Source of the DNA: Alistipes sp.
Lineage (GTDB): Bacteria; Bacteroidota; Bacteroidia; Bacteroidales; Rikenellaceae
Assembly: GCA_017621455.1 (NCBI GenBank)
Contig: JAGATC010000010.1
Span: 154,983-218,982 of the forward strand
Length of the DNA: 64,000 nucleotides
Reading direction: 5' to 3'
The translations under genes were made by a program, and so were the position numbers. A model generated the notes under the pieces. The model had not been told where the DNA came from, searched no databases, and saw only the letters and a list, made by a program, of their open reading frames with translations. Positions 1 through 64,000 of the stretch are shown here, piece after piece (within the stretch, counting starts at the first letter, position 1; every line of letters starts with the position of its first letter).

Positions 1-1407
1 CCCGACTTTAGCGATGCTCTACCACTCTACATCATTAAGGACTCTGCCACGGAGCGCGTTATGACCTATGCAGACATCACATGTTCGCGCGGCTTTAGAT
101 ATGTACGCTACGTCTCGCCCAACGACAAGCGTTGCAACCTTGCCGAGTTGGAGTTCTACGGCTATAAGGGCGCGGGTGACGACTCGCACCTATATCAGCT
201 CACAAACCTCCCCACGGTGGTTATCAACACGGCTAATGCCCAGGAGATTACATCTAAGGAGGTGGAGATTACAAGCACCGTCTACATCATCTCTCAGGAC
301 GGCACCAACCTACTTGTCGACACTGAGACGGGTGTTCGAGGCCGAGGTAATGCCAGCTGGAACTTCGAGAAGAAGCCCTACCGCCTGAAGTTCAGCCAGA
401 AGCGTAGCCCTCTGGGAGCGCCTGCCGAGGCTAAGAAGTGGACACTGCTAAGTAACCATGGCGATAAGACACTGATGCGCAACATCTTAGCCTTTGAGGT
501 TAGCCGCCGCATGGGCTTAGCTTACACCCCCTTCTGTTACCCCGTAGATGTTATTGTCAATGGCGAGTATAGGGGTTGTTATCAGCTCTGCGACCAGGTG
601 GATGTTCGCTCAAATCGTGTCGACGTCACCGAGATGAAGACGTCGGATAATTCGGGTACAAACCTCACGGGTGGCTACCTTATTGAGATTGACGCCTATG
701 CCTCGACCACCGAGAAGGTATACTTCTACTCGAATCATGGCACGCCCGTTACTATCAAGTCGCCTGACGATGATAAGATTACCACCCAGCAGCGCCAATA
801 CATAGAGAACTACTTTAATACCATGGAGGCCTCGGTATTCGCCTCGAACTATGCAGATGCGACTAACGGCTACCGTAAGTATCTCGACTTGGACAGCTAC
901 CTGCGCCACTTCATTGTGGGAGAGTTTATCGGCAATACCGACACCTACTGGAGCGTTTATATGTATAAGCAGCGTGGCGACGATAGGTTCTACGTTGGCC
1001 CCGTGTGGGACTGCGACTTAGCCTTTGAGAACGACTACCGCACCTACCCCATAAACGACACCAACGACTTCTTGTATTGTGGCAAGAGCTCTGGCGCGAG
1101 TGAGGCTGTCAACCAGATGAACAACCGCATTATCAAGAACGATCCCTTGGCACATGCCGAGCTTGTTGCACTTTGGGATGAGGCTAAGCGCAATGGCCTT
1201 GATGCGGCATCTATGCTGGAGTATGTCGACGAGACGGCTGAGCTACTCGAGGAGTCGCAGGAACTTAACTTTAAGCGTTGGCCTATACTCAACCAGTGGG
1301 TACACATGAACTTCCAGGCATTGGGCTCCTACGAGGCGGAGGTGGGAACGATTAGGACCTATATTCAGCAGCGCGTAGACAAACTCGACGAACTAATAAA
1401 TAAGTAA
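1..1407 (+). CDS. CotH-family protein with N-terminal F5/8-type (discoidin-like) segment, 5' end cut by window
   Basis: The frame is open from base 1, so the ATG at 61 is probably internal and the true start lies upstream. The first ~50 visible residues (RYVRYVSPNDKRCNLAELEF and following) look like the end of an F5/8 type C carbohydrate-binding-like domain. The rest shows CotH landmarks: GVRGRGNASW followed by KKPYRLKF, then GDKTLMRNILAFEVSRRMG, YRGCYQLCDQ and the WDCDLAFEN motif that corresponds to the metal-binding Asp pair of CotH kinase-like folds. In Bacteroidales such proteins are usually exported and sit in polysaccharide or surface-protein loci. Its neighbour 20 bases downstream is a secreted GH20 enzyme that also ends in a discoidin-like domain, so both may act on the same host glycans. 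The substrate cannot be told from sequence. Confidence 0.8.
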   Translation, partial: PDFSDALPLYIIKDSATERVMTYADITCSRGFRYVRYVSPNDKRCNLAELEFYGYKGAGDDSHLYQLTNLPTVVINTANAQEITSKEVEITSTVYIISQDGTNLLVDTETGVRGRGNASWNFEKKPYRLKFSQKRSPLGAPAEAKKWTLLSNHGDKTLMRNILAFEVSRRMGLAYTPFCYPVDVIVNGEYRGCYQLCDQVDVRSNRVDVTEMKTSDNSGTNLTGGYLIEIDAYASTTEKVYFYSNHGTPVTIKSPDDDKITTQQRQYIENYFNTMEASVFASNYADATNGYRKYLDLDSYLRHFIVGEFIGNTDTYWSVYMYKQRGDDRFYVGPVWDCDLAFENDYRTYPINDTNDFLYCGKSSGASEAVNQMNNRIIKNDPLAHAELVALWDEAKRNGLDAASMLEYVDETAELLEESQELNFKRWPILNQWVHMNFQALGSYEAEVGTIRTYIQQRVDKLDELINK

Positions 1408-1427
1408 CTAAAAAACAGAGATATATC

Positions 1428-3473
1428 ATGAGGAAATTTATTGTTCTATTCGCCCTATTGTTGGGTTCGTTGCCGCTCTCGGCACAAGATAACCAGATTA
1501 CCCCTGCGCCAGGCTTGTTCGAAGCGGAAGATGGCGAGCTTGATGCAACGCAGACTCTCAAACTATATATGGATGAGTATGTCACTGACCGAGAGACTCT
1601 TTTAGAGGCCGCCCGCGCAACAGGGCTTGATATTAAGCTCGTTAGACGCCCCGCCAAACAGGGTTATATCAACTTTATCTCTGATGGCGAGTATGTCAGC
1701 GAAGAGCAGTACTATCTGTATATTGAGGAGGATGGCATCGAGATCTCGGCTGCCACACCCGCTGGCTACTTCTACGCCTTGCAGACTCTGCGTCAGATCG
1801 TCGAGAATAACCCTGATGGTAAACTGCCGGCTTGCTCAATGTTGGACTATCCGCGTTTCGAGTATCGCGGCATTTTGATTGATGTCTCGCGCCACTTCCG
1901 CTCGTTGGATTTCCTTAAGCGTCAGATAGATATGATGGCACGCCTGAAGATGAACCGCCTACATCTGCACCTTACCGACGCTGCGGGCTGGCGTATGGAG
2001 ATTGATAGCTACCCACGCCTCACGAGCTACGCCGCTTGGCGCACCCCGGCCACCTGGAAGGAGTGGTGGTATGGCGACCGTCAGTATGTCGAGGAGGGCT
2101 CCGAAGGGGCATATGGTGGCTACTATACCAAGGCTGAACTTCGCGAGTTGGTGGCCTACGCTGCCGACCGCTACATAACCATCATCCCCGAGATTGAGAT
2201 GCCTGGCCATTCGGACGAGGTGCTGGCAGCCTATCCCGAGCTACGATGCTCGCATCTGCCTGAGCGTCAGGGGGAACTATGTATTGGCAAGGAGGCTACT
2301 TTCGAGATGATGCAGGCGATTTTGGATGAGGTTATTAAGGTATTCCCCTCGGAGTATATCCACATTGGTGGCGACGAGGCAAGCAAGGATAACTGGGCAC
2401 TCTGCGAGGATTGCCAGCGCCGTATGCGCGAGGAGGGCTTGGAGAGCGTCGAGGAGTTACAAAGCTATATGATTCATCGCATTGAGGAGTACTTGAATGA
2501 GCGCGGCCGCCAGATTATCGGCTGGGATGAGATACTTCAGGGAGGCCTTGCACCTAACGCCACCGTGATGTCGTGGCGTGGCGAGGAGGGTGGCATCGCT
2601 GCTGCCGAGGCCGAGCACTACGTCATAATGTCGCCCCACGGCTACTGCTATATCGATGCTCCGCAGGATGCTCCACCCACACAACCCGAGGCTATCGGTG
2701 GTTACCTACCACTGGAGAAGGTCTACTCCTACGACCCAGCGCCTGAGACGATGAGTGCGAAGGTGGCTTACCACATCAAGGGTGTGCAGGCCAACCTCTG
2801 GGCAGAGTTTATACCCACCGATGAGCACTATGAGATGATGCTTTGGCCACGCGCCATCGCCATTGCCGAGGTGGGCTGGAGTAAGCCGCAAGTTAAGGAT
2901 TTCGCCAATTTCCGCTGTCGCGCTTTGGATATTGTCGAGCGTATGCAGGCTGAGGGCTACAACCCCTTCGACCTTAAGAACGAGATTGGTGACCGCCCCG
3001 AGTCGCGCGAGCCTATCGACCACCTCGCTTTGGGTAAGACGGTGACCTACAACTACCCATCGTTCTACTACGGCCCACAGTATGCTGCGGCGGGTGATGT
3101 GGCTCTGGTCGATGGCCTCAGAGGCACCTGGACCTATGCCGATGGTCGTTGGCAGGGCTTCCTCGGTCGCGGTGGCGTCGATGTCACCATAGATATGGGC
3201 GAGCCTACCGTCGTACACTCCATCAAGGCCGACTTTATGCAGTACTGCGGTCCGGGCGTCTATATGCCCTGCAAGGTGGAGATATGGGGGTCGTTGGATG
3301 GTGAGAATTTCGAGCCGCTAACGGTTATCGACCATGAGGTAAGGTACGAAGACGTCCCCTCATTCATGAACTTTGGCTGGGAGGGTGAAACCGAGGTGCG
3401 CTACATACGCTATAAGGCACACCGCAGCCGCTTCTCGGGCTTCTTGTTTGTCGACGAAATAGTTGTACGTTAA
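1428..3473 (+). CDS. Secreted beta-N-acetylhexosaminidase, GH20
   Basis: 681 residues with an N-terminal signal peptide (about residues 1-19, ending LPLSAQ). A GH20b-like N-terminal domain is followed by the GH20 TIM barrel from about residue 140 (HLHLTDAAGW). The catalytic acid pair of the family is present as D316-E317 in HIGGDEAS; in this family the Glu is the general acid and the Asp orients the substrate N-acetyl group. The last ~140 residues (from about 525) form an F5/8 type C-like binding module ending in EVRYIRYKA. The enzyme should remove terminal GlcNAc or GalNAc from glycans in the periplasm or at the surface. It follows the CotH-like gene by 20 bases and precedes recQ by 12. Confidence 0.93.
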   Translation: MRKFIVLFALLLGSLPLSAQDNQITPAPGLFEAEDGELDATQTLKLYMDEYVTDRETLLEAARATGLDIKLVRRPAKQGYINFISDGEYVSEEQYYLYIEEDGIEISAATPAGYFYALQTLRQIVENNPDGKLPACSMLDYPRFEYRGILIDVSRHFRSLDFLKRQIDMMARLKMNRLHLHLTDAAGWRMEIDSYPRLTSYAAWRTPATWKEWWYGDRQYVEEGSEGAYGGYYTKAELRELVAYAADRYITIIPEIEMPGHSDEVLAAYPELRCSHLPERQGELCIGKEATFEMMQAILDEVIKVFPSEYIHIGGDEASKDNWALCEDCQRRMREEGLESVEELQSYMIHRIEEYLNERGRQIIGWDEILQGGLAPNATVMSWRGEEGGIAAAEAEHYVIMSPHGYCYIDAPQDAPPTQPEAIGGYLPLEKVYSYDPAPETMSAKVAYHIKGVQANLWAEFIPTDEHYEMMLWPRAIAIAEVGWSKPQVKDFANFRCRALDIVERMQAEGYNPFDLKNEIGDRPESREPIDHLALGKTVTYNYPSFYYGPQYAAAGDVALVDGLRGTWTYADGRWQGFLGRGGVDVTIDMGEPTVVHSIKADFMQYCGPGVYMPCKVEIWGSLDGENFEPLTVIDHEVRYEDVPSFMNFGWEGETEVRYIRYKAHRSRFSGFLFVDEIVVR

Positions 3474-3485
3474 TATATTACAGCG

Positions 3486-5414
3486 ATGACTACCCCTATT
3501 GAGCAGAGCGTAATTACCCCCGAGCAGGTGCTACAAAAGTGGTGGGGGTATGAGTCGTTTCGTCCCATGCAGCGCGAGATTATCGACGCGGTGCTTGCGG
3601 GGCGTGACACGCTTGTGCTTATGCCCACGGGTGGTGGTAAGTCGCTCACGTATCAGGTGCCCGCGTTGATGAGCGAGGGACTGACCATCGTTGTCACCCC
3701 GCTTATTGCGCTTATGAAGGACCAGGTGGATAGGCTTCGTAAGCAGGGCATCGCTGCCGTTGCCGTGCACTCGGGAATGGACCAGCGCCAGATAGAGATT
3801 GCGCTCGACAACTGCACCTATGGCGATACGAAACTACTATACATAGCCCCCGAACGCCTTGCTACTGAGGCTTTTCGTGTGCGCCTACGGTATATGAAGG
3901 TGAGTATCATCGCCGTGGATGAGGCGCACTGTATCTCGCAGTGGGGCTACGACTTCCGCCCCTCCTACCTACGCATAAAGGAGCTTCGTACGTTCCAGCC
4001 TGAGGCCACGATATTGGCACTCACAGCCTCGGCAACGGACATCGTGGCACGCGACATCATGTACCATCTTGGCTTTAAAGAGGAGCATCTCCTGCGCACG
4101 AGCTTCGCCCGCCCCAATCTGTCGTATGTCGTTCGCAGTGTCGACGACAAGATGGACCAGCTGCTGCGTGTCATACGTAGTGTCGAAGGCTCTGGCATCA
4201 TCTACGTGCCCACGCGTGAGGGCTGCGAGGCACTATGTAAGCAACTTAAGGAGCAGGGCGAGAGTGTCAACTTCTACCATGCGGGACTCCCCTCTATGGA
4301 GCGTGGCCTGAGGCAGGACGAGTGGCTTGAGGGTAAGACGCGTATCATCGTTGCTACCAACGCCTTTGGTATGGGTATCGACAAGGCGGATGTACGCTTT
4401 GTCATCCACTATGCTATGTGCGACTCGCTTGAGGCCTACTACCAAGAGGCGGGACGTGCAGGGCGTGATGGCAAGCGTAGCTATGCTGTGCTTTTGGCCA
4501 CGCGCGATGATGTCGATAGGACGGTGCGTCTGTTTAAGGCCGAGTTCCCTCCGCTGGATAAGATAAAACATATCTACGAGCTTCTGATGAACCATCTCCG
4601 TGTGGCTATTGGCGATGGTGAGGGTGCTTCGTTTACATTCAATATCTACGATTTCTGCTATGCCACACACCTCTCTATCTCTGCGGCAATGGGCGCTATT
4701 AAGATATTGGAGCAGAACCACTTATTAACATTGATTGAGGAGCACGACAACCCTGCTAAGTTGATGTTTACATGTAGCCGCGACTCGCTCTATAAGCTCA
4801 ATGCTGGAGGTAACGACATGGACCTTATGCTACGCTCCATCCTTCGCCTCTATAATGGCGTCTTTACCACGTTTCGCACCATCAACGAGGCGGAGATTGC
4901 CGCCTTCTCGCACCTCACGACCGAGCGTGTGCATGAGCTTCTGCGTATGTTGTGGCGCATGCACGTAATACGCTACATCCCTGCGTCACGCACCCCGATG
5001 ATATATCTCGACTCAGAGCGCTTGCCTACGTCCGACCTATTTATCGCCCCCGAAACCTATCGTCACCGCTACGATATGACCCTTGCCCGCATCGAGGGCA
5101 TGCTACACTATGCTACCGCCAGCGATAAGTGCCGTAGCGTCATGCTTCAAGAGTACTTTGGCGATAAGGAGGCTGTGCCTTGCGGTGTGTGCGATGTCTG
5201 CCTTGAGCGTAGGCGTGCTAACAACATAGATGAATCCCACGATAACCTCGAAGATAGAATACGTAATGCGTTAATTTCCAGAGCTCTAAATATAAAAGAG
5301 CTCGTCACAGAGCTTGCTTTGGAGAGTAGCGAGGTAGTCGAAAAGGTTGATAAAATGGTCCGCGAGGGCAAAATTTCGCTATCGGAGCGCGGGAAACTAA
5401 AAATTAATGAGTAA
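3486..5414 (+). CDS. recQ: ATP-dependent DNA helicase RecQ
   Basis: 642 residues. Walker A is in MPTGGGKSLTYQ, the DEAH box in VDEAHCISQWGYDFRPSY, and motif VI in YYQEAGRAGRDG. The RecQ C-terminal zinc-binding site is recognisable as four cysteines in CRSVMLQEYFGDKEAVPC and CGVCDVC. The tail after it is short (about 60 residues) and no convincing HRDC domain is visible. RecQ unwinds DNA 3'-5' in recombination and fork repair. The start at 3486 sits 12 bases after the hexosaminidase stop and agrees with the usual N-terminus of the family. The downstream exonuclease gene begins 30 bases after the stop, suggesting co-transcription. Confidence 0.95.
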   Translation: MTTPIEQSVITPEQVLQKWWGYESFRPMQREIIDAVLAGRDTLVLMPTGGGKSLTYQVPALMSEGLTIVVTPLIALMKDQVDRLRKQGIAAVAVHSGMDQRQIEIALDNCTYGDTKLLYIAPERLATEAFRVRLRYMKVSIIAVDEAHCISQWGYDFRPSYLRIKELRTFQPEATILALTASATDIVARDIMYHLGFKEEHLLRTSFARPNLSYVVRSVDDKMDQLLRVIRSVEGSGIIYVPTREGCEALCKQLKEQGESVNFYHAGLPSMERGLRQDEWLEGKTRIIVATNAFGMGIDKADVRFVIHYAMCDSLEAYYQEAGRAGRDGKRSYAVLLATRDDVDRTVRLFKAEFPPLDKIKHIYELLMNHLRVAIGDGEGASFTFNIYDFCYATHLSISAAMGAIKILEQNHLLTLIEEHDNPAKLMFTCSRDSLYKLNAGGNDMDLMLRSILRLYNGVFTTFRTINEAEIAAFSHLTTERVHELLRMLWRMHVIRYIPASRTPMIYLDSERLPTSDLFIAPETYRHRYDMTLARIEGMLHYATASDKCRSVMLQEYFGDKEAVPCGVCDVCLERRRANNIDESHDNLEDRIRNALISRALNIKELVTELALESSEVVEKVDKMVREGKISLSERGKLKINE

Positions 5415-5444
5415 CTTTGTAGCTTAAGAGAGACTAAACCTTGT

Positions 5445-6155
5445 ATGGCATTTATTGCGACCATAGATAACGACACAGTAGCATCGCTTCCGGCTGCTCG
5501 CTTTGCGGGCCGCATTGTTGTTGTGGATAGGCCCGAGCTCATAGGCGCCGCGTGCGAGGACCTTCGTAGCCATAAGGTTATAGGCTTCGACACCGAGACG
5601 CGCCCCTCGTTCCGTGCGGGGGTGTCGTATAAGGTGTCGCTCTTGCAGCTCTCTACGCCCGATACATGCTATCTGTTTCGTCTCTCGCGCATACGCCTCG
5701 ACAACCGTATATTGAAGGTGTTAGGCTCGCGCGAGGTGCTTAAGATTGGTGCCGATGTTATGGGTGATATACGCTCTCTTCACGCCCTGCGCGACTTTAA
5801 GGCCGATGGTTTTGTCGACCTGCAACACGAGGTGGCGCGCTGGGGCATCGAGGATAAGAGCCTACGTAAAATCTCGGCTATAGTGCTTGGCGAGCGGGTA
5901 TCTAAGGCTCAGCGCCTGAGTAACTGGGAGGCAGCGGAACTCACAGCGCAACAGAAAGAGTATGCCGCTACGGACGCTTGGGTATGCCCCCGCATCCTGG
6001 AGGCTCTTGAACACAGCGAGCCCAAGAGCGAGCCGCTTTCGATAATCTCATGCCGTGGCGTTGCAGAGACATTGCAGGCGGTTGATAAGAGACATCGCCG
6101 TCGTCATAGAGCACATGGTCATGGAGGTAATGCAAATGTAAACAGAATAGAATAA
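5445..6155 (+). CDS. 3'-5' exonuclease domain protein (RNase D-like, DEDDy)
   Basis: 236 residues. The DEDDy exonuclease motifs can be seen in order: Exo I in VIGFDTETRPSF (Asp and Glu metal ligands), Exo II in IGADVMGDIRSL, and Exo III in YAATDAWVCPRIL with the Tyr-x3-Asp pattern. There is no HRDC or polymerase domain, so it is a stand-alone exonuclease rather than true RNase D or Pol I. Substrate may be RNA or DNA. The C-terminal ~30 residues are rich in Arg and His (RHRRRHRAHGHGG) and look unstructured. It lies between recQ and an rRNA methyltransferase, so roles in DNA repair or RNA processing are both possible. Confidence 0.85.
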   Translation: MAFIATIDNDTVASLPAARFAGRIVVVDRPELIGAACEDLRSHKVIGFDTETRPSFRAGVSYKVSLLQLSTPDTCYLFRLSRIRLDNRILKVLGSREVLKIGADVMGDIRSLHALRDFKADGFVDLQHEVARWGIEDKSLRKISAIVLGERVSKAQRLSNWEAAELTAQQKEYAATDAWVCPRILEALEHSEPKSEPLSIISCRGVAETLQAVDKRHRRRHRAHGHGGNANVNRIE

Positions 6156-6163
6156 TATAGACT

Positions 6164-7369
6164 ATGCAGAAGAGTTTAAGCATCGTACACCTACGTCGTG
6201 GTAAGGAGGAGTCGCTCGAGAGACGCCATCCATGGATATTCTCTGGTGCTATTGAGCGTATCAGCGAGGGCATTGCCCCCTTGATGGAGGGAGATGTTGT
6301 CGATGTGGTTACTAAGTCGGGTGATTTTATTGCCCGTGGTCACTATCAGATAGGCTCTATCGCTGTTCGTGTTCTTACGTTCGAGCGCGAGGAGATAGAT
6401 GCTGCGTGGTGGCGTGAGCGTATCGCCTCGGCGCGTAGTCTGCGTGATACTCTCGGCATGGTGCATAACGACAAGACCACATGCTACCGTTTAGTGCATG
6501 GCGAGGGCGACCTATTGCCAGGCCTTGTCATCGACATTTACGAGCGTACGGCTGTTGTTCAGTGCCACTCGGTGGGTATGTATCGTTCGCGCATGGAGAT
6601 AGCTGCGGCACTGCGCGAGGTCTATGGCGAGGAGCTCGATGCCATCTACGACAAGAGCTCACAGACGCTACCCTATAAGGCCGACCTTGGTGCTATTGAT
6701 GGCTACCTGTGGGGTAGAGCCTCGGAGCGCGATAACGTAGTCTTGGAGAATGGTCTGAAGTTCAAGGTAAACTGGGAGGAGGGTCAAAAGACAGGCTTCT
6801 TTATCGACCAGCGAGAGAATCGTGACCTTGTGCGCCAGTACTCTAAGGGTCGCCGCGTGCTTAATACCTTCTGCTACACTGGAGGCTTTTCTGTGGCAGC
6901 ACTTGCTGGTGGTGCCCGCGAGGTTGTCTCTATTGATTTGTCGGAGCGTGCCGTGAAGTTGGCCGACGAGAATGTGCGCCTAAACTTCGGCGACGACGCC
7001 CCACACCAGGCCATCGCATGCAATGCTGTGGAGTACTTGAAGGATATCGACGAGGACTACGACCTTATAATCCTCGACCCACCAGCCTTTGCCAAGCACC
7101 ACAAGGTGCTGGGTAATGCGCTGCAGGGCTATAAGAAGATTAATGTCCGCGCTATGGAGAAGATTCGCCCCGGAGGTATCCTCTTTACCTTCTCGTGCTC
7201 GCAGGCCGTCAGCCGTGACCTCTTCCGCACGACCATCTTCACCTCGGCGGCTATAGCTCGCCGTAAGGTGCGCATCATTGGTCAGCTTACGCAGCCTGCC
7301 GACCACCCCATCAATATCTACCACCCTGAGGGTGAGTACCTTAAGGGCTTGGTGGTATATGTCGAGTAA
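6164..7369 (+). CDS. SAM-dependent 23S rRNA methyltransferase, RlmI/RlmK-like with PUA domain
   Basis: 401 residues, about the family length. Residues 1-75 form a PUA RNA-binding domain (RRHPWIFSGAIERI, then GDFIARGHY). The class I Rossmann methyltransferase follows: SAM-binding motif in VLNTFCYTGGFSVAALAGGA, acidic motif II end VVSIDLSERAV, motif IV LILDPPAFAK, and the FSCSQ segment that carries the cysteine common to m5C enzymes and RlmI. E. coli RlmI makes m5C1962 in 23S rRNA; the same target is likely but not shown. The gene starts 8 bases after the exonuclease stop. Confidence 0.88.
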   Translation: MQKSLSIVHLRRGKEESLERRHPWIFSGAIERISEGIAPLMEGDVVDVVTKSGDFIARGHYQIGSIAVRVLTFEREEIDAAWWRERIASARSLRDTLGMVHNDKTTCYRLVHGEGDLLPGLVIDIYERTAVVQCHSVGMYRSRMEIAAALREVYGEELDAIYDKSSQTLPYKADLGAIDGYLWGRASERDNVVLENGLKFKVNWEEGQKTGFFIDQRENRDLVRQYSKGRRVLNTFCYTGGFSVAALAGGAREVVSIDLSERAVKLADENVRLNFGDDAPHQAIACNAVEYLKDIDEDYDLIILDPPAFAKHHKVLGNALQGYKKINVRAMEKIRPGGILFTFSCSQAVSRDLFRTTIFTSAAIARRKVRIIGQLTQPADHPINIYHPEGEYLKGLVVYVE

Positions 7370-7401
7370 TAGAATCCAAATGAAAATATAAATAGCTTAA
7401 A

Positions 7402-7680
7402 ATGAAAAGATTACTTATTACTGGTCTCGCTGTCGTGTCCCTTGTGGGTTGTGCAGATGAGGCCCCAAAGATTAAGATTAACGAGCTTAATCCCACAAAC
7501 GAGGCTTATATTATGAGCGACTCGTTGGCTCGAGGTATTGTCGAGGCGAGCAACTACGAGGAGTTTAATAGGGCACGTAAGAGCATCGAGGAGTACGAGG
7601 AGGCTATGCGTACGCAGATTGGCGGTGAGGCCTACCTCATCTTTTTGGAGGAGTGCAACTACTTTATGGAGGAGATTTAA
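7402..7680 (+). CDS. Small lipoprotein of unknown function
   Basis: 92 residues. The N-terminus MKRLLITGLAVVSLVGC is a lipoprotein signal with lipobox LVGC, so residue 17 is the likely lipidated cysteine. The mature part is short, acidic and helical, with many Glu, Asp and Arg and no domain I recognise. It is the first of three closely packed genes for small envelope proteins (next start 12 bases away, then 2 bases), so the three probably act together, perhaps as a membrane-associated complex. A gap of 32 bases separates it from the methyltransferase gene. Confidence 0.7.
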   Translation: MKRLLITGLAVVSLVGCADEAPKIKINELNPTNEAYIMSDSLARGIVEASNYEEFNRARKSIEEYEEAMRTQIGGEAYLIFLEECNYFMEEI

Positions 7681-7692
7681 TATTGCAGGACT

Positions 7693-8427
7693 ATGAAAAA
7701 GATAAGCAAGAATAGTAAGATAACTATCACCACAGGAGTGTTGTTCGTGTTAGGTCTCTTGATACTGACGTATTTATACAATCCAGCACCCCATATTACC
7801 ACCCCTGAGAAGGATGCAAAGTTCTTGGCGGAGCAGGCCGAGACCATACATTCGGAGCTCGATTTGCGCCAGCTTGAGAAGCTTGCCTACGAGTATGAGA
7901 TAGCCTACCGTAATAACTATGGTGGCGCTAAGGCTATGTATTTCAAGAGCTTGGTAGAGCCTATCCTTATTGAGGCAGGTGATCGCCGCGATGCTATACG
8001 TGAAGAGGAGGACTATCTCCGTGACCAGCAGAATCTATTCTTCTCAAAGCTTGAGGATATGGATGTTGCATGGCGCATGAAGCTTGGCTCTGACGAAGAT
8101 ATTTTCGATATGCTCAACGCCAATGACCTCCGTGTTCTGGAGCTTACCGATGAGATTGCTCAGCTTCAGGCAGATAGGGTGTTGCTTGCCGAGAAGGCAT
8201 GGCAGGGTGATGGTGCTACCATCGATGAGAAGAGTCTCGAGAATCTTGGTAAGGTAGATGAGAAGATAGAGAGGCTTACTCGCTCTATCGAGAGCATCAA
8301 TCACGACTCTGAGGTTATTAGGTTAGCCTATCGTCTGCAGCGCGGTATGGACTTCGAGTATGTACGTCCCATGGGAGAGTTTCCCATGGAGGATGAGACG
8401 CCCGCTGAGGAGCTTCCTGTAGAGTAG
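7693..8427 (+). CDS. Membrane-anchored coiled-coil protein, unknown
   Basis: 244 residues. Residues about 9-28 (ITITTGVLFVLGLLILTYLY) form one transmembrane segment with a Lys-rich cytoplasmic N-terminus, so the remainder should be periplasmic. The remainder is nearly all helical and charged, with heptad-like stretches around residues 85-120 and 145-200 that suggest coiled coils. The tail is acidic and Pro/Glu-rich (EDETPAEELPVE). No enzymatic motif is visible. It is embedded between two small lipoproteins, which suggests a scaffold between inner and outer membrane partners; this is an inference from layout only. Confidence 0.7.
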   Translation: MKKISKNSKITITTGVLFVLGLLILTYLYNPAPHITTPEKDAKFLAEQAETIHSELDLRQLEKLAYEYEIAYRNNYGGAKAMYFKSLVEPILIEAGDRRDAIREEEDYLRDQQNLFFSKLEDMDVAWRMKLGSDEDIFDMLNANDLRVLELTDEIAQLQADRVLLAEKAWQGDGATIDEKSLENLGKVDEKIERLTRSIESINHDSEVIRLAYRLQRGMDFEYVRPMGEFPMEDETPAEELPVE

Positions 8428-8429
8428 AT

Positions 8430-8735
8430 ATGCGTTATTGCTACTATATTGCAGTGCTATTGATGTTGTGCCTTGCCTCTTGTGGCGAGGCACAACAACG
8501 TAATACTTCTACTCGTGGTGAGGTTGTTGAGGAGCTGCCATATATCAACTTCGACTCGTTGTATGGAGTTATGGATGAGCGCTATAATATGCTGTGTGAC
8601 GAGCGCGCTGCGGCTCTTGGTGAGCGCAATGTGGAGCGCCGAGAGCAGCTTTTGGAAACCAACGATAGGGCTTGTGCCGAGTTTCGTGATTCGCTGCAGC
8701 GCATAATCGCCGAGGAGCAGCGCCGACAGCATTAG
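8430..8735 (+). CDS. Small lipoprotein of unknown function
   Basis: 101 residues, starting 2 bases after the preceding stop, so translationally coupled. The N-terminus MRYCYYIAVLLMLCLASC carries a lipobox LASC with the modified cysteine at residue 18. The mature part is rich in Arg and Glu and predicted helical (ERNVERREQLLETNDR). No known domain is recognised. It is the last gene of the three-gene envelope unit; the hairpin about 30 bases downstream has its U-run on the minus strand, but its other strand also ends in AT-rich sequence and may serve this gene too. Confidence 0.68.
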   Translation: MRYCYYIAVLLMLCLASCGEAQQRNTSTRGEVVEELPYINFDSLYGVMDERYNMLCDERAAALGERNVERREQLLETNDRACAEFRDSLQRIIAEEQRRQH

Positions 8736-8764
8736 GTTCGCGGGTGGCTTAGCCTATTACAAAA

Positions 8765-8812
8765 GAGGAGGTCTGAGGATGGTACTTAAACGTACAGCCT
8801 CAGGCCTCCTAT
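8765..8812 (-). terminator. Intrinsic terminator of the DksA-like gene, member E of the conserved-centre hairpin family
   Basis: A 12-bp stem (8767-8778 with 8798-8809, one G-U pair) encloses the centre CTGTACGTTTAAGTACCAT on the minus strand, which itself forms a GTAC/GTAC inner stem with a GTTTAA loop. It is followed on the minus strand by a CTCTTTTG run. The centre is nearly identical to those at 43571-43589 and 57664-57682, although the stems differ in sequence. Confidence 0.8.
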
Positions 8813-8860
8813 TTTATTCATACCCATAGGTATATATGGCTGGATAAGTCTCCTTTTAGT

Positions 8861-8892
8861 CTCAGTTCCCCTCTCAGTTCCTCCTCAGTTCC
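8861..8892 (+). repeat. Three direct copies of CTCAGTTCC
   Basis: The 9-mer CTCAGTTCC occurs at 8861-8869, 8873-8881 and 8884-8892, in the 3' untranslated part of the minus-strand DksA-like gene (read there as GGAACTGAG). Spacing is 12 and 11 bases. No function is evident. Confidence 0.6.
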
Positions 8893-8917
8893 CTATCTCA
8901 GCCCCTATTTTGACCCC

Positions 8918-9292
8918 TTACTTGCGGGCGGTCTTTGCCTCGATGCACTCGGTAGCGTGAGGCACGCGCAACAGACGCTCACGTGGGATGAGCTTGCCCG
9001 TGGTCTTGCAAATGCCGTAGGTCTTATTCTTGATGCGCACCAACGCCATCTCGAGGTTACGGATGAACTTCGCCTGGCGCTGCGCCAACGAGCCATACTC
9101 CTCGCGTGAGAGCGTGGTAGCACCCTCCTCCATCACCTTGAATGTGGGTGATGAGTCCTCGGTGTCGTTCTCGTTGCTTGTCGCTGTGCGCAACATATCG
9201 TAGTCGGCGCGTGCCGATGCCAATTTCTGCTCAATCAAGATGCGGAACTCCTCCAGTTCGGCATCGTTGTAACGGGTCTTCTCCTCTGCCAT
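8918..9292 (-). CDS. DksA/TraR-family protein with a reduced zinc finger
   Basis: 124 residues. A helical N-terminal coiled-coil region (to about residue 75) is followed by the DksA/TraR C-terminal signature ALVRIKNKTYGIC...GKLIPRERLLRVPHATECIEAK. In classic DksA the finger has four cysteines in two pairs; here each pair keeps only one (C in YGIC and C in ATEC), with Thr and Ala at the other positions, so zinc binding is doubtful. Such reduced forms are common in Bacteroidetes as far as I recall. DksA-like proteins bind the RNA polymerase secondary channel and can modulate rRNA and stress transcription. Single gene with its own terminator downstream. Confidence 0.85.
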   Translation of the reverse strand: MAEEKTRYNDAELEEFRILIEQKLASARADYDMLRTATSNENDTEDSSPTFKVMEEGATTLSREEYGSLAQRQAKFIRNLEMALVRIKNKTYGICKTTGKLIPRERLLRVPHATECIEAKTARK

Positions 9293-9371
9293 AATCGTAA
9301 CGTTTTAGTACGGTTATACACTTATAATAAGCGAAGATACACAAAAATTATGAAATACGCAAATATAATCA

Positions 9372-9404
9372 TAAAAAAAGTGTGACCCCCTCGGGAGTCA
9401 CACT
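9372..9404 (-). terminator. Intrinsic terminator of ileS
   Basis: Stem AGTGTGAC (9379-9386) with GTCACACT (9397-9404), extended by an inner CCC/GGG, followed on the minus strand by seven U. It lies 27 bases beyond the ileS stop. Confidence 0.9.
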
Positions 9405-9430
9405 CTCATTATTGTGTTGTAATCGCACCC

Positions 9431-12400
9431 TTATGCCTTTGTAACGGCAATCTTTAGGGGCGACTCGTCGATGTCTGTGTTGACAACAAAATCGCCTGCA
9501 GGTGCTGCTGTGGCCTTAACATCTACGGCCAAGGTCTGGCTTGCGATGTAGTCACCGAAGCTCTCCACTGCAGGAGTTGTAAGCTCTATTGACTCAATCT
9601 CCACACGTATTTTGTCCGTTACCTCAAAGCCTGAATCCTTACGGATGTTCTGGATGCGGTTAACGAGTTCGCGGGCGATACCCTCACGGCGCAACTCGTC
9701 GGTGATGGTAATGTCGAGTGCCACGGTGAGCTTGCCCTCCGATGCTACCAACCAGCCGGGCATATCCTCCGAGGTAATCTCGAAGTCGGCAGCGGTAACT
9801 ACCACCTGCTGGCCATTAACCTCAAGCGTAGTCTCGGCATTAGCCTCGATGGCGGCAATCTGCTCCTGAGAGAATGTTGCCACAAGTGCCGACATAGGCT
9901 TCGCGAGCTGAGCATAGCGCTGGCAGAATGCCTTGAAGTTGAGCTTGATACGCTTGGTGATGACGCCTGTGGTATCGGTGATAAGCTCAATATCCTTGAC
10001 ATTCACCTCGTTCATAACAAGTGTGCGTACCTTCTCGATATGTTCGGCCATGGTCTTGTCCAACACGGGGATGATAATCTTGGTAAGAGGCTGACGCACC
10101 TTGATATTCACCTTACGGCGCAGTGCCAATACCATTGATGTCATCTGCTGTGATAGCGCTGTGCGTGCCTCAAGCTCCTTGCTGATAAGCTCCTCGTTGC
10201 ACTTGGGGTACTCGGCAAGGTGCACACTCGACTCGGTGTGGCGGCCGCTCACGGCGTTGAGGTCGGTGAAGATGCGGTCGGTGATAAATGGAGCGATAGG
10301 TGCTGCCAACATTGCCACGGTCTCCAAGCAGGTGTAGAGCGTCTGGTATGCTGCCAACTTATCCTCGTTCATAGCGCCTGCCCAGAAGCGACGACGGTTG
10401 AGACGCACATACCAGTTCGAGAGGTTGACGTCGACAAACTCGTCGATGCGGCGTGCTGCAGGCGTTGGGTCGTACTCCTCGAGTGATTTAGTTACATCGC
10501 GGATGAGGGTGTTGAGCTCCGAGAGTATCCAGCGATCGATCTCGGGGCGCTCCTCTACGGGAATCTCCTTCTCGCGACCTGTGAAACCATCGATGTTGGC
10601 ATAGAGCGCGAAGAACGAGTAGGTGTTGTAGAGCGTGCCGAAGAACTTACGGCGACACTCGTCAACGCCATCGACGTCGAACTTAAGGTTATCCCAAGGC
10701 TGCGAGTTAGATATCATATACCAGCGCGTTGCGTCGGCACCATACTTCTTCAATACCTCGAATGGGTCTACTGCATTGCCCAGACGCTTCGACATCTTGT
10801 TGCCGTTCTTGTCCAGAACAAGACCGTTCGAGATGATGTTCTTGAATGCCACAGAGTCGAACAACATCGTTGCTATCGCGTGCAATGTGTAGAACCAACC
10901 ACGTGTCTGGTCTACACCCTCGGCGATAAAGTCGGCGGGGTATATCTGGTCGAAGCCCTCCTTATTCTCGAAGGGGTAGTGCACCTGAGCATAGGGCATA
11001 GCGCCAGAGTCGAACCATACGTCGATAAGGTCGGGCTCACGGCGCATAGGCTCACCCTTCGACGAGAGAAGGATGATATTATCTACGTATGGGCGGTGAA
11101 GGTCGATATTGTCTGTCGAGTAGTTCTCCTTCGACATATCCCCCACCTTGAAGTTCTTATAGGGATTCTCCTTCATCACACCAGCTGCTACAGCCTTCTC
11201 AATCTCCGAGATAAGCTCCTCGATAGAGCCTATGCACTTCAATTCTGTGCGGTCCTCCGTAGCCCAGATTGGGAGTGGAGTACCCCAGAAGCGCGAACGC
11301 GAGAGGTTCCAGTCGTTGATGTTCTCAAGCCACTTGCCGAAGCGACCAGTACCAGTGCTCTCGGGCTTCCAGTAGATGGTCTTGTTCAAGTCCATCATGC
11401 GCTCACGAAGCGCCGTGGTGCGGATAAACCATGAGTCCAAGGGGTAGTACAACACGGGCTTATCGGTACGCCAGCAGTGGGGGTAGTTGTGGGTATGCTT
11501 CTCGATTTTGAATACCTTGTTCGACTCCTTGAGCTTGATAGAGATGTAGATGTCGAGGTTCTCGGCAGCTGCTGCCGCCTTCTCGTCGTAGCGACCATCC
11601 ACGGTGTACTGTGGGTCGTAGGCATTCTTTACGTAGCGACCCTCATACTCGTCATACGATGCTGCTACGCACTCTGCCGCGAACTTCTCGTCGAGCTCGG
11701 CCTTGAGGTAGAACTTACCAGTAAAGTCGACCATGGGGCGTGTCTCGCCGCGCTTGTTAATCATAAAGAGCGAGGGAATACCTGCCTGACGTGCTACAAA
11801 GGCATCATCAGCACCAAACGTAGGTGCGATGTGTACGATACCTGTACCATCCTCCACGGTTACGTAGTCGCCAAGGATTACGCGGAACGCCTTAGCTGAG
11901 GCCTCCTTCCAGTTGCCATTCTCGTCAGCCTCCACGGGCTTAACCCATGGGATGAGCTGCTCGTAGTGCATGCCCTCAAGCTCCGTACCCTTCCACTTGC
12001 CAACAACCTCAAAGGGGATAAGCTTATCGCCAGCCTTGTAGTCAGCCAATGCGATACCCTCTGCCTTCTTGTTGAAGATAGAGTACAACAGAGGCTCTGC
12101 CACTACGGCTGTAATCTTCTCCGAGGTGTAGGGGTTGTACGAGCGAACAGCTACGTAGTCGTACTTGGGACCCACGCAGAGTGCTGTGTTTGATGGGAGT
12201 GTCCAAGGTGTTGTTGTCCACGCCAAGAATACGGGAGTACCCCAGCCCTCCATCTCAGCCTTAGGCTCAAGGATGCGGAACTGAGCGGTACAAGTGGTGT
12301 CCTTCACGTCGCGGTAGCAACCAGGCTGGTTGAGCTCGTGTGTCGAGAGACCGGTACCTGCTGCGGGTGAGTAGGGCTGAATGGTGTAACCCTTATAGAG

Positions 12401-12916
12401 CAAGTTCTTGTCGTAGAGCTGCTTAAGCAACCACCAGAGGGTCTCGATAAACTTGTTGTCGTAGGTGATATATGGGTCGTCCATATTCACCCAGTAGCCC
12501 ATCTTGTGGGTAAGATCCTCCCAGATGTCGGTGAACTCCATCACAGCCTCGCGGCACTGGCGGTTGTACTCCTCGATGGTAATCTTCTTGCCGATATCCT
12601 CCTTTGTGATGCCGAGCTTCTTCTCTACGCCAAGCTCCACGGGCAGACCGTGTGTATCCCATCCCGCCTTGCGGTGTACGAGATAGCCCTGCTGTGTCTT
12701 GTAACGGCAGAATACATCCTTGATGGTACGCGCCATCACGTGGTGGATACCTGGGGTGCCGTTAGCTGAGGGGGGACCCTCGTAGAATACGAACGTGGGG
12801 TGGCCCTCACGTGTCGTTATGCTCTTGTGGAAGGTGTCGTCCTCGTTCCAGCGTGCCAACATCTCGTCAGCCACGCCTGCAAGGTCTAAACCCTTATACT
12901 CCTTAAACTTGTTCAT
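9431..12916 (-). CDS. ileS: Isoleucyl-tRNA synthetase
   Basis: 1161 residues. The class I signature appears as the HIGH-type motif in PSANGTPGIHHV (about residue 50) and the KMSKR motif in NGNKMSKRLGNAVDPF (about residue 705). Between them lies the large editing (CP1) domain with GYTIQPYSPAAGTGLSTHE and TTTPWTLPSNTALCVG. The anticodon-binding region follows (DRWILSELNTLIRDV), and the C-terminal part resembles the long IleS form of Bacteroidetes and eukaryotes, without the terminal zinc cysteines of E. coli IleS. It charges tRNA-Ile and edits Val. It is 43 bases downstream of yebC on the same strand and ends in an intrinsic terminator. Confidence 0.97.
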   Translation of the reverse strand: MNKFKEYKGLDLAGVADEMLARWNEDDTFHKSITTREGHPTFVFYEGPPSANGTPGIHHVMARTIKDVFCRYKTQQGYLVHRKAGWDTHGLPVELGVEKKLGITKEDIGKKITIEEYNRQCREAVMEFTDIWEDLTHKMGYWVNMDDPYITYDNKFIETLWWLLKQLYDKNLLYKGYTIQPYSPAAGTGLSTHELNQPGCYRDVKDTTCTAQFRILEPKAEMEGWGTPVFLAWTTTPWTLPSNTALCVGPKYDYVAVRSYNPYTSEKITAVVAEPLLYSIFNKKAEGIALADYKAGDKLIPFEVVGKWKGTELEGMHYEQLIPWVKPVEADENGNWKEASAKAFRVILGDYVTVEDGTGIVHIAPTFGADDAFVARQAGIPSLFMINKRGETRPMVDFTGKFYLKAELDEKFAAECVAASYDEYEGRYVKNAYDPQYTVDGRYDEKAAAAAENLDIYISIKLKESNKVFKIEKHTHNYPHCWRTDKPVLYYPLDSWFIRTTALRERMMDLNKTIYWKPESTGTGRFGKWLENINDWNLSRSRFWGTPLPIWATEDRTELKCIGSIEELISEIEKAVAAGVMKENPYKNFKVGDMSKENYSTDNIDLHRPYVDNIILLSSKGEPMRREPDLIDVWFDSGAMPYAQVHYPFENKEGFDQIYPADFIAEGVDQTRGWFYTLHAIATMLFDSVAFKNIISNGLVLDKNGNKMSKRLGNAVDPFEVLKKYGADATRWYMISNSQPWDNLKFDVDGVDECRRKFFGTLYNTYSFFALYANIDGFTGREKEIPVEERPEIDRWILSELNTLIRDVTKSLEEYDPTPAARRIDEFVDVNLSNWYVRLNRRRFWAGAMNEDKLAAYQTLYTCLETVAMLAAPIAPFITDRIFTDLNAVSGRHTESSVHLAEYPKCNEELISKELEARTALSQQMTSMVLALRRKVNIKVRQPLTKIIIPVLDKTMAEHIEKVRTLVMNEVNVKDIELITDTTGVITKRIKLNFKAFCQRYAQLAKPMSALVATFSQEQIAAIEANAETTLEVNGQQVVVTAADFEITSEDMPGWLVASEGKLTVALDITITDELRREGIARELVNRIQNIRKDSGFEVTDKIRVEIESIELTTPAVESFGDYIASQTLAVDVKATAAPAGDFVVNTDIDESPLKIAVTKA

Positions 12917-12959
12917 ACCTAACTCTTCGTGTGTTATAGTTTGTTATAGGCTCTAAGGA

Positions 12960-13697
12960 TTACTCCTCGTCGCCCTCGTCATCGCTCTCGGCCATTGTGG
13001 TGTAGACGTTGGTCACGTCGTCGTCCTCCTCAAGGTGCTCGATAAGCTTGTTTACAGCCTCACGCTCCTCGGGTGTGAGCTCCTTGGTGTCGGTAGGGAT
13101 GCGCACAGCCTCACCCGATACGAGCTCGTAGCCCTTCTCCTCGATCCATGTCTGAATCTGGCCGAACGACTCGTATGCAGCGTAAACGGTTACCTCGCCC
13201 TCCTCTGCGTAGAACTCGTCCACGCCGAAGTCGATCATCTCGAGCTCCATCTCCTCAAGGTCGGCACCCGCTGTGGGCTTGAACTTGAATACGCACTTAT
13301 GCTCGAACATGAAGCCTACAGAGCCCGAAGTACCGAGGGTGCCACCATACTTGTTGAAGTACATACGCACTGATGCTACTGTACGGTTTGTGTTGTCGGT
13401 AGCAGTCTCTACGAGTACGGCGATACCGTGAGGACCGTAACCCTCGTATATCATCTCCTTGTAGTCGGCAGAGTCCTTATCTGTAGCACGCTTGATTGCA
13501 CGCTCAACGTTCTCCTTGGGCATATTCTCAGCCTTGGCGTTCTGCATCAACAGACGCAAGCGGAGGTTAGATGCGGGATCTGGACCCGAAGCCTTTACAG
13601 CCATCTCGATCTCCTTACCAATCTTAGTAAATACTCGCGCCATGTGTCCCCAGCGCTTCATCTTTCTCGCCTTGCGATACTCAAATGCTCTTCCCAT
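12960..13697 (-). CDS. yebC: YebC/PmpR-family protein (TACO1-like)
   Basis: 245 residues, typical length. The N-terminus MGRAFEYRKARKMKRWGHMA and the conserved VERAIKRATDK and YEGYGPHGIAVLVETATDN segments identify the family. Members are described both as DNA-binding regulators and as ribosome-associated factors that relieve stalling at proline runs; the latter would fit its position just upstream of ileS. The acidic C-terminus (ESDDEGDEE) is normal for Bacteroidetes members. A TATCTTTG -7 element on the minus strand lies 100 bases upstream. Confidence 0.93.
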   Translation of the reverse strand: MGRAFEYRKARKMKRWGHMARVFTKIGKEIEMAVKASGPDPASNLRLRLLMQNAKAENMPKENVERAIKRATDKDSADYKEMIYEGYGPHGIAVLVETATDNTNRTVASVRMYFNKYGGTLGTSGSVGFMFEHKCVFKFKPTAGADLEEMELEMIDFGVDEFYAEEGEVTVYAAYESFGQIQTWIEEKGYELVSGEAVRIPTDTKELTPEEREAVNKLIEHLEEDDDVTNVYTTMAESDDEGDEE

Positions 13698-14032
13698 AGT
13701 GTTAAAGTTTTATATTTTATATTATTTGTTTACCAAACTAATGTTGACTCTTTTGCTCCTTTGTAGGGGGTTATACCTCTATATATATACAATGGCGCAA
13801 AGATAATAAAATTTTTTTAATTATATCTTTCCCTCTATCGTATTCCCATAAAATCTAATAGTTAGCTCGGCGGAAAGAATGAAAAAAGTAAAAATTTTTT
13901 CGTTGTTGTGTTAGATTTACGCAATATAGCCTCTCTATAATATCAAAGAACCTCACAAACGAGGGCACAACACAAAAGACGCAAGACACAAATTAAAGAA
14001 ATAAGTTACTAATAATCTAAAACATTACAATT
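13698..14032. other. Divergent intergenic region with a minus-strand -7 element
   Basis: 335 bases, very AT-rich. On the minus strand TATCTTTG is found at 13805-13798, a consensus Bacteroidetes -7 box for yebC-ileS, though no clear TTTG is seen at the right distance upstream. For the plus-strand gene at 14033 no full consensus promoter is visible; TAGATTTA at 13912-13919 is a weak candidate. Confidence 0.5.
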
Positions 14033-14407
14033 ATGAAGAAGCTTTTTACCATTTTGACCGTTGCCGTTTCATTCTTTGCTATCGAGAGCGCACATGCTGC
14101 TACAATAGAGAACAACCACGAGACCGTTGCCGAGGACTCTAAGACAGAGCGAGTTTCAGCTGGCGATATCGAGTACTTCACCTACCACGCAACAGCGGGT
14201 GTCGAGGCAAGCATCCTAATCATTGGTGATGGCGACACCGACCTCGACCTCTACATCTTCGACTGCAATGCCAACCTCATTGATGAAGATACAGACACCC
14301 TCGACGTATGTGTTTGCCGATGGACACCCAAGTATACTGGAGACTATTACGTGGCTGTGAAGAACCTGGGCAATGTCTATAACGAGTTTACAATCATCGC
14401 AGAGTAA
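14033..14407 (+). CDS. Small secreted protein with a PPC-like beta domain
   Basis: 124 residues. The signal peptide runs to about residue 22 (FFAIESAHA). The mature part resembles a bacterial pre-peptidase C-terminal (PPC) domain: SAGDIEYFTYHATAG, then DGDTDLDLYIFDCNANLI and YTGDYYVAVKNLG. Such domains are usually attached to secreted proteases; here it stands alone, 100 residues, with three cysteines (FDC, DVCVC). It may be a small secreted binding protein. It is a single gene followed by a strong terminator. Confidence in the fold is moderate. Confidence 0.7.
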   Translation: MKKLFTILTVAVSFFAIESAHAATIENNHETVAEDSKTERVSAGDIEYFTYHATAGVEASILIIGDGDTDLDLYIFDCNANLIDEDTDTLDVCVCRWTPKYTGDYYVAVKNLGNVYNEFTIIAE

Positions 14408-14450
14408 GTTAGAAAATATAGGGTTTAGTTAGATAATAGTTAGTATGTGA

Positions 14451-14491
14451 GATAGGGGATGTCGTGAGACGTCCCCTATCTATGTTTTTTT
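14451..14491 (+). terminator. Intrinsic terminator
   Basis: 13-bp stem (14451-14463 with 14468-14480, one G-U) closed by the tetraloop GTGA and followed by a run of T at 14484-14491. It ends the transcript of the PPC-like gene. Confidence 0.93.
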
Positions 14492-14533
14492 CACTCTTAT
14501 TAACTTCCTGGTATACAATAACCTCCCAGTCAC

Positions 14534-15262
14534 CTAAAATACCTCGCGCAGTATGCGTAGCGACTCTACGGAGTTGATTGATTCGAGGTGGTAGGCGTAG
14601 TATTTGAGCATGGCATCGAGAAACTCCACTCGCTCGGTGCGGTTGAGGCCTATCTCGGCGAGGTAGCGCACGTCGCACTCGAGCATATCGTGTAGTATGC
14701 GTGCATTCTCTGGCGTGAGTGCCATGCTGGGTATTAGGGCGTGTGGCGTGAAGTGTCCGTCGCGGATGTCTAACCATGCGCCGTCGGTATATTCGTTGTC
14801 GGGTGAGAAGCCTAATGGACGGCTTAGGTTAGCTAAAAACCATAGGTGGAAGTTTGCAATGCCCTCGTCTATTACGTCGAGCGCTGCTACCGAGCCCCAC
14901 ACGAAGTCGAAGAGGCCACTCTCGGGATTACTCTCGCGAACGAGGCGATATAATACTTCGGCCATAAATAGCGACATTGTGGACTTGCGTATGTCGAATG
15001 GCGTGGATTGTAACACTATGCCTGGCACAAGGTCCTTCATGCGGTGTAGCTCCATCTTCGACGATGTTAGCCCCTCGAACTCCACGGCAAACATAGGCTG
15101 AAGTAGTGCCATTTTAGAGCCCTTTGCCGAGGACCTAATGCCCTGAATCATATAGCTTTGGCGACCGTGGGTGTCGGTAAGCATGTGTACAATGAGTCCC
15201 TTCTCGCCATACTTTAGTGTGCCGAGAACTATACCACGTGCCTTATAGGATTTGAGCGCCAT
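14534..15262 (-). CDS. recO: DNA repair protein RecO
   Basis: 242 residues. The OB-fold N-terminus is recognisable in YKARGIVLGTLKYGEKGLIVHMLTD and GRQSYMIQGIRS, followed by the helical domain with LFMAEVLYRLVRE and the NFHLWFLANLSRPLGF segment. RecO loads RecA at gaps together with RecR and RecF. The Cys4 zinc site found in some RecO proteins is absent. It begins 6 bases after the ispG stop on the same strand, so the two genes form an operon. Confidence 0.9.
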   Translation of the reverse strand: MALKSYKARGIVLGTLKYGEKGLIVHMLTDTHGRQSYMIQGIRSSAKGSKMALLQPMFAVEFEGLTSSKMELHRMKDLVPGIVLQSTPFDIRKSTMSLFMAEVLYRLVRESNPESGLFDFVWGSVAALDVIDEGIANFHLWFLANLSRPLGFSPDNEYTDGAWLDIRDGHFTPHALIPSMALTPENARILHDMLECDVRYLAEIGLNRTERVEFLDAMLKYYAYHLESINSVESLRILREVF

Positions 15263-15268
15263 TATCTG

Positions 15269-16753
15269 CTATTTGGGGTCGTGCCAGCGGCCGTCGCGCT
15301 TGATTATCTCAATTAGGTGGTCGAGGGCCTCGCTCTGGTGGATGTTGCGCTCAACAACCTCACGGCCGCGATATAGGGTGATATGCTCGGGCGACGAGCC
15401 CACGTAGCCGTAGTCGGCATCGGCCATCTCGCCTGGGCCATTTACTATGCAACCCATCACACCAATTTTGAGGTCTTTGAGGTGTGAGGTGCGTGCCTTG
15501 ATTGTTGCTAATGTCGACTGTATGTCGTAGAGCGTACGTCCGCAACTTGGGCAGGCGATATACTCCGTGCGCGAGAAGCGTAGGCGCGATGCCTGCAATA
15601 GCATCAGCTCCATATCTTCGATTACTGCCTCGTTGAGCGCAGGGGCGTCTATCCATACGCCATCTGCAAGGCCATCGATGAGGAGTTGTCCCATGTCTAA
15701 TGCGGCGAAGATACCAACACGCTCGGGGTCGCTCTCCTCGTAGCTGCGACGTAGCACCACGGGGAGCCTATCCTGGCGGTTGAGGATGGCTGCACGCCAC
15801 TCATGCGTGGGGTTGTTGCTCACGGCATCAACGACAACGTATTCATCGGTTATCTCGCTGTGTGTTATGGGTTTAGCTGCCGTGCGTGGCTTAAACTCTG
15901 TGGGTGAGTAGTCATCGGAGGCTGCCACCTCAAATTCGCCATTGCGCTTGGCTATATGGTCGACAATAAGGCGTCCTACGGGCACCTCTTTTTCGGGGTC
16001 TTCGGTGAGTGATACACGCAACGTGTCGCCTATACCATCCGAGAGTAGCGCACCAATGCCCACGGCGCTCTTTATGCGACCCTCTATGCCATCGCCCGCC
16101 TCCGTTACGCCAAGGTGTAGCGGGTAGTCCATATTCTCGCGCTCCATGGCCTCTACTAAGAGACGATAGGCGTGCACCATCACACGCGTGTTGCTCGACT
16201 TCATCGAGACCACTACGTCGTGGAACTCTGCGCTGCGGCACATGCGCAAGAACTCCATTGCTGAGGCTACCATACCCTCGGGCGTGTCGCCATACTCGTC
16301 GAATATACGCTTCGCCAGCGAGCCGTGGTTTACGCCAATGCGTAGTGCCACACCGCGGCGACGGCATATCTCTATAAGGCGCTCCAGCTCGCCATTCGAT
16401 GTGCGGAAGTTGCCAGGGTTGATGCGCACCTTGTCGACCACCTCGGCAGCCATCATCGCAATCTCGGGGGTGAAGTGTATGTCGGCAACGATAGCCGCCT
16501 TGTTGCCATCGGCCTTCAGGCGCTCCATGATTGGGCCCAGTGCCTCGCCCTCCTTTTTGCCCTGTGCTGTGAGGCGAACAATCTCGGCACCCGCTGCCGC
16601 TATGCGCTCGGTCTGTGCCACGCTTGCTTCGACATCTGCCGTCGGTGTGTTGGTCATCGACTGCACAGCAATAGGGTGGTTGGCGCCGATGCTTACGCCT
16701 CCAAAACTTACCTCGCGAGCCTTGCGTCGCAGGTATTTTAATGTAGTAGCCAT
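15269..16753 (-). CDS. ispG: 4-hydroxy-3-methylbut-2-enyl diphosphate synthase IspG
   Basis: 494 residues. The N-terminal TIM barrel is clear (HPIAVQSMTNTPTADVEAS, VADIHFTPEIA, KVRINPGNF, ALRIGVNHGSL). The C-terminal [4Fe-4S] ligands are in CPSCGRTLYD and GVMGCIVNGPGEMA, the latter being the IspG hallmark. Between barrel and cluster domain there is an extra segment (about residues 300-400) as in the three-domain IspG of Bacteroidetes and plants, but the total seems shorter than the roughly 600-residue forms I remember from Bacteroides. It performs the penultimate step of the MEP isoprenoid pathway. It precedes recO. Confidence 0.94.
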   Translation of the reverse strand: MATTLKYLRRKAREVSFGGVSIGANHPIAVQSMTNTPTADVEASVAQTERIAAAGAEIVRLTAQGKKEGEALGPIMERLKADGNKAAIVADIHFTPEIAMMAAEVVDKVRINPGNFRTSNGELERLIEICRRRGVALRIGVNHGSLAKRIFDEYGDTPEGMVASAMEFLRMCRSAEFHDVVVSMKSSNTRVMVHAYRLLVEAMERENMDYPLHLGVTEAGDGIEGRIKSAVGIGALLSDGIGDTLRVSLTEDPEKEVPVGRLIVDHIAKRNGEFEVAASDDYSPTEFKPRTAAKPITHSEITDEYVVVDAVSNNPTHEWRAAILNRQDRLPVVLRRSYEESDPERVGIFAALDMGQLLIDGLADGVWIDAPALNEAVIEDMELMLLQASRLRFSRTEYIACPSCGRTLYDIQSTLATIKARTSHLKDLKIGVMGCIVNGPGEMADADYGYVGSSPEHITLYRGREVVERNIHQSEALDHLIEIIKRDGRWHDPK

Positions 16754-16776
16754 AGTAAAAATGATAGTTACAATAG

Positions 16777-16784
16777 CAAAGGTA
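16777..16784 (-). promoter_or_regulatory. -7 element upstream of ispG-recO
   Basis: TACCTTTG on the minus strand (complement of CAAAGGTA), 24 bases upstream of the ispG start. No convincing TTTG partner lies 19-21 bases further upstream. The rest of the 296-base divergent gap (16754-17049) is AT-rich. Confidence 0.55.
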
Positions 16785-16996
16785 ACTCTTTTTTCGCGAA
16801 TAGCCTACTTACATTGTAAAATATGTTAATGCGACTTGTATTGCATTGATTATCAGTAAATTACCAAAGGTTTAATCAATACTCGTGTAACTGCTTGATT
16901 ATCAAGGGGTTGAAAAATATTCAAAAACAGGTTTTGCAAGGCGTTGAAAATCAGTGTGTTAAGTAGTGGGGTATGGAAAAACTTTTGCCCAAAAAA

Positions 16997-17028
16997 TTTG
17001 GTAGCAACATATAATAGTAGTAATTTTG
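16997..17028 (+). promoter_or_regulatory. Bacteroidetes-type promoter of the lipoprotein/rSAM cluster
   Basis: TTTG at 16997-17000 and TAATTTTG at 17021-17028, separated by 20 bases, match the Bacteroidetes housekeeping promoter. The expected start of transcription is only about 10-15 bases before the first ATG (17050), so the leader is very short. Confidence 0.75.
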
Positions 17029-17049
17029 TAAAAAGAAAACCAGTGAAAA

Positions 17050-17673
17050 ATGAGACGACTACTTACCACACTATTTGTTTCCATTGCAGCGTGCGCACTC
17101 TCGTCGTGTGAGCGCGATTTCTTGTCGCTATTCCACTTGGATGGTGAGGCCCCGATAAGCATAAAACTCTACGGCTCGCGCTACGATTTCGATGGGGAGA
17201 AGTTAAAGAGTGATGGTGGCGTATTCTCGCCTAACAACCACCCAGAGATGGTTATCTATAGTGAGGGCGGCTTCAAGTTCGACCTATATAGACATATAAG
17301 TGGCGCAGGCGATACAGAGGCTACGATATACTTCTCGCTTGAGAGTCCCAATGCAGACTTTGAGCTAAATAGAAGATATAGCCTCGCAACAGCGGACGAA
17401 GGCTACGCCTGCATAGAGTTTAAGGAGCGTGGCGAGACGGAGACCCTGCCCAGTGGCGGTACGGTTACCGACATTATCATCTACCGCTACAATGCTGTGA
17501 GTGGCCACATCATCTTCACCGACCGCGAGCCCTATGGCGACGACTACCTATTTAGTGGCGAGTTTGAGTTTGTGGGGCGCACCAAAGATGGCGACGAGAT
17601 AGAGGTGCGCCGTGGTAGGTTTAGCGACTGCCGTATATGCTTCTGCTACGATGTTGGCTGCAACGGGTGGTAG
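17050..17673 (+). CDS. Lipoprotein, first gene of the lipoprotein/rSAM cluster
   Basis: 207 residues with lipobox LSSC (modified cysteine at residue 20). The mature part looks all-beta and carries no family I can name with confidence. It lacks the YGCP and DGEANGG motifs of the following paralogues, so it belongs to a different family. The C-terminus is unusual: DCRICFCYDVGCNGW holds four cysteines in the last 15 residues. It is preceded by a consensus promoter and is followed after 38 bases by the paralogous lipoprotein array, so it may be a partner or another substrate of the two radical SAM enzymes downstream. Confidence 0.7.
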   Translation: MRRLLTTLFVSIAACALSSCERDFLSLFHLDGEAPISIKLYGSRYDFDGEKLKSDGGVFSPNNHPEMVIYSEGGFKFDLYRHISGAGDTEATIYFSLESPNADFELNRRYSLATADEGYACIEFKERGETETLPSGGTVTDIIIYRYNAVSGHIIFTDREPYGDDYLFSGEFEFVGRTKDGDEIEVRRGRFSDCRICFCYDVGCNGW

Positions 17674-17711
17674 AGAGTGAGCGATGATATATAATATAAA
17701 GGTAAACGACT

Positions 17712-18152
17712 ATGAAGAAGCTAATCTATTTTCTGATGACACTTGTGGGTTTTGGTTTTACGAACTGCGAGGATAACCCATTTGCCCAGGAGGATGCCTA
17801 CGGCTGCCCCTATTTGACGTTCCGTATGACGGCACGTGTGGTCGACGAGGCGGGTAATCCCATTGAGGGTATTGGTGTTGGCTTCTCGGATGTTGGCATT
17901 TGCGCTTATAGCGATGTCGATGGCTATGTAGAGGTAGACAAAACCCTAATCCCAACACTAAAGGAGGTCTCCTTCATAGACACGGATGGCGAGGCGAATG
18001 GTGGCGAGTTCGAGACCCTCCAACTCGACATTACAGATAAGTTTGTGCAGCCAGGCAAGCCCTCGGGTGATTGGCACGATGTTGACTGGAAGGTCGAGTT
18101 GGGTGATGTCACTATGGTGCTTAAAGATAGTGATAAGGCTGATAACGAGTAA
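17712..18152 (+). CDS. rSAM-associated putative lipoprotein, paralogue 1
   Basis: 146 residues. Signal with lipobox FTNC, cysteine at residue 19. After the linker comes YGCP, then a beta domain resembling a carboxypeptidase-regulatory/Ig-like repeat (ARVVDEAGNPIEGI), then the motif DTDGEANGGEFETLQLDI, and the end LGDVTMVLKDS. The same order recurs in the next four genes. To my knowledge this matches the family annotated as radical SAM-associated putative lipoprotein (TIGR04134), whose modification has not been demonstrated. The final base pair of its stop codon region lies 12 bases before the next true start. Confidence 0.82.
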   Translation: MKKLIYFLMTLVGFGFTNCEDNPFAQEDAYGCPYLTFRMTARVVDEAGNPIEGIGVGFSDVGICAYSDVDGYVEVDKTLIPTLKEVSFIDTDGEANGGEFETLQLDITDKFVQPGKPSGDWHDVDWKVELGDVTMVLKDSDKADNE

Positions 18153-18163
18153 TGTATAGTGTT

Positions 18164-18604
18164 ATGAAAAAGCTAATGTACTTTCTGATGGCTCTTGTGG
18201 GCTTTGGTTTTACGAGCTGTGATGACGGTGGCATATTGCCCGCCGCGCCAGAGTATGGTTGTCCACACGTAAACTTCAGTCTTAAGGCACGCGTTGTCGA
18301 CCAGTCGGGCGAGCCTATCGAGGGCATTAAGGTTCAGGCAGGCTGGATTGATGGGCATACTAACCAAGATGGTGAAATCAAAGTTAACGGCACGGTATAT
18401 CCTGGGGATCAGTATATAGCGATTTTCGAGGATATAGACGGCGAGGCGAATGGCGGAGAGTTCGAGACCCTCCGACTCGATATTACAGACAAGGTAGTGC
18501 AGACCAAAGAGGGCTCTGGAAGTTGGTACGATGGTGACTACGAGGCCGAGTTGGGTGACGTCACTATGGTGCTTAAGGATAGTAATCAGGCAGAAAACGA
18601 ATAA
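18164..18604 (+). CDS. rSAM-associated putative lipoprotein, paralogue 2
   Basis: 146 residues from ATG 18164. An upstream in-frame ATG at 18152 overlaps the previous stop, but only the 18164 start gives a canonical signal, MKKLMYFLMALVGFGFTSC, with the lipid-bearing cysteine at residue 19. YGCP, ARVVDQSGEPIEGI, DIDGEANGGEFET and LGDVTMVLKDS follow in the same order as in paralogue 1. The signal peptides of paralogues 1-3 are almost identical in DNA too, which points to recent tandem duplication. Confidence 0.82.
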   Translation: MKKLMYFLMALVGFGFTSCDDGGILPAAPEYGCPHVNFSLKARVVDQSGEPIEGIKVQAGWIDGHTNQDGEIKVNGTVYPGDQYIAIFEDIDGEANGGEFETLRLDITDKVVQTKEGSGSWYDGDYEAELGDVTMVLKDSNQAENE

Positions 18605-18615
18605 TATGTAGCGCT

Positions 18616-19095
18616 ATGAAGAGGCTAATCTATTTTCTGATGGCTCTTGTGGGCTTTGGTGCTGCGGGCTGCGAGGAGTTTAGCGCGGCGGAGTATGGTT
18701 GTCCCAATGTTAACTTCCGTGTTACGGCGCGTGTGGTCGACGAGGCGGGTGAGCCTATCGAGGGCATCCGTGTGGGCATCTACCACGAGGAGTGGGATGG
18801 TGGCTACGCGTGTGAGGACTTCGAGGATAGAACAGGTTATACCGACTATCAAGGCTGTATAGATGCCTACGGCTCGCCGTTTGACGTTCCGGATAAGTTG
18901 GTGATCGAGGATGTCGACGGCGAGGCTAATGGTGGCGAGTACGAGACACAGATTGTTGATGTTGTAGGCTTCGAGCAGACCGAGGAGGGCTCGGGTCACT
19001 GGTATGGTGGCGCTTATGAGGTACACCTTGGCGATGTAACAATGAAGCTAAAGGCCACTAATAGTGAGGACAACAGCGAAACAGCTAAGGAGTAA
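18616..19095 (+). CDS. rSAM-associated putative lipoprotein, paralogue 3
   Basis: 159 residues, signal ending FGAAGC (cysteine 19). It keeps YGCP, ARVVDEAGEPIEGI, DVDGEANGGEYET and LGDVTMKLKA. Compared with its neighbours it has about 15 additional residues in the middle, in a loop rich in Gly, Asp and aromatic residues with two cysteines (GGYACEDFEDRTGY, YQGCIDAY), and a Ser/Glu-rich C-terminal tail. It lies 11 bases after paralogue 2 and 5 bases before paralogue 4. Confidence 0.82.
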   Translation: MKRLIYFLMALVGFGAAGCEEFSAAEYGCPNVNFRVTARVVDEAGEPIEGIRVGIYHEEWDGGYACEDFEDRTGYTDYQGCIDAYGSPFDVPDKLVIEDVDGEANGGEYETQIVDVVGFEQTEEGSGHWYGGAYEVHLGDVTMKLKATNSEDNSETAKE

Positions 19096-19100
19096 CGGCT

Positions 19101-19514
19101 ATGAGACGACTTATTTACGGACTGTTTGCTGTGGCTCTGCTTGCTGCGGTGGGCTGCGAGAAGGAGGTCTCGCACGAGGATCAATACTTTGTATTGTGGT
19201 TCTCGACAACCGTCGTGGACGAGGCGGGTGAGCCTATCCAGGGTATCAAGGCTGCGCCTGTGGATGGTGAGTTTGTGGGTCGCACGGGCTACTCCGACTA
19301 CAAGGGTAAGATAAGCGCGAGAGCATACCTCACACCGCGCACCGAGTGGGCAGTATGCTTCGAGGATGTCGATGGCGAGGCCAATGGTGGCATCTACGAA
19401 TCAACGACAATAACCATTAACCCAAAGGCGCCAGTGAAGCCCGACGATTGGGGCTTTGTTGGCAGCGATGTGGTTACCATCGAGAAGGTGGTACTAAAGA
19501 AGAGTAATAACTAA
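19101..19514 (+). CDS. rSAM-associated putative lipoprotein, paralogue 4 (no YGCP)
   Basis: 137 residues, lipobox AVGC with cysteine 19. The beta domain is retained (TTVVDEAGEPIQGI) as is FEDVDGEANGGIYES, but the YGCP motif is replaced by DQYFVLW and the ending is diverged (EKVVLKKSNN). The persistence of DGEANGG while other positions drift suggests that this segment, not YGCP, is the most constrained feature of the family. Confidence 0.78.
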   Translation: MRRLIYGLFAVALLAAVGCEKEVSHEDQYFVLWFSTTVVDEAGEPIQGIKAAPVDGEFVGRTGYSDYKGKISARAYLTPRTEWAVCFEDVDGEANGGIYESTTITINPKAPVKPDDWGFVGSDVVTIEKVVLKKSNN

Positions 19515-19519
19515 TAACT

Positions 19520-19864
19520 ATGGGAAAGCTACTTACGCGACTATTTGCGCTATTTGGCATGACGCTCACCTGCGTGGCGTGCTACGGCGTGGGCTACACG
19601 GAGTTTAAGCCCGAGTTTTCGGCGACGGGACGCGTTGTCGACGGGGAGGGTATGCCCATCGAGGGTATCGAGGCATCTATTGCACCGAATAAGACTACGA
19701 CGGATGAAAACGGCCGCTTCTACATCAGTGGTAGGAGTCCGTATATCTACTTCCACGATGTCGATGGTGAGGCCAATGGAGGCGAGTTTATCGACCAACA
19801 TATAGAGCTTGAGGTTGAGGGGCAACAGCTCGAGTTGGGAGATATAACGCTCGAGCGAGAGTAG
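19520..19864 (+). CDS. rSAM-associated putative lipoprotein, paralogue 5 (short)
   Basis: 114 residues. The signal ends in TLTC or CVAC, so the lipidated cysteine is residue 18 or 21. It contains the beta domain (TGRVVDGEGMPIEGI), a canonical repeat end TTTDENGRFYISG, HDVDGEANGGEFI and LGDITLERE. YGCP is replaced by YGVGY. It is the shortest full paralogue and shows the minimal core shared by all five. Confidence 0.78.
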   Translation: MGKLLTRLFALFGMTLTCVACYGVGYTEFKPEFSATGRVVDGEGMPIEGIEASIAPNKTTTDENGRFYISGRSPYIYFHDVDGEANGGEFIDQHIELEVEGQQLELGDITLERE

Positions 19865-19918
19865 ATGGCTAATATTGAGCAATTTGTAAATCGAACAAAT
19901 ATAAAACATTTATAATAT

Positions 19919-20101
19919 ATGAAACGACTACTTATATTTGCGCTTGGACTGTTGGGCTTCTCGTTAGCGTCGTGCGTCGAGATGTATGGCTGTCCTACGC
20001 CTGTGCAACGACCCTCAACCGAGGAGGATAAGAGCGAGGAGGAGGAGAATAGCACCGAGGGTGAGGAGGATAGTAGCGCTGAGGCAGCCTTTGAGAATTA
20101 G
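19919..20101 (+). CDS. Mini-lipoprotein, paralogue 6 (signal, YGCP and acidic tail only)
   Basis: 60 residues. MKRLLIFALGLLGFSLASC is a strong lipoprotein signal with the modified cysteine at residue 19. The mature protein is 42 residues: VEMYGCP follows directly, then a low-complexity tail dominated by Glu and Ser. The beta domain and the DGEANGG motif are missing. It may be a truncated paralogue or a minimal substrate that presents only YGCP. The reading frame is intact with a normal start, and the gap of 54 bases before it is AT-rich. Confidence 0.65.
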   Translation: MKRLLIFALGLLGFSLASCVEMYGCPTPVQRPSTEEDKSEEEENSTEGEEDSSAEAAFEN

Positions 20102-20116
20102 CAACATCTGTATAGT

Positions 20117-20207
20117 CGTCATTCCGAGGGAGCGCAGCGACTGTGGGAATCTCATACCGAGACAACACACGAGATTGCCACGGCTTGTACCAAGCCTCGC
20201 AATGACG
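20117..20207. repeat. Imperfect palindromic interspersed repeat (CGTCATT...AATGACG)
   Basis: The ends CGTCATTCCGAGG and CCTCGCAATGACG are inverted repeats, and an inner pair GGGAATCTC / GAGATTGCC continues the palindrome. Sequences beginning CGTCATTGCGAG and ending CGCAATGACG are a widespread class of bacterial interspersed palindromes. It lies in the gap between the mini-lipoprotein and the next lipoprotein and could act on RNA processing or simply be a mobile remnant. Confidence 0.75.
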
Positions 20208-20237
20208 AGAGTATAATATATTAATTATTAGGTGTAT

Positions 20238-20774
20238 ATGAAACGAATAGCAATAATCGTGGCATTGGGCGCGTTGGGTATCGCCTTTGCTGCGGCATCG
20301 CTCTGGGTGATGCTTAGCGGGGAGCGCAGTGCACGTGCCGTGCGCACGAAGTTCCGCATAGGTGGCGCTATGCTCACCCTTGCGTCAATGATTTCGCTCA
20401 CCTCGTGTGGTGGGCCTGGCGACGAGTATGGCGTGTCGTGCTACGACCCTGCACCTCCTATAGAGAATGACCACCGTTGGAATCAGGGTGTAGCTAATAG
20501 CGAGCTTCGCAATGGCGACAAGGTTGTGCTCTTCTACGAGTGCCGCTTCGGCAGTGAGGTAAAGGTGTCGCTCGTGACCGACGATGAGGGTGAAGATAGG
20601 GTGCTTTGCAGCCAGACATATGAGGTAGTTAAGGGAGGAAATCAGCTTGAGTTTACCATCGAGGCTGGCGACTATCGCGGTCGTGCCCAGCTGTGCGTGG
20701 AGTACGACAAATATCAGGATGGCGACGAGACTACCTGGCCTATGGGCGGTATCTTTGTAGCTATTGTAGACTAA
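20238..20774 (+). CDS. Lipoprotein with two N-terminal hydrophobic segments and YGVSCY motif
   Basis: 178 residues from ATG 20238 (an in-frame GTG at 20232 is less likely). Residues 4-26 form a first hydrophobic segment, followed by a basic stretch (ERSARAVRTKFR), then a second hydrophobic segment ending in the lipobox LTSC at residue 57. Just after it comes DEYGVSCYDPAP, reminiscent of the YGCP motif of the array. The rest is a beta-rich domain with four more cysteines spread along it. It ends 3 bases before the first radical SAM gene, so that enzyme is the natural partner. The double hydrophobic leader is unusual for a lipoprotein. Confidence 0.72.
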   Translation: MKRIAIIVALGALGIAFAAASLWVMLSGERSARAVRTKFRIGGAMLTLASMISLTSCGGPGDEYGVSCYDPAPPIENDHRWNQGVANSELRNGDKVVLFYECRFGSEVKVSLVTDDEGEDRVLCSQTYEVVKGGNQLEFTIEAGDYRGRAQLCVEYDKYQDGDETTWPMGGIFVAIVD

Positions 20775-20777
20775 GTT

Positions 20778-21812
20778 ATGCTCTTTGCGCGTCGTAAAAA
20801 GTTGGAGTTGGGAGTGGTGGTATTCGAGCTTACGGATGCCTGCAATCAGGCGTGTAAGTTCTGCTACAACCACTTTAAGGGTGCCTCGGGCTATTGTACC
20901 CCCGAGCCTCCCGACTTCCGTGTGGCTGAGCGTACACTAAAAAAGCTCCTTAACGAGGCATCGATTGCAAGCCTCTCGCTCTCGGGTGGCGAGCCGATGC
21001 TTATGCCGCGCATCCACGACCTTGTCTTTAAGGCGCGCTTTGCAGGCTCGAATGTCAATGTGCTCACTAATGGCACACTGCTTAAGGATGATGACATCGC
21101 CATATTCAACGACATTGGCGTGGCGATGATTCAGATACCCATCCTCTCTACCGATGCCGCTACGCACGATGCGCTCACCTCGCTTTCGGGCTCGTGGGAG
21201 CGCGCTACGGCTGCGGCACGCAAGGTGGCAGCAACGCGTGCGGGGTGGCTTGCGCCAGTGCTGATACTCACGCACCAGAACCTCGCAACAATAGAGCCCA
21301 CGCTGGAGCTATATGCCGAGCTGGGGGCGACCAACATCCTTGTCAACCGCTTCAATATCGGTGGCCTCGGCATAGGCAATGCCCGCGAGCTTGTGATGTC
21401 GCACGCTGAGCTACGTGAGGCATTCGCTCGCGCCAATGCCAAGCTGCAACAACTTAACCTTCGGGCGCATAGCGGAGTATGCACGCCGATGTGCGTGCTC
21501 AACCCTAAGGAGTATTCAAATATAACCTTTACGCACTGCACCACCGACCTACGTTCGCGACCACTCACGGTGAACTACCGTGGCGATGTGCGCTTCTGCA
21601 ACCACTCGCCGCGCGTGTTGGGCAATATCCACCAAGAGTCGCTCGATGCGATTTTAGAGCGTTCGCAGTCGGATGGTTACTTTGCCTCACGCCCCGCGGA
21701 GTGTGCCTCGTGCACGCTGTGGGAGCGTTGCCGTGGAGGCTGCCGTGCCGCCTCGGAGCAACTATACGGCACTTTCGACCGTGTAGACCCAGTGCTTTCA
21801 ACTGATAACTAA
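20778..21812 (+). CDS. Radical SAM/SPASM enzyme 1
   Basis: 344 residues. The [4Fe-4S]-SAM cysteines are C22, C26 and C29 in DACNQACKFC (CX3CX2C), followed by LSLSGGEPMLM, the SAM-binding glycine-rich motif. The C-terminus has a SPASM-type auxiliary cluster region: RFCNHSPRVLGNI and CASCTLWERCRGGCRA. SPASM proteins modify peptides or proteins, for example by thioether or carbon-carbon crosslinks. The gene follows the YGVSCY lipoprotein by 3 bases and precedes the second radical SAM gene by 13. It is only distantly similar to that second enzyme, which suggests the two have different substrates or successive steps. Confidence 0.88.
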   Translation: MLFARRKKLELGVVVFELTDACNQACKFCYNHFKGASGYCTPEPPDFRVAERTLKKLLNEASIASLSLSGGEPMLMPRIHDLVFKARFAGSNVNVLTNGTLLKDDDIAIFNDIGVAMIQIPILSTDAATHDALTSLSGSWERATAAARKVAATRAGWLAPVLILTHQNLATIEPTLELYAELGATNILVNRFNIGGLGIGNARELVMSHAELREAFARANAKLQQLNLRAHSGVCTPMCVLNPKEYSNITFTHCTTDLRSRPLTVNYRGDVRFCNHSPRVLGNIHQESLDAILERSQSDGYFASRPAECASCTLWERCRGGCRAASEQLYGTFDRVDPVLSTDN

Positions 21813-21825
21813 CAACAAACGATAT

Positions 21826-22902
21826 ATGGGAAAACGCATAGGACCGCGCCAATGGGTCGCGCTCAAGCTATTTAAGAAACTGCGCCAGATACGTCGCGAT
21901 GAGCACATACTAAATACACTTTTTTGGGAGTGCACCCTGCGCTGTAACTTGCAGTGCCGCCACTGCGGTAGCGACTGCCGAGTAGACTCCGCGCTAAAGG
22001 ATATGCCGGCAAAAGATTTTTTCCGTGTGCTCGACAACGAGATTACGCCCAATGTCAACCCCAACAAGGTGCTTGTCATCCTCTCGGGAGGCGAGGTGCT
22101 TGTGCGTAAGGATTTGGAGGAGATAGGCATCAACCTCTACCGTCGTGGCTACCCTTGGGGTATGGTGACTAACGGTCTCGGCCTCTCGCGCCAGCGTCTC
22201 GACTCGCTTATCCGCTCGGGTCTGCACTCTATAACTGTCTCGCTCGACGGCTTCGAGGAGCACCACTACCATATCCGCCAAAACAAGGATAGCTTCCAGC
22301 GCGCTGTGGAGGCCATTAGGATGATTTCGGCCGACAAGGAGCTTGTCTCGGACGTGGTTACGTGCGTAACTCCCGCGCTGCTACCCCGCTTGGAGGAGTT
22401 TAAGGAGTTTCTATACTCGCTTGGCGTGCGCCAGTGGCGTCTCTTTACCATCTTCCCCGTAGGTCGTGCCGCTACCGACCCCACGCTACAGCTCAACGAC
22501 GAGGAGTTCACCTACGTGATGCAGTTTATCGAGCAGTGTCGTAAGGAGGGACGTGTTAAGGCATCATACGGCTGCGAGGGCTTCCTTGCGGGCTACGAGA
22601 TGCGTGTGCGCACCAACCCGTTCGAGTGCTATGCGGGCGTGGGCGTCGCCTCTATTCGCGTCAATGGCGACATCTCGGGCTGTACCTCGGTGCGTGCTAA
22701 CTTCACGCAGGGTAACATATATGAGGATAACTTCTGGGATGTGTGGCAAAACCGCTTCGAGAAGTTCCGCAACCGCGACTGGGCGAAGAAGGGCAAGTGT
22801 GCCGACTGCAAGATGTGGCAGTACTGCGAGGGTAACGGCATGCACCTCTACGACGATGACGAGAATCTGCTCGTCTGTCACTACCATAGACTAACCAAGT
22901 AG
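21826..22902 (+). CDS. Radical SAM/SPASM enzyme 2, rSAM/lipoprotein system type
   Basis: 358 residues. The radical SAM cluster ligands are C40, C44 and C47 in LRCNLQCRHC, with an extra C36 and C51 close by (WEC, SDC). LSGGEVLVRKDL is the SAM motif. The SPASM region includes ECYAGVGVASIRVNGDISGC, then KCADCKMWQYCEGNGMH and a last cysteine in LLVCHYH. The opening ALKLFKKLRQIRRDEH followed by TLFWECTLRCN is how I remember the enzyme of the rSAM/lipoprotein system (TIGR04133). It closes the cluster and is followed by a terminator. Confidence 0.88.
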   Translation: MGKRIGPRQWVALKLFKKLRQIRRDEHILNTLFWECTLRCNLQCRHCGSDCRVDSALKDMPAKDFFRVLDNEITPNVNPNKVLVILSGGEVLVRKDLEEIGINLYRRGYPWGMVTNGLGLSRQRLDSLIRSGLHSITVSLDGFEEHHYHIRQNKDSFQRAVEAIRMISADKELVSDVVTCVTPALLPRLEEFKEFLYSLGVRQWRLFTIFPVGRAATDPTLQLNDEEFTYVMQFIEQCRKEGRVKASYGCEGFLAGYEMRVRTNPFECYAGVGVASIRVNGDISGCTSVRANFTQGNIYEDNFWDVWQNRFEKFRNRDWAKKGKCADCKMWQYCEGNGMHLYDDDENLLVCHYHRLTK

Positions 22903-22932
22903 CATAAACATAATAGTAGTGATGATGGATGG

Positions 22933-22963
22933 GGACGCTTTGTAGCGTCCTCTTCCTTTTTTT
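22933..22963 (+). terminator. Intrinsic terminator of the lipoprotein/rSAM cluster
   Basis: Stem GGACGCT (22933-22939) with AGCGTCC (22944-22950), loop TTGT, followed by TCTTCC and a run of seven T. Confidence 0.88.
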
Positions 22964-22986
22964 GAGAATAATTATTGTACTACGTA

Positions 22987-23017
22987 TTGATAAAATAAAA
23001 TAATAACTTTATCTTTA
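22987..23017 (+). promoter_or_regulatory. Promoter of the SGNH hydrolase gene
   Basis: TTG at 22987-22989 and TATCTTTA at 23010-23017, spacing 20; the -7 box deviates from TAnnTTTG only in the last base. The start codon is at 23042. Confidence 0.55.
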
Positions 23018-23041
23018 TGGCTAATTTAATATAGTACGACT

Positions 23042-23803
23042 ATGAAGCGAGAGGTTTTCGTTGTGGCTGTTGCGGCTATGCTCCTGGTGAGCGGCTGCTA
23101 TGCTCAGGTGGGTAGCGTCGAGAGACGTGATGGAGGAGTTGTCTACCATATAGACTCCACGTTGCCAGTGGATTATGTTGAGGATATGGAGTGGGTGCTC
23201 CGCTACGACAATAACGACGTAGAGGAGCTACGACAGCGTGCGCTAACAGAAGATAAGGAGTGTGATGTACTCTTCTTCGGTAGCTCGTCGATACGCCTTT
23301 GGAGGAGCCTGCAAGAGGATATGGCTCCTCTCAAGGTCGTTAATCGTGGCTATGGTGGTGCTCAGTTGCGCGACATACACTACAACTACGAGACGGTGCT
23401 CGCAGATTATAGGCCTCGTGCCTTTGTATTCTACTGCGACAACGACCTTGGTGGCTTTGGTCGCGACCTCTACCCGACACAGCTCTTTGACCTCTATCGT
23501 CTGCTTGTCGAGCGCCTCAAGGGTGACTATCCTGACTGTCCGATATATATCCTCTCGATAAAGTTTAACGAGAACCGTGCCCATAAGCGTGAGGAGCATC
23601 GCCTGTTCAACGCCCTTATGGCGGACTATGCTGAATATACCGATGGCGTTACGTTTGTCGATGTGAATACGCCACTTTTGAATGAGGATGGTAGCGTTAA
23701 TAATGGCTACTTTGAGCAGGACCTTCTGCATGTAAACCGCAAGGGTTATGCCGTCTGGACATCGGTGCTTAAGCCTATGTTAATCGAGGAATTACAGCGA
23801 TAA
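23042..23803 (+). CDS. Secreted SGNH/GDSL-type hydrolase
   Basis: 253 residues. An N-terminal signal ends near VSGCYAQ; LVSGC could be a lipobox (cysteine 19). The SGNH blocks are visible: block I in VLFFGSSSIRLW (catalytic Ser), block II Gly in VNRGYGGAQL, block III Asn in YCDNDLGG, and block V in QDLLHVNRKGY (Asp-x-x-His). Bacteroidales relatives act as esterases on glycans or lipids. It is monocistronic, with a promoter before it and a long gap after it. Confidence 0.88.
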   Translation: MKREVFVVAVAAMLLVSGCYAQVGSVERRDGGVVYHIDSTLPVDYVEDMEWVLRYDNNDVEELRQRALTEDKECDVLFFGSSSIRLWRSLQEDMAPLKVVNRGYGGAQLRDIHYNYETVLADYRPRAFVFYCDNDLGGFGRDLYPTQLFDLYRLLVERLKGDYPDCPIYILSIKFNENRAHKREEHRLFNALMADYAEYTDGVTFVDVNTPLLNEDGSVNNGYFEQDLLHVNRKGYAVWTSVLKPMLIEELQR

Positions 23804-24138
23804 CCACTCGAATTGGTCGTATGTGAATCATAGTCCAAAAATGGACTAAATACGAAATTTGTGTTTTCGGGCGTCCTACTCCGACCTCGAAAAATGAGCT
23901 AAAAATCGTAAGATGCTAATTAATAGCGTTTTGCGATTTTTGTCATAAATAGCTGCTTATAGTTTTGAAAAACGAATAAGAAAAATATATGGGATTTTCA
24001 CAAGTTTTCAACATTTTGGGTCGAAAAAAGTGGCTATATATATTGTATGTCAGAAAAAATGCCTATCTTTGCGGGCAATTTCTCGCAAAAGGGAATTGAA
24101 ATAGTTAACAAAAATTTAAAGGACAAAAAGTTTTAAAG
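23804..24138 (+). other. Intergenic region and leader of the ribosomal superoperon
   Basis: 335 bases, AT-rich. A short hairpin TAGTCC/GGACTA at 23831-23848 follows the hydrolase gene but lacks a T-run. The promoter of rpsL lies near the end of the region and leaves a leader of about 60 bases. No open frame or other element is recognised. Confidence 0.6.
24043..24071 (+). promoter_or_regulatory. Promoter of the rpsL-rpsG-fusA operon
   Basis: TTG at 24043-24045, 18-base spacer, TATCTTTG at 24064-24071. The -7 box is a perfect Bacteroidetes consensus, and the leader CAATTTC...GAATTG can form a small hairpin. Confidence 0.8.
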
Positions 24139-24522
24139 ATGCCAACTATTCAACAGTTAGTAAGAAACGGTCGAGTGAGCATGGTCGAGAAGAGTAAGTC
24201 GCCTGCCCTCGCAGCGTGTCCTCAGCGCCGTGGAGTTTGTACTCGTGTGTACACCACAACTCCTAAGAAGCCTAACTCGGCTATGCGTAAGGTTGCACGT
24301 GTAAGATTGACTAATGGCAAGGAGGTCAACGCCTACATCCCAGGTGAGGGCCACAACTTGCAGGAGCACTCAATCGTGCTCGTTCGTGGTGGTCGTGTTA
24401 AGGACCTCCCAGGTGTTCGTTACCACCTCGTACGTGGTGCACTCGATTCAGCAGGTGTAGACGGTCGTCGTCAGCGTCGCTCGAAGTATGGTGCTAAGCG
24501 TCCAAAGGCTGGTAAGAAGTAA
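24139..24522 (+). CDS. rpsL: Ribosomal protein S12
   Basis: 127 residues. The conserved decoding-site loop is present: [18 protein letters not shown], and [11 protein letters not shown] with [15 protein letters not shown]. Lys at the streptomycin-site position (TPKKPNS, Lys 43 in E. coli numbering) is wild type. First gene of the superoperon, 44 bases before rpsG. Confidence 0.98.
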
Positions 24523-24565
24523 AAAAGAAATTTAGGAATTGTATTTAATTAATTAGCAAGTAACA

Positions 24566-25042
24566 ATGAGAAAAGCTAAGCCAAGAAAGCGAATTCTACT
24601 TCCGGATCCGAAGTTCAACGATGTAGAGGTAACTCGTTTCGTGAACAACCTTATGCTGGATGGTAAGAAGAGTATTGCTTACACTATCTTCTACGATGCA
24701 TTGGAGATGGTAGGCAAGAAGATGAAGGATGCTGATAAATCTCCATTGGAGGTCTGGAAACAGGCTCTTGAGAATATCACACCTCAGGTCGAAGTAAAGT
24801 CAAAGCGTATCGGTGGTGCGACATTCCAGGTTCCCACGGAGGTTCGTCCCGAGCGCAAAGTTTCGATTTCCATGAAAAACCTTGTCCTTTATTCACGTAA
24901 GCGTTCGGGCAAGTCAATGGCAGAGAAGCTCTCAGCAGAGATAGTAGATGCCTACAACCAGCAGGGTGCTGCCTTCAAGCGTAAGGAGGAGATGCACCGT
25001 ATGGCAGAGGCTAACAAGGCATTTGCACACTTCAGATTCTAA
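24566..25042 (+). CDS. rpsG: Ribosomal protein S7
   Basis: 158 residues, standard length. [17 protein letters not shown] and the [15 protein letters not shown] segment match S7, which nucleates assembly of the 30S head. In E. coli S7 represses this operon; no similar site was identified here. It lies 15 bases before fusA. Confidence 0.97.
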
Positions 25043-25057
25043 AAAACGTAGACCAAG

Positions 25058-27169
25058 ATGGCAAGAGATCTTAAATATACTCGTAATATCGGTATCATGG
25101 CTCACATCGATGCCGGTAAGACCACTACCTCGGAGCGTATCCTCTTCTATACAGGTAAGACTCACAAGATTGGTGAGACTCACGAGGGTGGTGCCACCAT
25201 GGACTGGATGGTTCAGGAGCAGGAGCGTGGTATTACCATTACCTCTGCTGCAACCACAGCGTTTTGGAACTACAAGGGTAATCAGTACCAGATCAACTTG
25301 ATTGATACCCCAGGACACGTTGACTTTACCGTTGAGGTTGAGCGTTCACTCCGTGTATTGGATGGCGCTGTTGCAACCTTCTGCGCAGTAGGTGGTGTTG
25401 AGCCCCAGTCTGAGACCGTATGGCGTCAGGCAGATAAGTACAACGTTCCTCGTATTGGTTACGTTAACAAGATGGACCGTACTGGCGCGGACTTCTTCGC
25501 AGTATGTGCCCAGATTAAGGAGCACTTCGGTGCAACAGCTCTTCCCGTAGTATTGCCTATCGGTTCGGAGGATAAGTTCGAGGGTATCGTTGACCTTATC
25601 TACAACAACGCGTTGTACTACTACGACGATAAGACCGTTCGCGACAACTTCGAGGTTAAGGAGATTCCTGACTTCATGAAGGAGGAGGCAGCCGAGTGGC
25701 GCGCTAAGCTTATCGAGGAGGTTGCAGCTACCGACGACGCTCTTATGGAGAAGTTCTTCGAGGATCCCGATTCTATCACTCCCGATGAGCTCATCGCAGC
25801 TATCCGTAAGGCTACCATCAACATGACTTTGGTGCCTATGATGTGCGGTTCGTCGTTCCACAACAAGGGCGTTCAGAAGCTCCTCGACTATGTAATGGCA
25901 TTCCTTCCATCACCATTGGATGTGCCTGCAGTTGAGGGTACTAACCCCAAGACTGACGAGATGGAGAAGCGTGAGGCATCAGTTAATGAGCCTTTCTGCG
26001 GTCTTGCGTTTAAGATTGCAACTGACCCCTTCGTAGGTCGCTTGTGCTTCATCCGCGTTTACTCTGGTGCTTTGGATGCCGGTTCTTATGTTTATAACGC
26101 GCGTAGCGGCAAGCGTGAGCGTATCTCACGTATCTACCAGATGCACGCTAACAAGCAGAACCCTATGGAGCGCGTAGAGGCAGGTGATATCTGCGCAGCT
26201 ATCGGCTTCAAGGAGATTCGCACCGGTGATACTCTTACCGCTGAGAATGCACCTATCGTACTCGAGCAGATGACCTTCCCCGAGCCCGTTATCGGTCTTG
26301 CGGTTGAGCCTAAGACTCAGAAGGATCTCGACAAGCTCGGTATCGCTCTTGCGAAGCTCGCAGAGGAGGATCCTACCTTCACCGTACGTACCGACGAGGA
26401 GAGTGGCCAGACCATTATCTCAGGTATGGGTGAGCTTCACCTCGACATCATCGTTGACCGTTTGAAGCGTGAGTTCGGCGTAGAGATTAACCAGGGTGCT
26501 CCCCAGGTTAACTACAAGGAGGCTCTTACTCAGACTGTTCAGCACCGCGAGGTATTCAAGAAGCAGACTGGTGGTCGTGGTAAGTTCGCTGACATCATCT
26601 TCGAGATTGGTCCCGCAGATGAGGGCGTTACAGGTCTTCAGTTCGTTGACGAGGTTAAGGGTGGTAACATTCCTAAGGAGTATATCCCCGCTGTTCAGAA
26701 GGGCTTCGAGTCAGCAATGGCAAACGGCGCTTTGGCAGGTTACACCATCGACTCAATGAAGGTTACCTTGAAGGATGGTTCGTTCCACCCCGTCGATTCA
26801 GATCAGCTCTCGTTCGAGATCTGTGCTCGTAACGGTTTCCGTCAGGCAGCTCCTAAGGCAGGTTCAGTTATCATGGAGCCTATGATGAATGTAGAGGTTG
26901 TAACTCCCGAGGAGAGCATGGGTGACATCATCGGCGATATGAACAAGCGTCGTGGTCAGATCCAGGGTATGGAGTCTAAGGGTACAGCTCGTGTTGTTAA
27001 GGCACGTGTTCCCCTCTCAGAGATGTTCGGTTATGTAACCGTACTTCGTACCATCTCTTCTGGTCGTGCAACATCATCAATGGAGTTCTCACACTTCGAG
27101 GAGGTTCCTGCAAACCTTGCAAAGGAGATCATCGAGAAGTCGAGCGGTAAGCGTAAGGATTTAGAGTAA
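25058..27169 (+). CDS. fusA: Elongation factor G
   Basis: 703 residues with canonical GTPase motifs: G1 [15 protein letters not shown]2 region [12 protein letters not shown]3 DTPGHVDF with the catalytic His 87, and G4 NKMD. Domains II-V follow ([11 protein letters not shown] marks domain [11 protein letters not shown] domain IV). It catalyses translocation. The gene is followed by rpsJ after 17 bases; no tuf gene lies between them. Compare the altered paralogue at 58092. Confidence 0.98.
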
Positions 27170-27186
27170 AAAAAAGGAGATTATAT

Positions 27187-27492
27187 ATGAATCAGAAAAT
27201 TAGAATCAAGTTGAAGTCTTTCGACCACAACCTCGTTGATAAGTCAGCTGAGAAGATCGTTAAGACTGTGAAGGCTACCGATGCTGTAGTTAGCGGTCCG
27301 GTGCCCCTTCCCACGCGCAAGCAGATTTTCACTGTAAACCGTTCGACCTTCGTTAACAAGAAGGCACGTGAGCAGTTCCAGTTCTGCACTTACAAGCGCA
27401 TCATCGATATCTATTCATCAACTCCCAAGACTATCGATGCTTTGATGAAGCTCGAGTTGCCTTCAGGTGTTGAGGTAGAGATCAAGGTTTGA
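27187..27492 (+). CDS. rpsJ: Ribosomal protein S10 (NusE)
   Basis: 101 residues: [21 protein letters not shown] and [14 protein letters not shown] are S10 signatures. S10 also binds boxA RNA with NusB during rRNA antitermination, relevant to the boxA-like site at 63734. Followed by a strong hairpin before rplC. Confidence 0.97.
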
Positions 27493-27506
27493 TAAAAACA
27501 CTCGTT

Positions 27507-27547
27507 GGGCAAGGACAGCCCTTTCGAAGAGGGTTGTCCCGCTGCCC
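27507..27547 (+). promoter_or_regulatory. Strong hairpin between rpsJ and rplC
   Basis: Outer stem GGGCA/TGCCC (27507-27511, 27543-27547) and inner stem GGACAGCCC/GGGTTGTCC (27513-27521, 27531-27539) with loop TTTCGAAGA. No T-run follows, so it is not a simple terminator. It may stabilise or process mRNA, or act as a ribosomal-protein-binding leader; in E. coli the S10 leader bound by L4 is upstream of rpsJ instead. Confidence 0.7.
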
Positions 27548-27619
27548 GGCAAAACGCCTATAATACAAATATAGGTATATAATTCACTAATTAACAAACA
27601 AACGTAATTCGACAGTACA

Positions 27620-28234
27620 ATGTCAGGACTAATTGGAAAGAAAATCGGAATGACTTCCGTTTACAGTGCCGAGGGTAAGAACATACCATGCACTGTTATC
27701 GAGGCTGGTCCGTGTGTGGTTACGCAAATCAAGACCGTTGAGAAGGATACTTACGAGGCGGTTCAGATTGCCTATGACGACAAGAGTGAAAAGCACACCA
27801 GCAAGAGTTTGTTAGGTCACTTCAAGAAGGCCGGCGTTACCCCCAAGCGTAAGCTTGTAGAGTTTAAGGGTATGCCTGAGGTGAACCTTGGTGATTGCCT
27901 TACAGTTGAGATGTTCTCTGAGGAGGACTGGGTAGACGTAACAGGCATCTCTAAGGGTAAGGGCTTCCAGGGTGTAGTTAAGCGTCACGGTTTCGGTGGT
28001 GTAGGTGGTCAGACCCACGGTCAGCACAACCGCCAGCGTAAGCCCGGTTCGCTTGGTGCATCATCTTATCCATCACGCGTCTTCCCCGGTAAGCGTCTTC
28101 CCGGTCAGATGGGTGGTGAGACAGTTAAGGTTCTGAACCTTAAGGTCGTTAAGGTAATTCCCGAGAGCAACCTCATCTTGGTGAAGGGTTCAGTTCCGGG
28201 TGCAAAGGGTTCTTATTTAACAATTGAGAAGTAG
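27620..28234 (+). CDS. rplC: Ribosomal protein L3
   Basis: 204 residues: [16 protein letters not shown] opening, and [20 protein letters not shown] with [23 protein letters not shown], the central extension reaching the peptidyl transferase centre. It begins after a 127-base gap carrying the hairpin above. Confidence 0.97.
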
Positions 28235-28235
28235 T

Positions 28236-28862
28236 ATGGAATTAGCTGTATTAAACACATTAGGACAGGAGACAGGTCGTAAGGTAGTTCTTTCAGACGC
28301 AGTCTTCGGCGTGGAGGCTAATGACCACGCTATCTACCTCGACGTTAAGCAGTATTTGGCTGATCAGCGTCAGGGTACCCACAAGGCAAAGCAGCGTAAC
28401 GAGGTAGCCGGTTCAACACGTAAGTTGAAGCGTCAGAAGGGTACCGGTGGTGCTCGTTGCGGTAGCATCAAGTCGCCTTTGTTCCCCGGTGGTGGCCGTG
28501 TATTCGGTCCTGTGCCCCGCGACTACAGCTTCAAGCTCAACAAGAAGCTTAAGCAGCTTGCACGTCGTAGCGCGCTTACCTACAAGGCCCAGGCTAATGC
28601 AATCCAGGTTTTGGAGATGCCCGCAATGGACGCTCCCAAGACTAAGGCCGTTATTGCAATGGCAAAGGCTCTGAACGTAGAGAACAAGAAGGTGTTGGTC
28701 GTTTTGCCTGAGACGAACGTCAACTTCCAGCTCTCATGCCGCAACATTCCTTCGGTGAAGCCTATTTTGGCACAGAACCTCAATACATACGAGGTAATGA
28801 ACGCATCGGCAGTTGTTTTGGTAGAGGGCGCAGAGAATGTAATCAATGTAATGTTAGCTTAA
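28236..28862 (+). CDS. rplD: Ribosomal protein L4
   Basis: 208 residues from ATG 28236, one base after the rplC stop; an earlier in-frame codon at 28224 would overlap rplC and adds no L4 sequence. [20 protein letters not shown] and [14 protein letters not shown] are L4 landmarks. L4 lines the exit tunnel. Confidence 0.96.
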
Positions 28863-28875
28863 AAACCTTACGAAA

Positions 28876-29166
28876 ATGGAAGTAATTATTAAGCCTATTT
28901 TGACCGAGAAGATGACGATTCAGGGCGAGAAGCTGAACCGTTACGGTTTTATTGTTGACGTTAGAGCTAACAAGTTGCAGGTTCGTAACGCTGTAGAGAA
29001 GATGTACAACGTTACCGTTACCGATGTCAACACCATCAATTACATGGGTAAGCAGAAGAGCCGCTACACTAAGGCAGGTCTGCTTCAGGGTCGCACCAAC
29101 AACTTCAAGAAGGCTATTGTCACATTGAAGGCCGGTGATCAGATTGATTTTTACAGTAACATCTAA
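28876..29166 (+). CDS. rplW: Ribosomal protein L23
   Basis: 96 residues: [11 protein letters not shown] start, [22 protein letters not shown] core. L23 sits at the tunnel exit and docks trigger factor and SRP. 13 bases after rplD. Confidence 0.96.
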
Positions 29167-29180
29167 ACTTTCGAAAAGAG

Positions 29181-30005
29181 ATGGCAGTAAGAAAATTTAA
29201 GCCGGTAACTCCCGGTCAGAGACATAAGATTATCGGCACGTTCGATGAGATCACCACTTCAACACCTGAGAAGTCTCTCTTGAGCCCCAAGAAGAGCACA
29301 GGTGGTCGTAACAACAGTGGTAAGATGACAGTACGCTACATCGGCGGTGGTCACAAGCAGATGTATCGTAATGTAGACTTCAAGCGTCAGAAGGATGGTA
29401 TGGCAGCAACCGTAAAGACAATCGAGTACGATCCTAACCGTACAGCACGTATTGCTTTGGTTGTATACGCCGATGGCGAGAAGAGCTATATCCTTGCTCC
29501 TAACGGCTTGCAGGTTGGTCAGACCGTAATCAGCGGTACAGGCGTGGCACCCGAGGTAGGTAACACATTGTTCCTTTCGGAGATTCCACTCGGTACGTTG
29601 GTTCACAATATTGAACTCTACCCCGGTCAGGGTGCTGCAATGGCACGTTCTGCCGGTTCGTATGCTCAGCTTTTGGCACGCGAGGGTAAATTCGCAGTTA
29701 TCAAGTTGCCTTCAGGTGAGACTCGTATGGTACTCGTAACTTGCCGTGCAACTGTCGGCGTTGTGTCTAACGTAGAGCACAACCTCGAGAGCTCAGGTAA
29801 GGCAGGTCGTAAGCGTTGGTTGGGCCGCCGTCCTCACAACCGTGGTGTCGTAATGAACCCCGTAGATCACCCCATGGGTGGTGGTGAAGGTCGTGCATCT
29901 GGTGGTCACCCACGTTCACGTAAGGGATTGTTGGCTAAGGGTAAGAAGACTCGTAACCCAAAGAAGACAACCTCTAAGTTTATTATTTCAAGAAAGAAAA
30001 AATAA
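29181..30005 (+). CDS. rplB: Ribosomal protein L2
   Basis: 274 residues, standard. The C-terminal segment [20 protein letters not shown] carries the conserved His needed for peptidyl transferase function. [11 protein letters not shown] opening. 14 bases after rplW. Confidence 0.98.
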
Positions 30006-30021
30006 TTAAATAGAGTACATA

Positions 30022-30291
30022 ATGAGCCGTTCATTGAAAAAAGGACCATTTATCGACCCCAAGCTTGAGGCACGTGTTATCGCACAGGCAGAGGGCAATA
30101 ACAAGTCTGTAATTAAGACATGGTCACGCGCAAGTATGATTTCGCCCGACTTCGTAGGTCAGACGATTGCTGTACACAACGGAAATAAGTTTATTCCAGT
30201 TTACGTAACTGAGAATATGGTCGGTCACAAGCTCGGCGAGTTTGCGCCCACGCGTAACTTCCGCGGTCATTCAGGTAACAAGAAAAAGTAG
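30022..30291 (+). CDS. rpsS: Ribosomal protein S19
   Basis: 89 residues: [15 protein letters not shown], then [21 protein letters not shown] and [16 protein letters not shown], all S19 hallmarks. It contacts tRNA in the 30S head with S13. Confidence 0.97.
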
Positions 30292-30297
30292 TAGACT

Positions 30298-30705
30298 ATG
30301 GCAAGAAAAGCAAAGATGGCCGAGAGACTCAAGGCCGAGAAGAAGCAGAAAGCTATCGCTATTTTGCGCGATTGCCCTACCTCTCCGCGTAAGATGCGTT
30401 TGGTGGCTGACATCATCCGTGGCGTAGAGATTAACAAAGCATTGGGTATCCTTCGTTACTCAAAGAAGGAGGCATCTATAAGAATGGAGAGTCTTCTCAA
30501 GTCGGCAATTGCCAACTGGGAGGCAAAGAACCAGGGCGAGCGTCTTGAGGATGCACAGCTCTGTGTTAAGGAGGTATTCGTAGACTGCGGTCGTATGCTT
30601 AAGCGAATTCAGCCCGCACCTCAGGGTCGTGCACACCGTATTCGCAAGCGTTCGAACCACGTCACCCTCGTAGTAGATAAAATGGTAACCGCAGAAAACA
30701 AGTAA
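30298..30705 (+). CDS. rplV: Ribosomal protein L22
   Basis: 135 residues, slightly long for L22. [17 protein letters not shown] opening of the globular domain, and the tunnel-lining hairpin [24 protein letters not shown]. 6 bases after rpsS. Confidence 0.96.
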
Positions 30706-30708
30706 GAG

Positions 30709-31449
30709 ATGGGACAGAAAGTTAATCCGATAGCAAATCGTCTTGGTATCATCAAGGGTTGGGATTCTAACTGGTATGGTGGTCGTGATTTCTCAGAGAA
30801 ATTGGTAGAGGACGACAAGATTCGTAAGTATTTGAATGTCCGTTTGGCAAAGGCAAGCATCTCGAAGATTATCATCGAGCGTACGCTTAAGCTTGTAACG
30901 GTAACCATCTCAACTGCACGCCCCGGTATCATCATCGGTAAGGGCGGTCAGGAGGTTGATAAGCTCAAGGAGGAGCTCAAGAAGCTCACCGGCAAGGAGG
31001 TACAGATCAACATCTTCGAGGTAAAGCGCCCCGAGGTAGATGCTGTAATCGTTGCTAACAACATCGCTCGTCAGCTTGAGGGCCGTGTATCGTACCGTCG
31101 CGCAATTAAGACCGCTATTGCGTCTACCATGCGCATGGGTGCTGAGGGTATCAAGGTTCAGATCTCTGGTCGAGTAGGCGGCGCCGAGATGGCACGTTCT
31201 GAGACCATAAAGGAGGGTCGTATTCCATTGCACACATTCCGTGCAGATGTAGATTACTTCTTGGCTGAGGCACTTACTAAGGTAGGTATCCTTGGTATCA
31301 AGGTTTGGATCTGCCACGGTATCGTATACGGCAAGCGTGACTTGTTCGAGATTGCTGGTGGTGCATCAGCACACGCAGGCAAGGAGCAGGCACCTCGTCG
31401 TGATGGCAAGCGTGACGATCGTCGCAAGCGTCGTAATAACAATAAGTAG
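30709..31449 (+). CDS. rpsC: Ribosomal protein S3
   Basis: 246 residues. [22 protein letters not shown] domain with [16 protein letters not shown], and the C-terminal [12 protein letters not shown] motif. The tail is rich in Arg/Lys/Asn ([13 protein letters not shown]). S3 forms the mRNA entry helicase with S4 and S5. Confidence 0.97.
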
Positions 31450-31471
31450 TACCTTTTAAAGCGAAAAGACT

Positions 31472-31900
31472 ATGTTACAGCCAAAGAGAACTAAGTTCAG
31501 AAGAATGCAGAAGGGTCGTATGAAGGGTTTCGCTCAGAGAGGAAACCAGCTTGCATACGGTTCGTTCGGTATCAAGGCCTTGGAGTCGACCTGGATCACT
31601 GGTCGTCAGATTGAGGCAGCACGTCAGGCCATCACCCGTTATATGAAGCGTGAGGGTCAGATTTGGATCCGTATCTTCCCCGATAAGCCCATTACGAAGA
31701 AGCCCGCCGAGGTACGTATGGGTAAGGGTAAGGGTAATCCCGAAGGTTTCGTGGCGCCCGTTACCCCCGGTCGTATCCTTTTCGAGGCAGAGGGTGTACC
31801 CTTGGAGATTGCACAGGAGGCACTCCGTCTGGGAGCTCAGAAGTTGCCTATTACAACTAAGTTTATCGTACGACGCGACTATGTCGAGTCATCACTTTAA
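31472..31900 (+). CDS. rplP: Ribosomal protein L16
   Basis: 142 residues: [19 protein letters not shown] and [22 protein letters not shown], plus [16 protein letters not shown] near the A-site loop. The Arg 81-type residue hydroxylated in E. coli is within this last loop. 22 bases after rpsC. Confidence 0.97.
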
Positions 31901-31918
31901 AAAAGAGCTTTAAAGATT

Positions 31919-32113
31919 ATGAAAAGTGCTGAAATAAAGGAGATGTCTGTTCAGGACCTCGAGGAGCGCATCGCAGCTGAGAAGGCTAACCTTGCCCAGC
32001 TTAAGGTGCAGCACGCCGTGTCGCCTGTAGAAAATCCATCAATTATTAAGAAGTCTCGCAGAGATATCGCTCGTATGCTGACAATTCTCGGCCAGAAGAA
32101 CTCTAAATGTTAA
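31919..32113 (+). CDS. rpmC: Ribosomal protein L29
   Basis: 64 residues, helical hairpin: [19 protein letters not shown] and [19 protein letters not shown]. Located between rplP and rpsQ as in other S10 operons. Confidence 0.93.
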
Positions 32114-32121
32114 TTACCATT

Positions 32122-32376
32122 ATGGAAAGAAATCTTAGAAAAGAGCGTATTGGTTTGGTTGTCAGCAACAAGATGGAGAAGACCATCGTCGTTGCCGTTG
32201 CTCGTAAGGTTAAGCACCCCATCTACGGTAAGTTCGTAAACAAGACCACTAAGTTTGTTGCTGAGTGCTTGGATACCACCGTTAACGAGGGCGACACCGT
32301 ACGCATTATGGAGACCCGCCCTTTGAGCAAGACAAAGCGTTGGAGATTAGTACAAATCATTGAAAGAGCTAAGTAG
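32122..32376 (+). CDS. rpsQ: Ribosomal protein S17
   Basis: 84 residues from ATG 32122; an in-frame ATG at 32107 would overlap rpmC and gives an atypical N-terminus. [20 protein letters not shown] and [18 protein letters not shown] are S17 signatures. Confidence 0.95.
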
Positions 32377-32378
32377 TT

Positions 32379-32744
32379 ATGATACAGCAAGAAAGTAGAC
32401 TTGTAGTAGCTGACAACAGCGGTGCAAAGGAGGTTCTTTGCATTCGCGTGCTCGGTGGTACGAAGCGTCGTTACGCATCTATCGGCGACAAGATCGTGGT
32501 AGCTGTAAAGAGCGCTTCTCCCTCGGGTGATGTCAAGAAGGGTGCCGTTTCAAAGGCAGTCGTAGTAAGAACAAAGAAGGAGATTCGTCGTGCCAATGGT
32601 TCGTACATTCGTTTCGACGATAACGCCGTAGTACTTCTTAACAATCAGGGTGAGATCCGTGGTACTCGTATCTTCGGTCCTGTAGCCCGTGAGTTGCGTG
32701 ACCAGTATATGAAGATCATATCACTGGCTCCCGAGGTATTGTAA
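32379..32744 (+). CDS. rplN: Ribosomal protein L14
   Basis: 121 residues: [19 protein letters not shown] and [20 protein letters not shown] followed by GPVARELRD. Starts two bases after the rpsQ stop. Confidence 0.97.
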
Positions 32745-32763
32745 TTTAAAAAACAATTGAGAT

Positions 32764-33084
32764 ATGTCTAAATTGCATATTAAGAAGGGTGATATGGTTT
32801 ACGTCAATGCTGGCGATAACCGTGGCGCACAGGGTAAGGTACTCTCTGTAGATGCAGCCAAGCAGCGTGCAGTCGTTGAGGGCGTTAACATCTGCAAGAA
32901 GGCTACGAAGCCCAACGCTAAGAACCCCCAGGGTGGTCTTATCGAGCAGGAGGCCCCCATCCACATTTCGAATCTGCAGCCCATCGACCCCAAGAGTGGC
33001 AAGCCCACACGCGTAGGTCGCAAGGCTAATGATAACGGTAAATTAGTTCGTTACGCTAAAAAGTCAGGGGAGGAGATTAAATAA
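32764..33084 (+). CDS. rplX: Ribosomal protein L24
   Basis: 106 residues with a KOW motif: [20 protein letters not shown] followed by GKVLSV, then [12 protein letters not shown]. Its stop overlaps the rplE start by one base (TAATG), indicating translational coupling. Confidence 0.96.
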
Positions 33085-33644
33085 TGGCATACGTACCTAC
33101 ACTTAAAACCGAGTATAAGGAGCGCATTATCGCTACCCTTATGAAGGAGTTTGGCTACACTAGCATCATGCAGTGTCCAAAGCTCGAGAAGATCGTCGTA
33201 AACCAGGGTATGGGCCAGGCGATTGCCGATAAGAAGCTTATCGAGGTTGCTCAGGAGGAGCTTACCCGCATTACGGGTCAGAAGGCTGTTCAGACCAAGT
33301 CTCGTAAGGATATCTCTAACTTTAAGTTGCGTAAGGGCATGACTATCGGTGTTCGCGTAACACTCCGTGGCAACCGTATGTACGAGTTCTTGGAGCGTTT
33401 GATCGCCGTAGCACTTCCCCGTATCCGCGACTTCAAGGGTATCAACGATAAGTTCGATGGTCAGGGTAACTACACTCTCGGTGTAACTGAGCAGATTATC
33501 TTCCCTGAGATCGACATCGACAAGATTACCAAGATCTTCGGTATGGAGATTACTTTCGTAACGTCGGCAAAGACTGACGAGGAGGCATACGCTCTTCTTC
33601 GTGAGTTTGGCCTTCCTTTTAAGAACGCTAAAAAGAACCAGTAA
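33084..33644 (+). CDS. rplE: Ribosomal protein L5
   Basis: 186 residues: [48 protein letters not shown] and [19 protein letters not shown]5 is part of the 5S RNP. Coupled to rplX. Confidence 0.97.
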
Positions 33645-33647
33645 CCT

Positions 33648-33944
33648 ATGGCAAAGGAGTCAATGAAGGCACGCGAGGTTAAGCGTGCGAAGCTTGCAAA
33701 GCGTTATGCTCACAAGCGTGAGGAGATCGCAGCAAAGGTTAAGGCAGGTGAGATGGACCACGAGGAGGCTTGGGTAGCACTCTCAAAGTTGCCCCGCAAC
33801 TCTAATCCTATCCGTCAGCACAACCGTTGCATGATCACCGGTCGTCCAAAGGGTTATATGCGTCAGTTCGGTATCAGCCGTATCCAGTTCCGTGAGATGG
33901 CTTCGAACGGCTTGATCCCCGGCGTTAAGAAGGCTAGCTGGTAG
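33648..33944 (+). CDS. rpsN: Ribosomal protein S14, zinc-free form
   Basis: 98 residues. The C-terminal [20 protein letters not shown] is the S14 signature, but only one cysteine is left, so this is the longer C-minus type that binds no zinc. It is the last gene before a 967-base non-coding interruption of the operon. Confidence 0.96.
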
Positions 33945-33988
33945 TATGTCAGCTGTCCTTAGGGGCAGTGACAAAGCTTTAAGGGCAG

Positions 33989-34017
33989 TGCTATATATAT
34001 AATATAAGTATATAGCA
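33989..34017 (+). promoter_or_regulatory. AT-rich hairpin after rpsN
   Basis: TGCTATATA (33989-33997) pairs perfectly with TATATAGCA (34009-34017). No T-run follows. It may protect the 3' end of the rplE-rpsN mRNA or mark processing before the intron-like RNA. Confidence 0.5.
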
Positions 34018-34082
34018 TCGCCTTCGATAGTAGGATTGTGGCTCGTCGCAAGACGAAAGCGCATCCGGTGTAAGAAGATCCC

Positions 34083-34680
34083 GTGCGAGGTGCCCTTTAG
34101 GGCGCCTCAGCAAGTGGGTCGGATAAGGCAGAAACATTGTTAGGTGCCAGGCGTCAGCTCGTATGGGCTGAGGTTAGCAAGGTGCCGGCTTGTTGCAGAT
34201 GGGTTGAAGTGTGCTATGTGTGTGCATTGTCAACTCCAGTCGAGGTTCAACAAAGACAATATCAGCCTTATATGGGTACTAAGCCCAAGTAATATGCTTC
34301 TGCGATACGGAGGAAAGTGCCATCATTGGTGGTAACTTCTTCGTGGAGCGGGCTATGAACGGGAGAGTGCAAGAGGAAAATCTCAAGGTGCAAGGTGCGG
34401 TTTACGTGCAACAATGCAAGGTGCGGTTTACGTGCAGCAGTGATTGTAGGCCATGTTGTAGACAGTGATGTCATGTGGGCCGTTTGTCGCAAGCCTCTGC
34501 CGATATGTTTCGGTGTGGTGTGCTGCGGATGTCACACCCATGGGATTGAACGATAGGATGATGCTTAATGACCAGTAGCGGTTGTGTGCATCATTTGTCG
34601 TTCGGTTCACTTGGGTGGTATTATGGAGTTTTTCGTCACACGATGTTGGTAACTAACAGTGGCTGCCGACATTTGCTGTG
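34083..34680 (+). ncRNA. Group II intron-like RNA without encoded protein, in the spc operon
   Basis: The 5' boundary GTGCG at 34083 fits the group II consensus GUGYG and is followed by the hairpin GAGGTGCCC/GGGCGCCTC (34087-34109). Downstream segments resemble domain I-III sequences of bacterial group II introns as I remember them: TTAGCAAGGTGCCGGCTTG, GATACGGAGGAAAGTGCC, TGGGTACTAAGCCCA, and GAGCGGGCTATGAACGGGAG. No open frame for a reverse transcriptase exists and the region has only short spurious frames. I could not place a convincing domain V (AGC...GAAA...GUU catalytic hairpin) or the 3' splice site; the 3' half may be degenerate, so the end given is a guess. If functional, it would have to splice from an mRNA spanning rpsN and rpsH. 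Confidence 0.6.
34389..34436 (+). repeat. Tandem duplication inside the intron-like RNA
   Basis: The 22-mer beginning TGCAAGGTGCGG and ending TTTACGTGCA is present at 34389-34410 and again at 34415-34436 with no mismatch (period 26). The duplicated unit can pair internally (TGCA...TGCA). Confidence 0.85.
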
Positions 34681-34911
34681 TGAAGGAAAAAATGCGTAAA
34701 TACCTAAAAATTAGCCTAAAACCTTTGTTGTTTCAGATTTTCTTCGTATATTTGCCCGCTTTTGTGCGCGTTAAAACCCCGTGCGTATGTGTGTAGGAGG
34801 TGTTTGGGAGAGGGGAGTTTGAGAGATAAGGCGCTGAAAGTGAGTGAGATAGAATGCAATAAAGCAGAGATAAACATTTTTTAATTATTAATTTTTAACT
34901 TTTAATTCACT
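34681..34911 (+). other. Leader region of the rpsH part of the operon
   Basis: The 231 bases between the intron-like RNA and rpsH contain the promoter below and about 150 bases of untranslated leader, purine-rich at first and strongly AT-rich in the last 40 bases. No open frame is seen. Confidence 0.55.
34724..34754 (+). promoter_or_regulatory. Consensus promoter upstream of rpsH
   Basis: TTTG (34724-34727), 19-base spacer, TATATTTG (34747-34754): a perfect TTTG-N19-TAnnTTTG. It would make transcription of rpsH to rplQ independent of readthrough across the intron-like region. Confidence 0.85.
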
Positions 34912-35310
34912 ATGACAGATCCAATTGCGGACTTTCTGACCCGAATTAGAAATGCGGCGAAAGCCAACCACAAAGTGGTTGAAGCTCCCGGCTCAAAAAT
35001 TAAGCAGGAGATCACCAAGATCTTGTTCGATCAGGGCTACATTCTTGCCTACAAGTTTGACAAGGATGAGAAGGGTCACCCCTCAATCAAGATTGCGTTG
35101 AAGTACGATGCTGCAACTAAGGTTTGCGCCATTAAGAATCTTAAGCGAGTAAGCCGTCCCGGTTTGCGTCAGTACGCTTCAGTAGCAGAGATGCCACGCG
35201 TATTGAACGGCCTCGGTATCGCTATCGTTTCTACCTCTAAGGGTGTTATGACCGATGCACAGGCTCGTAAGGAGAACGTAGGTGGTGAGGTAATGTGCTA
35301 CATTTGGTAG
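34912..35310 (+). CDS. rpsH: Ribosomal protein S8
   Basis: 132 residues: MTDPIADFLTRIRNAAKANH and the C-terminal KGVMTDAQARKENVGGEVMCYIW are S8 signatures. In E. coli S8 is the translational repressor of the spc operon; here it is the first gene after a promoter with a long leader. Confidence 0.97.
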   Translation: MTDPIADFLTRIRNAAKANHKVVEAPGSKIKQEITKILFDQGYILAYKFDKDEKGHPSIKIALKYDAATKVCAIKNLKRVSRPGLRQYASVAEMPRVLNGLGIAIVSTSKGVMTDAQARKENVGGEVMCYIW

Positions 35311-35372
35311 TGTTCGACCACAAGACAACGTGATTACTGAAAAATTAAATTAACAAAAACAACTATTACAAC

Positions 35373-35957
35373 ATGTCAAGAATTGGTAAATTACCTGTAA
35401 TCTTGCCCGCTGGTGTCACTGTGGAGATCGCAGCAGACAACACGGTAAGCGTGAAAGGGCCACTTGGGACACTGAGCCAGAAGGTTGACTCAGACATCAA
35501 AGTTGAAGTTGGAACACACATCGAGAAGGATAGCCAGAAGGAGGTACCTGCGGTAATCGTTACTCGTCCTACCAACCAGCCCCGTCACCGTTCATTGCAC
35601 GGTTTGTATCGTGCTCTTATCAACAACATGGTTATCGGCGTATCGAAGGGTTACGAGATCAAGCAGGAGCTCGTAGGTGTAGGTTTCAAGGCTGAGGTTA
35701 AGGGTCAGCTTTTGGAGATGAACCTTGGTTACTCACACGATATTGCAATCTTGCTTCCCGCAGAGATTCAGGCAACAGCCGTAACCGAGAAGAAGGGTAA
35801 TCCTATCCTCACACTCAAGAGTATCGACAAGCAGCTTGTTGGTCAGGTGGCAGCGAAGATTCGCTCGATGCGTAAGCCTGAGCCTTACAAGGGTAAGGGT
35901 ATTAAGTTTGTCGGCGAGGTAATCCGTCGCAAGGCAGGTAAGTCGGCAGCTAAATAG
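35373..35957 (+). CDS. rplF: Ribosomal protein L6
   Basis: 194 residues: MSRIGKLPVILPAGVTVEI, GVSKGYEIKQELVGVGFKAE and RKPEPYKGKGIKFVGEVIR. 62 bases after rpsH; the gap is AT-rich. Confidence 0.97.
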   Translation: MSRIGKLPVILPAGVTVEIAADNTVSVKGPLGTLSQKVDSDIKVEVGTHIEKDSQKEVPAVIVTRPTNQPRHRSLHGLYRALINNMVIGVSKGYEIKQELVGVGFKAEVKGQLLEMNLGYSHDIAILLPAEIQATAVTEKKGNPILTLKSIDKQLVGQVAAKIRSMRKPEPYKGKGIKFVGEVIRRKAGKSAAK

Positions 35958-35973
35958 TAAATAAGTCAAGATT

Positions 35974-36336
35974 ATGGCATTGAATAAGATTGAAAGAAGA
36001 GCGAGAATCAAGATGCGTATCCGTAAGATTGTTAACGGTACGCCTTCACAGCCTCGCATGACTGTATTCCGTAGCAACAAGCAGATCTACGTACAGTTTA
36101 TTGATGACCTCGCAGGCGTAACCTTGGCTACGGCATCGTCGTTGGACAAGGAGGTAGCGGCAGAGGCAGCAGGTAAGAACAAGTGTGAGGTTGCAGCTTT
36201 GGTAGGTAAGCTTGCTGCAACTCGCGCAGCCGAGAAGGGTATCACCACCGTAGCGTTCGATCGTAACGGTTACCTCTATCACGGTCGTGTAAAAATGTTG
36301 GCTGAAGCTGCTCGCGAGGGTGGCCTTAAATTCTAA
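35974..36336 (+). CDS. rplR: Ribosomal protein L18
   Basis: 120 residues: [35 protein letters not shown] and [20 protein letters not shown]. 5S rRNA-binding protein. Confidence 0.96.
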
Positions 36337-36342
36337 GCGATT

Positions 36343-36861
36343 ATGGCAAATACAAACATAAAGAGAGTACGTACAAGCGACCTCGAGTTGAAGGATCGTT
36401 TGGTTGCAATCAACCGCGTTACTAAGGTAACCAAGGGTGGTCGTACCTTCACTTTCTCGGCTATCGTAGTTGTAGGTAACGAGAATGGTGTAGTAGGCTA
36501 TGGTCTTGGTAAGGCTGCGGAGGTTACCGTAGCTATCTCTAAGGGCGTAGAGGATGCAAAGAAGAATTTGGTTAAGGTTCCCGTGCTCAACGGCACAATT
36601 CCCCACAAGCAGGAGATGCGTTTCGGTGGTTCAGAGGTTATGATTCGTCCCGCAGCTCCCGGTACTGGTATCATCGCTGGTGGTGCTATGCGTGCAGTGT
36701 TGGAGTCTGTAGGTATCAAGAACGTGCTTGCAAAGAGCAAGGGTTCGTCTAACCCCCACAACCTCGTAAAGGCTACTATTGGTGCTTTGTGCGAGTTGCG
36801 TGATGCTCGTTCAGTTGCAGAGTTGCGCGGTATCTCATTGACCAAGGTGTTTAACGGTTAA
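36343..36861 (+). CDS. rpsE: Ribosomal protein S5
   Basis: 172 residues: [40 protein letters not shown] and [20 protein letters not shown]. 6 bases after rplR. Confidence 0.97.
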
Positions 36862-36879
36862 AAATAGGAGGTAACAACT

Positions 36880-37062
36880 ATGGCAACATTGAAAATCACT
36901 CAGATTAAGAGCCGCATCGGCGCCTCAAAGCAGCAGTGCAAGAACCTCGATGCTCTGGGCCTTCGCAAGATCAACATGACTGTTGAGCACAGCGACTCAG
37001 TTATCATCAAGGGTATGCTTGAGCGTGTTAAGCACCTCGTAAAGGTCGAGGAGGTAAAATAA
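36880..37062 (+). CDS. rpmD: Ribosomal protein L30
   Basis: 60 residues: LKITQIKSRIGASKQQCKNL and LGLRKINMTVEHSDS. Standard position between rpsE and rplO. Confidence 0.95.
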   Translation: MATLKITQIKSRIGASKQQCKNLDALGLRKINMTVEHSDSVIIKGMLERVKHLVKVEEVK

Positions 37063-37088
37063 GTTTAACCAAGAAAAAAGAATAAGAA

Positions 37089-37535
37089 ATGGAACTTCAT
37101 AATCTTAAGCCCGCTAAGGGTGCAACTCACCACGATAAGCGTGTGGGTCGCGGTGCTGGTTCGGGTCACGGTGGTTACTCTACCCGTGGTTTGAAGGGTG
37201 CCAAGTCGCGCTCGGGTTATTCAAGCAAGCTCGGTTTCGAGGGTGGTCAGATGCCTTTGCAGCGTCGTCTTCCTAAGTTCGGCTTCACGAATATCGATCG
37301 CGTAGAGTACAAGGCTATCAACCTCTCAGTATTGGAGGATCTCGCAGCTAAGCACAACCTTACAGAGGTGACCTTCGAGACATTTGTAGAGGCTGGCTTT
37401 GTATCATCTAAGGACAAGGTTAAGATTCTGGGTAACGGCACCATCACTCGCGCTTTGGCTGTTAAGGCCAACGCCTTCTCTAAGTCTGCTGAGGCTGCAA
37501 TCGTAGCTGCTGGCGGTTCTGTTGAGAAGTTGTAG
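37089..37535 (+). CDS. rplO: Ribosomal protein L15
   Basis: 148 residues: MELHNLKPAKGATHHDKRVG, GSGHGGYSTRGLKGAKSRSG and FEGGQMPLQRRLPKFGF. Followed by a 168-base gap before secY containing the perfect palindrome TTTGTTCGAACAAA at 37551-37564 and a CCGCAGTTGCGG hairpin. Confidence 0.96.
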   Translation: MELHNLKPAKGATHHDKRVGRGAGSGHGGYSTRGLKGAKSRSGYSSKLGFEGGQMPLQRRLPKFGFTNIDRVEYKAINLSVLEDLAAKHNLTEVTFETFVEAGFVSSKDKVKILGNGTITRALAVKANAFSKSAEAAIVAAGGSVEKL

Positions 37536-37703
37536 TATGGTTTCGGCTGTTTTGTTCGAACAAATGGCAAGTAACGAGGGGCACAACGGATAACATAAAT
37601 AGGAGTTATACACAATATATAATATATATGGCTGTGCCGCAGTTGCGGTCGATGCTTGAACAGAACAGTATAAAATTGTAAGAATCAATAAAACCTAATA
37701 TTT

Positions 37704-39086
37704 ATGAACACGTCTATCATTGTTGGTTTGGTTTTAGTAGTAATCATCGTCTTGCTACTTGCTACCAACAAGAAACTAAGAGAGACTATCAAGAACATAT
37801 ATAAGATTGAGGAGCTTCGCAAGCGTATCCTCTTTACGCTCAGCCTTCTTCTTATATATCGTTTGGGTAGTTTTGTGACTCTGCCTGGTGTAGACCATGC
37901 AATTTTGGAGGAGGCAACAAAGAACTTCGCGAGTGACGGCAGCCTTTTGGGTCTGTTGAACGTATTCTCGGGTGGTGCCTTTGCTCAGGCTTCAATCTTT
38001 GCACTTGGTGTTATGCCTTACATCACCGCGTCTATCATCATTCAGTTGTTGGGCATCATGGTGCCTTACTTCCGCAAGATGCAGCGCGAGGGTGAGAGCG
38101 GACGTCGCAGAATGAATCAGTGGACACGTTTCCTTACCATTGTCGTGTTGCTACTTCAGGGTCCTGCTTACCTCTATTCACAGGTGTTGAACTGGGGTGC
38201 AGTAAGCCCCGCATGTTCGGGTGACCTTTTGGGTATTCCACAGGGCCAGTTCATTGTTCCTGCGGTAACAATCCTTATCGCCGGCACCATGTTTATCATG
38301 TGGTTGGGTGAGAAGATTACCGACAAGGGTATTGGTAACGGTATCTCATTGATCATTATGATCGGTATTGTGGCACGTCTACCACAGGCATTCATGGCTG
38401 AGCTTGGTGCTCAGATGGATGGTGGTTGGGGTATCATCGCATTCATCGTTGAGCTCATCTTCTTGGCTCTCGTGTTTATGCTTGCTATCGCAATCGTTCA
38501 GGCAGTGCGTCGCATTCCCGTTCAGTATGCCAAGCGTATTGTAGGTAATAAGCAGTATGGTGGCGTGCGTCAGTACATTCCATTGAAGCTGAACGCCGCT
38601 AACGTGATGCCTATTATCTTCGCCCAGGCTCTTATGTTTATTCCAGGTTTGATCTGGCCTAACAGCGCAACTTGGACCGACATCAGCAGCTTCTGGTACA
38701 ACTTCACGCTTGTAGTGTTGGTAGTTGCGTTTACTTACTTCTACACCGCAATTATCGTAAATCCTCAAATGATGGCCGACGATATGAAGCGTAACGGTGG
38801 TTTCATTCCAGGTGTTAAGCCCGGTAAGAGCACTGTTAAGTATATCGACGACGTCATGACAAGAATCACCCTTCCTGGTTCGATCTTCTTGGCACTTATC
38901 ACGGTTCTTCCCGCTGTAGCCATGACGCTCGGTATCCAGCAGAGCTTTGCTTACTTCTTCGGTGGTACATCGCTTCTGATTATGGTAGGTGTTGTTCTTG
39001 ACACTCTAAAGCAGATTGAGAGCTACTTGTTGATGCGTCACTACGATGGTCTTATGAAGACCGGACGTATTCAGGGTCGCTACTAA
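37704..39086 (+). CDS. secY: Preprotein translocase subunit SecY
   Basis: 460 residues with ten predicted transmembrane segments. Residues about 5-22 form an additional N-terminal hydrophobic stretch before IYKIEELRKRILFTLSLLLI, which is the usual start region (TM1), so the start at 37704 gives an extra segment; an alternative start further in cannot be excluded. Conserved LGVMPYITASIIIQLLGIMV (plug/TM2-3), GEKITDKGIGNGISLIIM and the C5 loop MKRNGGFIPGVKPGKST are present. Confidence 0.95.
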   Translation: MNTSIIVGLVLVVIIVLLLATNKKLRETIKNIYKIEELRKRILFTLSLLLIYRLGSFVTLPGVDHAILEEATKNFASDGSLLGLLNVFSGGAFAQASIFALGVMPYITASIIIQLLGIMVPYFRKMQREGESGRRRMNQWTRFLTIVVLLLQGPAYLYSQVLNWGAVSPACSGDLLGIPQGQFIVPAVTILIAGTMFIMWLGEKITDKGIGNGISLIIMIGIVARLPQAFMAELGAQMDGGWGIIAFIVELIFLALVFMLAIAIVQAVRRIPVQYAKRIVGNKQYGGVRQYIPLKLNAANVMPIIFAQALMFIPGLIWPNSATWTDISSFWYNFTLVVLVVAFTYFYTAIIVNPQMMADDMKRNGGFIPGVKPGKSTVKYIDDVMTRITLPGSIFLALITVLPAVAMTLGIQQSFAYFFGGTSLLIMVGVVLDTLKQIESYLLMRHYDGLMKTGRIQGRY

Positions 39087-39102
39087 TAGATTTTACCACA
39101 AG

Positions 39103-39138
39103 AGAGGTGCTGCCTTGGGCAGCCGAGGCAGCACTCTT
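39103..39138 (+). promoter_or_regulatory. Intercistronic hairpin between secY and map
   Basis: AGAG-GTGCTGCC (to 39114) pairs with GGCAGCAC-TCTT (from 39127), followed by TTAATT. Short T-run makes it a weak terminator at most; it may attenuate expression of the genes from map onward. Confidence 0.55.
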
Positions 39139-39155
39139 TAATTGGCTTACTGAAG

Positions 39156-39929
39156 ATGATATATTTGAAGACACCCGAGGAGATAGAGATTCTTAGAGAG
39201 AACAACTTGTTGGTAAGTAGGGCTCTTGCAGAGGTAGGTCGCCACATTAAGCCTGGCATCACCACCCGCGAGCTCAACGACATTGCCGAGAAGGTTATCC
39301 GCGAGAATGGCGCAGTTCCTGCATTCTTGGGTTATCAGGGTTATCCCGCATCGGCTTGCATTTCGGTAAACGAGCAGGTTGTACACGGTATCCCTTCGGA
39401 CTATGTCATCAAGGATGGCGACATCGTATCGGTAGATTTGGGCACCATTCTGAAGGGGTTTGTTGGTGATTCGGCATATACGTTTGCCGTAGGTGAGGTT
39501 GCAGACGATGTAAAGCAACTACTGGAGGTCACCAAAGAGGCTCTTCGCAAGGGTGCAGCACAGGCAAAGGCTGGTAACCGCGTTGGCGACATATCAGCAG
39601 CAGTGCAGGATTACGCCGAGAGTTTCGGCTACGGCGTAGTGCGAGAGTTGGAGGGTCATGGCTTAGGCAGGAAGATGCATGAGGAGCCAGGCGTACCTAA
39701 CTATGGCGCACGAGGCAGGGGACCATTGTTGAAAGAGGGTATGGTCATCTGCATAGAACCGATGATTACGATGGGTGATCGTAGGGTAGTTTTTGAGCGT
39801 GACGGCTGGACCGTGCGCACAAAGGACCGTAAGCCTGCAGCACACTTCGAGTATGCAGTGGCGGTGGGCAAGGATGGCCCCGACATCCTAACAGACTTCA
39901 GTATCATTGAAGAGGCTATTAAAAACTAA
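39156..39929 (+). CDS. map: Methionine aminopeptidase, type I
   Basis: 257 residues. Metal ligands are recognisable in [17 protein letters not shown] (two Asp), [15 protein letters not shown] (His), GMVICIEPM (Glu) and HFEYAVAVG (last Glu). It removes initiator Met cotranslationally. Position between secY and infA is typical. Confidence 0.96.
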
Positions 39930-39934
39930 GTCTT

Positions 39935-40153
39935 ATGGCAAAACAGACTGCTATTGAACGAGACGGAACCATCATCGAGGCGTTGTCGAATGCAATGTTC
40001 AGGGTGGAATTGGATAACGGCCACGTTATCACGGCTCATATCTCAGGTAAGATGCGTATGCACTACATCAAGATCTTGCCCGGAGATAAGGTAAAAGTAG
40101 AGATGACGCCTTACGATTTGAGTAAGGGTCGAATATCTTTTAGGTACAAATAA
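39935..40153 (+). CDS. infA: Translation initiation factor IF-1
   Basis: 72 residues, standard S1-fold: [38 protein letters not shown] and [20 protein letters not shown]. Starts 5 bases after map. Confidence 0.97.
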
Positions 40154-40170
40154 TTAAGAATGCTTTGGTT

Positions 40171-40287
40171 ATGAAAGTAAGAGCATCAATTAAGAAGAGA
40201 AGCGAGGATTGCAAGATTGTACGTCGCAAGGGCAAGCTCTATGTGATCTGCAAGAAGAATCCCAAGTTCAAAATGCGCCAGGGATAA
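40171..40287 (+). CDS. rpmJ: Ribosomal protein L36
   Basis: 38 residues. Starts at ATG 40171 ([13 protein letters not shown]) and ends [11 protein letters not shown]. In the zinc form the ligands are three Cys and one His; here the first Cys is Ser/Glu and the His before KxRQG is Phe, leaving C14 and C27 only. It is a partly or wholly zinc-free form. Sits between infA and rpsM as expected. Confidence 0.95.
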
Positions 40288-40329
40288 TTTTTAGTTTAAC
40301 AAACCGAAATTAACTTTTAAGAAAGATTT

Positions 40330-40710
40330 ATGGCACGTATAGTAGGTGTTGATTTACCAAAAAATAAGCGCGGTGAGATCGGCTTGACCTATATCTATGG
40401 TATTGGTCGTTCTACTGCGCAGAAGATCCTCGATAGCGTAGGCGTAAGCCGCGACATCAAGGTTCAGGATTGGACCGACGAGCAGGTCGGCGCCATTCGT
40501 GGCGCAATTGCCGATATGGGCATCAAGGTTGAGGGCGAGTGCCGCTCAGTCGTACAGCTCAACATTAAGCGATTGATGGATATTGGTTGCTACCGTGGTA
40601 TCCGTCACCGTTTGGGTCTTCCCGTACGCGGTCAGAGCACAAAGAACAACGCTCGTACACGTAAGGGTAAGAAGAAGACTGTAGCAAACAAGAAAAAGGC
40701 AACTAAGTAA
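40330..40710 (+). CDS. rpsM: Ribosomal protein S13
   Basis: 126 residues: [34 protein letters not shown] and the C-terminal [18 protein letters not shown]. Begins the alpha-type operon segment. Confidence 0.97.
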
Positions 40711-40722
40711 TATTAGAGAGTT

Positions 40723-41112
40723 ATGGCAAAGAAAACTGGAACAGTTAAGAAGAAGGTTGTTAAGGTTTCGGCTCAGGGTATGGCTTTCGTACACTCTACC
40801 TTTAACAACGTTATCGTAACCATCACCAACGAGGTTGGTGAGGTCATCAGCTGGTCATCAGCCGGTAAGATGGGCTTCCGCGGTTCGAAGAAGAATACTC
40901 CCTATGCAGCACAGACAGCAGCTGCTGACTGCGCAAAGGTTGCTTACGATATGGGTTTGCGTAAGGTTAAGGTTTACGTTAAGGGTCCTGGTCAGGGTCG
41001 TGAGTCTGCAGTTCGTACCATCCATGGTGCTGGTATCGAGGTTATGGAGATTATCGACGTTACTCCACTACCCCACAACGGCTGCCGTGCCCCCAACCGT
41101 CGTCGCGTATAA
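40723..41112 (+). CDS. rpsK: Ribosomal protein S11
   Basis: 129 residues: [39 protein letters not shown] and [18 protein letters not shown]. 12 bases after rpsM. Confidence 0.97.
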
Positions 41113-41192
41113 TTTCGCTGGAACTTATACATACTGACAACGTAAGGCAAGCAGTATAATAAACACTTAATTACTGAAAAAAAAGAAAAATT

Positions 41193-41801
41193 ATGGCAAG
41201 ATATATTGGACCTAAGTCGAAGATTGCCCGTCGTTTTGGCGAGGCTATTTACGGTGCTGATAAAGTTCTTGAGAAGCGTAACTTCCCTCCCGGACAGCAC
41301 GGTCTTGCTCGCAAGCGTAAGAAGAATTCGGAGTATGGCGAGCAGCTTTCTGAGAAGCAGAAGGCAAAGTACACATACGGCATTTTGGAGAAGCAGTTTG
41401 CTCGTACCTACGAGGCTGCAGCACGTATGGGTGGTATCACTGGTGAGAACCTCCTTAAGTTGCTTGAGTGCCGTTTGGATAATGTTGTTTACCGTTTGGG
41501 TATCGCTCCTACACGTGCAGCAGCACGTCAGCTCGTATCGCACCGTCACATCTGCGTAAATGGTAATGTAGTAAACATTCCTTCATACGCATTGAAGGTT
41601 GGTGACGTGGTATCTGTACGCGAGAAGTCTAAGACTTTGGAGGTTATCACCGATGCATTGTCGGGTGCAGCACGCAGCCGCTACGCATGGTTGGAGTGGG
41701 ACAACGCTACAATGAGCGGTAAGTTCCTTCAGACTCCTGAGCGTGAGGAGATTCCCGAGAACATCAAGGAGCAGCTTATCGTCGAGTTGTACTCTAAGTA
41801 G
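41193..41801 (+). CDS. rpsD: Ribosomal protein S4, zinc-free form
   Basis: 202 residues: [32 protein letters not shown] and the S4 RNA-binding domain [20 protein letters not shown] with [10 protein letters not shown]. The N-terminal zinc cysteines of C-plus S4 are absent. Confidence 0.97.
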
Positions 41802-41825
41802 TAATTCACAAACAAATTCAATATT

Positions 41826-42818
41826 ATGGCAATATTAGCATTCCAAAAACCTGAAAAGGTCATCATGTTGGAGTCGACTTCATCGTTCGGCAAGTTTGAG
41901 TTTCGTCCGTTGGAGCCTGGCTATGGCATGACTGTCGGAAACGCTTTGCGCCGTGTGTTGCTCTCGTCGTTGGAGGGCTTTGCTATCACGACCGTGAAGG
42001 TTGCCGGAGTGAACAATGAGTTCGCCGCAGTTCCCGGTGTGATGGAGGGTATGATGGAGATCATACTTAACCTTAAGCAGGTACGCTTCATCCGCACTGT
42101 TGATAATGAGGAGGCTGAGAAGGTCTCTATCAATGTTGCTGGCGTGACGGAGCTTACGGCAGGTTATATCTCGAACTACCTTTCGTTCTTCAAGGTCTTG
42201 AACCCCGAGTTGGTTATTTGCCACCTCGCTCCTGGCACTAAAATGCAGTTGACCATCACCATTGGTAAGGGTCGTGGCTATGTGCCTTCGGAAGAGAATG
42301 CGGGCATCGAGAAGGATGTTGACACCCTTCCTATCGACTCGATCTTCACGCCCATCAAGAACGTCAAGTACTCTGTCGAGGACTACCGTGTCGAGCAGAA
42401 GACCGACTACGAAAAGTTGAATTTGGAGATTACTACCGACGGCTCGATCCATCCGAAGGATGCGTTGAAGGAGGCTGCCAAGATTCTTATTCAGCACTTC
42501 ATGTTGTTCTCTGACGAGAAGATTACTATCGACGAGGAGGAGCAGCAGGGTGTAGAGGAGTTCGATGAGAGCATCTTGCACATGCGTCAATTGCTTAAGA
42601 CAAAGCTTGCTGACCAGGATTTGAGCGTACGTGCTCTTAACTGCTTGAAGGCGGCTGATGTCGACACTGTTGGCGACCTTGTAAAGCTCCATCGTAACGA
42701 GTTGTTGAAGTTCCGCAACTTCGGTAAGAAGTCGCTCACGGAGCTCGACGAGTTGTTGGCAAACCTCAACCTCAAATTCGGCATGGACGTATCTATCTAC
42801 AAACTTGATAAAGATTAA
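41826..42818 (+). CDS. rpoA: RNA polymerase alpha subunit
   Basis: 330 residues. N-terminal dimerisation domain [20 protein letters not shown] followed by [14 protein letters not shown]-terminal domain from about residue 255 with [20 protein letters not shown] and [20 protein letters not shown], which contacts UP elements and activators. Confidence 0.98.
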
Positions 42819-42820
42819 TT

Positions 42821-43381
42821 ATGAGACACAATAAGAAATTTAATCATCTTGGCAGACAGGCGGGCCACCGTAAGGCTATGCTCTCTAACATGGCTGTATC
42901 GCTCATTCTGCACAAGCGCATTCAGACAACTGTTGCGAAGGCCAAGGCCGTACAGATGTTCATCGAGCCATTGGTAACAAAGTCTAAGGAGGACACTACT
43001 CACTCACGTCGTGTAGTATTCTCATACCTCAAGCAGAAGGAGGCTGTTACCGAGCTCTTCCGCACCATCGCTCCTAAGATTATGGAGCGCCCCGGTGGTT
43101 ACACACGTATCCTCAAGACTGGTTTCCGTCTTGGTGATGGCGCCGATATGTGTATCATCGAGTTCGTTGACTTCAACGAGACTTACACCTTCGGTCGTGA
43201 GGCTGCTGCTCCTGCTGAGGAGGCTAAGCCTAAGACACGTCGTTCACGCGCTAAGAAGTCTGCAGAGACTGAGGATGGTGCTGAGAAGAAGGCTGCAAAG
43301 AAGGCTGCTCCTAAGGCAACCGCAGCTAAGGCTTCAGCAGCTAAGGGTGCAAAGAAGACCAATGTAGGCAAGAAAATGTAA
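42821..43381 (+). CDS. rplQ: Ribosomal protein L17 with Ala/Lys-rich C-terminal extension
   Basis: 186 residues, of which the first ~125 are L17 ([53 protein letters not shown]). The last ~60 residues are a low-complexity tail of Ala, Lys and Glu ([20 protein letters not shown]), longer than the usual bacterial L17. It is the last gene of the superoperon and its stop codon abuts the first of two tandem palindromic elements. Confidence 0.96.
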
Positions 43382-43511
43382 TTTTTCTTGAGATAAGGGG
43401 TCATCTGCGACCTCTCAATCATTGCCCCGAATGGGAAATACGTCGAGTATATCCCATCCGGGGCAATCTCTTAATCGAGGCCACATCTAACCCTTTCTAT
43501 CAATAAATCTC
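43382..43511. repeat. Long palindromic element A (about 130 bp)
   Basis: Central stem ATTGCCCCG-A-ATGGGA (43421-43436) pairs with TCCCAT-C-CGGGGCAAT (43452-43467) around AATACGTCGAGTATA. The arms continue outward: GGGGTCATCTGCGACCTC on the left matches the complement of GAGGCCACATCTAACCC on the right, with a conserved unpaired GATA (43392-43395) opposite TCTA. The left arm begins at the rplQ stop. It probably also terminates or stabilises the superoperon transcript. Confidence 0.8.
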
Positions 43512-43512
43512 T

Positions 43513-43640
43513 CTTTTTCTTGTGATAAGGCAGCATCTGTTGCACATCACTAAAAGTAGACCGACTCGGGCTGTACGTTTTAGTACTATCCCGAGTCGGT
43601 CTCTTTTGTGATGCACCGCATCTACATTTTAAGCAATGCG
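43513..43640. repeat. Long palindromic element B, with terminator-like core
   Basis: Core stem GACCGACTCGGG (43559-43570) with CCCGAGTCGGTC (43590-43601) around CTGTACGTTTTAGTACTAT, followed by TCTTTT. The arms TTGTGATAAGGCAGCATCTG... and their partial complement on the right (GTGATGCACCGCATCTAC) extend the palindrome. It lies in tandem with element A and separates rplQ from the convergent rpoN, so the core can act as a terminator for both strands. Confidence 0.8.
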
Positions 43641-43642
43641 GT

Positions 43643-45070
43643 CTATATCTGCTTACGCATGCGGGCAACGGGGATGTCTAACATCTCGCGATACTTGGCC
43701 ACCGTACGTCGGGCGATGCGGTAGCCCTTGTCGTTGAGTATATCCATGAGGTTTTCGTCCGTAAGTGGGTGGCGTTTATCCTCATTGTCGATGCACTCCT
43801 GGAGTATGGTCTTAATCTCATGGCTCGACACCTCCTCGCCCGAGGTTGTCTGCATACCCTCCGAAAATAGCGACTTCAATAATATTATGCCAAAGGGGGT
43901 CTGGATGTATTTGCTGTTGACTACACGCGATATGGTCGATACGTCGAGCTCCGTGCGGTCGGCTATATCCTTCAATATCATCGGCTTAAGTTTGCTCTTG
44001 TCACCCTCCTGGAAGTACTCGCGCTGGAAGTCGAGAATGGTCTGCATCGTGCGCATAAGTGTGTCGTGTCGCTGCTTTATGGCCGATATAAACCACTTAG
44101 CCGAGTCTATCTTCGACTTTACGAACTGCACGGCATCCTTATCCTCGGCCTTGATTGTCCCATCTGGAGCAACCATGTCGCGCATCATGTCGCGGTAGCG
44201 GCGTGAGATACGCACTTCGGGGATTCCCGAAGAGTTGAGTGAGAGGCGCAACTCGCCATCCGTGGCGTCGAGAATGAAGTCGGGGGTGATATATGGCGTG
44301 GTGTCAATGCCGCCCTCAATGTGCAGGTTGCCAGGTTTTGGTGAGAGCGTGCGTATGTGCTCTATGGCCTCGCGGAACTCCTCCTCGGTGGTATTGAGAC
44401 GCGCTATTAGCTTCTCGTAGTGCTTCTTGGCAAATGCATCGAAGTGGGAGTTTATTATCTTGAATGCCAGGCGCTTGGCCTTAGTATCGAGGTGCTGGCG
44501 TTGCATCTGTAGTAGTAGGCACTCCTGCAACGAGCGGGCAGCGATGCCTGCGGGTTCCAGCTCCTGCACCATCGTAAGCATGCGCTCAATCTCCTCGACC
44601 GAGACATCCATGCCACGAGTAAAGGCCAGGTCATCCGAGAGCGACTGCAAGTCGCGGCGTAGGTAACCATCATCATCAAGGCTGCCGACGATATAGGCTG
44701 CTATGATAAGCTCCTCGTCCGTAAGCGAGCGGAAGCGAAGCTGCTCGACGAGAGTTTCACCTAACGAGTGCGACTCGGTGATGTATACAGGGCGCTCCTT
44801 GTCGTCCTTCGAGAAGTTGTTTATGCGTGCCTTGTACGAGGGGGTGTCATCCTCCTTGCCTAAGTACTCCTCGACGGATATCTTCGTGGGCTCATCCTCC
44901 GTATTCTCCACGTTTTCAGACTCCTCCTCCAATACGATGTTCTCCTCAATCTCACGCTTGATGCGCTCCTCGAGCTGCATTGCTGGTAGCTCGAGTAGCT
45001 TGATCATCTGTATCTGCTGCGGCGAAATCTTCGTCTGCAGCTGGATTGTTTGTTGAAGTCTGTTTGCCAT
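43643..45070 (-). CDS. rpoN: RNA polymerase sigma-54 factor
   Basis: 475 residues. Region I is the Gln/Leu-rich start (LQQTIQLQTKISPQQIQMIK), region II is acidic, and region III contains the core-binding domain and the HTH (LKDIADRTELDVSTISRVVN). The RpoN box ARRTVAKYRE lies 20 residues before the C-terminus and recognises the -24 element. Sigma-54 needs bacterial enhancer-binding activators, none of which is encoded here. Convergent with rplQ. Confidence 0.97.
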   Translation of the reverse strand: MANRLQQTIQLQTKISPQQIQMIKLLELPAMQLEERIKREIEENIVLEEESENVENTEDEPTKISVEEYLGKEDDTPSYKARINNFSKDDKERPVYITESHSLGETLVEQLRFRSLTDEELIIAAYIVGSLDDDGYLRRDLQSLSDDLAFTRGMDVSVEEIERMLTMVQELEPAGIAARSLQECLLLQMQRQHLDTKAKRLAFKIINSHFDAFAKKHYEKLIARLNTTEEEFREAIEHIRTLSPKPGNLHIEGGIDTTPYITPDFILDATDGELRLSLNSSGIPEVRISRRYRDMMRDMVAPDGTIKAEDKDAVQFVKSKIDSAKWFISAIKQRHDTLMRTMQTILDFQREYFQEGDKSKLKPMILKDIADRTELDVSTISRVVNSKYIQTPFGIILLKSLFSEGMQTTSGEEVSSHEIKTILQECIDNEDKRHPLTDENLMDILNDKGYRIARRTVAKYREMLDIPVARMRKQI

Positions 45071-45101
45071 AATAACTCTATCGGTGCACTAAAATTAAAA
45101 A

Positions 45102-45127
45102 CGGTCGGCCTTGGGCCGGCCGTTTTT
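45102..45127 (-). terminator. Intrinsic terminator of asnS
   Basis: AAAAACGGTCGGCC...GGCCGGCCGTTTTT: an inverted repeat with flanking A and T runs, so it works in either direction; on the minus strand it follows asnS before rpoN. Confidence 0.8.
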
Positions 45128-45138
45128 AGGGCAGTTGC

Positions 45139-46527
45139 TTAGAACTCAGCATTCTTAGGAGTACGTGGGAATGGGATCACATCGCGGATGTTACCCATGC
45201 CTGTCACGAAGAGAAGCAGACGCTCAAAGCCCAAGCCGAAGCCCGAGTGAGGTGCCGAACCCCAACGACGTGTGTCGAGATACCACCACAGCTCCTTACG
45301 GCTCATGCCCAACTCATCTACTCTTGCACAAAGCTTGCCAAAGTCGGCCTCACGCTCCGAACCACCGATAATTTCGCCAATCTGTGGGAACAAAACGTCC
45401 ATGGCGCGCACGGTCTTGCCGTCGTCGTTCTGCTTCATATAGAATGCCTTAATCTCCTTAGGATAGTTGATAAGGATTACGGGGCGCTTGAAGTGCTCCT
45501 CTACGAGGTAGCGCTCGTGCTCCGACTGAAGGTCGCAGCCCCAGTCGCAGGGGAACTCGAACTTCTTGCCCGAGGCCTTCAAAATCTCGATACCCTCGGT
45601 GTAGTCGAGGCGCACGAAGTCGTTGTCCAAAACGAACTGAAGACGCTCCAAAAGACCCTTATCCCACATCTTATTCATAAACTCGAGGTCCTCACGACAG
45701 TTCTCCATAGCGTAGCGGATGAGGTACTTCAAGAAGTCCTCAGCGAGATCCATGTCGTCCTGAAGCTCGTAGAAGGCCATCTCGGGCTCAATCATCCAGA
45801 ACTCTGCCAAGTGGCGAGGAGTGTTAGAGTTCTCGGCGCGGAACGTTGGACCAAACGTATAGATCTGACCCAATGCCAATGCACCAAGCTCTCCCTCGAG
45901 CTGACCCGATACGGTAAGGCTACAGGGCTTGCCGAAGAAGTCCTGAGTGTAGTCTACGGTGCCATCCTCGTTGCGTGGAGGATTCTGCATGTCGAGAGTC
46001 GATACGTTGAACATAGCGCCAGCACCCTCACAGTCCGATGCGGTGATCAGCGGCGTGTGCAAGTAGTAAAAACCTCTGTCGTTGAAGTACTTGTGGATGG
46101 CGAATGCCATGGCATGACGGATGCGCAATACGGCACCGAAGGTGTTGGTGCGGGGGCGCAAGTAGGCGATGTCGCGCAAGAACTCCAACGAGTGGCCCTT
46201 CTTCTGCAAGGGGTAAGTCTCGGGGTCGGCTGTGCCGTATACCTCGATTTTTGATGCCTGCACCTCAACGCCCTGACCCTGACCGAGCGATGCTACGAGC
46301 GTACCATCCACGCGCAAACATGCACCTGTGGTTACGGCCTTAAGCTCCGTCTCGTCGATCTTTGCGAGGTCGACAACAACCTGGATGTTCGATACGCAAG
46401 AGCCATCGTTTAGTGCGATGAAGGCAACATTCTTATTGCCACGCTTGGTGCGCACCCAACCCTTTACGGTAATCTCTCTGCCGTCACCCTCCATCTTGAG
46501 AATCTCGGCAATGCGAATAAGTTTCAT
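45139..46527 (-). CDS. asnS: Asparaginyl-tRNA synthetase
   Basis: 462 residues from the ATG at 46527 ([20 protein letters not shown]); the frame is open further upstream, but that 25-residue extension is not typical. The OB-fold anticodon domain ([20 protein letters not shown]) precedes the class II core: motif 2 in [20 protein letters not shown] and motif 3 in [16 protein letters not shown]. It charges tRNA-Asn. A short GGCCGGCCG-type inverted repeat with poly-T lies between it and rpoN at about 45100-45127, probably its terminator. Confidence 0.96.
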
Positions 46528-46636
46528 AAGTGCTCTATATTTTATATTATTTTGTTCGTTTCGTTCGTTTGTAGGTATACTGGGATTCGTATAACGCCAC
46601 AATAGGCCACAAAATTACTAATTTTTTTGCAAACGA

Positions 46637-46666
46637 TTGCACTCTTATCACTTTTTTGTACCTTTG
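46637..46666 (+). promoter_or_regulatory. Promoter of the GH2-like gene
   Basis: TTG (46637-46639), 19-base spacer, TACCTTTG (46659-46666). Start codon at 46703. Confidence 0.75.
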
Positions 46667-46702
46667 TAACTGCAACTTTATTCGTAACCGACGAAACGTA
46701 AT

Positions 46703-48031
46703 ATGAAAAAGCTACTTATATACTGCGCGACACCACTCCTTATGATTGTGATGTCTCTCGATATAGCCTCGGCGCAGGCGATAATAAACCGCTCGGAGTT
46801 TATATGCTACGATAAGCGCGAGGATGCTAAGCGCGACGTGCGCACCAATAACGATAAATATATCGACATCCGCCCCACGTTGCAGTTCGAGGGCGAGGGT
46901 AGCGTGCGTGCTGTGTATGAGCAGGAGATAGAGGTGCCCGCAGCATGGAACGACTATAACGCCTACCTGCATACCGAAAATGTGGGTGCTTCCTATGCAG
47001 TATTTGTTAATGGCGTGCAGATAACATCTGCTATCGACCGCTATACTCCTACCGACCTGTTTGTCTCGCCATATCTCGACCAGGGCACTAACACCGTGGC
47101 TATAGTCGTCGTTGATGAACCCTATATGGAGCGTATGGCTGAGGGCTTGCAACAGCCTGAGCGTAAGCAGTTTGAGAATTGTTATATATTTGCGCAGCGC
47201 CGCTTGGCTGTCTACGACTTCGAGGTGCGAATGAGGCCTGATTCGTTGGAGCGCTTTGCTGAGCTACACCTCGATGTGGTGGTGGATAACTCATTCTCTA
47301 CGGAGGAGATTATCGAAGTGGGCTACGACATCTATGCTCCCGATGGCAAACTGATGGATTATAGTGTTAACGATGTGCGCATGGCGGGATTCTCGCGCGA
47401 CACTATGAGCGTTAAACCATATATCTACCACTCGAATCCCAACCGCTGGTCGCCAGCAAATCCTAAGCTTTACGACCTTACGCTATACGTCAAGCGTAGT
47501 GGTATCCTATGGGAGTATATACCTCTCAAGGTGGGCTTTGCCGAGTATGGCTATAACGAGGAGGGGCAGATTACGGCATTTGGTAAGCCACTGACACTCA
47601 AGAAGGAACGATACAACGCCGCGGCAGATAGGATAACCACCGAGCGCGAGATTAAGGCACTCAAGCAGCGTGGCATCAACTGCCTCACGCCCGACTATCC
47701 ACAGCCCCAGTGGTTCTACGACCTCTGTGACCGTGTGGGTATCTATGTCATCGACTGTGCGGCACTATCATCACCCACCGATAGCGACAATCGTGCCGTG
47801 GGTGGCACGCCGGCAAATGCCCCAGAGCTGGTTGATGAGTATCTGCGACGTGTCGAGACCATGTATCACCGTGCGCAGAACCACGTATGTATCATCGCAT
47901 TCTCGCTCGGTAAAGAGGCGGGCAATGGCTACAATATGTACAAGGCCTACGAGCTCCTAAAGTCGAAGGGGGACAGCCGAGCGATTGTCTACGAAGGAGC
48001 TGACGGCGAGTGGAATAGCGATTTATGGTGA
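46703..48031 (+). CDS. Truncated GH2 (beta-galactosidase-like) secreted protein
   Basis: 442 residues with a signal peptide ending DIASAQA. The GH2 sugar-binding jelly roll (NAYLHTENVGASYAVFVNG) and the Ig-like domain (FAELHLDVVVDNS) precede the start of the TIM barrel (LKQRGINCLTPDYPQPQWFYDLCD). The acid/base motif, normally SLGNESG, is SLGKEAG: the Glu is kept but the preceding Asn is Lys. The protein ends about 35 residues later, before the nucleophile strand, so catalysis by the standard GH2 mechanism is impossible. The last codons and the TGA stop lie inside palindromic element C, suggesting that the gene was cut by the element or by a linked deletion. Confidence 0.78.
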   Translation: MKKLLIYCATPLLMIVMSLDIASAQAIINRSEFICYDKREDAKRDVRTNNDKYIDIRPTLQFEGEGSVRAVYEQEIEVPAAWNDYNAYLHTENVGASYAVFVNGVQITSAIDRYTPTDLFVSPYLDQGTNTVAIVVVDEPYMERMAEGLQQPERKQFENCYIFAQRRLAVYDFEVRMRPDSLERFAELHLDVVVDNSFSTEEIIEVGYDIYAPDGKLMDYSVNDVRMAGFSRDTMSVKPYIYHSNPNRWSPANPKLYDLTLYVKRSGILWEYIPLKVGFAEYGYNEEGQITAFGKPLTLKKERYNAAADRITTEREIKALKQRGINCLTPDYPQPQWFYDLCDRVGIYVIDCAALSSPTDSDNRAVGGTPANAPELVDEYLRRVETMYHRAQNHVCIIAFSLGKEAGNGYNMYKAYELLKSKGDSRAIVYEGADGEWNSDLW

Positions 48032-48148
48032 TAAGCACGCATTTGCGGCGTCGAGCTTATTCCGCTGAATAGGAAATACGCTTTTGTATGTCCTATCCAG
48101 CAGAATTGCGACTCGCCACCACAACTGCATGCTTCTGACCATAAATCG
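48019..48148. repeat. Long palindromic element C (about 130 bp)
   Basis: CGATTTATGGT at 48019-48029 is the exact inverse complement of ACCATAAATCG at 48138-48148. The arms stay complementary inwards with few mismatches (GATAAGCACGCA versus complement of TGCATGCTTCTG), to the core stem ATTCCGCTG/CAGCAGAAT (48059-48067, 48098-48106) and the centre AATAGGAAATACG...GTATGTCCTATC. The conserved unpaired GATA/TCTG is again present. Overlaps the last four codons of the GH2-like gene. Confidence 0.85.
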
Positions 48149-48181
48149 ATATTGGGGTGGGAGTATTAACATTAATTGGAT

Positions 48182-48655
48182 ATGAATATAGAGCTTGTTG
48201 TAGTGGGTAAGACCGATATGAAGGAGGTTGAGGCGTTGGTGACGATGTACACAAAACGTCTGAACCACTACGTTAAGTTCGCAATAACTACCCTGGCCGA
48301 TGTTCGTAACACCAAGAAGCTCTCTGAGGCGGAGCAGAAACGCCTGGAGGGTGAGGCCATACTGCGCCTTGTGACCGATGCCGACCACCTTATGCTCTTG
48401 GATGAGCACGGCGCCGAGCTGCGCTCCATAGAGTTTGCCGAGCTGCTGCAACGCCGCATGTCGGCAGGAACAAAACGCCTTGTCTTTGTCATAGGTGGCC
48501 CCTATGGCTTCTCGGAGGCTGTGTATCAGAGAGCTAACAGCAAGCTTTCGCTATCGAAGATGACCTTCTCACATCAAATTGTGCGCGCAATATTCACCGA
48601 ACAACTCTACCGCGCATTTACCATTCTCAAGAACGAACCCTACCACCACGAGTAG
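48182..48655 (+). CDS. rlmH: 23S rRNA (pseudouridine1915-N3)-methyltransferase RlmH
   Basis: 157 residues from ATG 48182; a TTG at 48176 is in frame but less likely. SPOUT fold: MNIELVVVGKTDMKEVEALV start, LMLLDEHGAELRSIEFAELL, VFVIGGPYGFSEAVYQRANS (SAM-binding knot) and FSHQIVRAIFTEQLYRAFTI. Methylates the helix 69 pseudouridine. Confidence 0.96.
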   Translation: MNIELVVVGKTDMKEVEALVTMYTKRLNHYVKFAITTLADVRNTKKLSEAEQKRLEGEAILRLVTDADHLMLLDEHGAELRSIEFAELLQRRMSAGTKRLVFVIGGPYGFSEAVYQRANSKLSLSKMTFSHQIVRAIFTEQLYRAFTILKNEPYHHE

Positions 48656-48734
48656 CTAATCACGAAAAGTGGGGTAGTTGGTCACATAAACCATGCTATT
48701 TCGTGGTCTTATGGTGTATTTGATGGTAAAAATG

Positions 48735-48766
48735 TTGTGTATATCGGAAATTTTTTTATATCTTTG
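48735..48766 (+). promoter_or_regulatory. Promoter of the vWA/tubulin-like/protease unit
   Basis: TTG (48735-48737), 21-base spacer, TATCTTTG (48759-48766). The start codon chosen for the first gene (48913) is about 140 bases downstream, leaving a leader without obvious structure. Confidence 0.7.
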
Positions 48767-48912
48767 TAGGTGCTATTGACGATTAATGGCGCGAGTTATG
48801 ACATTTCGTTAGGTTTTATTTGCCTGGAGTGTGGGCCGATTGATGGTGAAATGTGTTGATTGGTCGTATCTCCCAAATAGCAGCATTTATTTCTGAAACA
48901 CAGACTGCAAAT

Positions 48913-50940
48913 ATGAAGAGACTTTTTACATTGTTCGTGTTGATATGCATGGCCGTAGGCATTGCTGACGTTGCCGTAGCACAGGATGCACCTTCTAACA
49001 AAACCCGCTATGTGTATGTGTGGGATGTTACCGCTTCGATAAAAGGTAAGGAGAATAGTGCAAAGGGATTGTATAAGAGCATGTTTGACTTCTTTAGTAG
49101 GGATGTGGGAAACAAGCCTGCCAATGCGGAGATTGTTGTCGTTCCATTCAACGACAAGGTGTTGGAGAGTGAGATTAGAACATTCTCCAAGGACCAATTT
49201 AATGTGGACGAAATGAGAATCTTGGGCGACACCCTTATTGAGCGACATCGTGGAGCATTTAGAGAAAATCCTGGAGACGCAAAAATTAATCCTGAGCCCA
49301 ATCCATATAAAGGTGGCTTTACCGATATAGCCGCTGCGCTATACTATGTCTCTGAAAACTATTTTAAGGGTGATTGTAAAACATACTACATCCTTCTAAC
49401 GGATTGTGGACAGGAGTATGTGCATGAAAAGGGTAGCGACCCCTATATTAATCTTAATGATAAGCCAGCTGCACAGAAGAGGTTGCAGAACGCTCTTACA
49501 CACATAAATAGAACAATGCATGAGCATAATAGCCAGCTTACATATGTGTTGTTTGATGATGATGACCCTCGTGATGGTGCCAGCGATTCGTTGGAAACAG
49601 ATAGGATTAACTTTATTGATGCCTCGGATGTGTCGAAGAACCACATCTTCTGCGATATCTCGGCGAGTGTGGATTTTGAGGTGATGAGTAGTCGTGATGT
49701 TAGCTATGAGATAGAGCTCGATATTACGGATGGTTATGCTCTTCCCCGAGGTATGCAACTTGTTGTAAACGACGGTAAGGGTGAGCAGAAAGTGGCTGTC
49801 ACAGGTGACAAGGTAGAGATTCCTTGCAAGAACAGATACAAGGTGAGTGGTGAGAATGAGCAGATCTCCCTGCAGCTCGAGGCGATTCTTCCAGGTGATA
49901 ATGGCGAGGTTGAGGATGGAGCAAATGTCTACCACTATAGTTTTGTAACCTCATCGTTGAGGTTTGAGGTTGCCAATAATTTCATGCCATCTATCTCAGT
50001 TAAGACCAATGCTGATTGTGCAAACTGGGGTATGACGGAGTATTACTCATCAGCACCTTTGTGCGAGTATGAGCCCGTAGTGATGGAGCAGGATATTACT
50101 GTTAGACTCAACCCAGATGCGTGCAAGTTGTTTGCGGGTAAGGGTAAGGTAACGTTCTATGTTAGCGCAAGCGACGACGAATTCGAGCAGCCTGAGGATG
50201 TAATCATGTACTACAACGGCGAGGAGTGTGATGATTTTTACTTCACTGTAGACCTCAGCGGCGCGAAGAGTGACGATACGGAGTATGAGGTGGAGGCTAC
50301 CTTAGGCTTCGAGTTTACAGAGCGAGCACATCTTGATGAGCATACACTTTATATTGGTTATGAGGATTTTACTGAGAGCATAGGAGATAACTATAACAAG
50401 GAAGTTAGCATCCCTGGTATAAGAGATGATCACGAAGTTATAATAGAAGAGGACCTTAAGATTAAGATTGATAAAGATCTTAGTGAGGACGGCATTGTCA
50501 TTATCAAGACAGAGAAGATGAACCCCTTGGTTAAGGGCCTGATGTGGATATTAATAGTGCTGGTTACTATCTTCATCCTCTCGATTATCCTATCTCGTAT
50601 GATGACGCAGAAGATTCAGGTGCCTGCCGTTACCCTTGTGGGTGAGTCGGGTTACTATAAGCGTCTTACCACCAGAGGATATCAGAAGGTGGTGCTCACC
50701 TCTAAGCGTAAAAAGCAGGGCTTCTTCAATAAACTATACAAGGGCACAATCCTTTATGAGGTGAATGAGGTGTGGACGTCGGATGTCACATTTGAGCCTC
50801 GCAACACCCGTAAAAAGAGCCTCCACATCGGCTATAATGTCAGTCAGTACACTTGTGACGCCTCTATCCTTGAGCGTAGCAATAGCTACAAACTCACAGA
50901 CTTGACAACAAAGAAGAAGACGGAGATAACCCTCTCATAA
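48913..50940 (+). CDS. Membrane-anchored von Willebrand A protein
   Basis: 675 residues from ATG 48913; an in-frame codon 60 bases upstream would bury the signal peptide, while 48913 gives MKRLFTLFVLICMAVGIADV with cleavage near AVAQDA. A vWA domain follows at once: MIDAS-type D38-x-T-x-S42 in YVWDVTASIKG, the Thr in GGFTDIAAAL and the Asp in LLTDCGQ. The middle (residues about 240-530) is beta-rich and acidic. One transmembrane helix lies at about 541-563 (WILIVLVTIFILSIILS), leaving a basic cytoplasmic tail of about 110 residues. So the vWA part is outside the inner membrane and the tail could touch the tubulin-like protein encoded 49 bases downstream. Confidence 0.85.
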   Translation: MKRLFTLFVLICMAVGIADVAVAQDAPSNKTRYVYVWDVTASIKGKENSAKGLYKSMFDFFSRDVGNKPANAEIVVVPFNDKVLESEIRTFSKDQFNVDEMRILGDTLIERHRGAFRENPGDAKINPEPNPYKGGFTDIAAALYYVSENYFKGDCKTYYILLTDCGQEYVHEKGSDPYINLNDKPAAQKRLQNALTHINRTMHEHNSQLTYVLFDDDDPRDGASDSLETDRINFIDASDVSKNHIFCDISASVDFEVMSSRDVSYEIELDITDGYALPRGMQLVVNDGKGEQKVAVTGDKVEIPCKNRYKVSGENEQISLQLEAILPGDNGEVEDGANVYHYSFVTSSLRFEVANNFMPSISVKTNADCANWGMTEYYSSAPLCEYEPVVMEQDITVRLNPDACKLFAGKGKVTFYVSASDDEFEQPEDVIMYYNGEECDDFYFTVDLSGAKSDDTEYEVEATLGFEFTERAHLDEHTLYIGYEDFTESIGDNYNKEVSIPGIRDDHEVIIEEDLKIKIDKDLSEDGIVIIKTEKMNPLVKGLMWILIVLVTIFILSIILSRMMTQKIQVPAVTLVGESGYYKRLTTRGYQKVVLTSKRKKQGFFNKLYKGTILYEVNEVWTSDVTFEPRNTRKKSLHIGYNVSQYTCDASILERSNSYKLTDLTTKKKTEITLS

Positions 50941-50989
50941 TGCACGATACGAAGGAAACAAATAGATATTAACTTAAAATAAAACTACT

Positions 50990-53755
50990 ATGGCTACAAA
51001 GATTAAGCGTTGCCTCTACATTGGCCTTGGAGGTACAGGTATGAAGTCGTTGCTTCACACCAAGAAGATGTTCATCGATACTTACGGCGAGGTGCCCCCT
51101 ATGATTGGCTTCTTGGGTATTGATACTGATGGTGGTGAGTACAGCAAGAAGCTTCTCTCTGCTATGGGTGAGGATGTTACCATCCTTAAGAATGAGCAGC
51201 TTCCAATCCAGGTGCAGGATGCACGTCCTATCTACGAGCGTCAGAAGGCACACTTCTCTTGGATTCCCGAGAAGAATATCTACTCGCTCTCTTCTATGAT
51301 GCTTGGTGCAGGTCAGGTGCGTTCAAACGGTCGTTTCGCTTTCACCGTAAATAAGGACAACGTTAAGCTTGCCATCAAAAATAAACTCAACGAGATTCAG
51401 AATGCTCGTATTATCAACAACTCTGATTACGAGTTGCTTAACACTTCAGAGCCTGAGATTCATATGGTATTCTCTATCTGCGGTGGTACAGGTTCTGGTA
51501 CATTCCTTAACATGGCATACTTGCTTCGCGAGGTTGCTCCTATGTCGAAGATTAATGGCTATGCAGTATTGCCCGAGGTATTCGAGTCTATGACATCTAC
51601 AGGTATGGCTAAGGTTAAGCCTAATGCTTATGGTGCTTTGGTTGATCTCGACTACTTGATGCACCGTAGCATGAACGACACTCCTATCCTTATCGACTAC
51701 CTAAACGGTGAGCAGTATGAGATCAATGGTCGTCCATTCAACTCAATGGTATTCATCGACAACAAGAATAAGGATGGTCACACCTATACAGATGTTAACC
51801 AGCTTACCGAGATGGTCAGCCTCGCACTTATCACAGCGTCGGGTGAGCTCTCAGTTGCAGGTGCTGCTGTAGGTGACAACCTCGAGAAGAATATCTCGGA
51901 GGGTTCTATGAATATCGAGGATAAGGTTGCATGGGCTGGTGGTATGGGTGCATGTGAGATCGTCTACAAGGGTGAGGCACTCTCGGAGATCTACAAGATG
52001 AAGGCTGCTCAGAACATCATCGACCGCATGTTCAACACATGCTCAGATGCTAACATGATTGCTAACGCTTGGATCGACTCGGCTGATGTTCACATCCGTG
52101 AGAACAATGGCCAGGACCACGTTACCGACTACATCTGCAGCAAGGAGCCTCGCTACCAGTTGGAGATTAGCAACTACAAGGATCCTTCAAGAGAGGTTAA
52201 CGACATCATTGAGCGCAATAAAATTAAGGATGAGGATATCACCGCTAAGGTTGAGGCATTGCTCACTAAGGTTCGCACCGAGTTGCGTAAGCTGCTCGTT
52301 GCCAACATCAACGAGGAGTGCGGTATCTCTTCTGCACAGAACATCATCGAGGAGCTTAAGATTCAGATTGGCATCTGCCTCCAGGAGATGAAGGCTGAGA
52401 AGGAGGAGTTGGTTGCTAAGAAGGCTCCTGCTAAGAGCGCTGTTGAGACTGCTATTATCGACCTTAAGGACTATGCAAGCAAGATATTCTCTACTAAGAG
52501 CGGTAAGGAGCAGCGTGCTGCCGACGTGGCAGCGGCTGTACATCAGTACTGTACAACGCTTTTGGATATTCAGCGCCACGATGCTGCCATCACATTCTAT
52601 AACAGCATCCTTGTTAACTTCAACGAGAGCGAGAACAAGATTGCAAATATCGCAGAGTCGTTGAAGGCGGTTAAGTCGAACCTTACACAGAAGATTAACA
52701 CCTTGCAGAAGGGCGTAAGCGACGACGAGACTATCTTCCAGATCAACCTTGCATCGGAGGATGCTAAGCGTGTAACTGTTAAGTCGGAGGATATTCGCAT
52801 TCCTGAGTTTGTTAGCTCACTCTCTGGCGACCTTAAGATATATGGCTTCACCGAGTACTCGGCAGCTGAGATTGAGGCTATGATTATGGACTACACCAAG
52901 ACTCTGCCTCTGGCAAGTGTCTACATGAATAAGAGCATCGAGGATATCTTTGATCAGATTCTTAAGAAGGAGAATGGCCAGGCTGAGTTCCAGGAGATTA
53001 TCACACGTGCTGTCAGCAAGTCAATGCCTTTGTTCCGCTTCGACCACGATGGTTACTTCCCCGTAGAGCAGCCCAGCGACATCTTCTACGTAGGTGTATT
53101 CAACGCTAAGAATAGCCTTCTTGTTGAGGAGGACCGCTTCAAGAGCCTTATCGCCGGCAATCCTAACGTTTCGTTTGCCTCTACAGGTATGAAGGGCAAG
53201 GTTATCATCTACCGTCAGGTGGGTGTGGTTCCCGTATACGCAATCGTAGGTATCAAGAACTTCGAGCGTGCTTACAACGACTGCAAGGCATGTGTATGCC
53301 ACTTCGATGCAAACATCCTTCGCCGTATGGAGCGTGATAACTTCACTATCTATCCTACTGCTACCAACAACAACGACATGCTCGACTTGTGGGTTAAGGG
53401 CTTTGTTTACGGCCTTCTCAAGAACGAGAACAAGTGCTACTACATGAAGAGCGAGAGCCTCGGTGACTACCTCGATGACTACTGGGTTAAGCTCGCCGAG
53501 TGGCGTGATGAGGCATTTGAGGAGTTCAAGCGTCACGAGTTGAACGTCGTTAAGGACTTCAATGCATATATCTCTGCTGAGAATGAGCGTGTAGGTGCTG
53601 AGGCGACACGTCAGCTTATCGAGAGGGTTAAGGCTAACTACTTCGATGAGTTCTCACAGATCAAGATTCAGAAGCCTACTCTTAAGCAGAAGGGCTACGA
53701 GAAGGTTGCTGAGCTTATGAAGATGGAGGGTGCACACGTCCTCAAAAACTTGTAA
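50990..53755 (+). CDS. Tubulin/FtsZ-like GTPase (Tubulin_2 / FtsZl1-type)
   Basis: 921 residues. The N-terminus has a nucleotide-binding glycine loop (YIGLGGTGMKSL, residues 10-21) and the tubulin signature GGTGSGT at residues 165-171, with FLGIDTDGGE between them. This arrangement fits the large prokaryotic tubulin-like family (Tubulin_2, FtsZl1). The part beyond residue 370 is helical with likely coiled coils (from about residue 400 to 560) and a C-terminal alpha/beta part. No membrane segment is seen. FtsZl1-type genes were reported to be linked to vWA proteins and proposed to remodel membranes; the present neighbours fit that. The next gene starts 3 bases after the stop. Confidence 0.85.
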   Translation: MATKIKRCLYIGLGGTGMKSLLHTKKMFIDTYGEVPPMIGFLGIDTDGGEYSKKLLSAMGEDVTILKNEQLPIQVQDARPIYERQKAHFSWIPEKNIYSLSSMMLGAGQVRSNGRFAFTVNKDNVKLAIKNKLNEIQNARIINNSDYELLNTSEPEIHMVFSICGGTGSGTFLNMAYLLREVAPMSKINGYAVLPEVFESMTSTGMAKVKPNAYGALVDLDYLMHRSMNDTPILIDYLNGEQYEINGRPFNSMVFIDNKNKDGHTYTDVNQLTEMVSLALITASGELSVAGAAVGDNLEKNISEGSMNIEDKVAWAGGMGACEIVYKGEALSEIYKMKAAQNIIDRMFNTCSDANMIANAWIDSADVHIRENNGQDHVTDYICSKEPRYQLEISNYKDPSREVNDIIERNKIKDEDITAKVEALLTKVRTELRKLLVANINEECGISSAQNIIEELKIQIGICLQEMKAEKEELVAKKAPAKSAVETAIIDLKDYASKIFSTKSGKEQRAADVAAAVHQYCTTLLDIQRHDAAITFYNSILVNFNESENKIANIAESLKAVKSNLTQKINTLQKGVSDDETIFQINLASEDAKRVTVKSEDIRIPEFVSSLSGDLKIYGFTEYSAAEIEAMIMDYTKTLPLASVYMNKSIEDIFDQILKKENGQAEFQEIITRAVSKSMPLFRFDHDGYFPVEQPSDIFYVGVFNAKNSLLVEEDRFKSLIAGNPNVSFASTGMKGKVIIYRQVGVVPVYAIVGIKNFERAYNDCKACVCHFDANILRRMERDNFTIYPTATNNNDMLDLWVKGFVYGLLKNENKCYYMKSESLGDYLDDYWVKLAEWRDEAFEEFKRHELNVVKDFNAYISAENERVGAEATRQLIERVKANYFDEFSQIKIQKPTLKQKGYEKVAELMKMEGAHVLKNL

Positions 53756-53758
53756 TCT

Positions 53759-56700
53759 ATGACACACAATCTGCATATTCTGCTCGGCAATTGCGCCGAG
53801 CAGAATATTTCTCGTATTAAAGAATATGTCATCAAGTATGGCGCTGAGTATGTGGATAAGGCTGGCCGCTCGGCGGACGACTATCTGCAACTGATGCTCT
53901 TTGATGACAGCTGTCAGTTCCTTGTGGCTGAGCAGAAGAAGGTCGATGACAAGGTCTTCACCGCAGGCATCGACGATAGCTTTGCTGTGGAGCTTGTCCC
54001 CGTGGGTGAGCCCATGGCGGGTGAGGAGTCTGCGAAAAAACTCATTCACTTCTTCAGCACGAAGTTCACCAGCACCGTGAACATGAATAATCGTGGCGAT
54101 GGTAATCTCCACGTCTGTATTCATGTGCCCCTATATTCGGAGGTGGCGTGGACAAATGCCGAGGCGCTGATGTCGGCAATCGAGGCTACGGGCTCGAACT
54201 ATACCGTGGACCTCATGCTTATGAGTGCCGACTTAGCATTCCTCACCATCGACGATGCTAACATCTTGGCGGAAAAGGCCGATGAGTTGATGGAGACTGC
54301 TAAGAGCACGTTGCAGAAGATTGTCGAGGTGAAGACCTCTATGAGGTATAGGGTGCTCAACAGCTTGATTCTTGTGCAGAATCATAACGAGCAGGGCATA
54401 GCTCTCGACCTAAACCGCGAGTCGTATGCTAACCTTATGGGTGAGTATGCACTCTCAGTAACTATCGACTACAATAGCATCTACTCTACAGCCTATCTGC
54501 TTGGCACAAAGAAGGAGTTCGTTGTGTTGGGTCTGGGTCTGTCGATGCTCAACTTCGACCGTTACTACTTTGTGCAGTATCTCTTGCGCAAGGCCTACAA
54601 CTACATCCTCGACCGCGAGCAGGTGACACAGGAGGAGGTAAATATCGACAAGGTCTCTAACATTGCTCAGCAGGCCCTTGTTAACAACATCGGCATCTTC
54701 ACAAACCTCTATGAGGAGCATGTTAAGTCGATGATTTACGACCGCAAGATGTCGCATGAGGATATCATGGAGGAGATCGCTCCACAGATAGATGCGGCTA
54801 TGAAGCGTGTGGCGGCGGAGTGTACTAAATTCATTGAGAGTGACGATATATCGTTGCCCGAGAAGCGTGCTACGTTAGCGCAGATATTGGGTGAGGATGA
54901 TCCTCTGTTGGTTGGTGTGCAGTATAATGCCGAGCAGCTTATTATCGACGAGTGTCGTAACGACGTGATGTCGCTCTTTGTCTCTGCCAACAACTCGCTG
55001 GCTATTATGCCCGAGGATGCTTTGGATGAGCAGGAGAACCCCATACGTGAAAATGCCATTCTCTCCACTGAGCCTGGTGTCCCTGTGGAGCCCGTCGAGT
55101 CGCGCATCCGTCGCATCAAGCAGCTTAAGTATGAGATTAAGACAAGCACCGACTATATCCGTCGCGAGGAGGCTCTGTTGGAGGAGCTGATGGGCGAAAT
55201 CAAGGTGGAGCATGAGAGCCACAAGCGCCTCACGCCCGATGGTTTCCAGTTCGGTGGTCAGGTATATCGTCTCAACCCTAAGAATATCGAGCGTCCTCTC
55301 GAGGAGACCTATACCCCTGTTACAGGTAAGCTCCCTTCGGAGGCTGACCTACGTCAGGACTTCACCGTAATTAAGGACCAGGGCTCGCTTGGCTCTTGTA
55401 CCGCATTTGCTGTGGTTGCTGCCTATGAGTATCTGCTAAAGCGCGACAAGAAGCAGGATATCGACCTCAGTGAGCTCTTCGCATATCAAAATGCGCGCTC
55501 ACGCATGTCGGAAGAGCGCAAGGCTGAGGGCGAGGGTACCTCTATCTACGATATGATTAAGGGTATGGGCGAGGATGGTATCTGCCTCGAGAACCTACAC
55601 CCCTATGTTACTGAGAATCTGCCCGAGCCATCGCCCGAGGCACGTGAGGAGGCACAGGGCCGTAAGATTACCAAGGCACTCAACGTTAACTGCGACCTCC
55701 ACGACTTCAAGTCGGCACTGTCGCAGGGCTATCCTATCATCATCTCGTTGCGTCTGTTCGAGTCGTTCGACCAGCCTACAGGTTTTATACCACGTCCTAC
55801 GGACGATGAGCGTGCACGTGAGGATCACGCCAACCACGCCATGGTTGTCTGCGGCTATAGCGATAACGACCGCGTCTTTATCGTGCGTAACTCATGGGGT
55901 ACACGCTTCGGTGACAAGGGCTACTGCTACATCCCATACTCATATATTACCGACCCTGAACTTATGAACCAGGCCTGTGTGATCACCGAGATTAGCGAGG
56001 CTGAGATTAAGGTTACGGGCTTTGTAAAGAAGGTTGCCGTATCGTTCAATAAGGAAGATGCCGAGATTCAGGCTGCAAGAAAGCGTATTCTTATTGGTGA
56101 GGAGTATATTCGTGTCGAAGCGCTCAAGGCTATGCTTAACGTCTGCCGCGACGACTACTATATGCTTGAGGCAAAGCTCGGCCAGCCATCTACGCGAGAG
56201 ACCTTGCGTGTGGGCACAGAGAATCGTCTTAAGTGGGAGATAACGCAGCTCCAGGAGCGTAAGCGTACGCTCGAGACGGAGCGTGTAGAGCGCCTCGACG
56301 ACTTTGATGCCGATAGCCGTAATATATTGATATTCGCGGGTATAGCACTGGTTGCCGTTATTACAATATATGCCGTGCTTACCTTCATGATAGAGGGCTT
56401 CCAGCTCAGCTATTGGGTTACAGGTATCACCGGTCTGGGAGCGTTGACTCTCGCCGTGTCGCCACTCCTCTATCGTCGCACGCGCCAGTTCGTGCCCGAC
56501 AGCATCAGCGAGAAGCACGATAGCAATGTGCTTACTATATGGCTTGGCTCGATAGCAATCGGAGCTGTAGCGCTCATAGTTGCTATATTCTTCCTCGACT
56601 ATTTCAACTTTATGGTGCCTCAGAACTTTGAGGACTCACCTGTGGCTGAAAAGGTGATTGAGACCGTGAGAAGCAACTATACAGGTAGAGGCCTCGACGA

Positions 56701-57610
56701 CCTTATGTTGAGCCTCGAGGAGATTATGGATGAGAATGCCGTAAGTTGGTACGACTACAACATCCTCACAACGCTTGTTTTGTCGTTGCTCCTCTTCTTG
56801 CCATTTGGCTGCATCTTCCTATGTCGCAGAGGCATACGTAATGCTCTTGACGATAAGTATCGTGAGGAGATTCAGAAGATTGCACGTAATATCGCCAGCC
56901 GCGAGGATGCTAAGACTACCACTAAGCTGCGTATGCACATCGCGGGACGTATTCTCGACTCTATCACCGCGCTTATCTCGCGCCTACGCAAGAAGTATTA
57001 CGGCATGCGCTCGTATGTGGATAATCTTGCAGCATGGCGCTTCGAGAATGATGAGCAGCTCGATATGGAGCCGGTTAACCGCCAGCCATTCATGTCGCTT
57101 ATCAACAATAAGTGCCTCGATAACTACTTCGAGAAGTATGGTGAGGAGCTTACGGCAGATGTACGCCTCTACAAGCTACTCAATAAAGACAGCGACCTCA
57201 GCGAGGAGCAGGTTATCGCCTTCAAGAACGCTATCAAGAAGAGCGTTGCCGAGCGTCTGTGGGACTCTGTCGCGGACTTCTCTATCTACGACCATGTGGT
57301 AGGTAAGCGTAAGTATGAGTATGTCGACGAGGAGTATGTCGACGTTCAGGAGCTTATCTCAACAATGGATCTTAACTCCGAGATCTTCGTGCGCACTACC
57401 ATGCGTATGAGCGATCCTGCGAGTGTTGCCATGCGCTCTAAGATGCTCTTTAGAGCAGCTCCGGGCAATGATGGTTCGCGCAGCTGGGATGCAAGTGTTG
57501 AGACCATGTTCAGCACTAAGCCTACAATGCACGACCTCGCATCCGAGAATAAGATCTTCATCATTCGATTGGAGGGTCTTAAGCCGGAAGAGATTACTAT
57601 CCTTAGGTAA
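53759..57610 (+). CDS. Large membrane protein with embedded papain-like (C1A) peptidase domain
   Basis: 1283 residues. Residues 1-430 are an unassigned N-terminal part; about 450-500 is a predicted coiled coil. A papain-type domain spans about 520-760: oxyanion Gln 541 and Cys 547 in KDQGSLGSCTAF, His 693 in NHAMVVCGY and Asn 711 in VRNSWG, all with papain-like spacing, so activity is plausible. Four transmembrane helices follow at roughly 856-878, 886-908, 925-948 and 1004-1025, and then a cytosolic C-terminus of about 250 residues. With no signal peptide, the protease domain should be cytoplasmic, on the same side as the tubulin-like protein. The pairing of these three genes suggests one membrane-associated machine. 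Confidence 0.85.
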   Translation: MTHNLHILLGNCAEQNISRIKEYVIKYGAEYVDKAGRSADDYLQLMLFDDSCQFLVAEQKKVDDKVFTAGIDDSFAVELVPVGEPMAGEESAKKLIHFFSTKFTSTVNMNNRGDGNLHVCIHVPLYSEVAWTNAEALMSAIEATGSNYTVDLMLMSADLAFLTIDDANILAEKADELMETAKSTLQKIVEVKTSMRYRVLNSLILVQNHNEQGIALDLNRESYANLMGEYALSVTIDYNSIYSTAYLLGTKKEFVVLGLGLSMLNFDRYYFVQYLLRKAYNYILDREQVTQEEVNIDKVSNIAQQALVNNIGIFTNLYEEHVKSMIYDRKMSHEDIMEEIAPQIDAAMKRVAAECTKFIESDDISLPEKRATLAQILGEDDPLLVGVQYNAEQLIIDECRNDVMSLFVSANNSLAIMPEDALDEQENPIRENAILSTEPGVPVEPVESRIRRIKQLKYEIKTSTDYIRREEALLEELMGEIKVEHESHKRLTPDGFQFGGQVYRLNPKNIERPLEETYTPVTGKLPSEADLRQDFTVIKDQGSLGSCTAFAVVAAYEYLLKRDKKQDIDLSELFAYQNARSRMSEERKAEGEGTSIYDMIKGMGEDGICLENLHPYVTENLPEPSPEAREEAQGRKITKALNVNCDLHDFKSALSQGYPIIISLRLFESFDQPTGFIPRPTDDERAREDHANHAMVVCGYSDNDRVFIVRNSWGTRFGDKGYCYIPYSYITDPELMNQACVITEISEAEIKVTGFVKKVAVSFNKEDAEIQAARKRILIGEEYIRVEALKAMLNVCRDDYYMLEAKLGQPSTRETLRVGTENRLKWEITQLQERKRTLETERVERLDDFDADSRNILIFAGIALVAVITIYAVLTFMIEGFQLSYWVTGITGLGALTLAVSPLLYRRTRQFVPDSISEKHDSNVLTIWLGSIAIGAVALIVAIFFLDYFNFMVPQNFEDSPVAEKVIETVRSNYTGRGLDDLMLSLEEIMDENAVSWYDYNILTTLVLSLLLFLPFGCIFLCRRGIRNALDDKYREEIQKIARNIASREDAKTTTKLRMHIAGRILDSITALISRLRKKYYGMRSYVDNLAAWRFENDEQLDMEPVNRQPFMSLINNKCLDNYFEKYGEELTADVRLYKLLNKDSDLSEEQVIAFKNAIKKSVAERLWDSVADFSIYDHVVGKRKYEYVDEEYVDVQELISTMDLNSEIFVRTTMRMSDPASVAMRSKMLFRAAPGNDGSRSWDASVETMFSTKPTMHDLASENKIFIIRLEGLKPEEITILR

Positions 57611-57739
57611 TTTCTTGTGATAGCGGCGCTATTGTGACGCATCCCAAACGTAAGAGGACTGAGGCTGTACGTTCAAGTACTATCCTCAGTCCTCTTTTTT
57701 TGCGATACGCCACATTAGCACCACTCTGACAAGAAATTA
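57608..57739. repeat. Long palindromic element D with terminator core
   Basis: Begins with the stop codon of the protease gene: TAATTTCTTGT at 57608-57618 is the inverse complement of ACAAGAAATTA at 57729-57739. The arms are complementary over about 58 bases with few mismatches. The core AGAGGACTGAGG (57654-57665) pairs with CCTCAGTCCTCT (57684-57695) around CTGTACGTTCAAGTACTAT and is followed by a run of T, making it a good terminator. Confidence 0.88.
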
Positions 57740-57890
57740 GGTTTAGGCGCTTACGTGGCAATCTACCTTAGTGTTATTTCGGTCGTGATACCCTCCACCA
57801 ACATCAATCGCCATACCCCTCCGCCCTATAATAATGGTTCAGACATCTTATACAAAAATTGCCTATATATTAAAAATATTGGTCTTATAT
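57740..57890. other. Intergenic stretch before the EF-G paralogue
   Basis: No open frame, RNA gene or repeat is recognised; the last 60 bases are AT-rich and lead into the promoter. Confidence 0.5.
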
Positions 57891-57921
57891 TTTGTAGTTT
57901 AAAAAAAAGTGCTTAACTTTA
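57891..57921 (+). promoter_or_regulatory. Promoter of the EF-G paralogue
   Basis: TTTG (57891-57894), 19-base spacer, TAACTTTA (57914-57921), one base off the consensus -7. The weaker -7 box would suit an activator-dependent promoter. Confidence 0.6.
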
Positions 57922-57927
57922 TAATCC

Positions 57928-58091
57928 GCAAAGGCACTTAAGCCACCAGAGGGTGGGTGATAAGTGGGTGCAATAGGACCTAAATTGGGGCTGTAATACA
58001 GAGCCGATTTCGGTGGAGGTTATGGCCTTCAGAACCGAAATAATAGAGGTAAGGCATTAAGGCAAAATAAAACCTAAAAAACTAATATATT
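57928..58091 (+). promoter_or_regulatory. Structured leader of the EF-G paralogue
   Basis: About 164 untranslated bases. Stem ATTTCGGT/ACCGAAAT (58007-58014 with 58034-58041) encloses GGAGG/CCTTC, and GGGGCTGTAATACAGAGCC precedes it with another possible hairpin. Position and length suggest post-transcriptional control, but no known riboswitch class is recognised. Confidence 0.5.
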
Positions 58092-60245
58092 ATGAAAAAC
58101 TATTCAGCAAAAGAGATTAAGAACATCGTTCTTATTGGTGCGCCTGGCGCCGGTAAAACTACCCTTGCAGAGGCAATGGCTTTCGAGGGTAAAGTGATTG
58201 ACCGCAGGGGTAGTATCGAGAATAACAACACAATCTCGGATAACACCGACATCGAGCACGAGTACAAACGCTCGATATATTCTACAACCCTCTTCACAGA
58301 GTTTATGGACCGCAAGCTCAACATTATCGACTGCCCCGGTTCGGACGACTTCTGTGGCTCGCTCTTCTCGGCGTTTAAGGTAGGTGACGTAGGCGTTATG
58401 GTTCTCAATGCACAGAATGGTTGGGAGGTAGGCTCTGAGCTTCAGTCGCGCTATGCACGCCTCTTAAATAAGCCTCTTATTGGTGTTGTTAACCAGCTTG
58501 ACGGTGATAAGGCTAACTTTGACGCTACGGTTGAGGGCATCCGTGCCAACTCTTCAGTGAAGCCCGTTATCGTTCAGTATCCTATCAACCAGGGTGCTGG
58601 CTTCGACTCATTCATCGACGTCTTGATGATGAAGATGTACAAGTTCGTTGACGAGAACGGTAAGCGTGAGGAGTACCCCATCCCCGAGAGCGAGATTGAG
58701 CGCGCTAACGAGCTTAACCAGGAGCTTGCTGAGGCTGCTGCCGTTTACGACGATGCACTTATGGAGCTCTACTTCGAGAAGGGTTCGCTTACACAGGACG
58801 ACATCCGTGCAGGTTTGAAGCTCGGTGTATCGAAGCGTGACATTATGCCTATCTTCTGTGCTTCAGGTAAGCGCGACATTGGTACTAAGCGTCTTATGGA
58901 GTTCATCATCAACGTAGGTCCCGGCCCATTGAAGGCACCTGCATTCCTCTCAACTGAGGGTGAGGAGCTTATGGCAAATGCCGAGGAGCCCACTGTTGTA
59001 TTCGTATTTAAGAGCCAGATTGAGCAGCATATCGGCGAGATTACCTACTTCCGCGTTATCCGTGGTAAGCTCACCGAGGGTATGGAGCTTGTAAACTCAC
59101 GCACAGGCAACAAGGAGAAGCTCTCGCAGCTCTTCGCCGTAGCCGGCAAGAACCGCGTTAAGGTATCGGAGCTCTCGGCAGGTGATATCGGTTGCACCGT
59201 GAAGCTTAAGGGCACACGCACCAACGATACCCTTGCAGCTCCATCAACACCTGTTACTGTTGAGCCTATCGTATTCCCCGATCCTCGCTACCGCGCAGCT
59301 ATCAAGGCTAAGGAGCAGAACGACGAGGAGAAGCTTGGTAAGCTCTTGAACGACGCTAAGTATGAGGATCCTACCATCCTTGTAGAGTACTCTAAGGAGC
59401 TTAAGCAGACTATTATCCAGGGTCAGGGTGAGCACCACTTGAACATCTTGAAGCAGCGTCTTTCGGCTGAGAACAAGATGGAGGTTGAGTTCTTCGCGCC
59501 TAAGATTCCATATCGTGAGACTATCACCAAGGTAGCTCAGGCCGACTATCGCCACAAGAAGCAGTCTGGTGGTTCAGGTCAGTTTGGTGAGGTTCACATG
59601 GTTATCGAGCCCTACTATGAGGGTATGCCCGAGCCTTCTAAGTATAAGGTAAACGGCCAGGAGATTGCCGTGAGCGTTAAGGGTAAGGAGGAGTACGATA
59701 TGCCATGGGGTGGTAAGCTCCAGTTCTACAACTCGGTTGTGGGTGGTGCTATCGACACACGCTTTATGCCCGCTATCTTGAAGGGTATCATGGAGAAGAT
59801 GGATGAGGGCCCATTGACTGGTTCTTATGCACGTGACATCCGCGTTGTTGTTTACTACGGTAAGATGCACCCAGTAGATTCAAATGAGCTTTCGTTTAAG
59901 CTTGCTGGCCGTAACGCCTTCAAGGATGCCTTCCGCAACGCTGGTCCTAAGATTATGGAGCCTATCTACAACGTCGAGGTGCTCACACCAAGCGAGTATA
60001 TGGGTGCCGTTATGAGCGACCTTCAGAATCGCCGTGCTATGATTATGGGTATGGAGTCAGATAAGGGCTTCGACCGCCTCAATGCACGCGTGCCTCTTGC
60101 AGAGTTGTATCGCTACTCTACATCGTTGTCATCGTTGACATCGGGTGCTGCGACCTACACTATGCAGTTCGCACAGTACGAGCAGGTTCCTGCCGATGTT
60201 CAGGATAAGCTCTTGAAGGCTTACACCGATACTGACGAGGAGTAA
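58092..60245 (+). CDS. fusA2: EF-G paralogue with altered GTPase motifs (EF-G2 type)
   Basis: 717 residues, full EF-G domain set. Compared with the true EF-G at 25058 the P-loop is intact (G16-APGAGKT, K22), but the G3 motif DTPGHVDF is DCPGSDDF, so the catalytic His is Ser 84, and the G4 motif NKMD is NQLD (residues 134-137). Hydrolysis should be lost or very slow. Domains III-V are conserved (GQGEHHLNIL, SGGSGQFGEV). This matches the EF-G2 of Bacteroides described as supporting translation without GTP hydrolysis during starvation in the gut. It has its own promoter, leader and terminator, consistent with separate regulation. Confidence 0.88.
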   Translation: MKNYSAKEIKNIVLIGAPGAGKTTLAEAMAFEGKVIDRRGSIENNNTISDNTDIEHEYKRSIYSTTLFTEFMDRKLNIIDCPGSDDFCGSLFSAFKVGDVGVMVLNAQNGWEVGSELQSRYARLLNKPLIGVVNQLDGDKANFDATVEGIRANSSVKPVIVQYPINQGAGFDSFIDVLMMKMYKFVDENGKREEYPIPESEIERANELNQELAEAAAVYDDALMELYFEKGSLTQDDIRAGLKLGVSKRDIMPIFCASGKRDIGTKRLMEFIINVGPGPLKAPAFLSTEGEELMANAEEPTVVFVFKSQIEQHIGEITYFRVIRGKLTEGMELVNSRTGNKEKLSQLFAVAGKNRVKVSELSAGDIGCTVKLKGTRTNDTLAAPSTPVTVEPIVFPDPRYRAAIKAKEQNDEEKLGKLLNDAKYEDPTILVEYSKELKQTIIQGQGEHHLNILKQRLSAENKMEVEFFAPKIPYRETITKVAQADYRHKKQSGGSGQFGEVHMVIEPYYEGMPEPSKYKVNGQEIAVSVKGKEEYDMPWGGKLQFYNSVVGGAIDTRFMPAILKGIMEKMDEGPLTGSYARDIRVVVYYGKMHPVDSNELSFKLAGRNAFKDAFRNAGPKIMEPIYNVEVLTPSEYMGAVMSDLQNRRAMIMGMESDKGFDRLNARVPLAELYRYSTSLSSLTSGAATYTMQFAQYEQVPADVQDKLLKAYTDTDEE

Positions 60246-60283
60246 TCTCAGAGTGTGGCAATTGAGCCACGATATAGACAAAG

Positions 60284-60315
60284 GAGGATAACCCAACAAG
60301 GGTTGTCCTCTTTTT
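60284..60315 (+). terminator. Intrinsic terminator of the EF-G paralogue
   Basis: GAGGATAACCC (60284-60294) with GGGTTGTCCTC (60300-60310), loop AACAA, followed by TTTTT. Confidence 0.93.
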
Positions 60316-60414
60316 GCTCTTATTAGCAGAGGCCTATGCTGCCCTTTTATAAGTGCTACGGGTTTAAGTTATGTGGTAAAGTCACTATTTTTTCGCAAGT
60401 TATCTCCCCGATAC

Positions 60415-60444
60415 TTTGATATTTGCTTTTTTTTCATACCTTTG
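60415..60444 (+). promoter_or_regulatory. Promoter of the porin gene
   Basis: TTTG (60415-60418), 18-base spacer, TACCTTTG (60437-60444): strong consensus, with the ATG at 60481. Confidence 0.85.
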
Positions 60445-60480
60445 TATAATTATTACGAGGAATAATCTAAACCAATAAAT

Positions 60481-61596
60481 ATGAAGAATACCTTTACCAA
60501 GATTTTAGCTCTTGTTGTAGTGCTTATGGGCGTTAACTCTTTTTCAGCTCAGGCGCAGGCACGCGTGCAGGGGCATGAGGATGATGTTAACGAGATTTTC
60601 AAGCTCGGTGTTGAGGCTCGTGTCGACTACCTGCACCAGGCTGTCGCTGGTGATAAGGATGTTGCTGGCTCGGGCTTTAAGGTGCGTTACTTCAACGTAC
60701 GTATGGATGGCCAGATAGCCTCAAAGTTCACCTATTCATGGCGTCAGCGCTTCAACCGCGTGAACTCTTTCTCGGAGTTTGCGCAGAACACCGACTGGTT
60801 GACCCTTACCTATAAGCCTACGAAGAATTGGTCTATCTCGGCAGGTAAGCAGGTGCTTATGATTGGTGGCTGGGAGTATGACCGCGCGCCCATCGACCTA
60901 TACTTCTGCTCGGAGTTTTGGAACAACGTGAGTTGCTATCAGCTTGGTGCAAGCGTGGCCTATACCACAAATAAGGGCAACGATACCATCCTCTTCCAGG
61001 CGTGTCAGAGCCCCTACGATACAACATCTCCATCTGTAGACTACTACGCCTACAACCTCTACTGGAGTGGTTCGCATGGTTGCTTTACGGCGCTCTACTC
61101 GCTCAACTTCATGCAGTATGCCCCTGGTAAGTACGATGCGTATGTAGCTTTGGGTAACCAGTTTAAGTTTGGCGATGCAACCCTTCAGGTCGATGTCATG
61201 AGCCGTGGCCCAAAGCCCAAGGATCTTCTGTTCGACAACTTCTCAATCATGGGTGAGTTCTCGTATCTTATTGCCGACCGCGTAAACGTATTTGCTAAGG
61301 CTACCTACGACAAGATTGGCTCAAGCGCAGTTGCTGCTTCGGGTCTTATCCCTGGCACTGAGATTACTCGTCTTGGCGCTGGTGTAGAGTACTATCCTTT
61401 GGGTGGCCGTGGTAACCGCGATGTTCGCGTGCACGCTGCCTATGCCTACAACATCGGCACCAACACCAATGAGTTTGGTACGGCTCTCGGTGATGGCTCG
61501 TTCCTAACGGTGGGTGTCACCTGGAAGGTCGATGTCATCAAGGGCATAACCTCGCTTATCGACAAGCGCAATGCTAAGCGCGCGGAGAAGATGTAG
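60481..61596 (+). CDS. OprO/OprP-like outer-membrane porin
   Basis: 371 residues with a signal peptide ending NSFSAQAQA. The remainder alternates short amphipathic strands with turns, typical for a beta barrel (FKVRYFNVRMDGQIASKFTY, WRQRFNRVNSF, WLTLTYKPTKNWSISAGKQ, FMQYAPGKYDAYVALGNQF). It resembles the phosphate-selective porin O/P family as found in Bacteroidetes; specificity cannot be told. The end ITSLIDKRNAKRAEKM is not the usual terminal aromatic strand, so a short periplasmic tail follows the barrel. The inner-membrane transporter-like gene 44 bases downstream may share its substrate. Confidence 0.8.
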   Translation: MKNTFTKILALVVVLMGVNSFSAQAQARVQGHEDDVNEIFKLGVEARVDYLHQAVAGDKDVAGSGFKVRYFNVRMDGQIASKFTYSWRQRFNRVNSFSEFAQNTDWLTLTYKPTKNWSISAGKQVLMIGGWEYDRAPIDLYFCSEFWNNVSCYQLGASVAYTTNKGNDTILFQACQSPYDTTSPSVDYYAYNLYWSGSHGCFTALYSLNFMQYAPGKYDAYVALGNQFKFGDATLQVDVMSRGPKPKDLLFDNFSIMGEFSYLIADRVNVFAKATYDKIGSSAVAASGLIPGTEITRLGAGVEYYPLGGRGNRDVRVHAAYAYNIGTNTNEFGTALGDGSFLTVGVTWKVDVIKGITSLIDKRNAKRAEKM

Positions 61597-61640
61597 TGCC
61601 GTCCGAATAGAATTTACAAACCTAAATAATAGATTAAATT

Positions 61641-63224
61641 ATGGAGAACCAGCAGGATAAGGGCTTCAAGAAATACCTGTCGGGTATTTTGTGCCTTGTT
61701 ATCATTATCGGTCTGTTTGGTGGCGTTGGCTATGTTATGGGTCTGCCCAATATGCTGAACACCATCATGAATACGGCGCATGATTTATTGCTTAATACCG
61801 TATTCTACCTTATGGCCATCTGCGTTATTACAGGCGCTTTGGGTCGCATTTTCGTTGAGTTTGGTGTGGTATCTCTTATTGAGCGCATTTTGCGCCCCTT
61901 GATGAAGCCACTCTTTAACCTGCCAGGTGTAGCTTCGCTTGGTGCTGTAATGACCTTCCTCTCGGATAACCCTGCCATTATTTCGTTGGCTAAGGATAAG
62001 CGCTTTAGTTCCTACTTTAAGAAGTATCAGCTTATCTCGCTTACCAACTTTGGTACAGCCTTCGGTATGGGTCTATTGGTTATCGTCTTTATGATAAGTC
62101 GTGGATACTATGTTGAACCATTTATCGGTTTGTTGGGTGCATTTATAGGCTGTATTGTCTCAACCCGCCTAATGCAGCGTTTTGTTGTTAAGGCTTATCC
62201 AAATTATAAAGAAGAGGATGCTGCCGTTTTGACTGCAGAGGATGACACACAGGCCGACGCTGTAAAGGAGACATCTCTATTTACACGTGTCTTAAACTCA
62301 TTGCTCGACGGTGGTAAGACAGGTGTCGACGTAGGTCTTTCGATTATCCCCGGTGTGTTGATTATCTCAACTATTGTTATGCTCCTCACAAACGAGCCGC
62401 CAGCACCAGGTGAAGAATTTACTGGAGCTGTCGGTGAGGGTGTAGGGTTCCTTCCATGGCTCTTTGGTCATATAAATATAGTATTTGAGTGGTTGTTCGG
62501 CTTCGAGAGCCCCGAGCTTATGTCATTCCCCATCACTGCCTTAGGCGCAGTAGGCGCGGCTTTAGGTCTTGTCCCTGATATGGTGGATAAGGGCTATGCT
62601 GATGGTAATGCTATTGCAGTGTTTACAGCTATCGGTATGTGCTGGAGTGGTTACCTTAGCACACACACAGCTATGCTCGATGCTCTTGGTTTCCGAAAGC
62701 TGACCTCTAAGGCAATCATCGCCCACACTGTTGGTGGTCTTGTTGCAGGTATTGCAGCACACTGGCTTTTTGTCCTCTTTGTTTTTGTTACTGGTGACGA
62801 GCCTACAACATATGAAAAGGCTGCTCCTAAGCTTAATAGAACGATTACTATTGAGTGGGTTGGTGAGAATCAGGTTAAGGTGGGCGATCGTGTTTTCACT
62901 GACGAGGCAGGAGATACTCCTATGGAGGAGGGTTCATTGGCTCGCGTTATTGCGGCAGATCTGCTCAATGGCCACGATGCTGCAGCTCAGAGTGGCGAGA
63001 GGGTTAATGCTGTAGAGTATATCTCTACTGAGAAGTTTGATTCTCAGCACCGTGAGAGTCTCCTTGATGAGGTTGACGCAGCGTTCGCAATGTATCGCGA
63101 TTCTATCGCCATGCGAAAGTATGGCCGTCTCACGACTGAGCTAACGCCAGAGGAGACAGTGGAACTCGACGCTATGATTCCTTATAATTTCGATCTCAAG
63201 GACGAAATTGTCAAGGAGCCTTAA
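61641..63224 (+). CDS. Nucleoside-recognition (Gate) domain membrane protein
   Basis: 527 residues, about ten membrane segments in the first 390 residues. The paired Gate/nucleoside-recognition domains are visible (VFYLMAICVITGALGRIFVEF, MTFLSDNPAIISLAKDKR, then ALGAVGAALGLVPDMVDKGY and CWSGYLSTHTAMLDALGF), as in YjiH and SpmA/B-like proteins. The C-terminal ~140 residues are soluble and acidic and match nothing known to me. Likely a transporter or regulator of small-molecule flux. Probably co-transcribed with the porin. Confidence 0.82.
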   Translation: MENQQDKGFKKYLSGILCLVIIIGLFGGVGYVMGLPNMLNTIMNTAHDLLLNTVFYLMAICVITGALGRIFVEFGVVSLIERILRPLMKPLFNLPGVASLGAVMTFLSDNPAIISLAKDKRFSSYFKKYQLISLTNFGTAFGMGLLVIVFMISRGYYVEPFIGLLGAFIGCIVSTRLMQRFVVKAYPNYKEEDAAVLTAEDDTQADAVKETSLFTRVLNSLLDGGKTGVDVGLSIIPGVLIISTIVMLLTNEPPAPGEEFTGAVGEGVGFLPWLFGHINIVFEWLFGFESPELMSFPITALGAVGAALGLVPDMVDKGYADGNAIAVFTAIGMCWSGYLSTHTAMLDALGFRKLTSKAIIAHTVGGLVAGIAAHWLFVLFVFVTGDEPTTYEKAAPKLNRTITIEWVGENQVKVGDRVFTDEAGDTPMEEGSLARVIAADLLNGHDAAAQSGERVNAVEYISTEKFDSQHRESLLDEVDAAFAMYRDSIAMRKYGRLTTELTPEETVELDAMIPYNFDLKDEIVKEP

Positions 63225-63259
63225 GCCTAAGAGTAGGGAAATCGACAATATAATATGTA

Positions 63260-63299
63260 AATTGGGGAGTGACCGCGTGGTTGCTTCCCAATTTTTTTG
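63260..63299 (+). terminator. Intrinsic terminator before the rRNA operon
   Basis: AATTGGGGAG (63260-63269) with CTTCCCAATT (63284-63293) and an inner GACC/GGTT, followed by seven T. Confidence 0.9.
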
Positions 63300-63411
63300 G
63301 GGTATAGTGGGGCATGATGCTACGCCTGGCGAGCCCCTTTATATATAAATATAGGTATAGCGGGGCAAAAATAAAAAATATGTAAAATTTTGAAAAATTT
63401 TTAAGAAATTA

Positions 63412-63442
63412 TTTGGAGAATAGAAATAAAGCGCTACCTTTG
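63412..63442 (+). promoter_or_regulatory. rRNA promoter P1
   Basis: TTTG (63412-63415), 19-base spacer, TACCTTTG (63435-63442). Confidence 0.85.
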
Positions 63443-63485
63443 CACCCGCAATCGAGAGATACAGCGTATGACTCGAAAGCGCAGA

Positions 63486-63641
63486 GGTTCTTAGAAAAAG
63501 TTTTTTGAAAAAAAGTTTCCAAAAAATTTGGTGGTTTCAAAAAGATGATTTATCTTTGCGCCCGCTTTCGCCTCTAAAACGGCGATAAGCAGAAAGGGTT
63601 CTTAGAAAAAGTTTTTTGAAAAAAGTTTCCAAAAAATTTGG
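63486..63641 (+). repeat. Duplicated upstream segment of rRNA promoters P2 and P3
   Basis: The segment from GGTTCTTAGAAAAAG to CCAAAAAATTTGG occurs at 63486-63531 and 63597-63641, differing by one A. Each copy ends in the TTTG of one promoter and carries A-tracts that may act as UP elements. Confidence 0.85.
63527..63558 (+). promoter_or_regulatory. rRNA promoter P2
   Basis: TTTG (63527-63530), 20-base spacer, TATCTTTG (63551-63558). Confidence 0.85.
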
Positions 63642-63668
63642 AAGTTCAAAAAATAGTTCTTACCTTTG
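63637..63668 (+). promoter_or_regulatory. rRNA promoter P3
   Basis: TTTG (63637-63640), 20-base spacer, TACCTTTG (63661-63668). The 16S gene starts about 170 bases downstream. Confidence 0.85.
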
Positions 63669-63733
63669 CACCGCTTTTCCGCTCTAAAAATTTGGGCGGT
63701 TGGTGATGGAAGTTCTGATGAAAATTAGAATAT

Positions 63734-63744
63734 TGTTCTTTGAA
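63734..63744 (+). promoter_or_regulatory. boxA-like antitermination site in the rRNA leader
   Basis: TGTTCTTTGAA resembles boxA (E. coli TGCTCTTTAACA), the NusB/S10 binding site. Similar GTTCTTTGA sequences precede 16S genes in many Bacteroidetes. Confidence 0.6.
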
Positions 63745-63837
63745 GATTTTGAGCAGCTAAAGTTTTATCTATCTCCTATGAGATAATTTCAAACAATACC
63801 TTTGAGATTTGAGCTAACGATTAACAATTTATTTTTT

Positions 63838-64000
63838 ACAATGGAGAGTTTGATCCTGGCTCAGGATAAACGCTAGCGGCAGGCCTAACACATGCAAGTC
63901 GAGGGGGATTATTAAGATAGCTTGCTATTTTGATATGAGACCGGCGCACGGGTGCGTAACGCGTATGCAACCTACCTTTAACAGGGGGATAACTCTGAGA
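63838..64000 (+). rRNA. rrs: 16S ribosomal RNA, 5' part
   Basis: The universal AGAGTTTGATCCTGGCTCAG is at 63845-63864, which places mature base 1 near 63838. It continues with the conserved GGCAGGCCTAACACATGCAA and ACCGGCGCACGGGTGCGTAA segments and runs off the window. The short V1 region and the wording of the start resemble Alistipes and relatives (Rikenellaceae), judged from memory. Confidence 0.98.

Follow-up and report, generated by a model that had tools for sequence, protein, structure and literature searches.

A radical SAM/SPASM enzyme encoded in a lipoprotein operon of Alistipes sp., here called rSAM2, is predicted to splice tyramine from the backbone of its partner lipoproteins at a Tyr-Gly (YG) site beside the predicted membrane anchor, where a reactive keto group would remain. 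We give this reading of the sequences a probability of roughly 55%. The chemistry of these lipoproteins, which a preliminary description of the locus had called unknown, can now be predicted, and the named site together with a predicted change of -135.08 Da at Tyr-Gly makes it testable, with lipoprotein 5 of the same operon as negative control.

The operon and its lipoproteins

Ten ORFs on the + strand, at positions 17050-22902 of the window (the whole 64-kb stretch of DNA that was analysed), form one operon coding for eight predicted lipoproteins and two radical SAM/SPASM enzymes. The preliminary description had placed a promoter at the start and a terminator at the end of these co-directional genes, and both were found. 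A pattern search identified a Bacteroidetes-type promoter (TTTG-N20-TAATTTTG; 16997-17028, + strand); the pattern TTTGN{18,21}TANNTTTG has 7 matches in the 64-kb window on both strands vs 0.42 expected. An intrinsic terminator with a 9-pair stem and a T tract follows at 22931-22952 (+ strand; fold z = -5.5). A palindromic interspersed repeat lies within the operon at about 20117-20211. A domain search revealed Radical_SAM and SPASM domains in both rSAM1 and rSAM2. A PqqD search with the ten operon proteins gave no match, and the one PqqD of the genome is encoded on another contig than the operon. PlpY is reportedly below the size needed for an RRE fold, according to an excerpt of PMC12710340, so a PlpY-like protein could escape a PqqD search.

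All genes described below are on the + strand. Lipoprotein 1 (17050-17673, 207 aa; ORF and profile search) is devoid of YGxP and matches the Riean_0653 family weakly (28 bits; cut-off 57). Lipoproteins 2, 3 and 4 exceed the TIGR04134 cut-off of 39.8 bits: lipoprotein 2 (17712-18152; 53.6 bits) carries AYGCP at 17796-17810, and EYGCP is found in lipoprotein 3 (18152-18604; 84.9 bits; likely start ATG 18164; YGCP at 18254-18265) and lipoprotein 4 (18616-19095; 79.7 bits; YGCP at 18694-18705). The beta-domain paralogue lipoprotein 5 (19101-19514; 30.6 bits, under the cut-off) has no YG site behind its lipobox and, judged by its sequence, is a built-in negative control for the YG reading. In lipoprotein 6 (19520-19864; 29.9 bits, likewise under the cut-off) C-Y-G-V-G stands directly at the lipobox Cys (YGVG at 19583-19594); some of its relatives have CYGxP (e.g. 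L094 and L116). X-Tyr-Gly takes the form YGCP in lipoproteins 2, 3, 4 and 7 and CYGVG in lipoprotein 6.

Lipoprotein 7 (19919-20101, 60 aa; ORF and motif) consists of a leader and MYGCP (YGCP at 19985-19996). It had been described as a mini-paralogue. The leader and YGCP are common to it and lipoproteins 2-4, but a TIGR04134 match and the beta domain are absent. Lipoprotein 8 (20238-20774; most likely start ATG 20238), the partner of rSAM1, has a double leader and a lipobox Cys followed by EYGVSCYDPAPP, with CYDP at 20439-20450. The TIGR04134 profile search gave no match for lipoproteins 1, 7 and 8. The predicted structure of lipoprotein 3 shows a leader helix, a tether and, from residue 40, a beta domain; the tether, which contains C23 and Y35-P38, is modelled less confidently (mean pLDDT: residues 21-30, 54; residues 31-40, 79). 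In a fold comparison the lipoproteins matched nothing more specific than generic beta-sandwiches (SusC NTE domain, TMt 0.76), so no function can be read from the fold.

rSAM2 belongs to TIGR04133

rSAM2 (21826-22902, 358 aa), the predicted splicease, carries CxxxCxxCGS and scores 577 bits against TIGR04133 (cut-off 425). The rSAM/lipoprotein system expected in the preliminary description, which suggested a search with TIGR04133 and TIGR04134, is therefore present with rSAM2 and lipoproteins 2-4. Both models are NCBIfam "hypothetical equivalogs", and their descriptions give neither site nor chemistry. The two families occur together: 38 of 40 genomes with TIGR04134 are over both cut-offs (Fisher p ~2e-29). 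This count served as a check of the refuting condition set in the preliminary description, lipoproteins always found without a radical SAM gene. Of the two exceptions, one genome (G288) has a 355-bit TIGR04133 match and the other (G227) has weak matches only (best E 2e-13). The operon agrees with this system in families, gene arrangement and strand. It differs in a second enzyme module, rSAM1, merged into it, and several predicted substrates do not reach the TIGR04134 cut-off: lipoproteins 6 and 7 and, elsewhere in the genome, the lipoprotein beside a second TIGR04133 copy described below. Parabacteroides distasonis also carries an rSAM/lipoprotein pair (WP_005853865.1 / WP_036633130.1).

A YGxP motif accompanies TIGR04133 genes

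Among the patterns of 2-4 positions that were tried, YG.P ranked top: it is present in 49 of 70 lipoproteins adjoining TIGR04133 vs 1 of the 54 lipoproteins found farther away in these stretches. Counted by locus, an adjacent exported ORF carries YGxP, usually near the lipobox, at 69 of 81 Bacteroidales TIGR04133 loci vs 1 of 81 control zones, the single control match being the window's own lipoprotein; residue shuffles gave a mean of 2.05. YG alone is common (near the gene at 74/81 loci, and in 40/81 control zones). YGxP was not found in the zone at 12 of the 81 loci, at least five of which (L031, L035, L049, L055 and L071) have sequence there. With a strict lipobox filter a near lipoprotein is detected at 47/81 loci, because leaders ending in FQAC or MQAC are missed; the count of 69 comes from a more permissive rule that was controlled separately. 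Next to the second TIGR04133 copy of the genome is a lipoprotein that has MYGVP but does not match TIGR04134.

The reading of YG as the site is strengthened by TIGR04134 proteins picked by the model and not by the motif: in this check, which covers 41 of the 54 over-cut-off places, YG.P is present in 38/41, and in the remaining three YG is kept but P is not. Alignment A1 comprises 35 lipoproteins hand-picked from 93 ORFs chosen for YG.P. That Y, G and P are invariant in it follows from this choice and is no evidence; one leader Gly is also invariant in these 35 sequences.

YGxP, not DxDGEANGG, is the wider signature. The preliminary description had named D-x-D-G-E-A-N-G-G as the motif of five paralogues. 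It is indeed kept in five paralogues of the window (ORFs at 17712, 18152, 18616, 19101 and 19520), a relative from Phocaeicola has it as DGEENGG, and the looser DG..NG is found in 23 of 83 YGxP-bearing exported ORFs of loci L004-L083; these points would fit a modified site in the beta-domain loop, with YGxP as a mere tether or leader motif. Against this, D.DGE.NGG is present in 5 of the 83 ORFs, seven of which are only 51-70 aa long, and YG is found in every one of the 41 TIGR04134 proteins examined. We rejected the loop as modification site on the count of its full form and regard this alternative as very improbable.

Possible relationship of rSAM2 to tyramine spliceases

PlpXY excises tyramine at XYG, with MYG and LYG as natural sites (PMC10533398). 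The same source reports two LYGLPI tags in FtsZ, neither of which was modified; the tag for which splicing is shown has the form GYGLPI (PMC10533398). A Nostoc TIGR04103 enzyme (853 bits; cut-off 725) adjoins a Nif11 peptide ending in ALYGLPPELF, the same YGxP form as in the TIGR04133 lipoproteins. TIGR04103 is presumably equivalent to IPR026482, the PlpXY-type tyramine splicease.

TIGR04133 falls into one group with TIGR04103 and TIGR03913 (the latter comprising the GDL maturases), with 100/98 bootstrap/SH-aLRT in a 45-row tree; in a quick tree of 76 rows the SH-aLRT value is 94. AU tests at the 0.05 level rejected neither of two alternatives: TIGR04133 placed with the other SPASM rows (p = 0.069) and TIGR04133 outside a PlpX/GDL clade (p = 0.346). 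The 45-row tree contains rows from 16 of the 81 TIGR04133 loci plus L139 and L159, without the long rows L154-L157 and without L138 and L140. One protein set was the best 120 of 5432. CxxxCxxCGS is found in 81/81 TIGR04133 enzymes and in 20/20 and 3/3 PlpX/GDL-type rows vs 0/10 rSAM1 and 0/14 other rows; L134, L135 and L137 are absent from the trees and from this count. The outer TIGR04133 relatives L138-L140 have neither CGS nor an evident YG partner. The gene of a related enzyme from Bacteroidales lies beside one for a protein in which KYGYP is repeated six times; the two trees place this enzyme differently.

The PlpXY and GDL systems have the X-Tyr-Gly site, CxxxCxxCGS and the group in the two trees in common with TIGR04133. 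They differ in that TIGR04133 does not reach the cut-off of TIGR04103, its operon encodes no PqqD/RRE protein and, as seen in rSAM2, the CxxCx5CxxxC of PlpX-type SPASM domains is absent; their precursors have Nif11 or NHLP leaders, whereas the predicted TIGR04133 substrates are lipoproteins with signal peptides. rSAM2 as a PlpX was rejected: it reaches 94.7 bits against TIGR04103 (cut-off 725), below its TIGR04053 and heme-enzyme scores. No true TIGR04103 enzyme was over the cut-off in 296 Bacteroidota genomes, with 6 matches at E <= 1e-60. Fold matches of rSAM2 (SkfB, anSME, DesII and SuiB-like) gave no chemistry.

Proposed reaction of rSAM2 and alternatives

In the proposed reaction rSAM2 would act at the YG of the lipoproteins, and tyramine would be excised before Sec export and lipidation, with a predicted mass change of -135.0757 Da at Tyr-Gly. 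The signal peptide may double as leader for rSAM2, as the invariant leader Gly of A1 suggests. In the cell envelope the ketoamide product could act as an electrophile that bonds covalently, for example to trap proteases. Splicing is weakened as a reading because the FtsZ LYG tags failed, the invariance in A1 is built in and the place of the KYGYP enzyme is unstable.

A different reaction of rSAM2 at YGxP, such as a Tyr-centred crosslink, an oxidative decarboxylation-like cleavage or an epimerisation, is a less probable explanation that still deserves weight. The motif is centred on Tyr, the SPASM Cys set of rSAM2 is reduced and the operon is without a PqqD/RRE partner. Other reactions at Tyr are seen among SPASM enzymes, for example with PqqE. 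The mycofactocin enzymes, according to a review, are another case. On the other side, Y and G, and in most cases P, are conserved next to a variable X, which fits XYG splicing and not a crosslink, for which another constant residue would be required, and both the tree group and the CGS signature of rSAM2 are those of XYG-associated enzymes. It is most unlikely that neither enzyme modifies lipoproteins and that a cofactor or another protein is matured in an operon shared by chance. rSAM2 does also score to heme and cofactor enzymes, and a different lipoprotein stands at the second TIGR04133 locus; such a chance arrangement is hard to reconcile with the co-occurrence of the two families across genomes and with the YGxP proteins adjoining TIGR04133 at most loci.

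If tyramine splicing by rSAM2 is correct, a type of backbone editing known from small peptides would extend to gut Bacteroidales lipoproteins, and the envelope would bear electrophilic ketoamides that could meet proteases. More tentatively, and with less confidence than for rSAM2 itself, TIGR04133 enzymes may be Bacteroidales lipoprotein spliceases that edit the backbone of envelope lipoproteins before export. In the Alistipes operon they would have been joined by another radical enzyme, unrelated to them, that has a Cys-Tyr substrate to itself. In a large CYGxP branch X would be the lipid-bearing Cys, so that the acylated mature N-terminus would be a beta-amino-acid ketoamide and the lipidated N-terminus would be altered. 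The literature extracts examined contain no description of such a lipid anchor, and the names TIGR04133 and TIGR04134 were not mentioned in the literature searched. Among the matches listed, none connects tyramine splicing with these families or with lipoproteins of Bacteroidales; there may be overlap with Scott et al. 2022 (Chem 8:2659) and other splicease/rSAM papers. The main text of a survey of RiPP clusters in Bacteroidales, published in 2023, contains "lipoprotein" and "spliceotide" 0 times (PMC10352776).

rSAM1 and its double-leader partner

rSAM1 (20778-21812, + strand, 344 aa) is a separate module from rSAM2. At 27 of 28 loci it is preceded by a protein with a double leader and a Cys-Tyr motif, the one miss being cut by a contig end, and the CY motif is present in all 27 partners. 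A TIGR04133 gene lies in the examined stretch at 16 of the 28 loci, a recurrence of the pairing within the genus, and none at the other 12. Around 80 other TIGR04133 genes no rSAM1 relative was found, in stretches of up to 8 kb per side, many of which end at contig ends; rSAM1 as a general TIGR04133 partner was rejected on this count. Two enzymes in one operon, considered unusual in the preliminary description, are so across the order but recur within the genus. Its suggestion of two substrate classes fits, because rSAM1 has its own partner and 12 of its 28 loci have no TIGR04133 in the stretch. The weakest step of our explanation is the chemistry of rSAM1, which by our guess might be a Cys/Tyr-centred link.

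The rSAM1 pair represents a second radical-SAM system with a clear partner and no family name, as rSAM1 reaches no curated NCBIfam cut-off. It resembles GeoRSP, PqqE and SkfB, with best NCBIfam matches of 98 and 91 bits (GeoRSP, TIGR04303: 98.1 bits; cut-off 400) and SkfB as best PDB-sequence match (54 bits); it differs from them in lying far under the family cut-offs and in its dedicated double-leader Cys-Tyr partner. The SPASM domain of rSAM1 carries CxxCx5CxxxC.

Organisation and family assignment of the operon

The window (G000:C5:154983-218982) is part of a 2.1 Mb draft genome. From promoter to terminator, the operon spans 16997-22952 on the + strand and encodes eight predicted lipoproteins and two radical SAM/SPASM enzymes, followed by a strong intrinsic terminator. 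ORF reading of the window confirmed its preliminary description, including the DxDGEANGG motif in five paralogues. The + strand promoter at its upstream end reads TTTG-N20-TAATTTTG; the pattern TTTG-N18-21-TANNTTTG has seven exact matches in the 64-kb window vs 0.42 expected. A palindromic interspersed repeat (20117-20211) separates mini-lipoprotein 7 from the double-leader gene; the genome contains 20 matches to it, itself counted, and the best of the others is 92% identical over 66 bases. A 104-base stretch with this repeat showed a fold z of -4.8.

A profile search of the operon proteins identified rSAM2 (21826..22902) as a TIGR04133 member (577 bits), and lipoproteins 2, 3 and 4 passed the TIGR04134 cut-off; lipoproteins 5 and 6 were below it. 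The other enzyme, rSAM1 (20778..21812), passed none of the curated cut-offs of the 25 families listed (best: GeoRSP, 98 bits vs a cut-off of 400). rSAM2 was not assigned to PlpX, the enzyme of the tyramine splicease PlpXY, because it missed the cut-off of the splicease family TIGR04103, which we take to be IPR026482, and because the operon proteins include no PqqD/RRE protein; the genome's only PqqD lies on a different contig. We predict that rSAM2 works like a splicease outside the PlpX family.

A second TIGR04133 gene, 63% identical to rSAM2, is found on another contig of the same genome (L016 7998-9446; G000:C15). Its adjoining partner is a 120-aa lipoprotein with MYGVP (MYGVPFPDG), for which searches of NCBIfam (E <= 1e-10) and with TIGR04134 (E <= 1e-6) revealed no match. 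Among 295 Bacteroidales genomes, TIGR04133 was over the cut-off in 61 and TIGR04134 in 40. TIGR04133 also passed in 38 of these 40, contrary to lipoproteins always occurring without a radical SAM gene, which the preliminary description had named as refuting a link between them. The exceptions are G288, with a 355-bit TIGR04133 match, and G227, with weak matches only, where the TIGR04134 place over the cut-off is G227:C35:12552-12887.

YGxP is the signature of lipoproteins near TIGR04133

The motif sample comprised 80 fetched loci (70 over the TIGR04133 cut-off, 10 below) and the window. Patterns of 2-4 positions were ranked by comparing lipoproteins near the radical SAM gene with the remaining lipoproteins of these stretches. 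YG.P ranked first (49/70 near vs 1/54 elsewhere), the single match elsewhere (L073) being the same kind of lipoprotein 3 kb upstream, and YG ranked second (55/70 vs 8/54). Using a looser rule for exported ORFs, YG.P was detected near the enzyme at 69 of the 81 loci vs 1/81 control zones, which are larger than the near zones, cover both strands and are in many cases cut by contig ends. This sole control match is lipoprotein 2 of the window, which falls outside the 1.5 kb limit, and the window was therefore scored as a miss. After residue shuffling of the near ORFs, YG.P was found at 2.05 loci on average. Six other patterns, FG.P, YA.P and GY.P among them, were found at 0-5 loci near the enzyme and at 0-4 in control zones, and YG alone at 74/81 and 40/81, respectively. 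The 12 misses include, besides the window, L073 as well as L065 and L081, both with <300 bp of upstream sequence. L048 (MYGVR) and L072 (CYGVD) display variants, L050 has MYGCP and failed the leader rule, and no motif was in view at L031, L035, L049, L055 and L071.

Excluding the window's own and one joined piece, 54 TIGR04134 places were over the cut-off, 41 of them within the examined stretches. These proteins were chosen by family model, not by motif, and 38/41 carry YG.P, although the model itself may have been built on proteins with this motif; the other three have YG without P at that place (MYGVI, EYGSF, LYGPM).

Exported ORFs bearing YGxP numbered 83 (L004-L083). Seven of them are only 51-70 aa long, and D.DGE.NGG is present in 5/83 and the looser DG..NG in 23/83; the general feature is therefore YGxP rather than the beta domain.

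Position of the site in the lipoproteins

Position X, ahead of YG, is variable (n=49: E in 14, K in 8, C in 8, M in 7, V in 6, A in 4 and L in 2). In one branch YG stands directly behind the lipobox cysteine (ACYGTP; 8/49 ranked lipoproteins, 14/34 in another locus set), so that any change to X would affect the lipid-bearing cysteine; other lipoproteins have the site up to 71 residues behind this cysteine. ACYGTP or ACYGVP occurs at L053, L054, L056, L058-L060, L062-L064 and L066-L070. Exported ORFs near TIGR04133 at L032, L040 and L038 have AQ-YG[AV]P and no lipobox was seen; here, cleavage by signal peptidase I ahead of Gln, should it occur, would place the site right at the N-terminus.

Across 35 aligned YGxP lipoproteins, the lipobox cysteine and a single glycine of the leader are invariant, as are Y, G and P, for which the rows had been picked. 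The structural model of lipoprotein 3 predicts a leader helix followed by a lower-confidence tether with C23 and Y35-G36-C37-P38; the beta domain starts at residue 40.

Possible relation to tyramine splicing

According to PMC10533398, MYG and LYG are the natural sites of PlpXY, whose tags read PIRP(L/G)YGLPI, again YGxP; among the FtsZ tags shown there, splicing occurred with a long GYG form and with neither of the two LYG forms. PlpX is assigned to IPR026482 in PMC11002830. On a Nostoc plasmid, a Nif11 peptide with C-terminal SIALYGLPPELF, the same X-Y-G-x-P, lies next to an enzyme that passes the TIGR04103 cut-off (853 bits). The Bacteroidales enzyme L136 scored 233 bits for TIGR03913 (GDL-peptide maturases), 218 for TIGR04103, 197 for AhbD and 178 for TIGR04133. 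Its downstream neighbour is a protein of 214 aa with six KYGYP repeats at its end (L136 1468-3596 / L141), a possible multi-site splicing substrate. An Agathobacter relative scored 235 (TIGR04103), 225 (TIGR03913) and 185 bits (TIGR04133); on an Agathobacter rectalis plasmid, the radical SAM gene of this clade (L160 3794-5137) lies directly behind an unannotated 35-aa ORF with MYGTG, ending GPVMYGTGVRM. Beside GDL-type enzymes (L132, Azospirillum L162), 3/4 adjoining small peptides carry LYG or PYG close to the N-terminus, and DUF1843 was found or annotated for 3/4.

Reviews citing Scott et al. 2022 describe splicing as widespread in bacteria and its products as protease inhibitors. The literature searched contained no mention of TIGR04133 or TIGR04134. 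The title of Scott et al. mentions peptides and proteins. In the portions of the literature covered, we found no link between Bacteroidales lipoproteins and tyramine splicing; Scott et al. 2022 may already include such lipoproteins.

Ancestry of TIGR04133

In a careful 45-row tree, a branch supported at 100/98 separated TIGR04133 and the PlpX/GDL enzymes from MftC, TIGR04053, NirJ/AhbD- and SbtM-like rows and rSAM1. The closest rows to TIGR04133 were the Agathobacter and KYGYP-repeat enzymes (94/88). An earlier quick tree (76 rows, Agathobacter left out) gave the joint TIGR04133 and PlpX/GDL group with 94; there, unlike in the 45-row tree, the KYGYP-repeat enzyme falls with PlpX/GDL. Support from an AU test was weaker: joining TIGR04133 to the other SPASM rows lowered the log-likelihood by 18.7 units (p = 0.069), and a PlpX/GDL clade excluding TIGR04133 was not rejected (p = 0.346). 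Outgroup rows were few, and several of them are long.

CxxxCxxCGS is present in 81/81 TIGR04133 proteins, in 20/20 and 3/3 PlpX/GDL-type rows, in four named plasmid enzymes of the same type and in 118/120 listed proteins (the best 120 of 5432). It was found in 0/10 rSAM1 and 0/14 other rows and is absent from the MftC and TIGR04053 examples. Compared with the PlpX-type SPASM domain, rSAM2 retains the majority of the SPASM cysteines and lacks CxxCx5CxxxC (0/81 TIGR04133). The outer TIGR04133 relatives L138-L140 (223-247 bits) have no CxxxCxxCGS and no evident YGxP partner within 2.6 kb, and have perhaps changed function.

rSAM1 and its partner form a separable module

rSAM1 relatives were detected in 19/200 genomes of the family at E <= 1e-30 and at 20 named loci, one of them fragmentary. 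Of 28 non-duplicate rSAM1 loci, 16 include a TIGR04133 gene in the examined stretch and 12 do not, a few stretches being short; two separable systems have therefore been joined in Alistipes-like genomes. Stretches around 80 other TIGR04133 genes, a sample with only two other same-family genomes, contained no rSAM1 relative. As SkfB is the nearest solved relative of rSAM1 by sequence, our guess would be that rSAM1 forms a Cys-centred link.

At 27/28 loci, the protein encoded directly upstream of rSAM1 has two hydrophobic segments, a lipobox in the second and a Cys-Tyr motif after it, usually CYDP; the one locus without this partner has 14 bp of upstream sequence. The 26 distinct partner proteins are 161-184 aa long, and the motif is doubled in some (L100, L104-L106).
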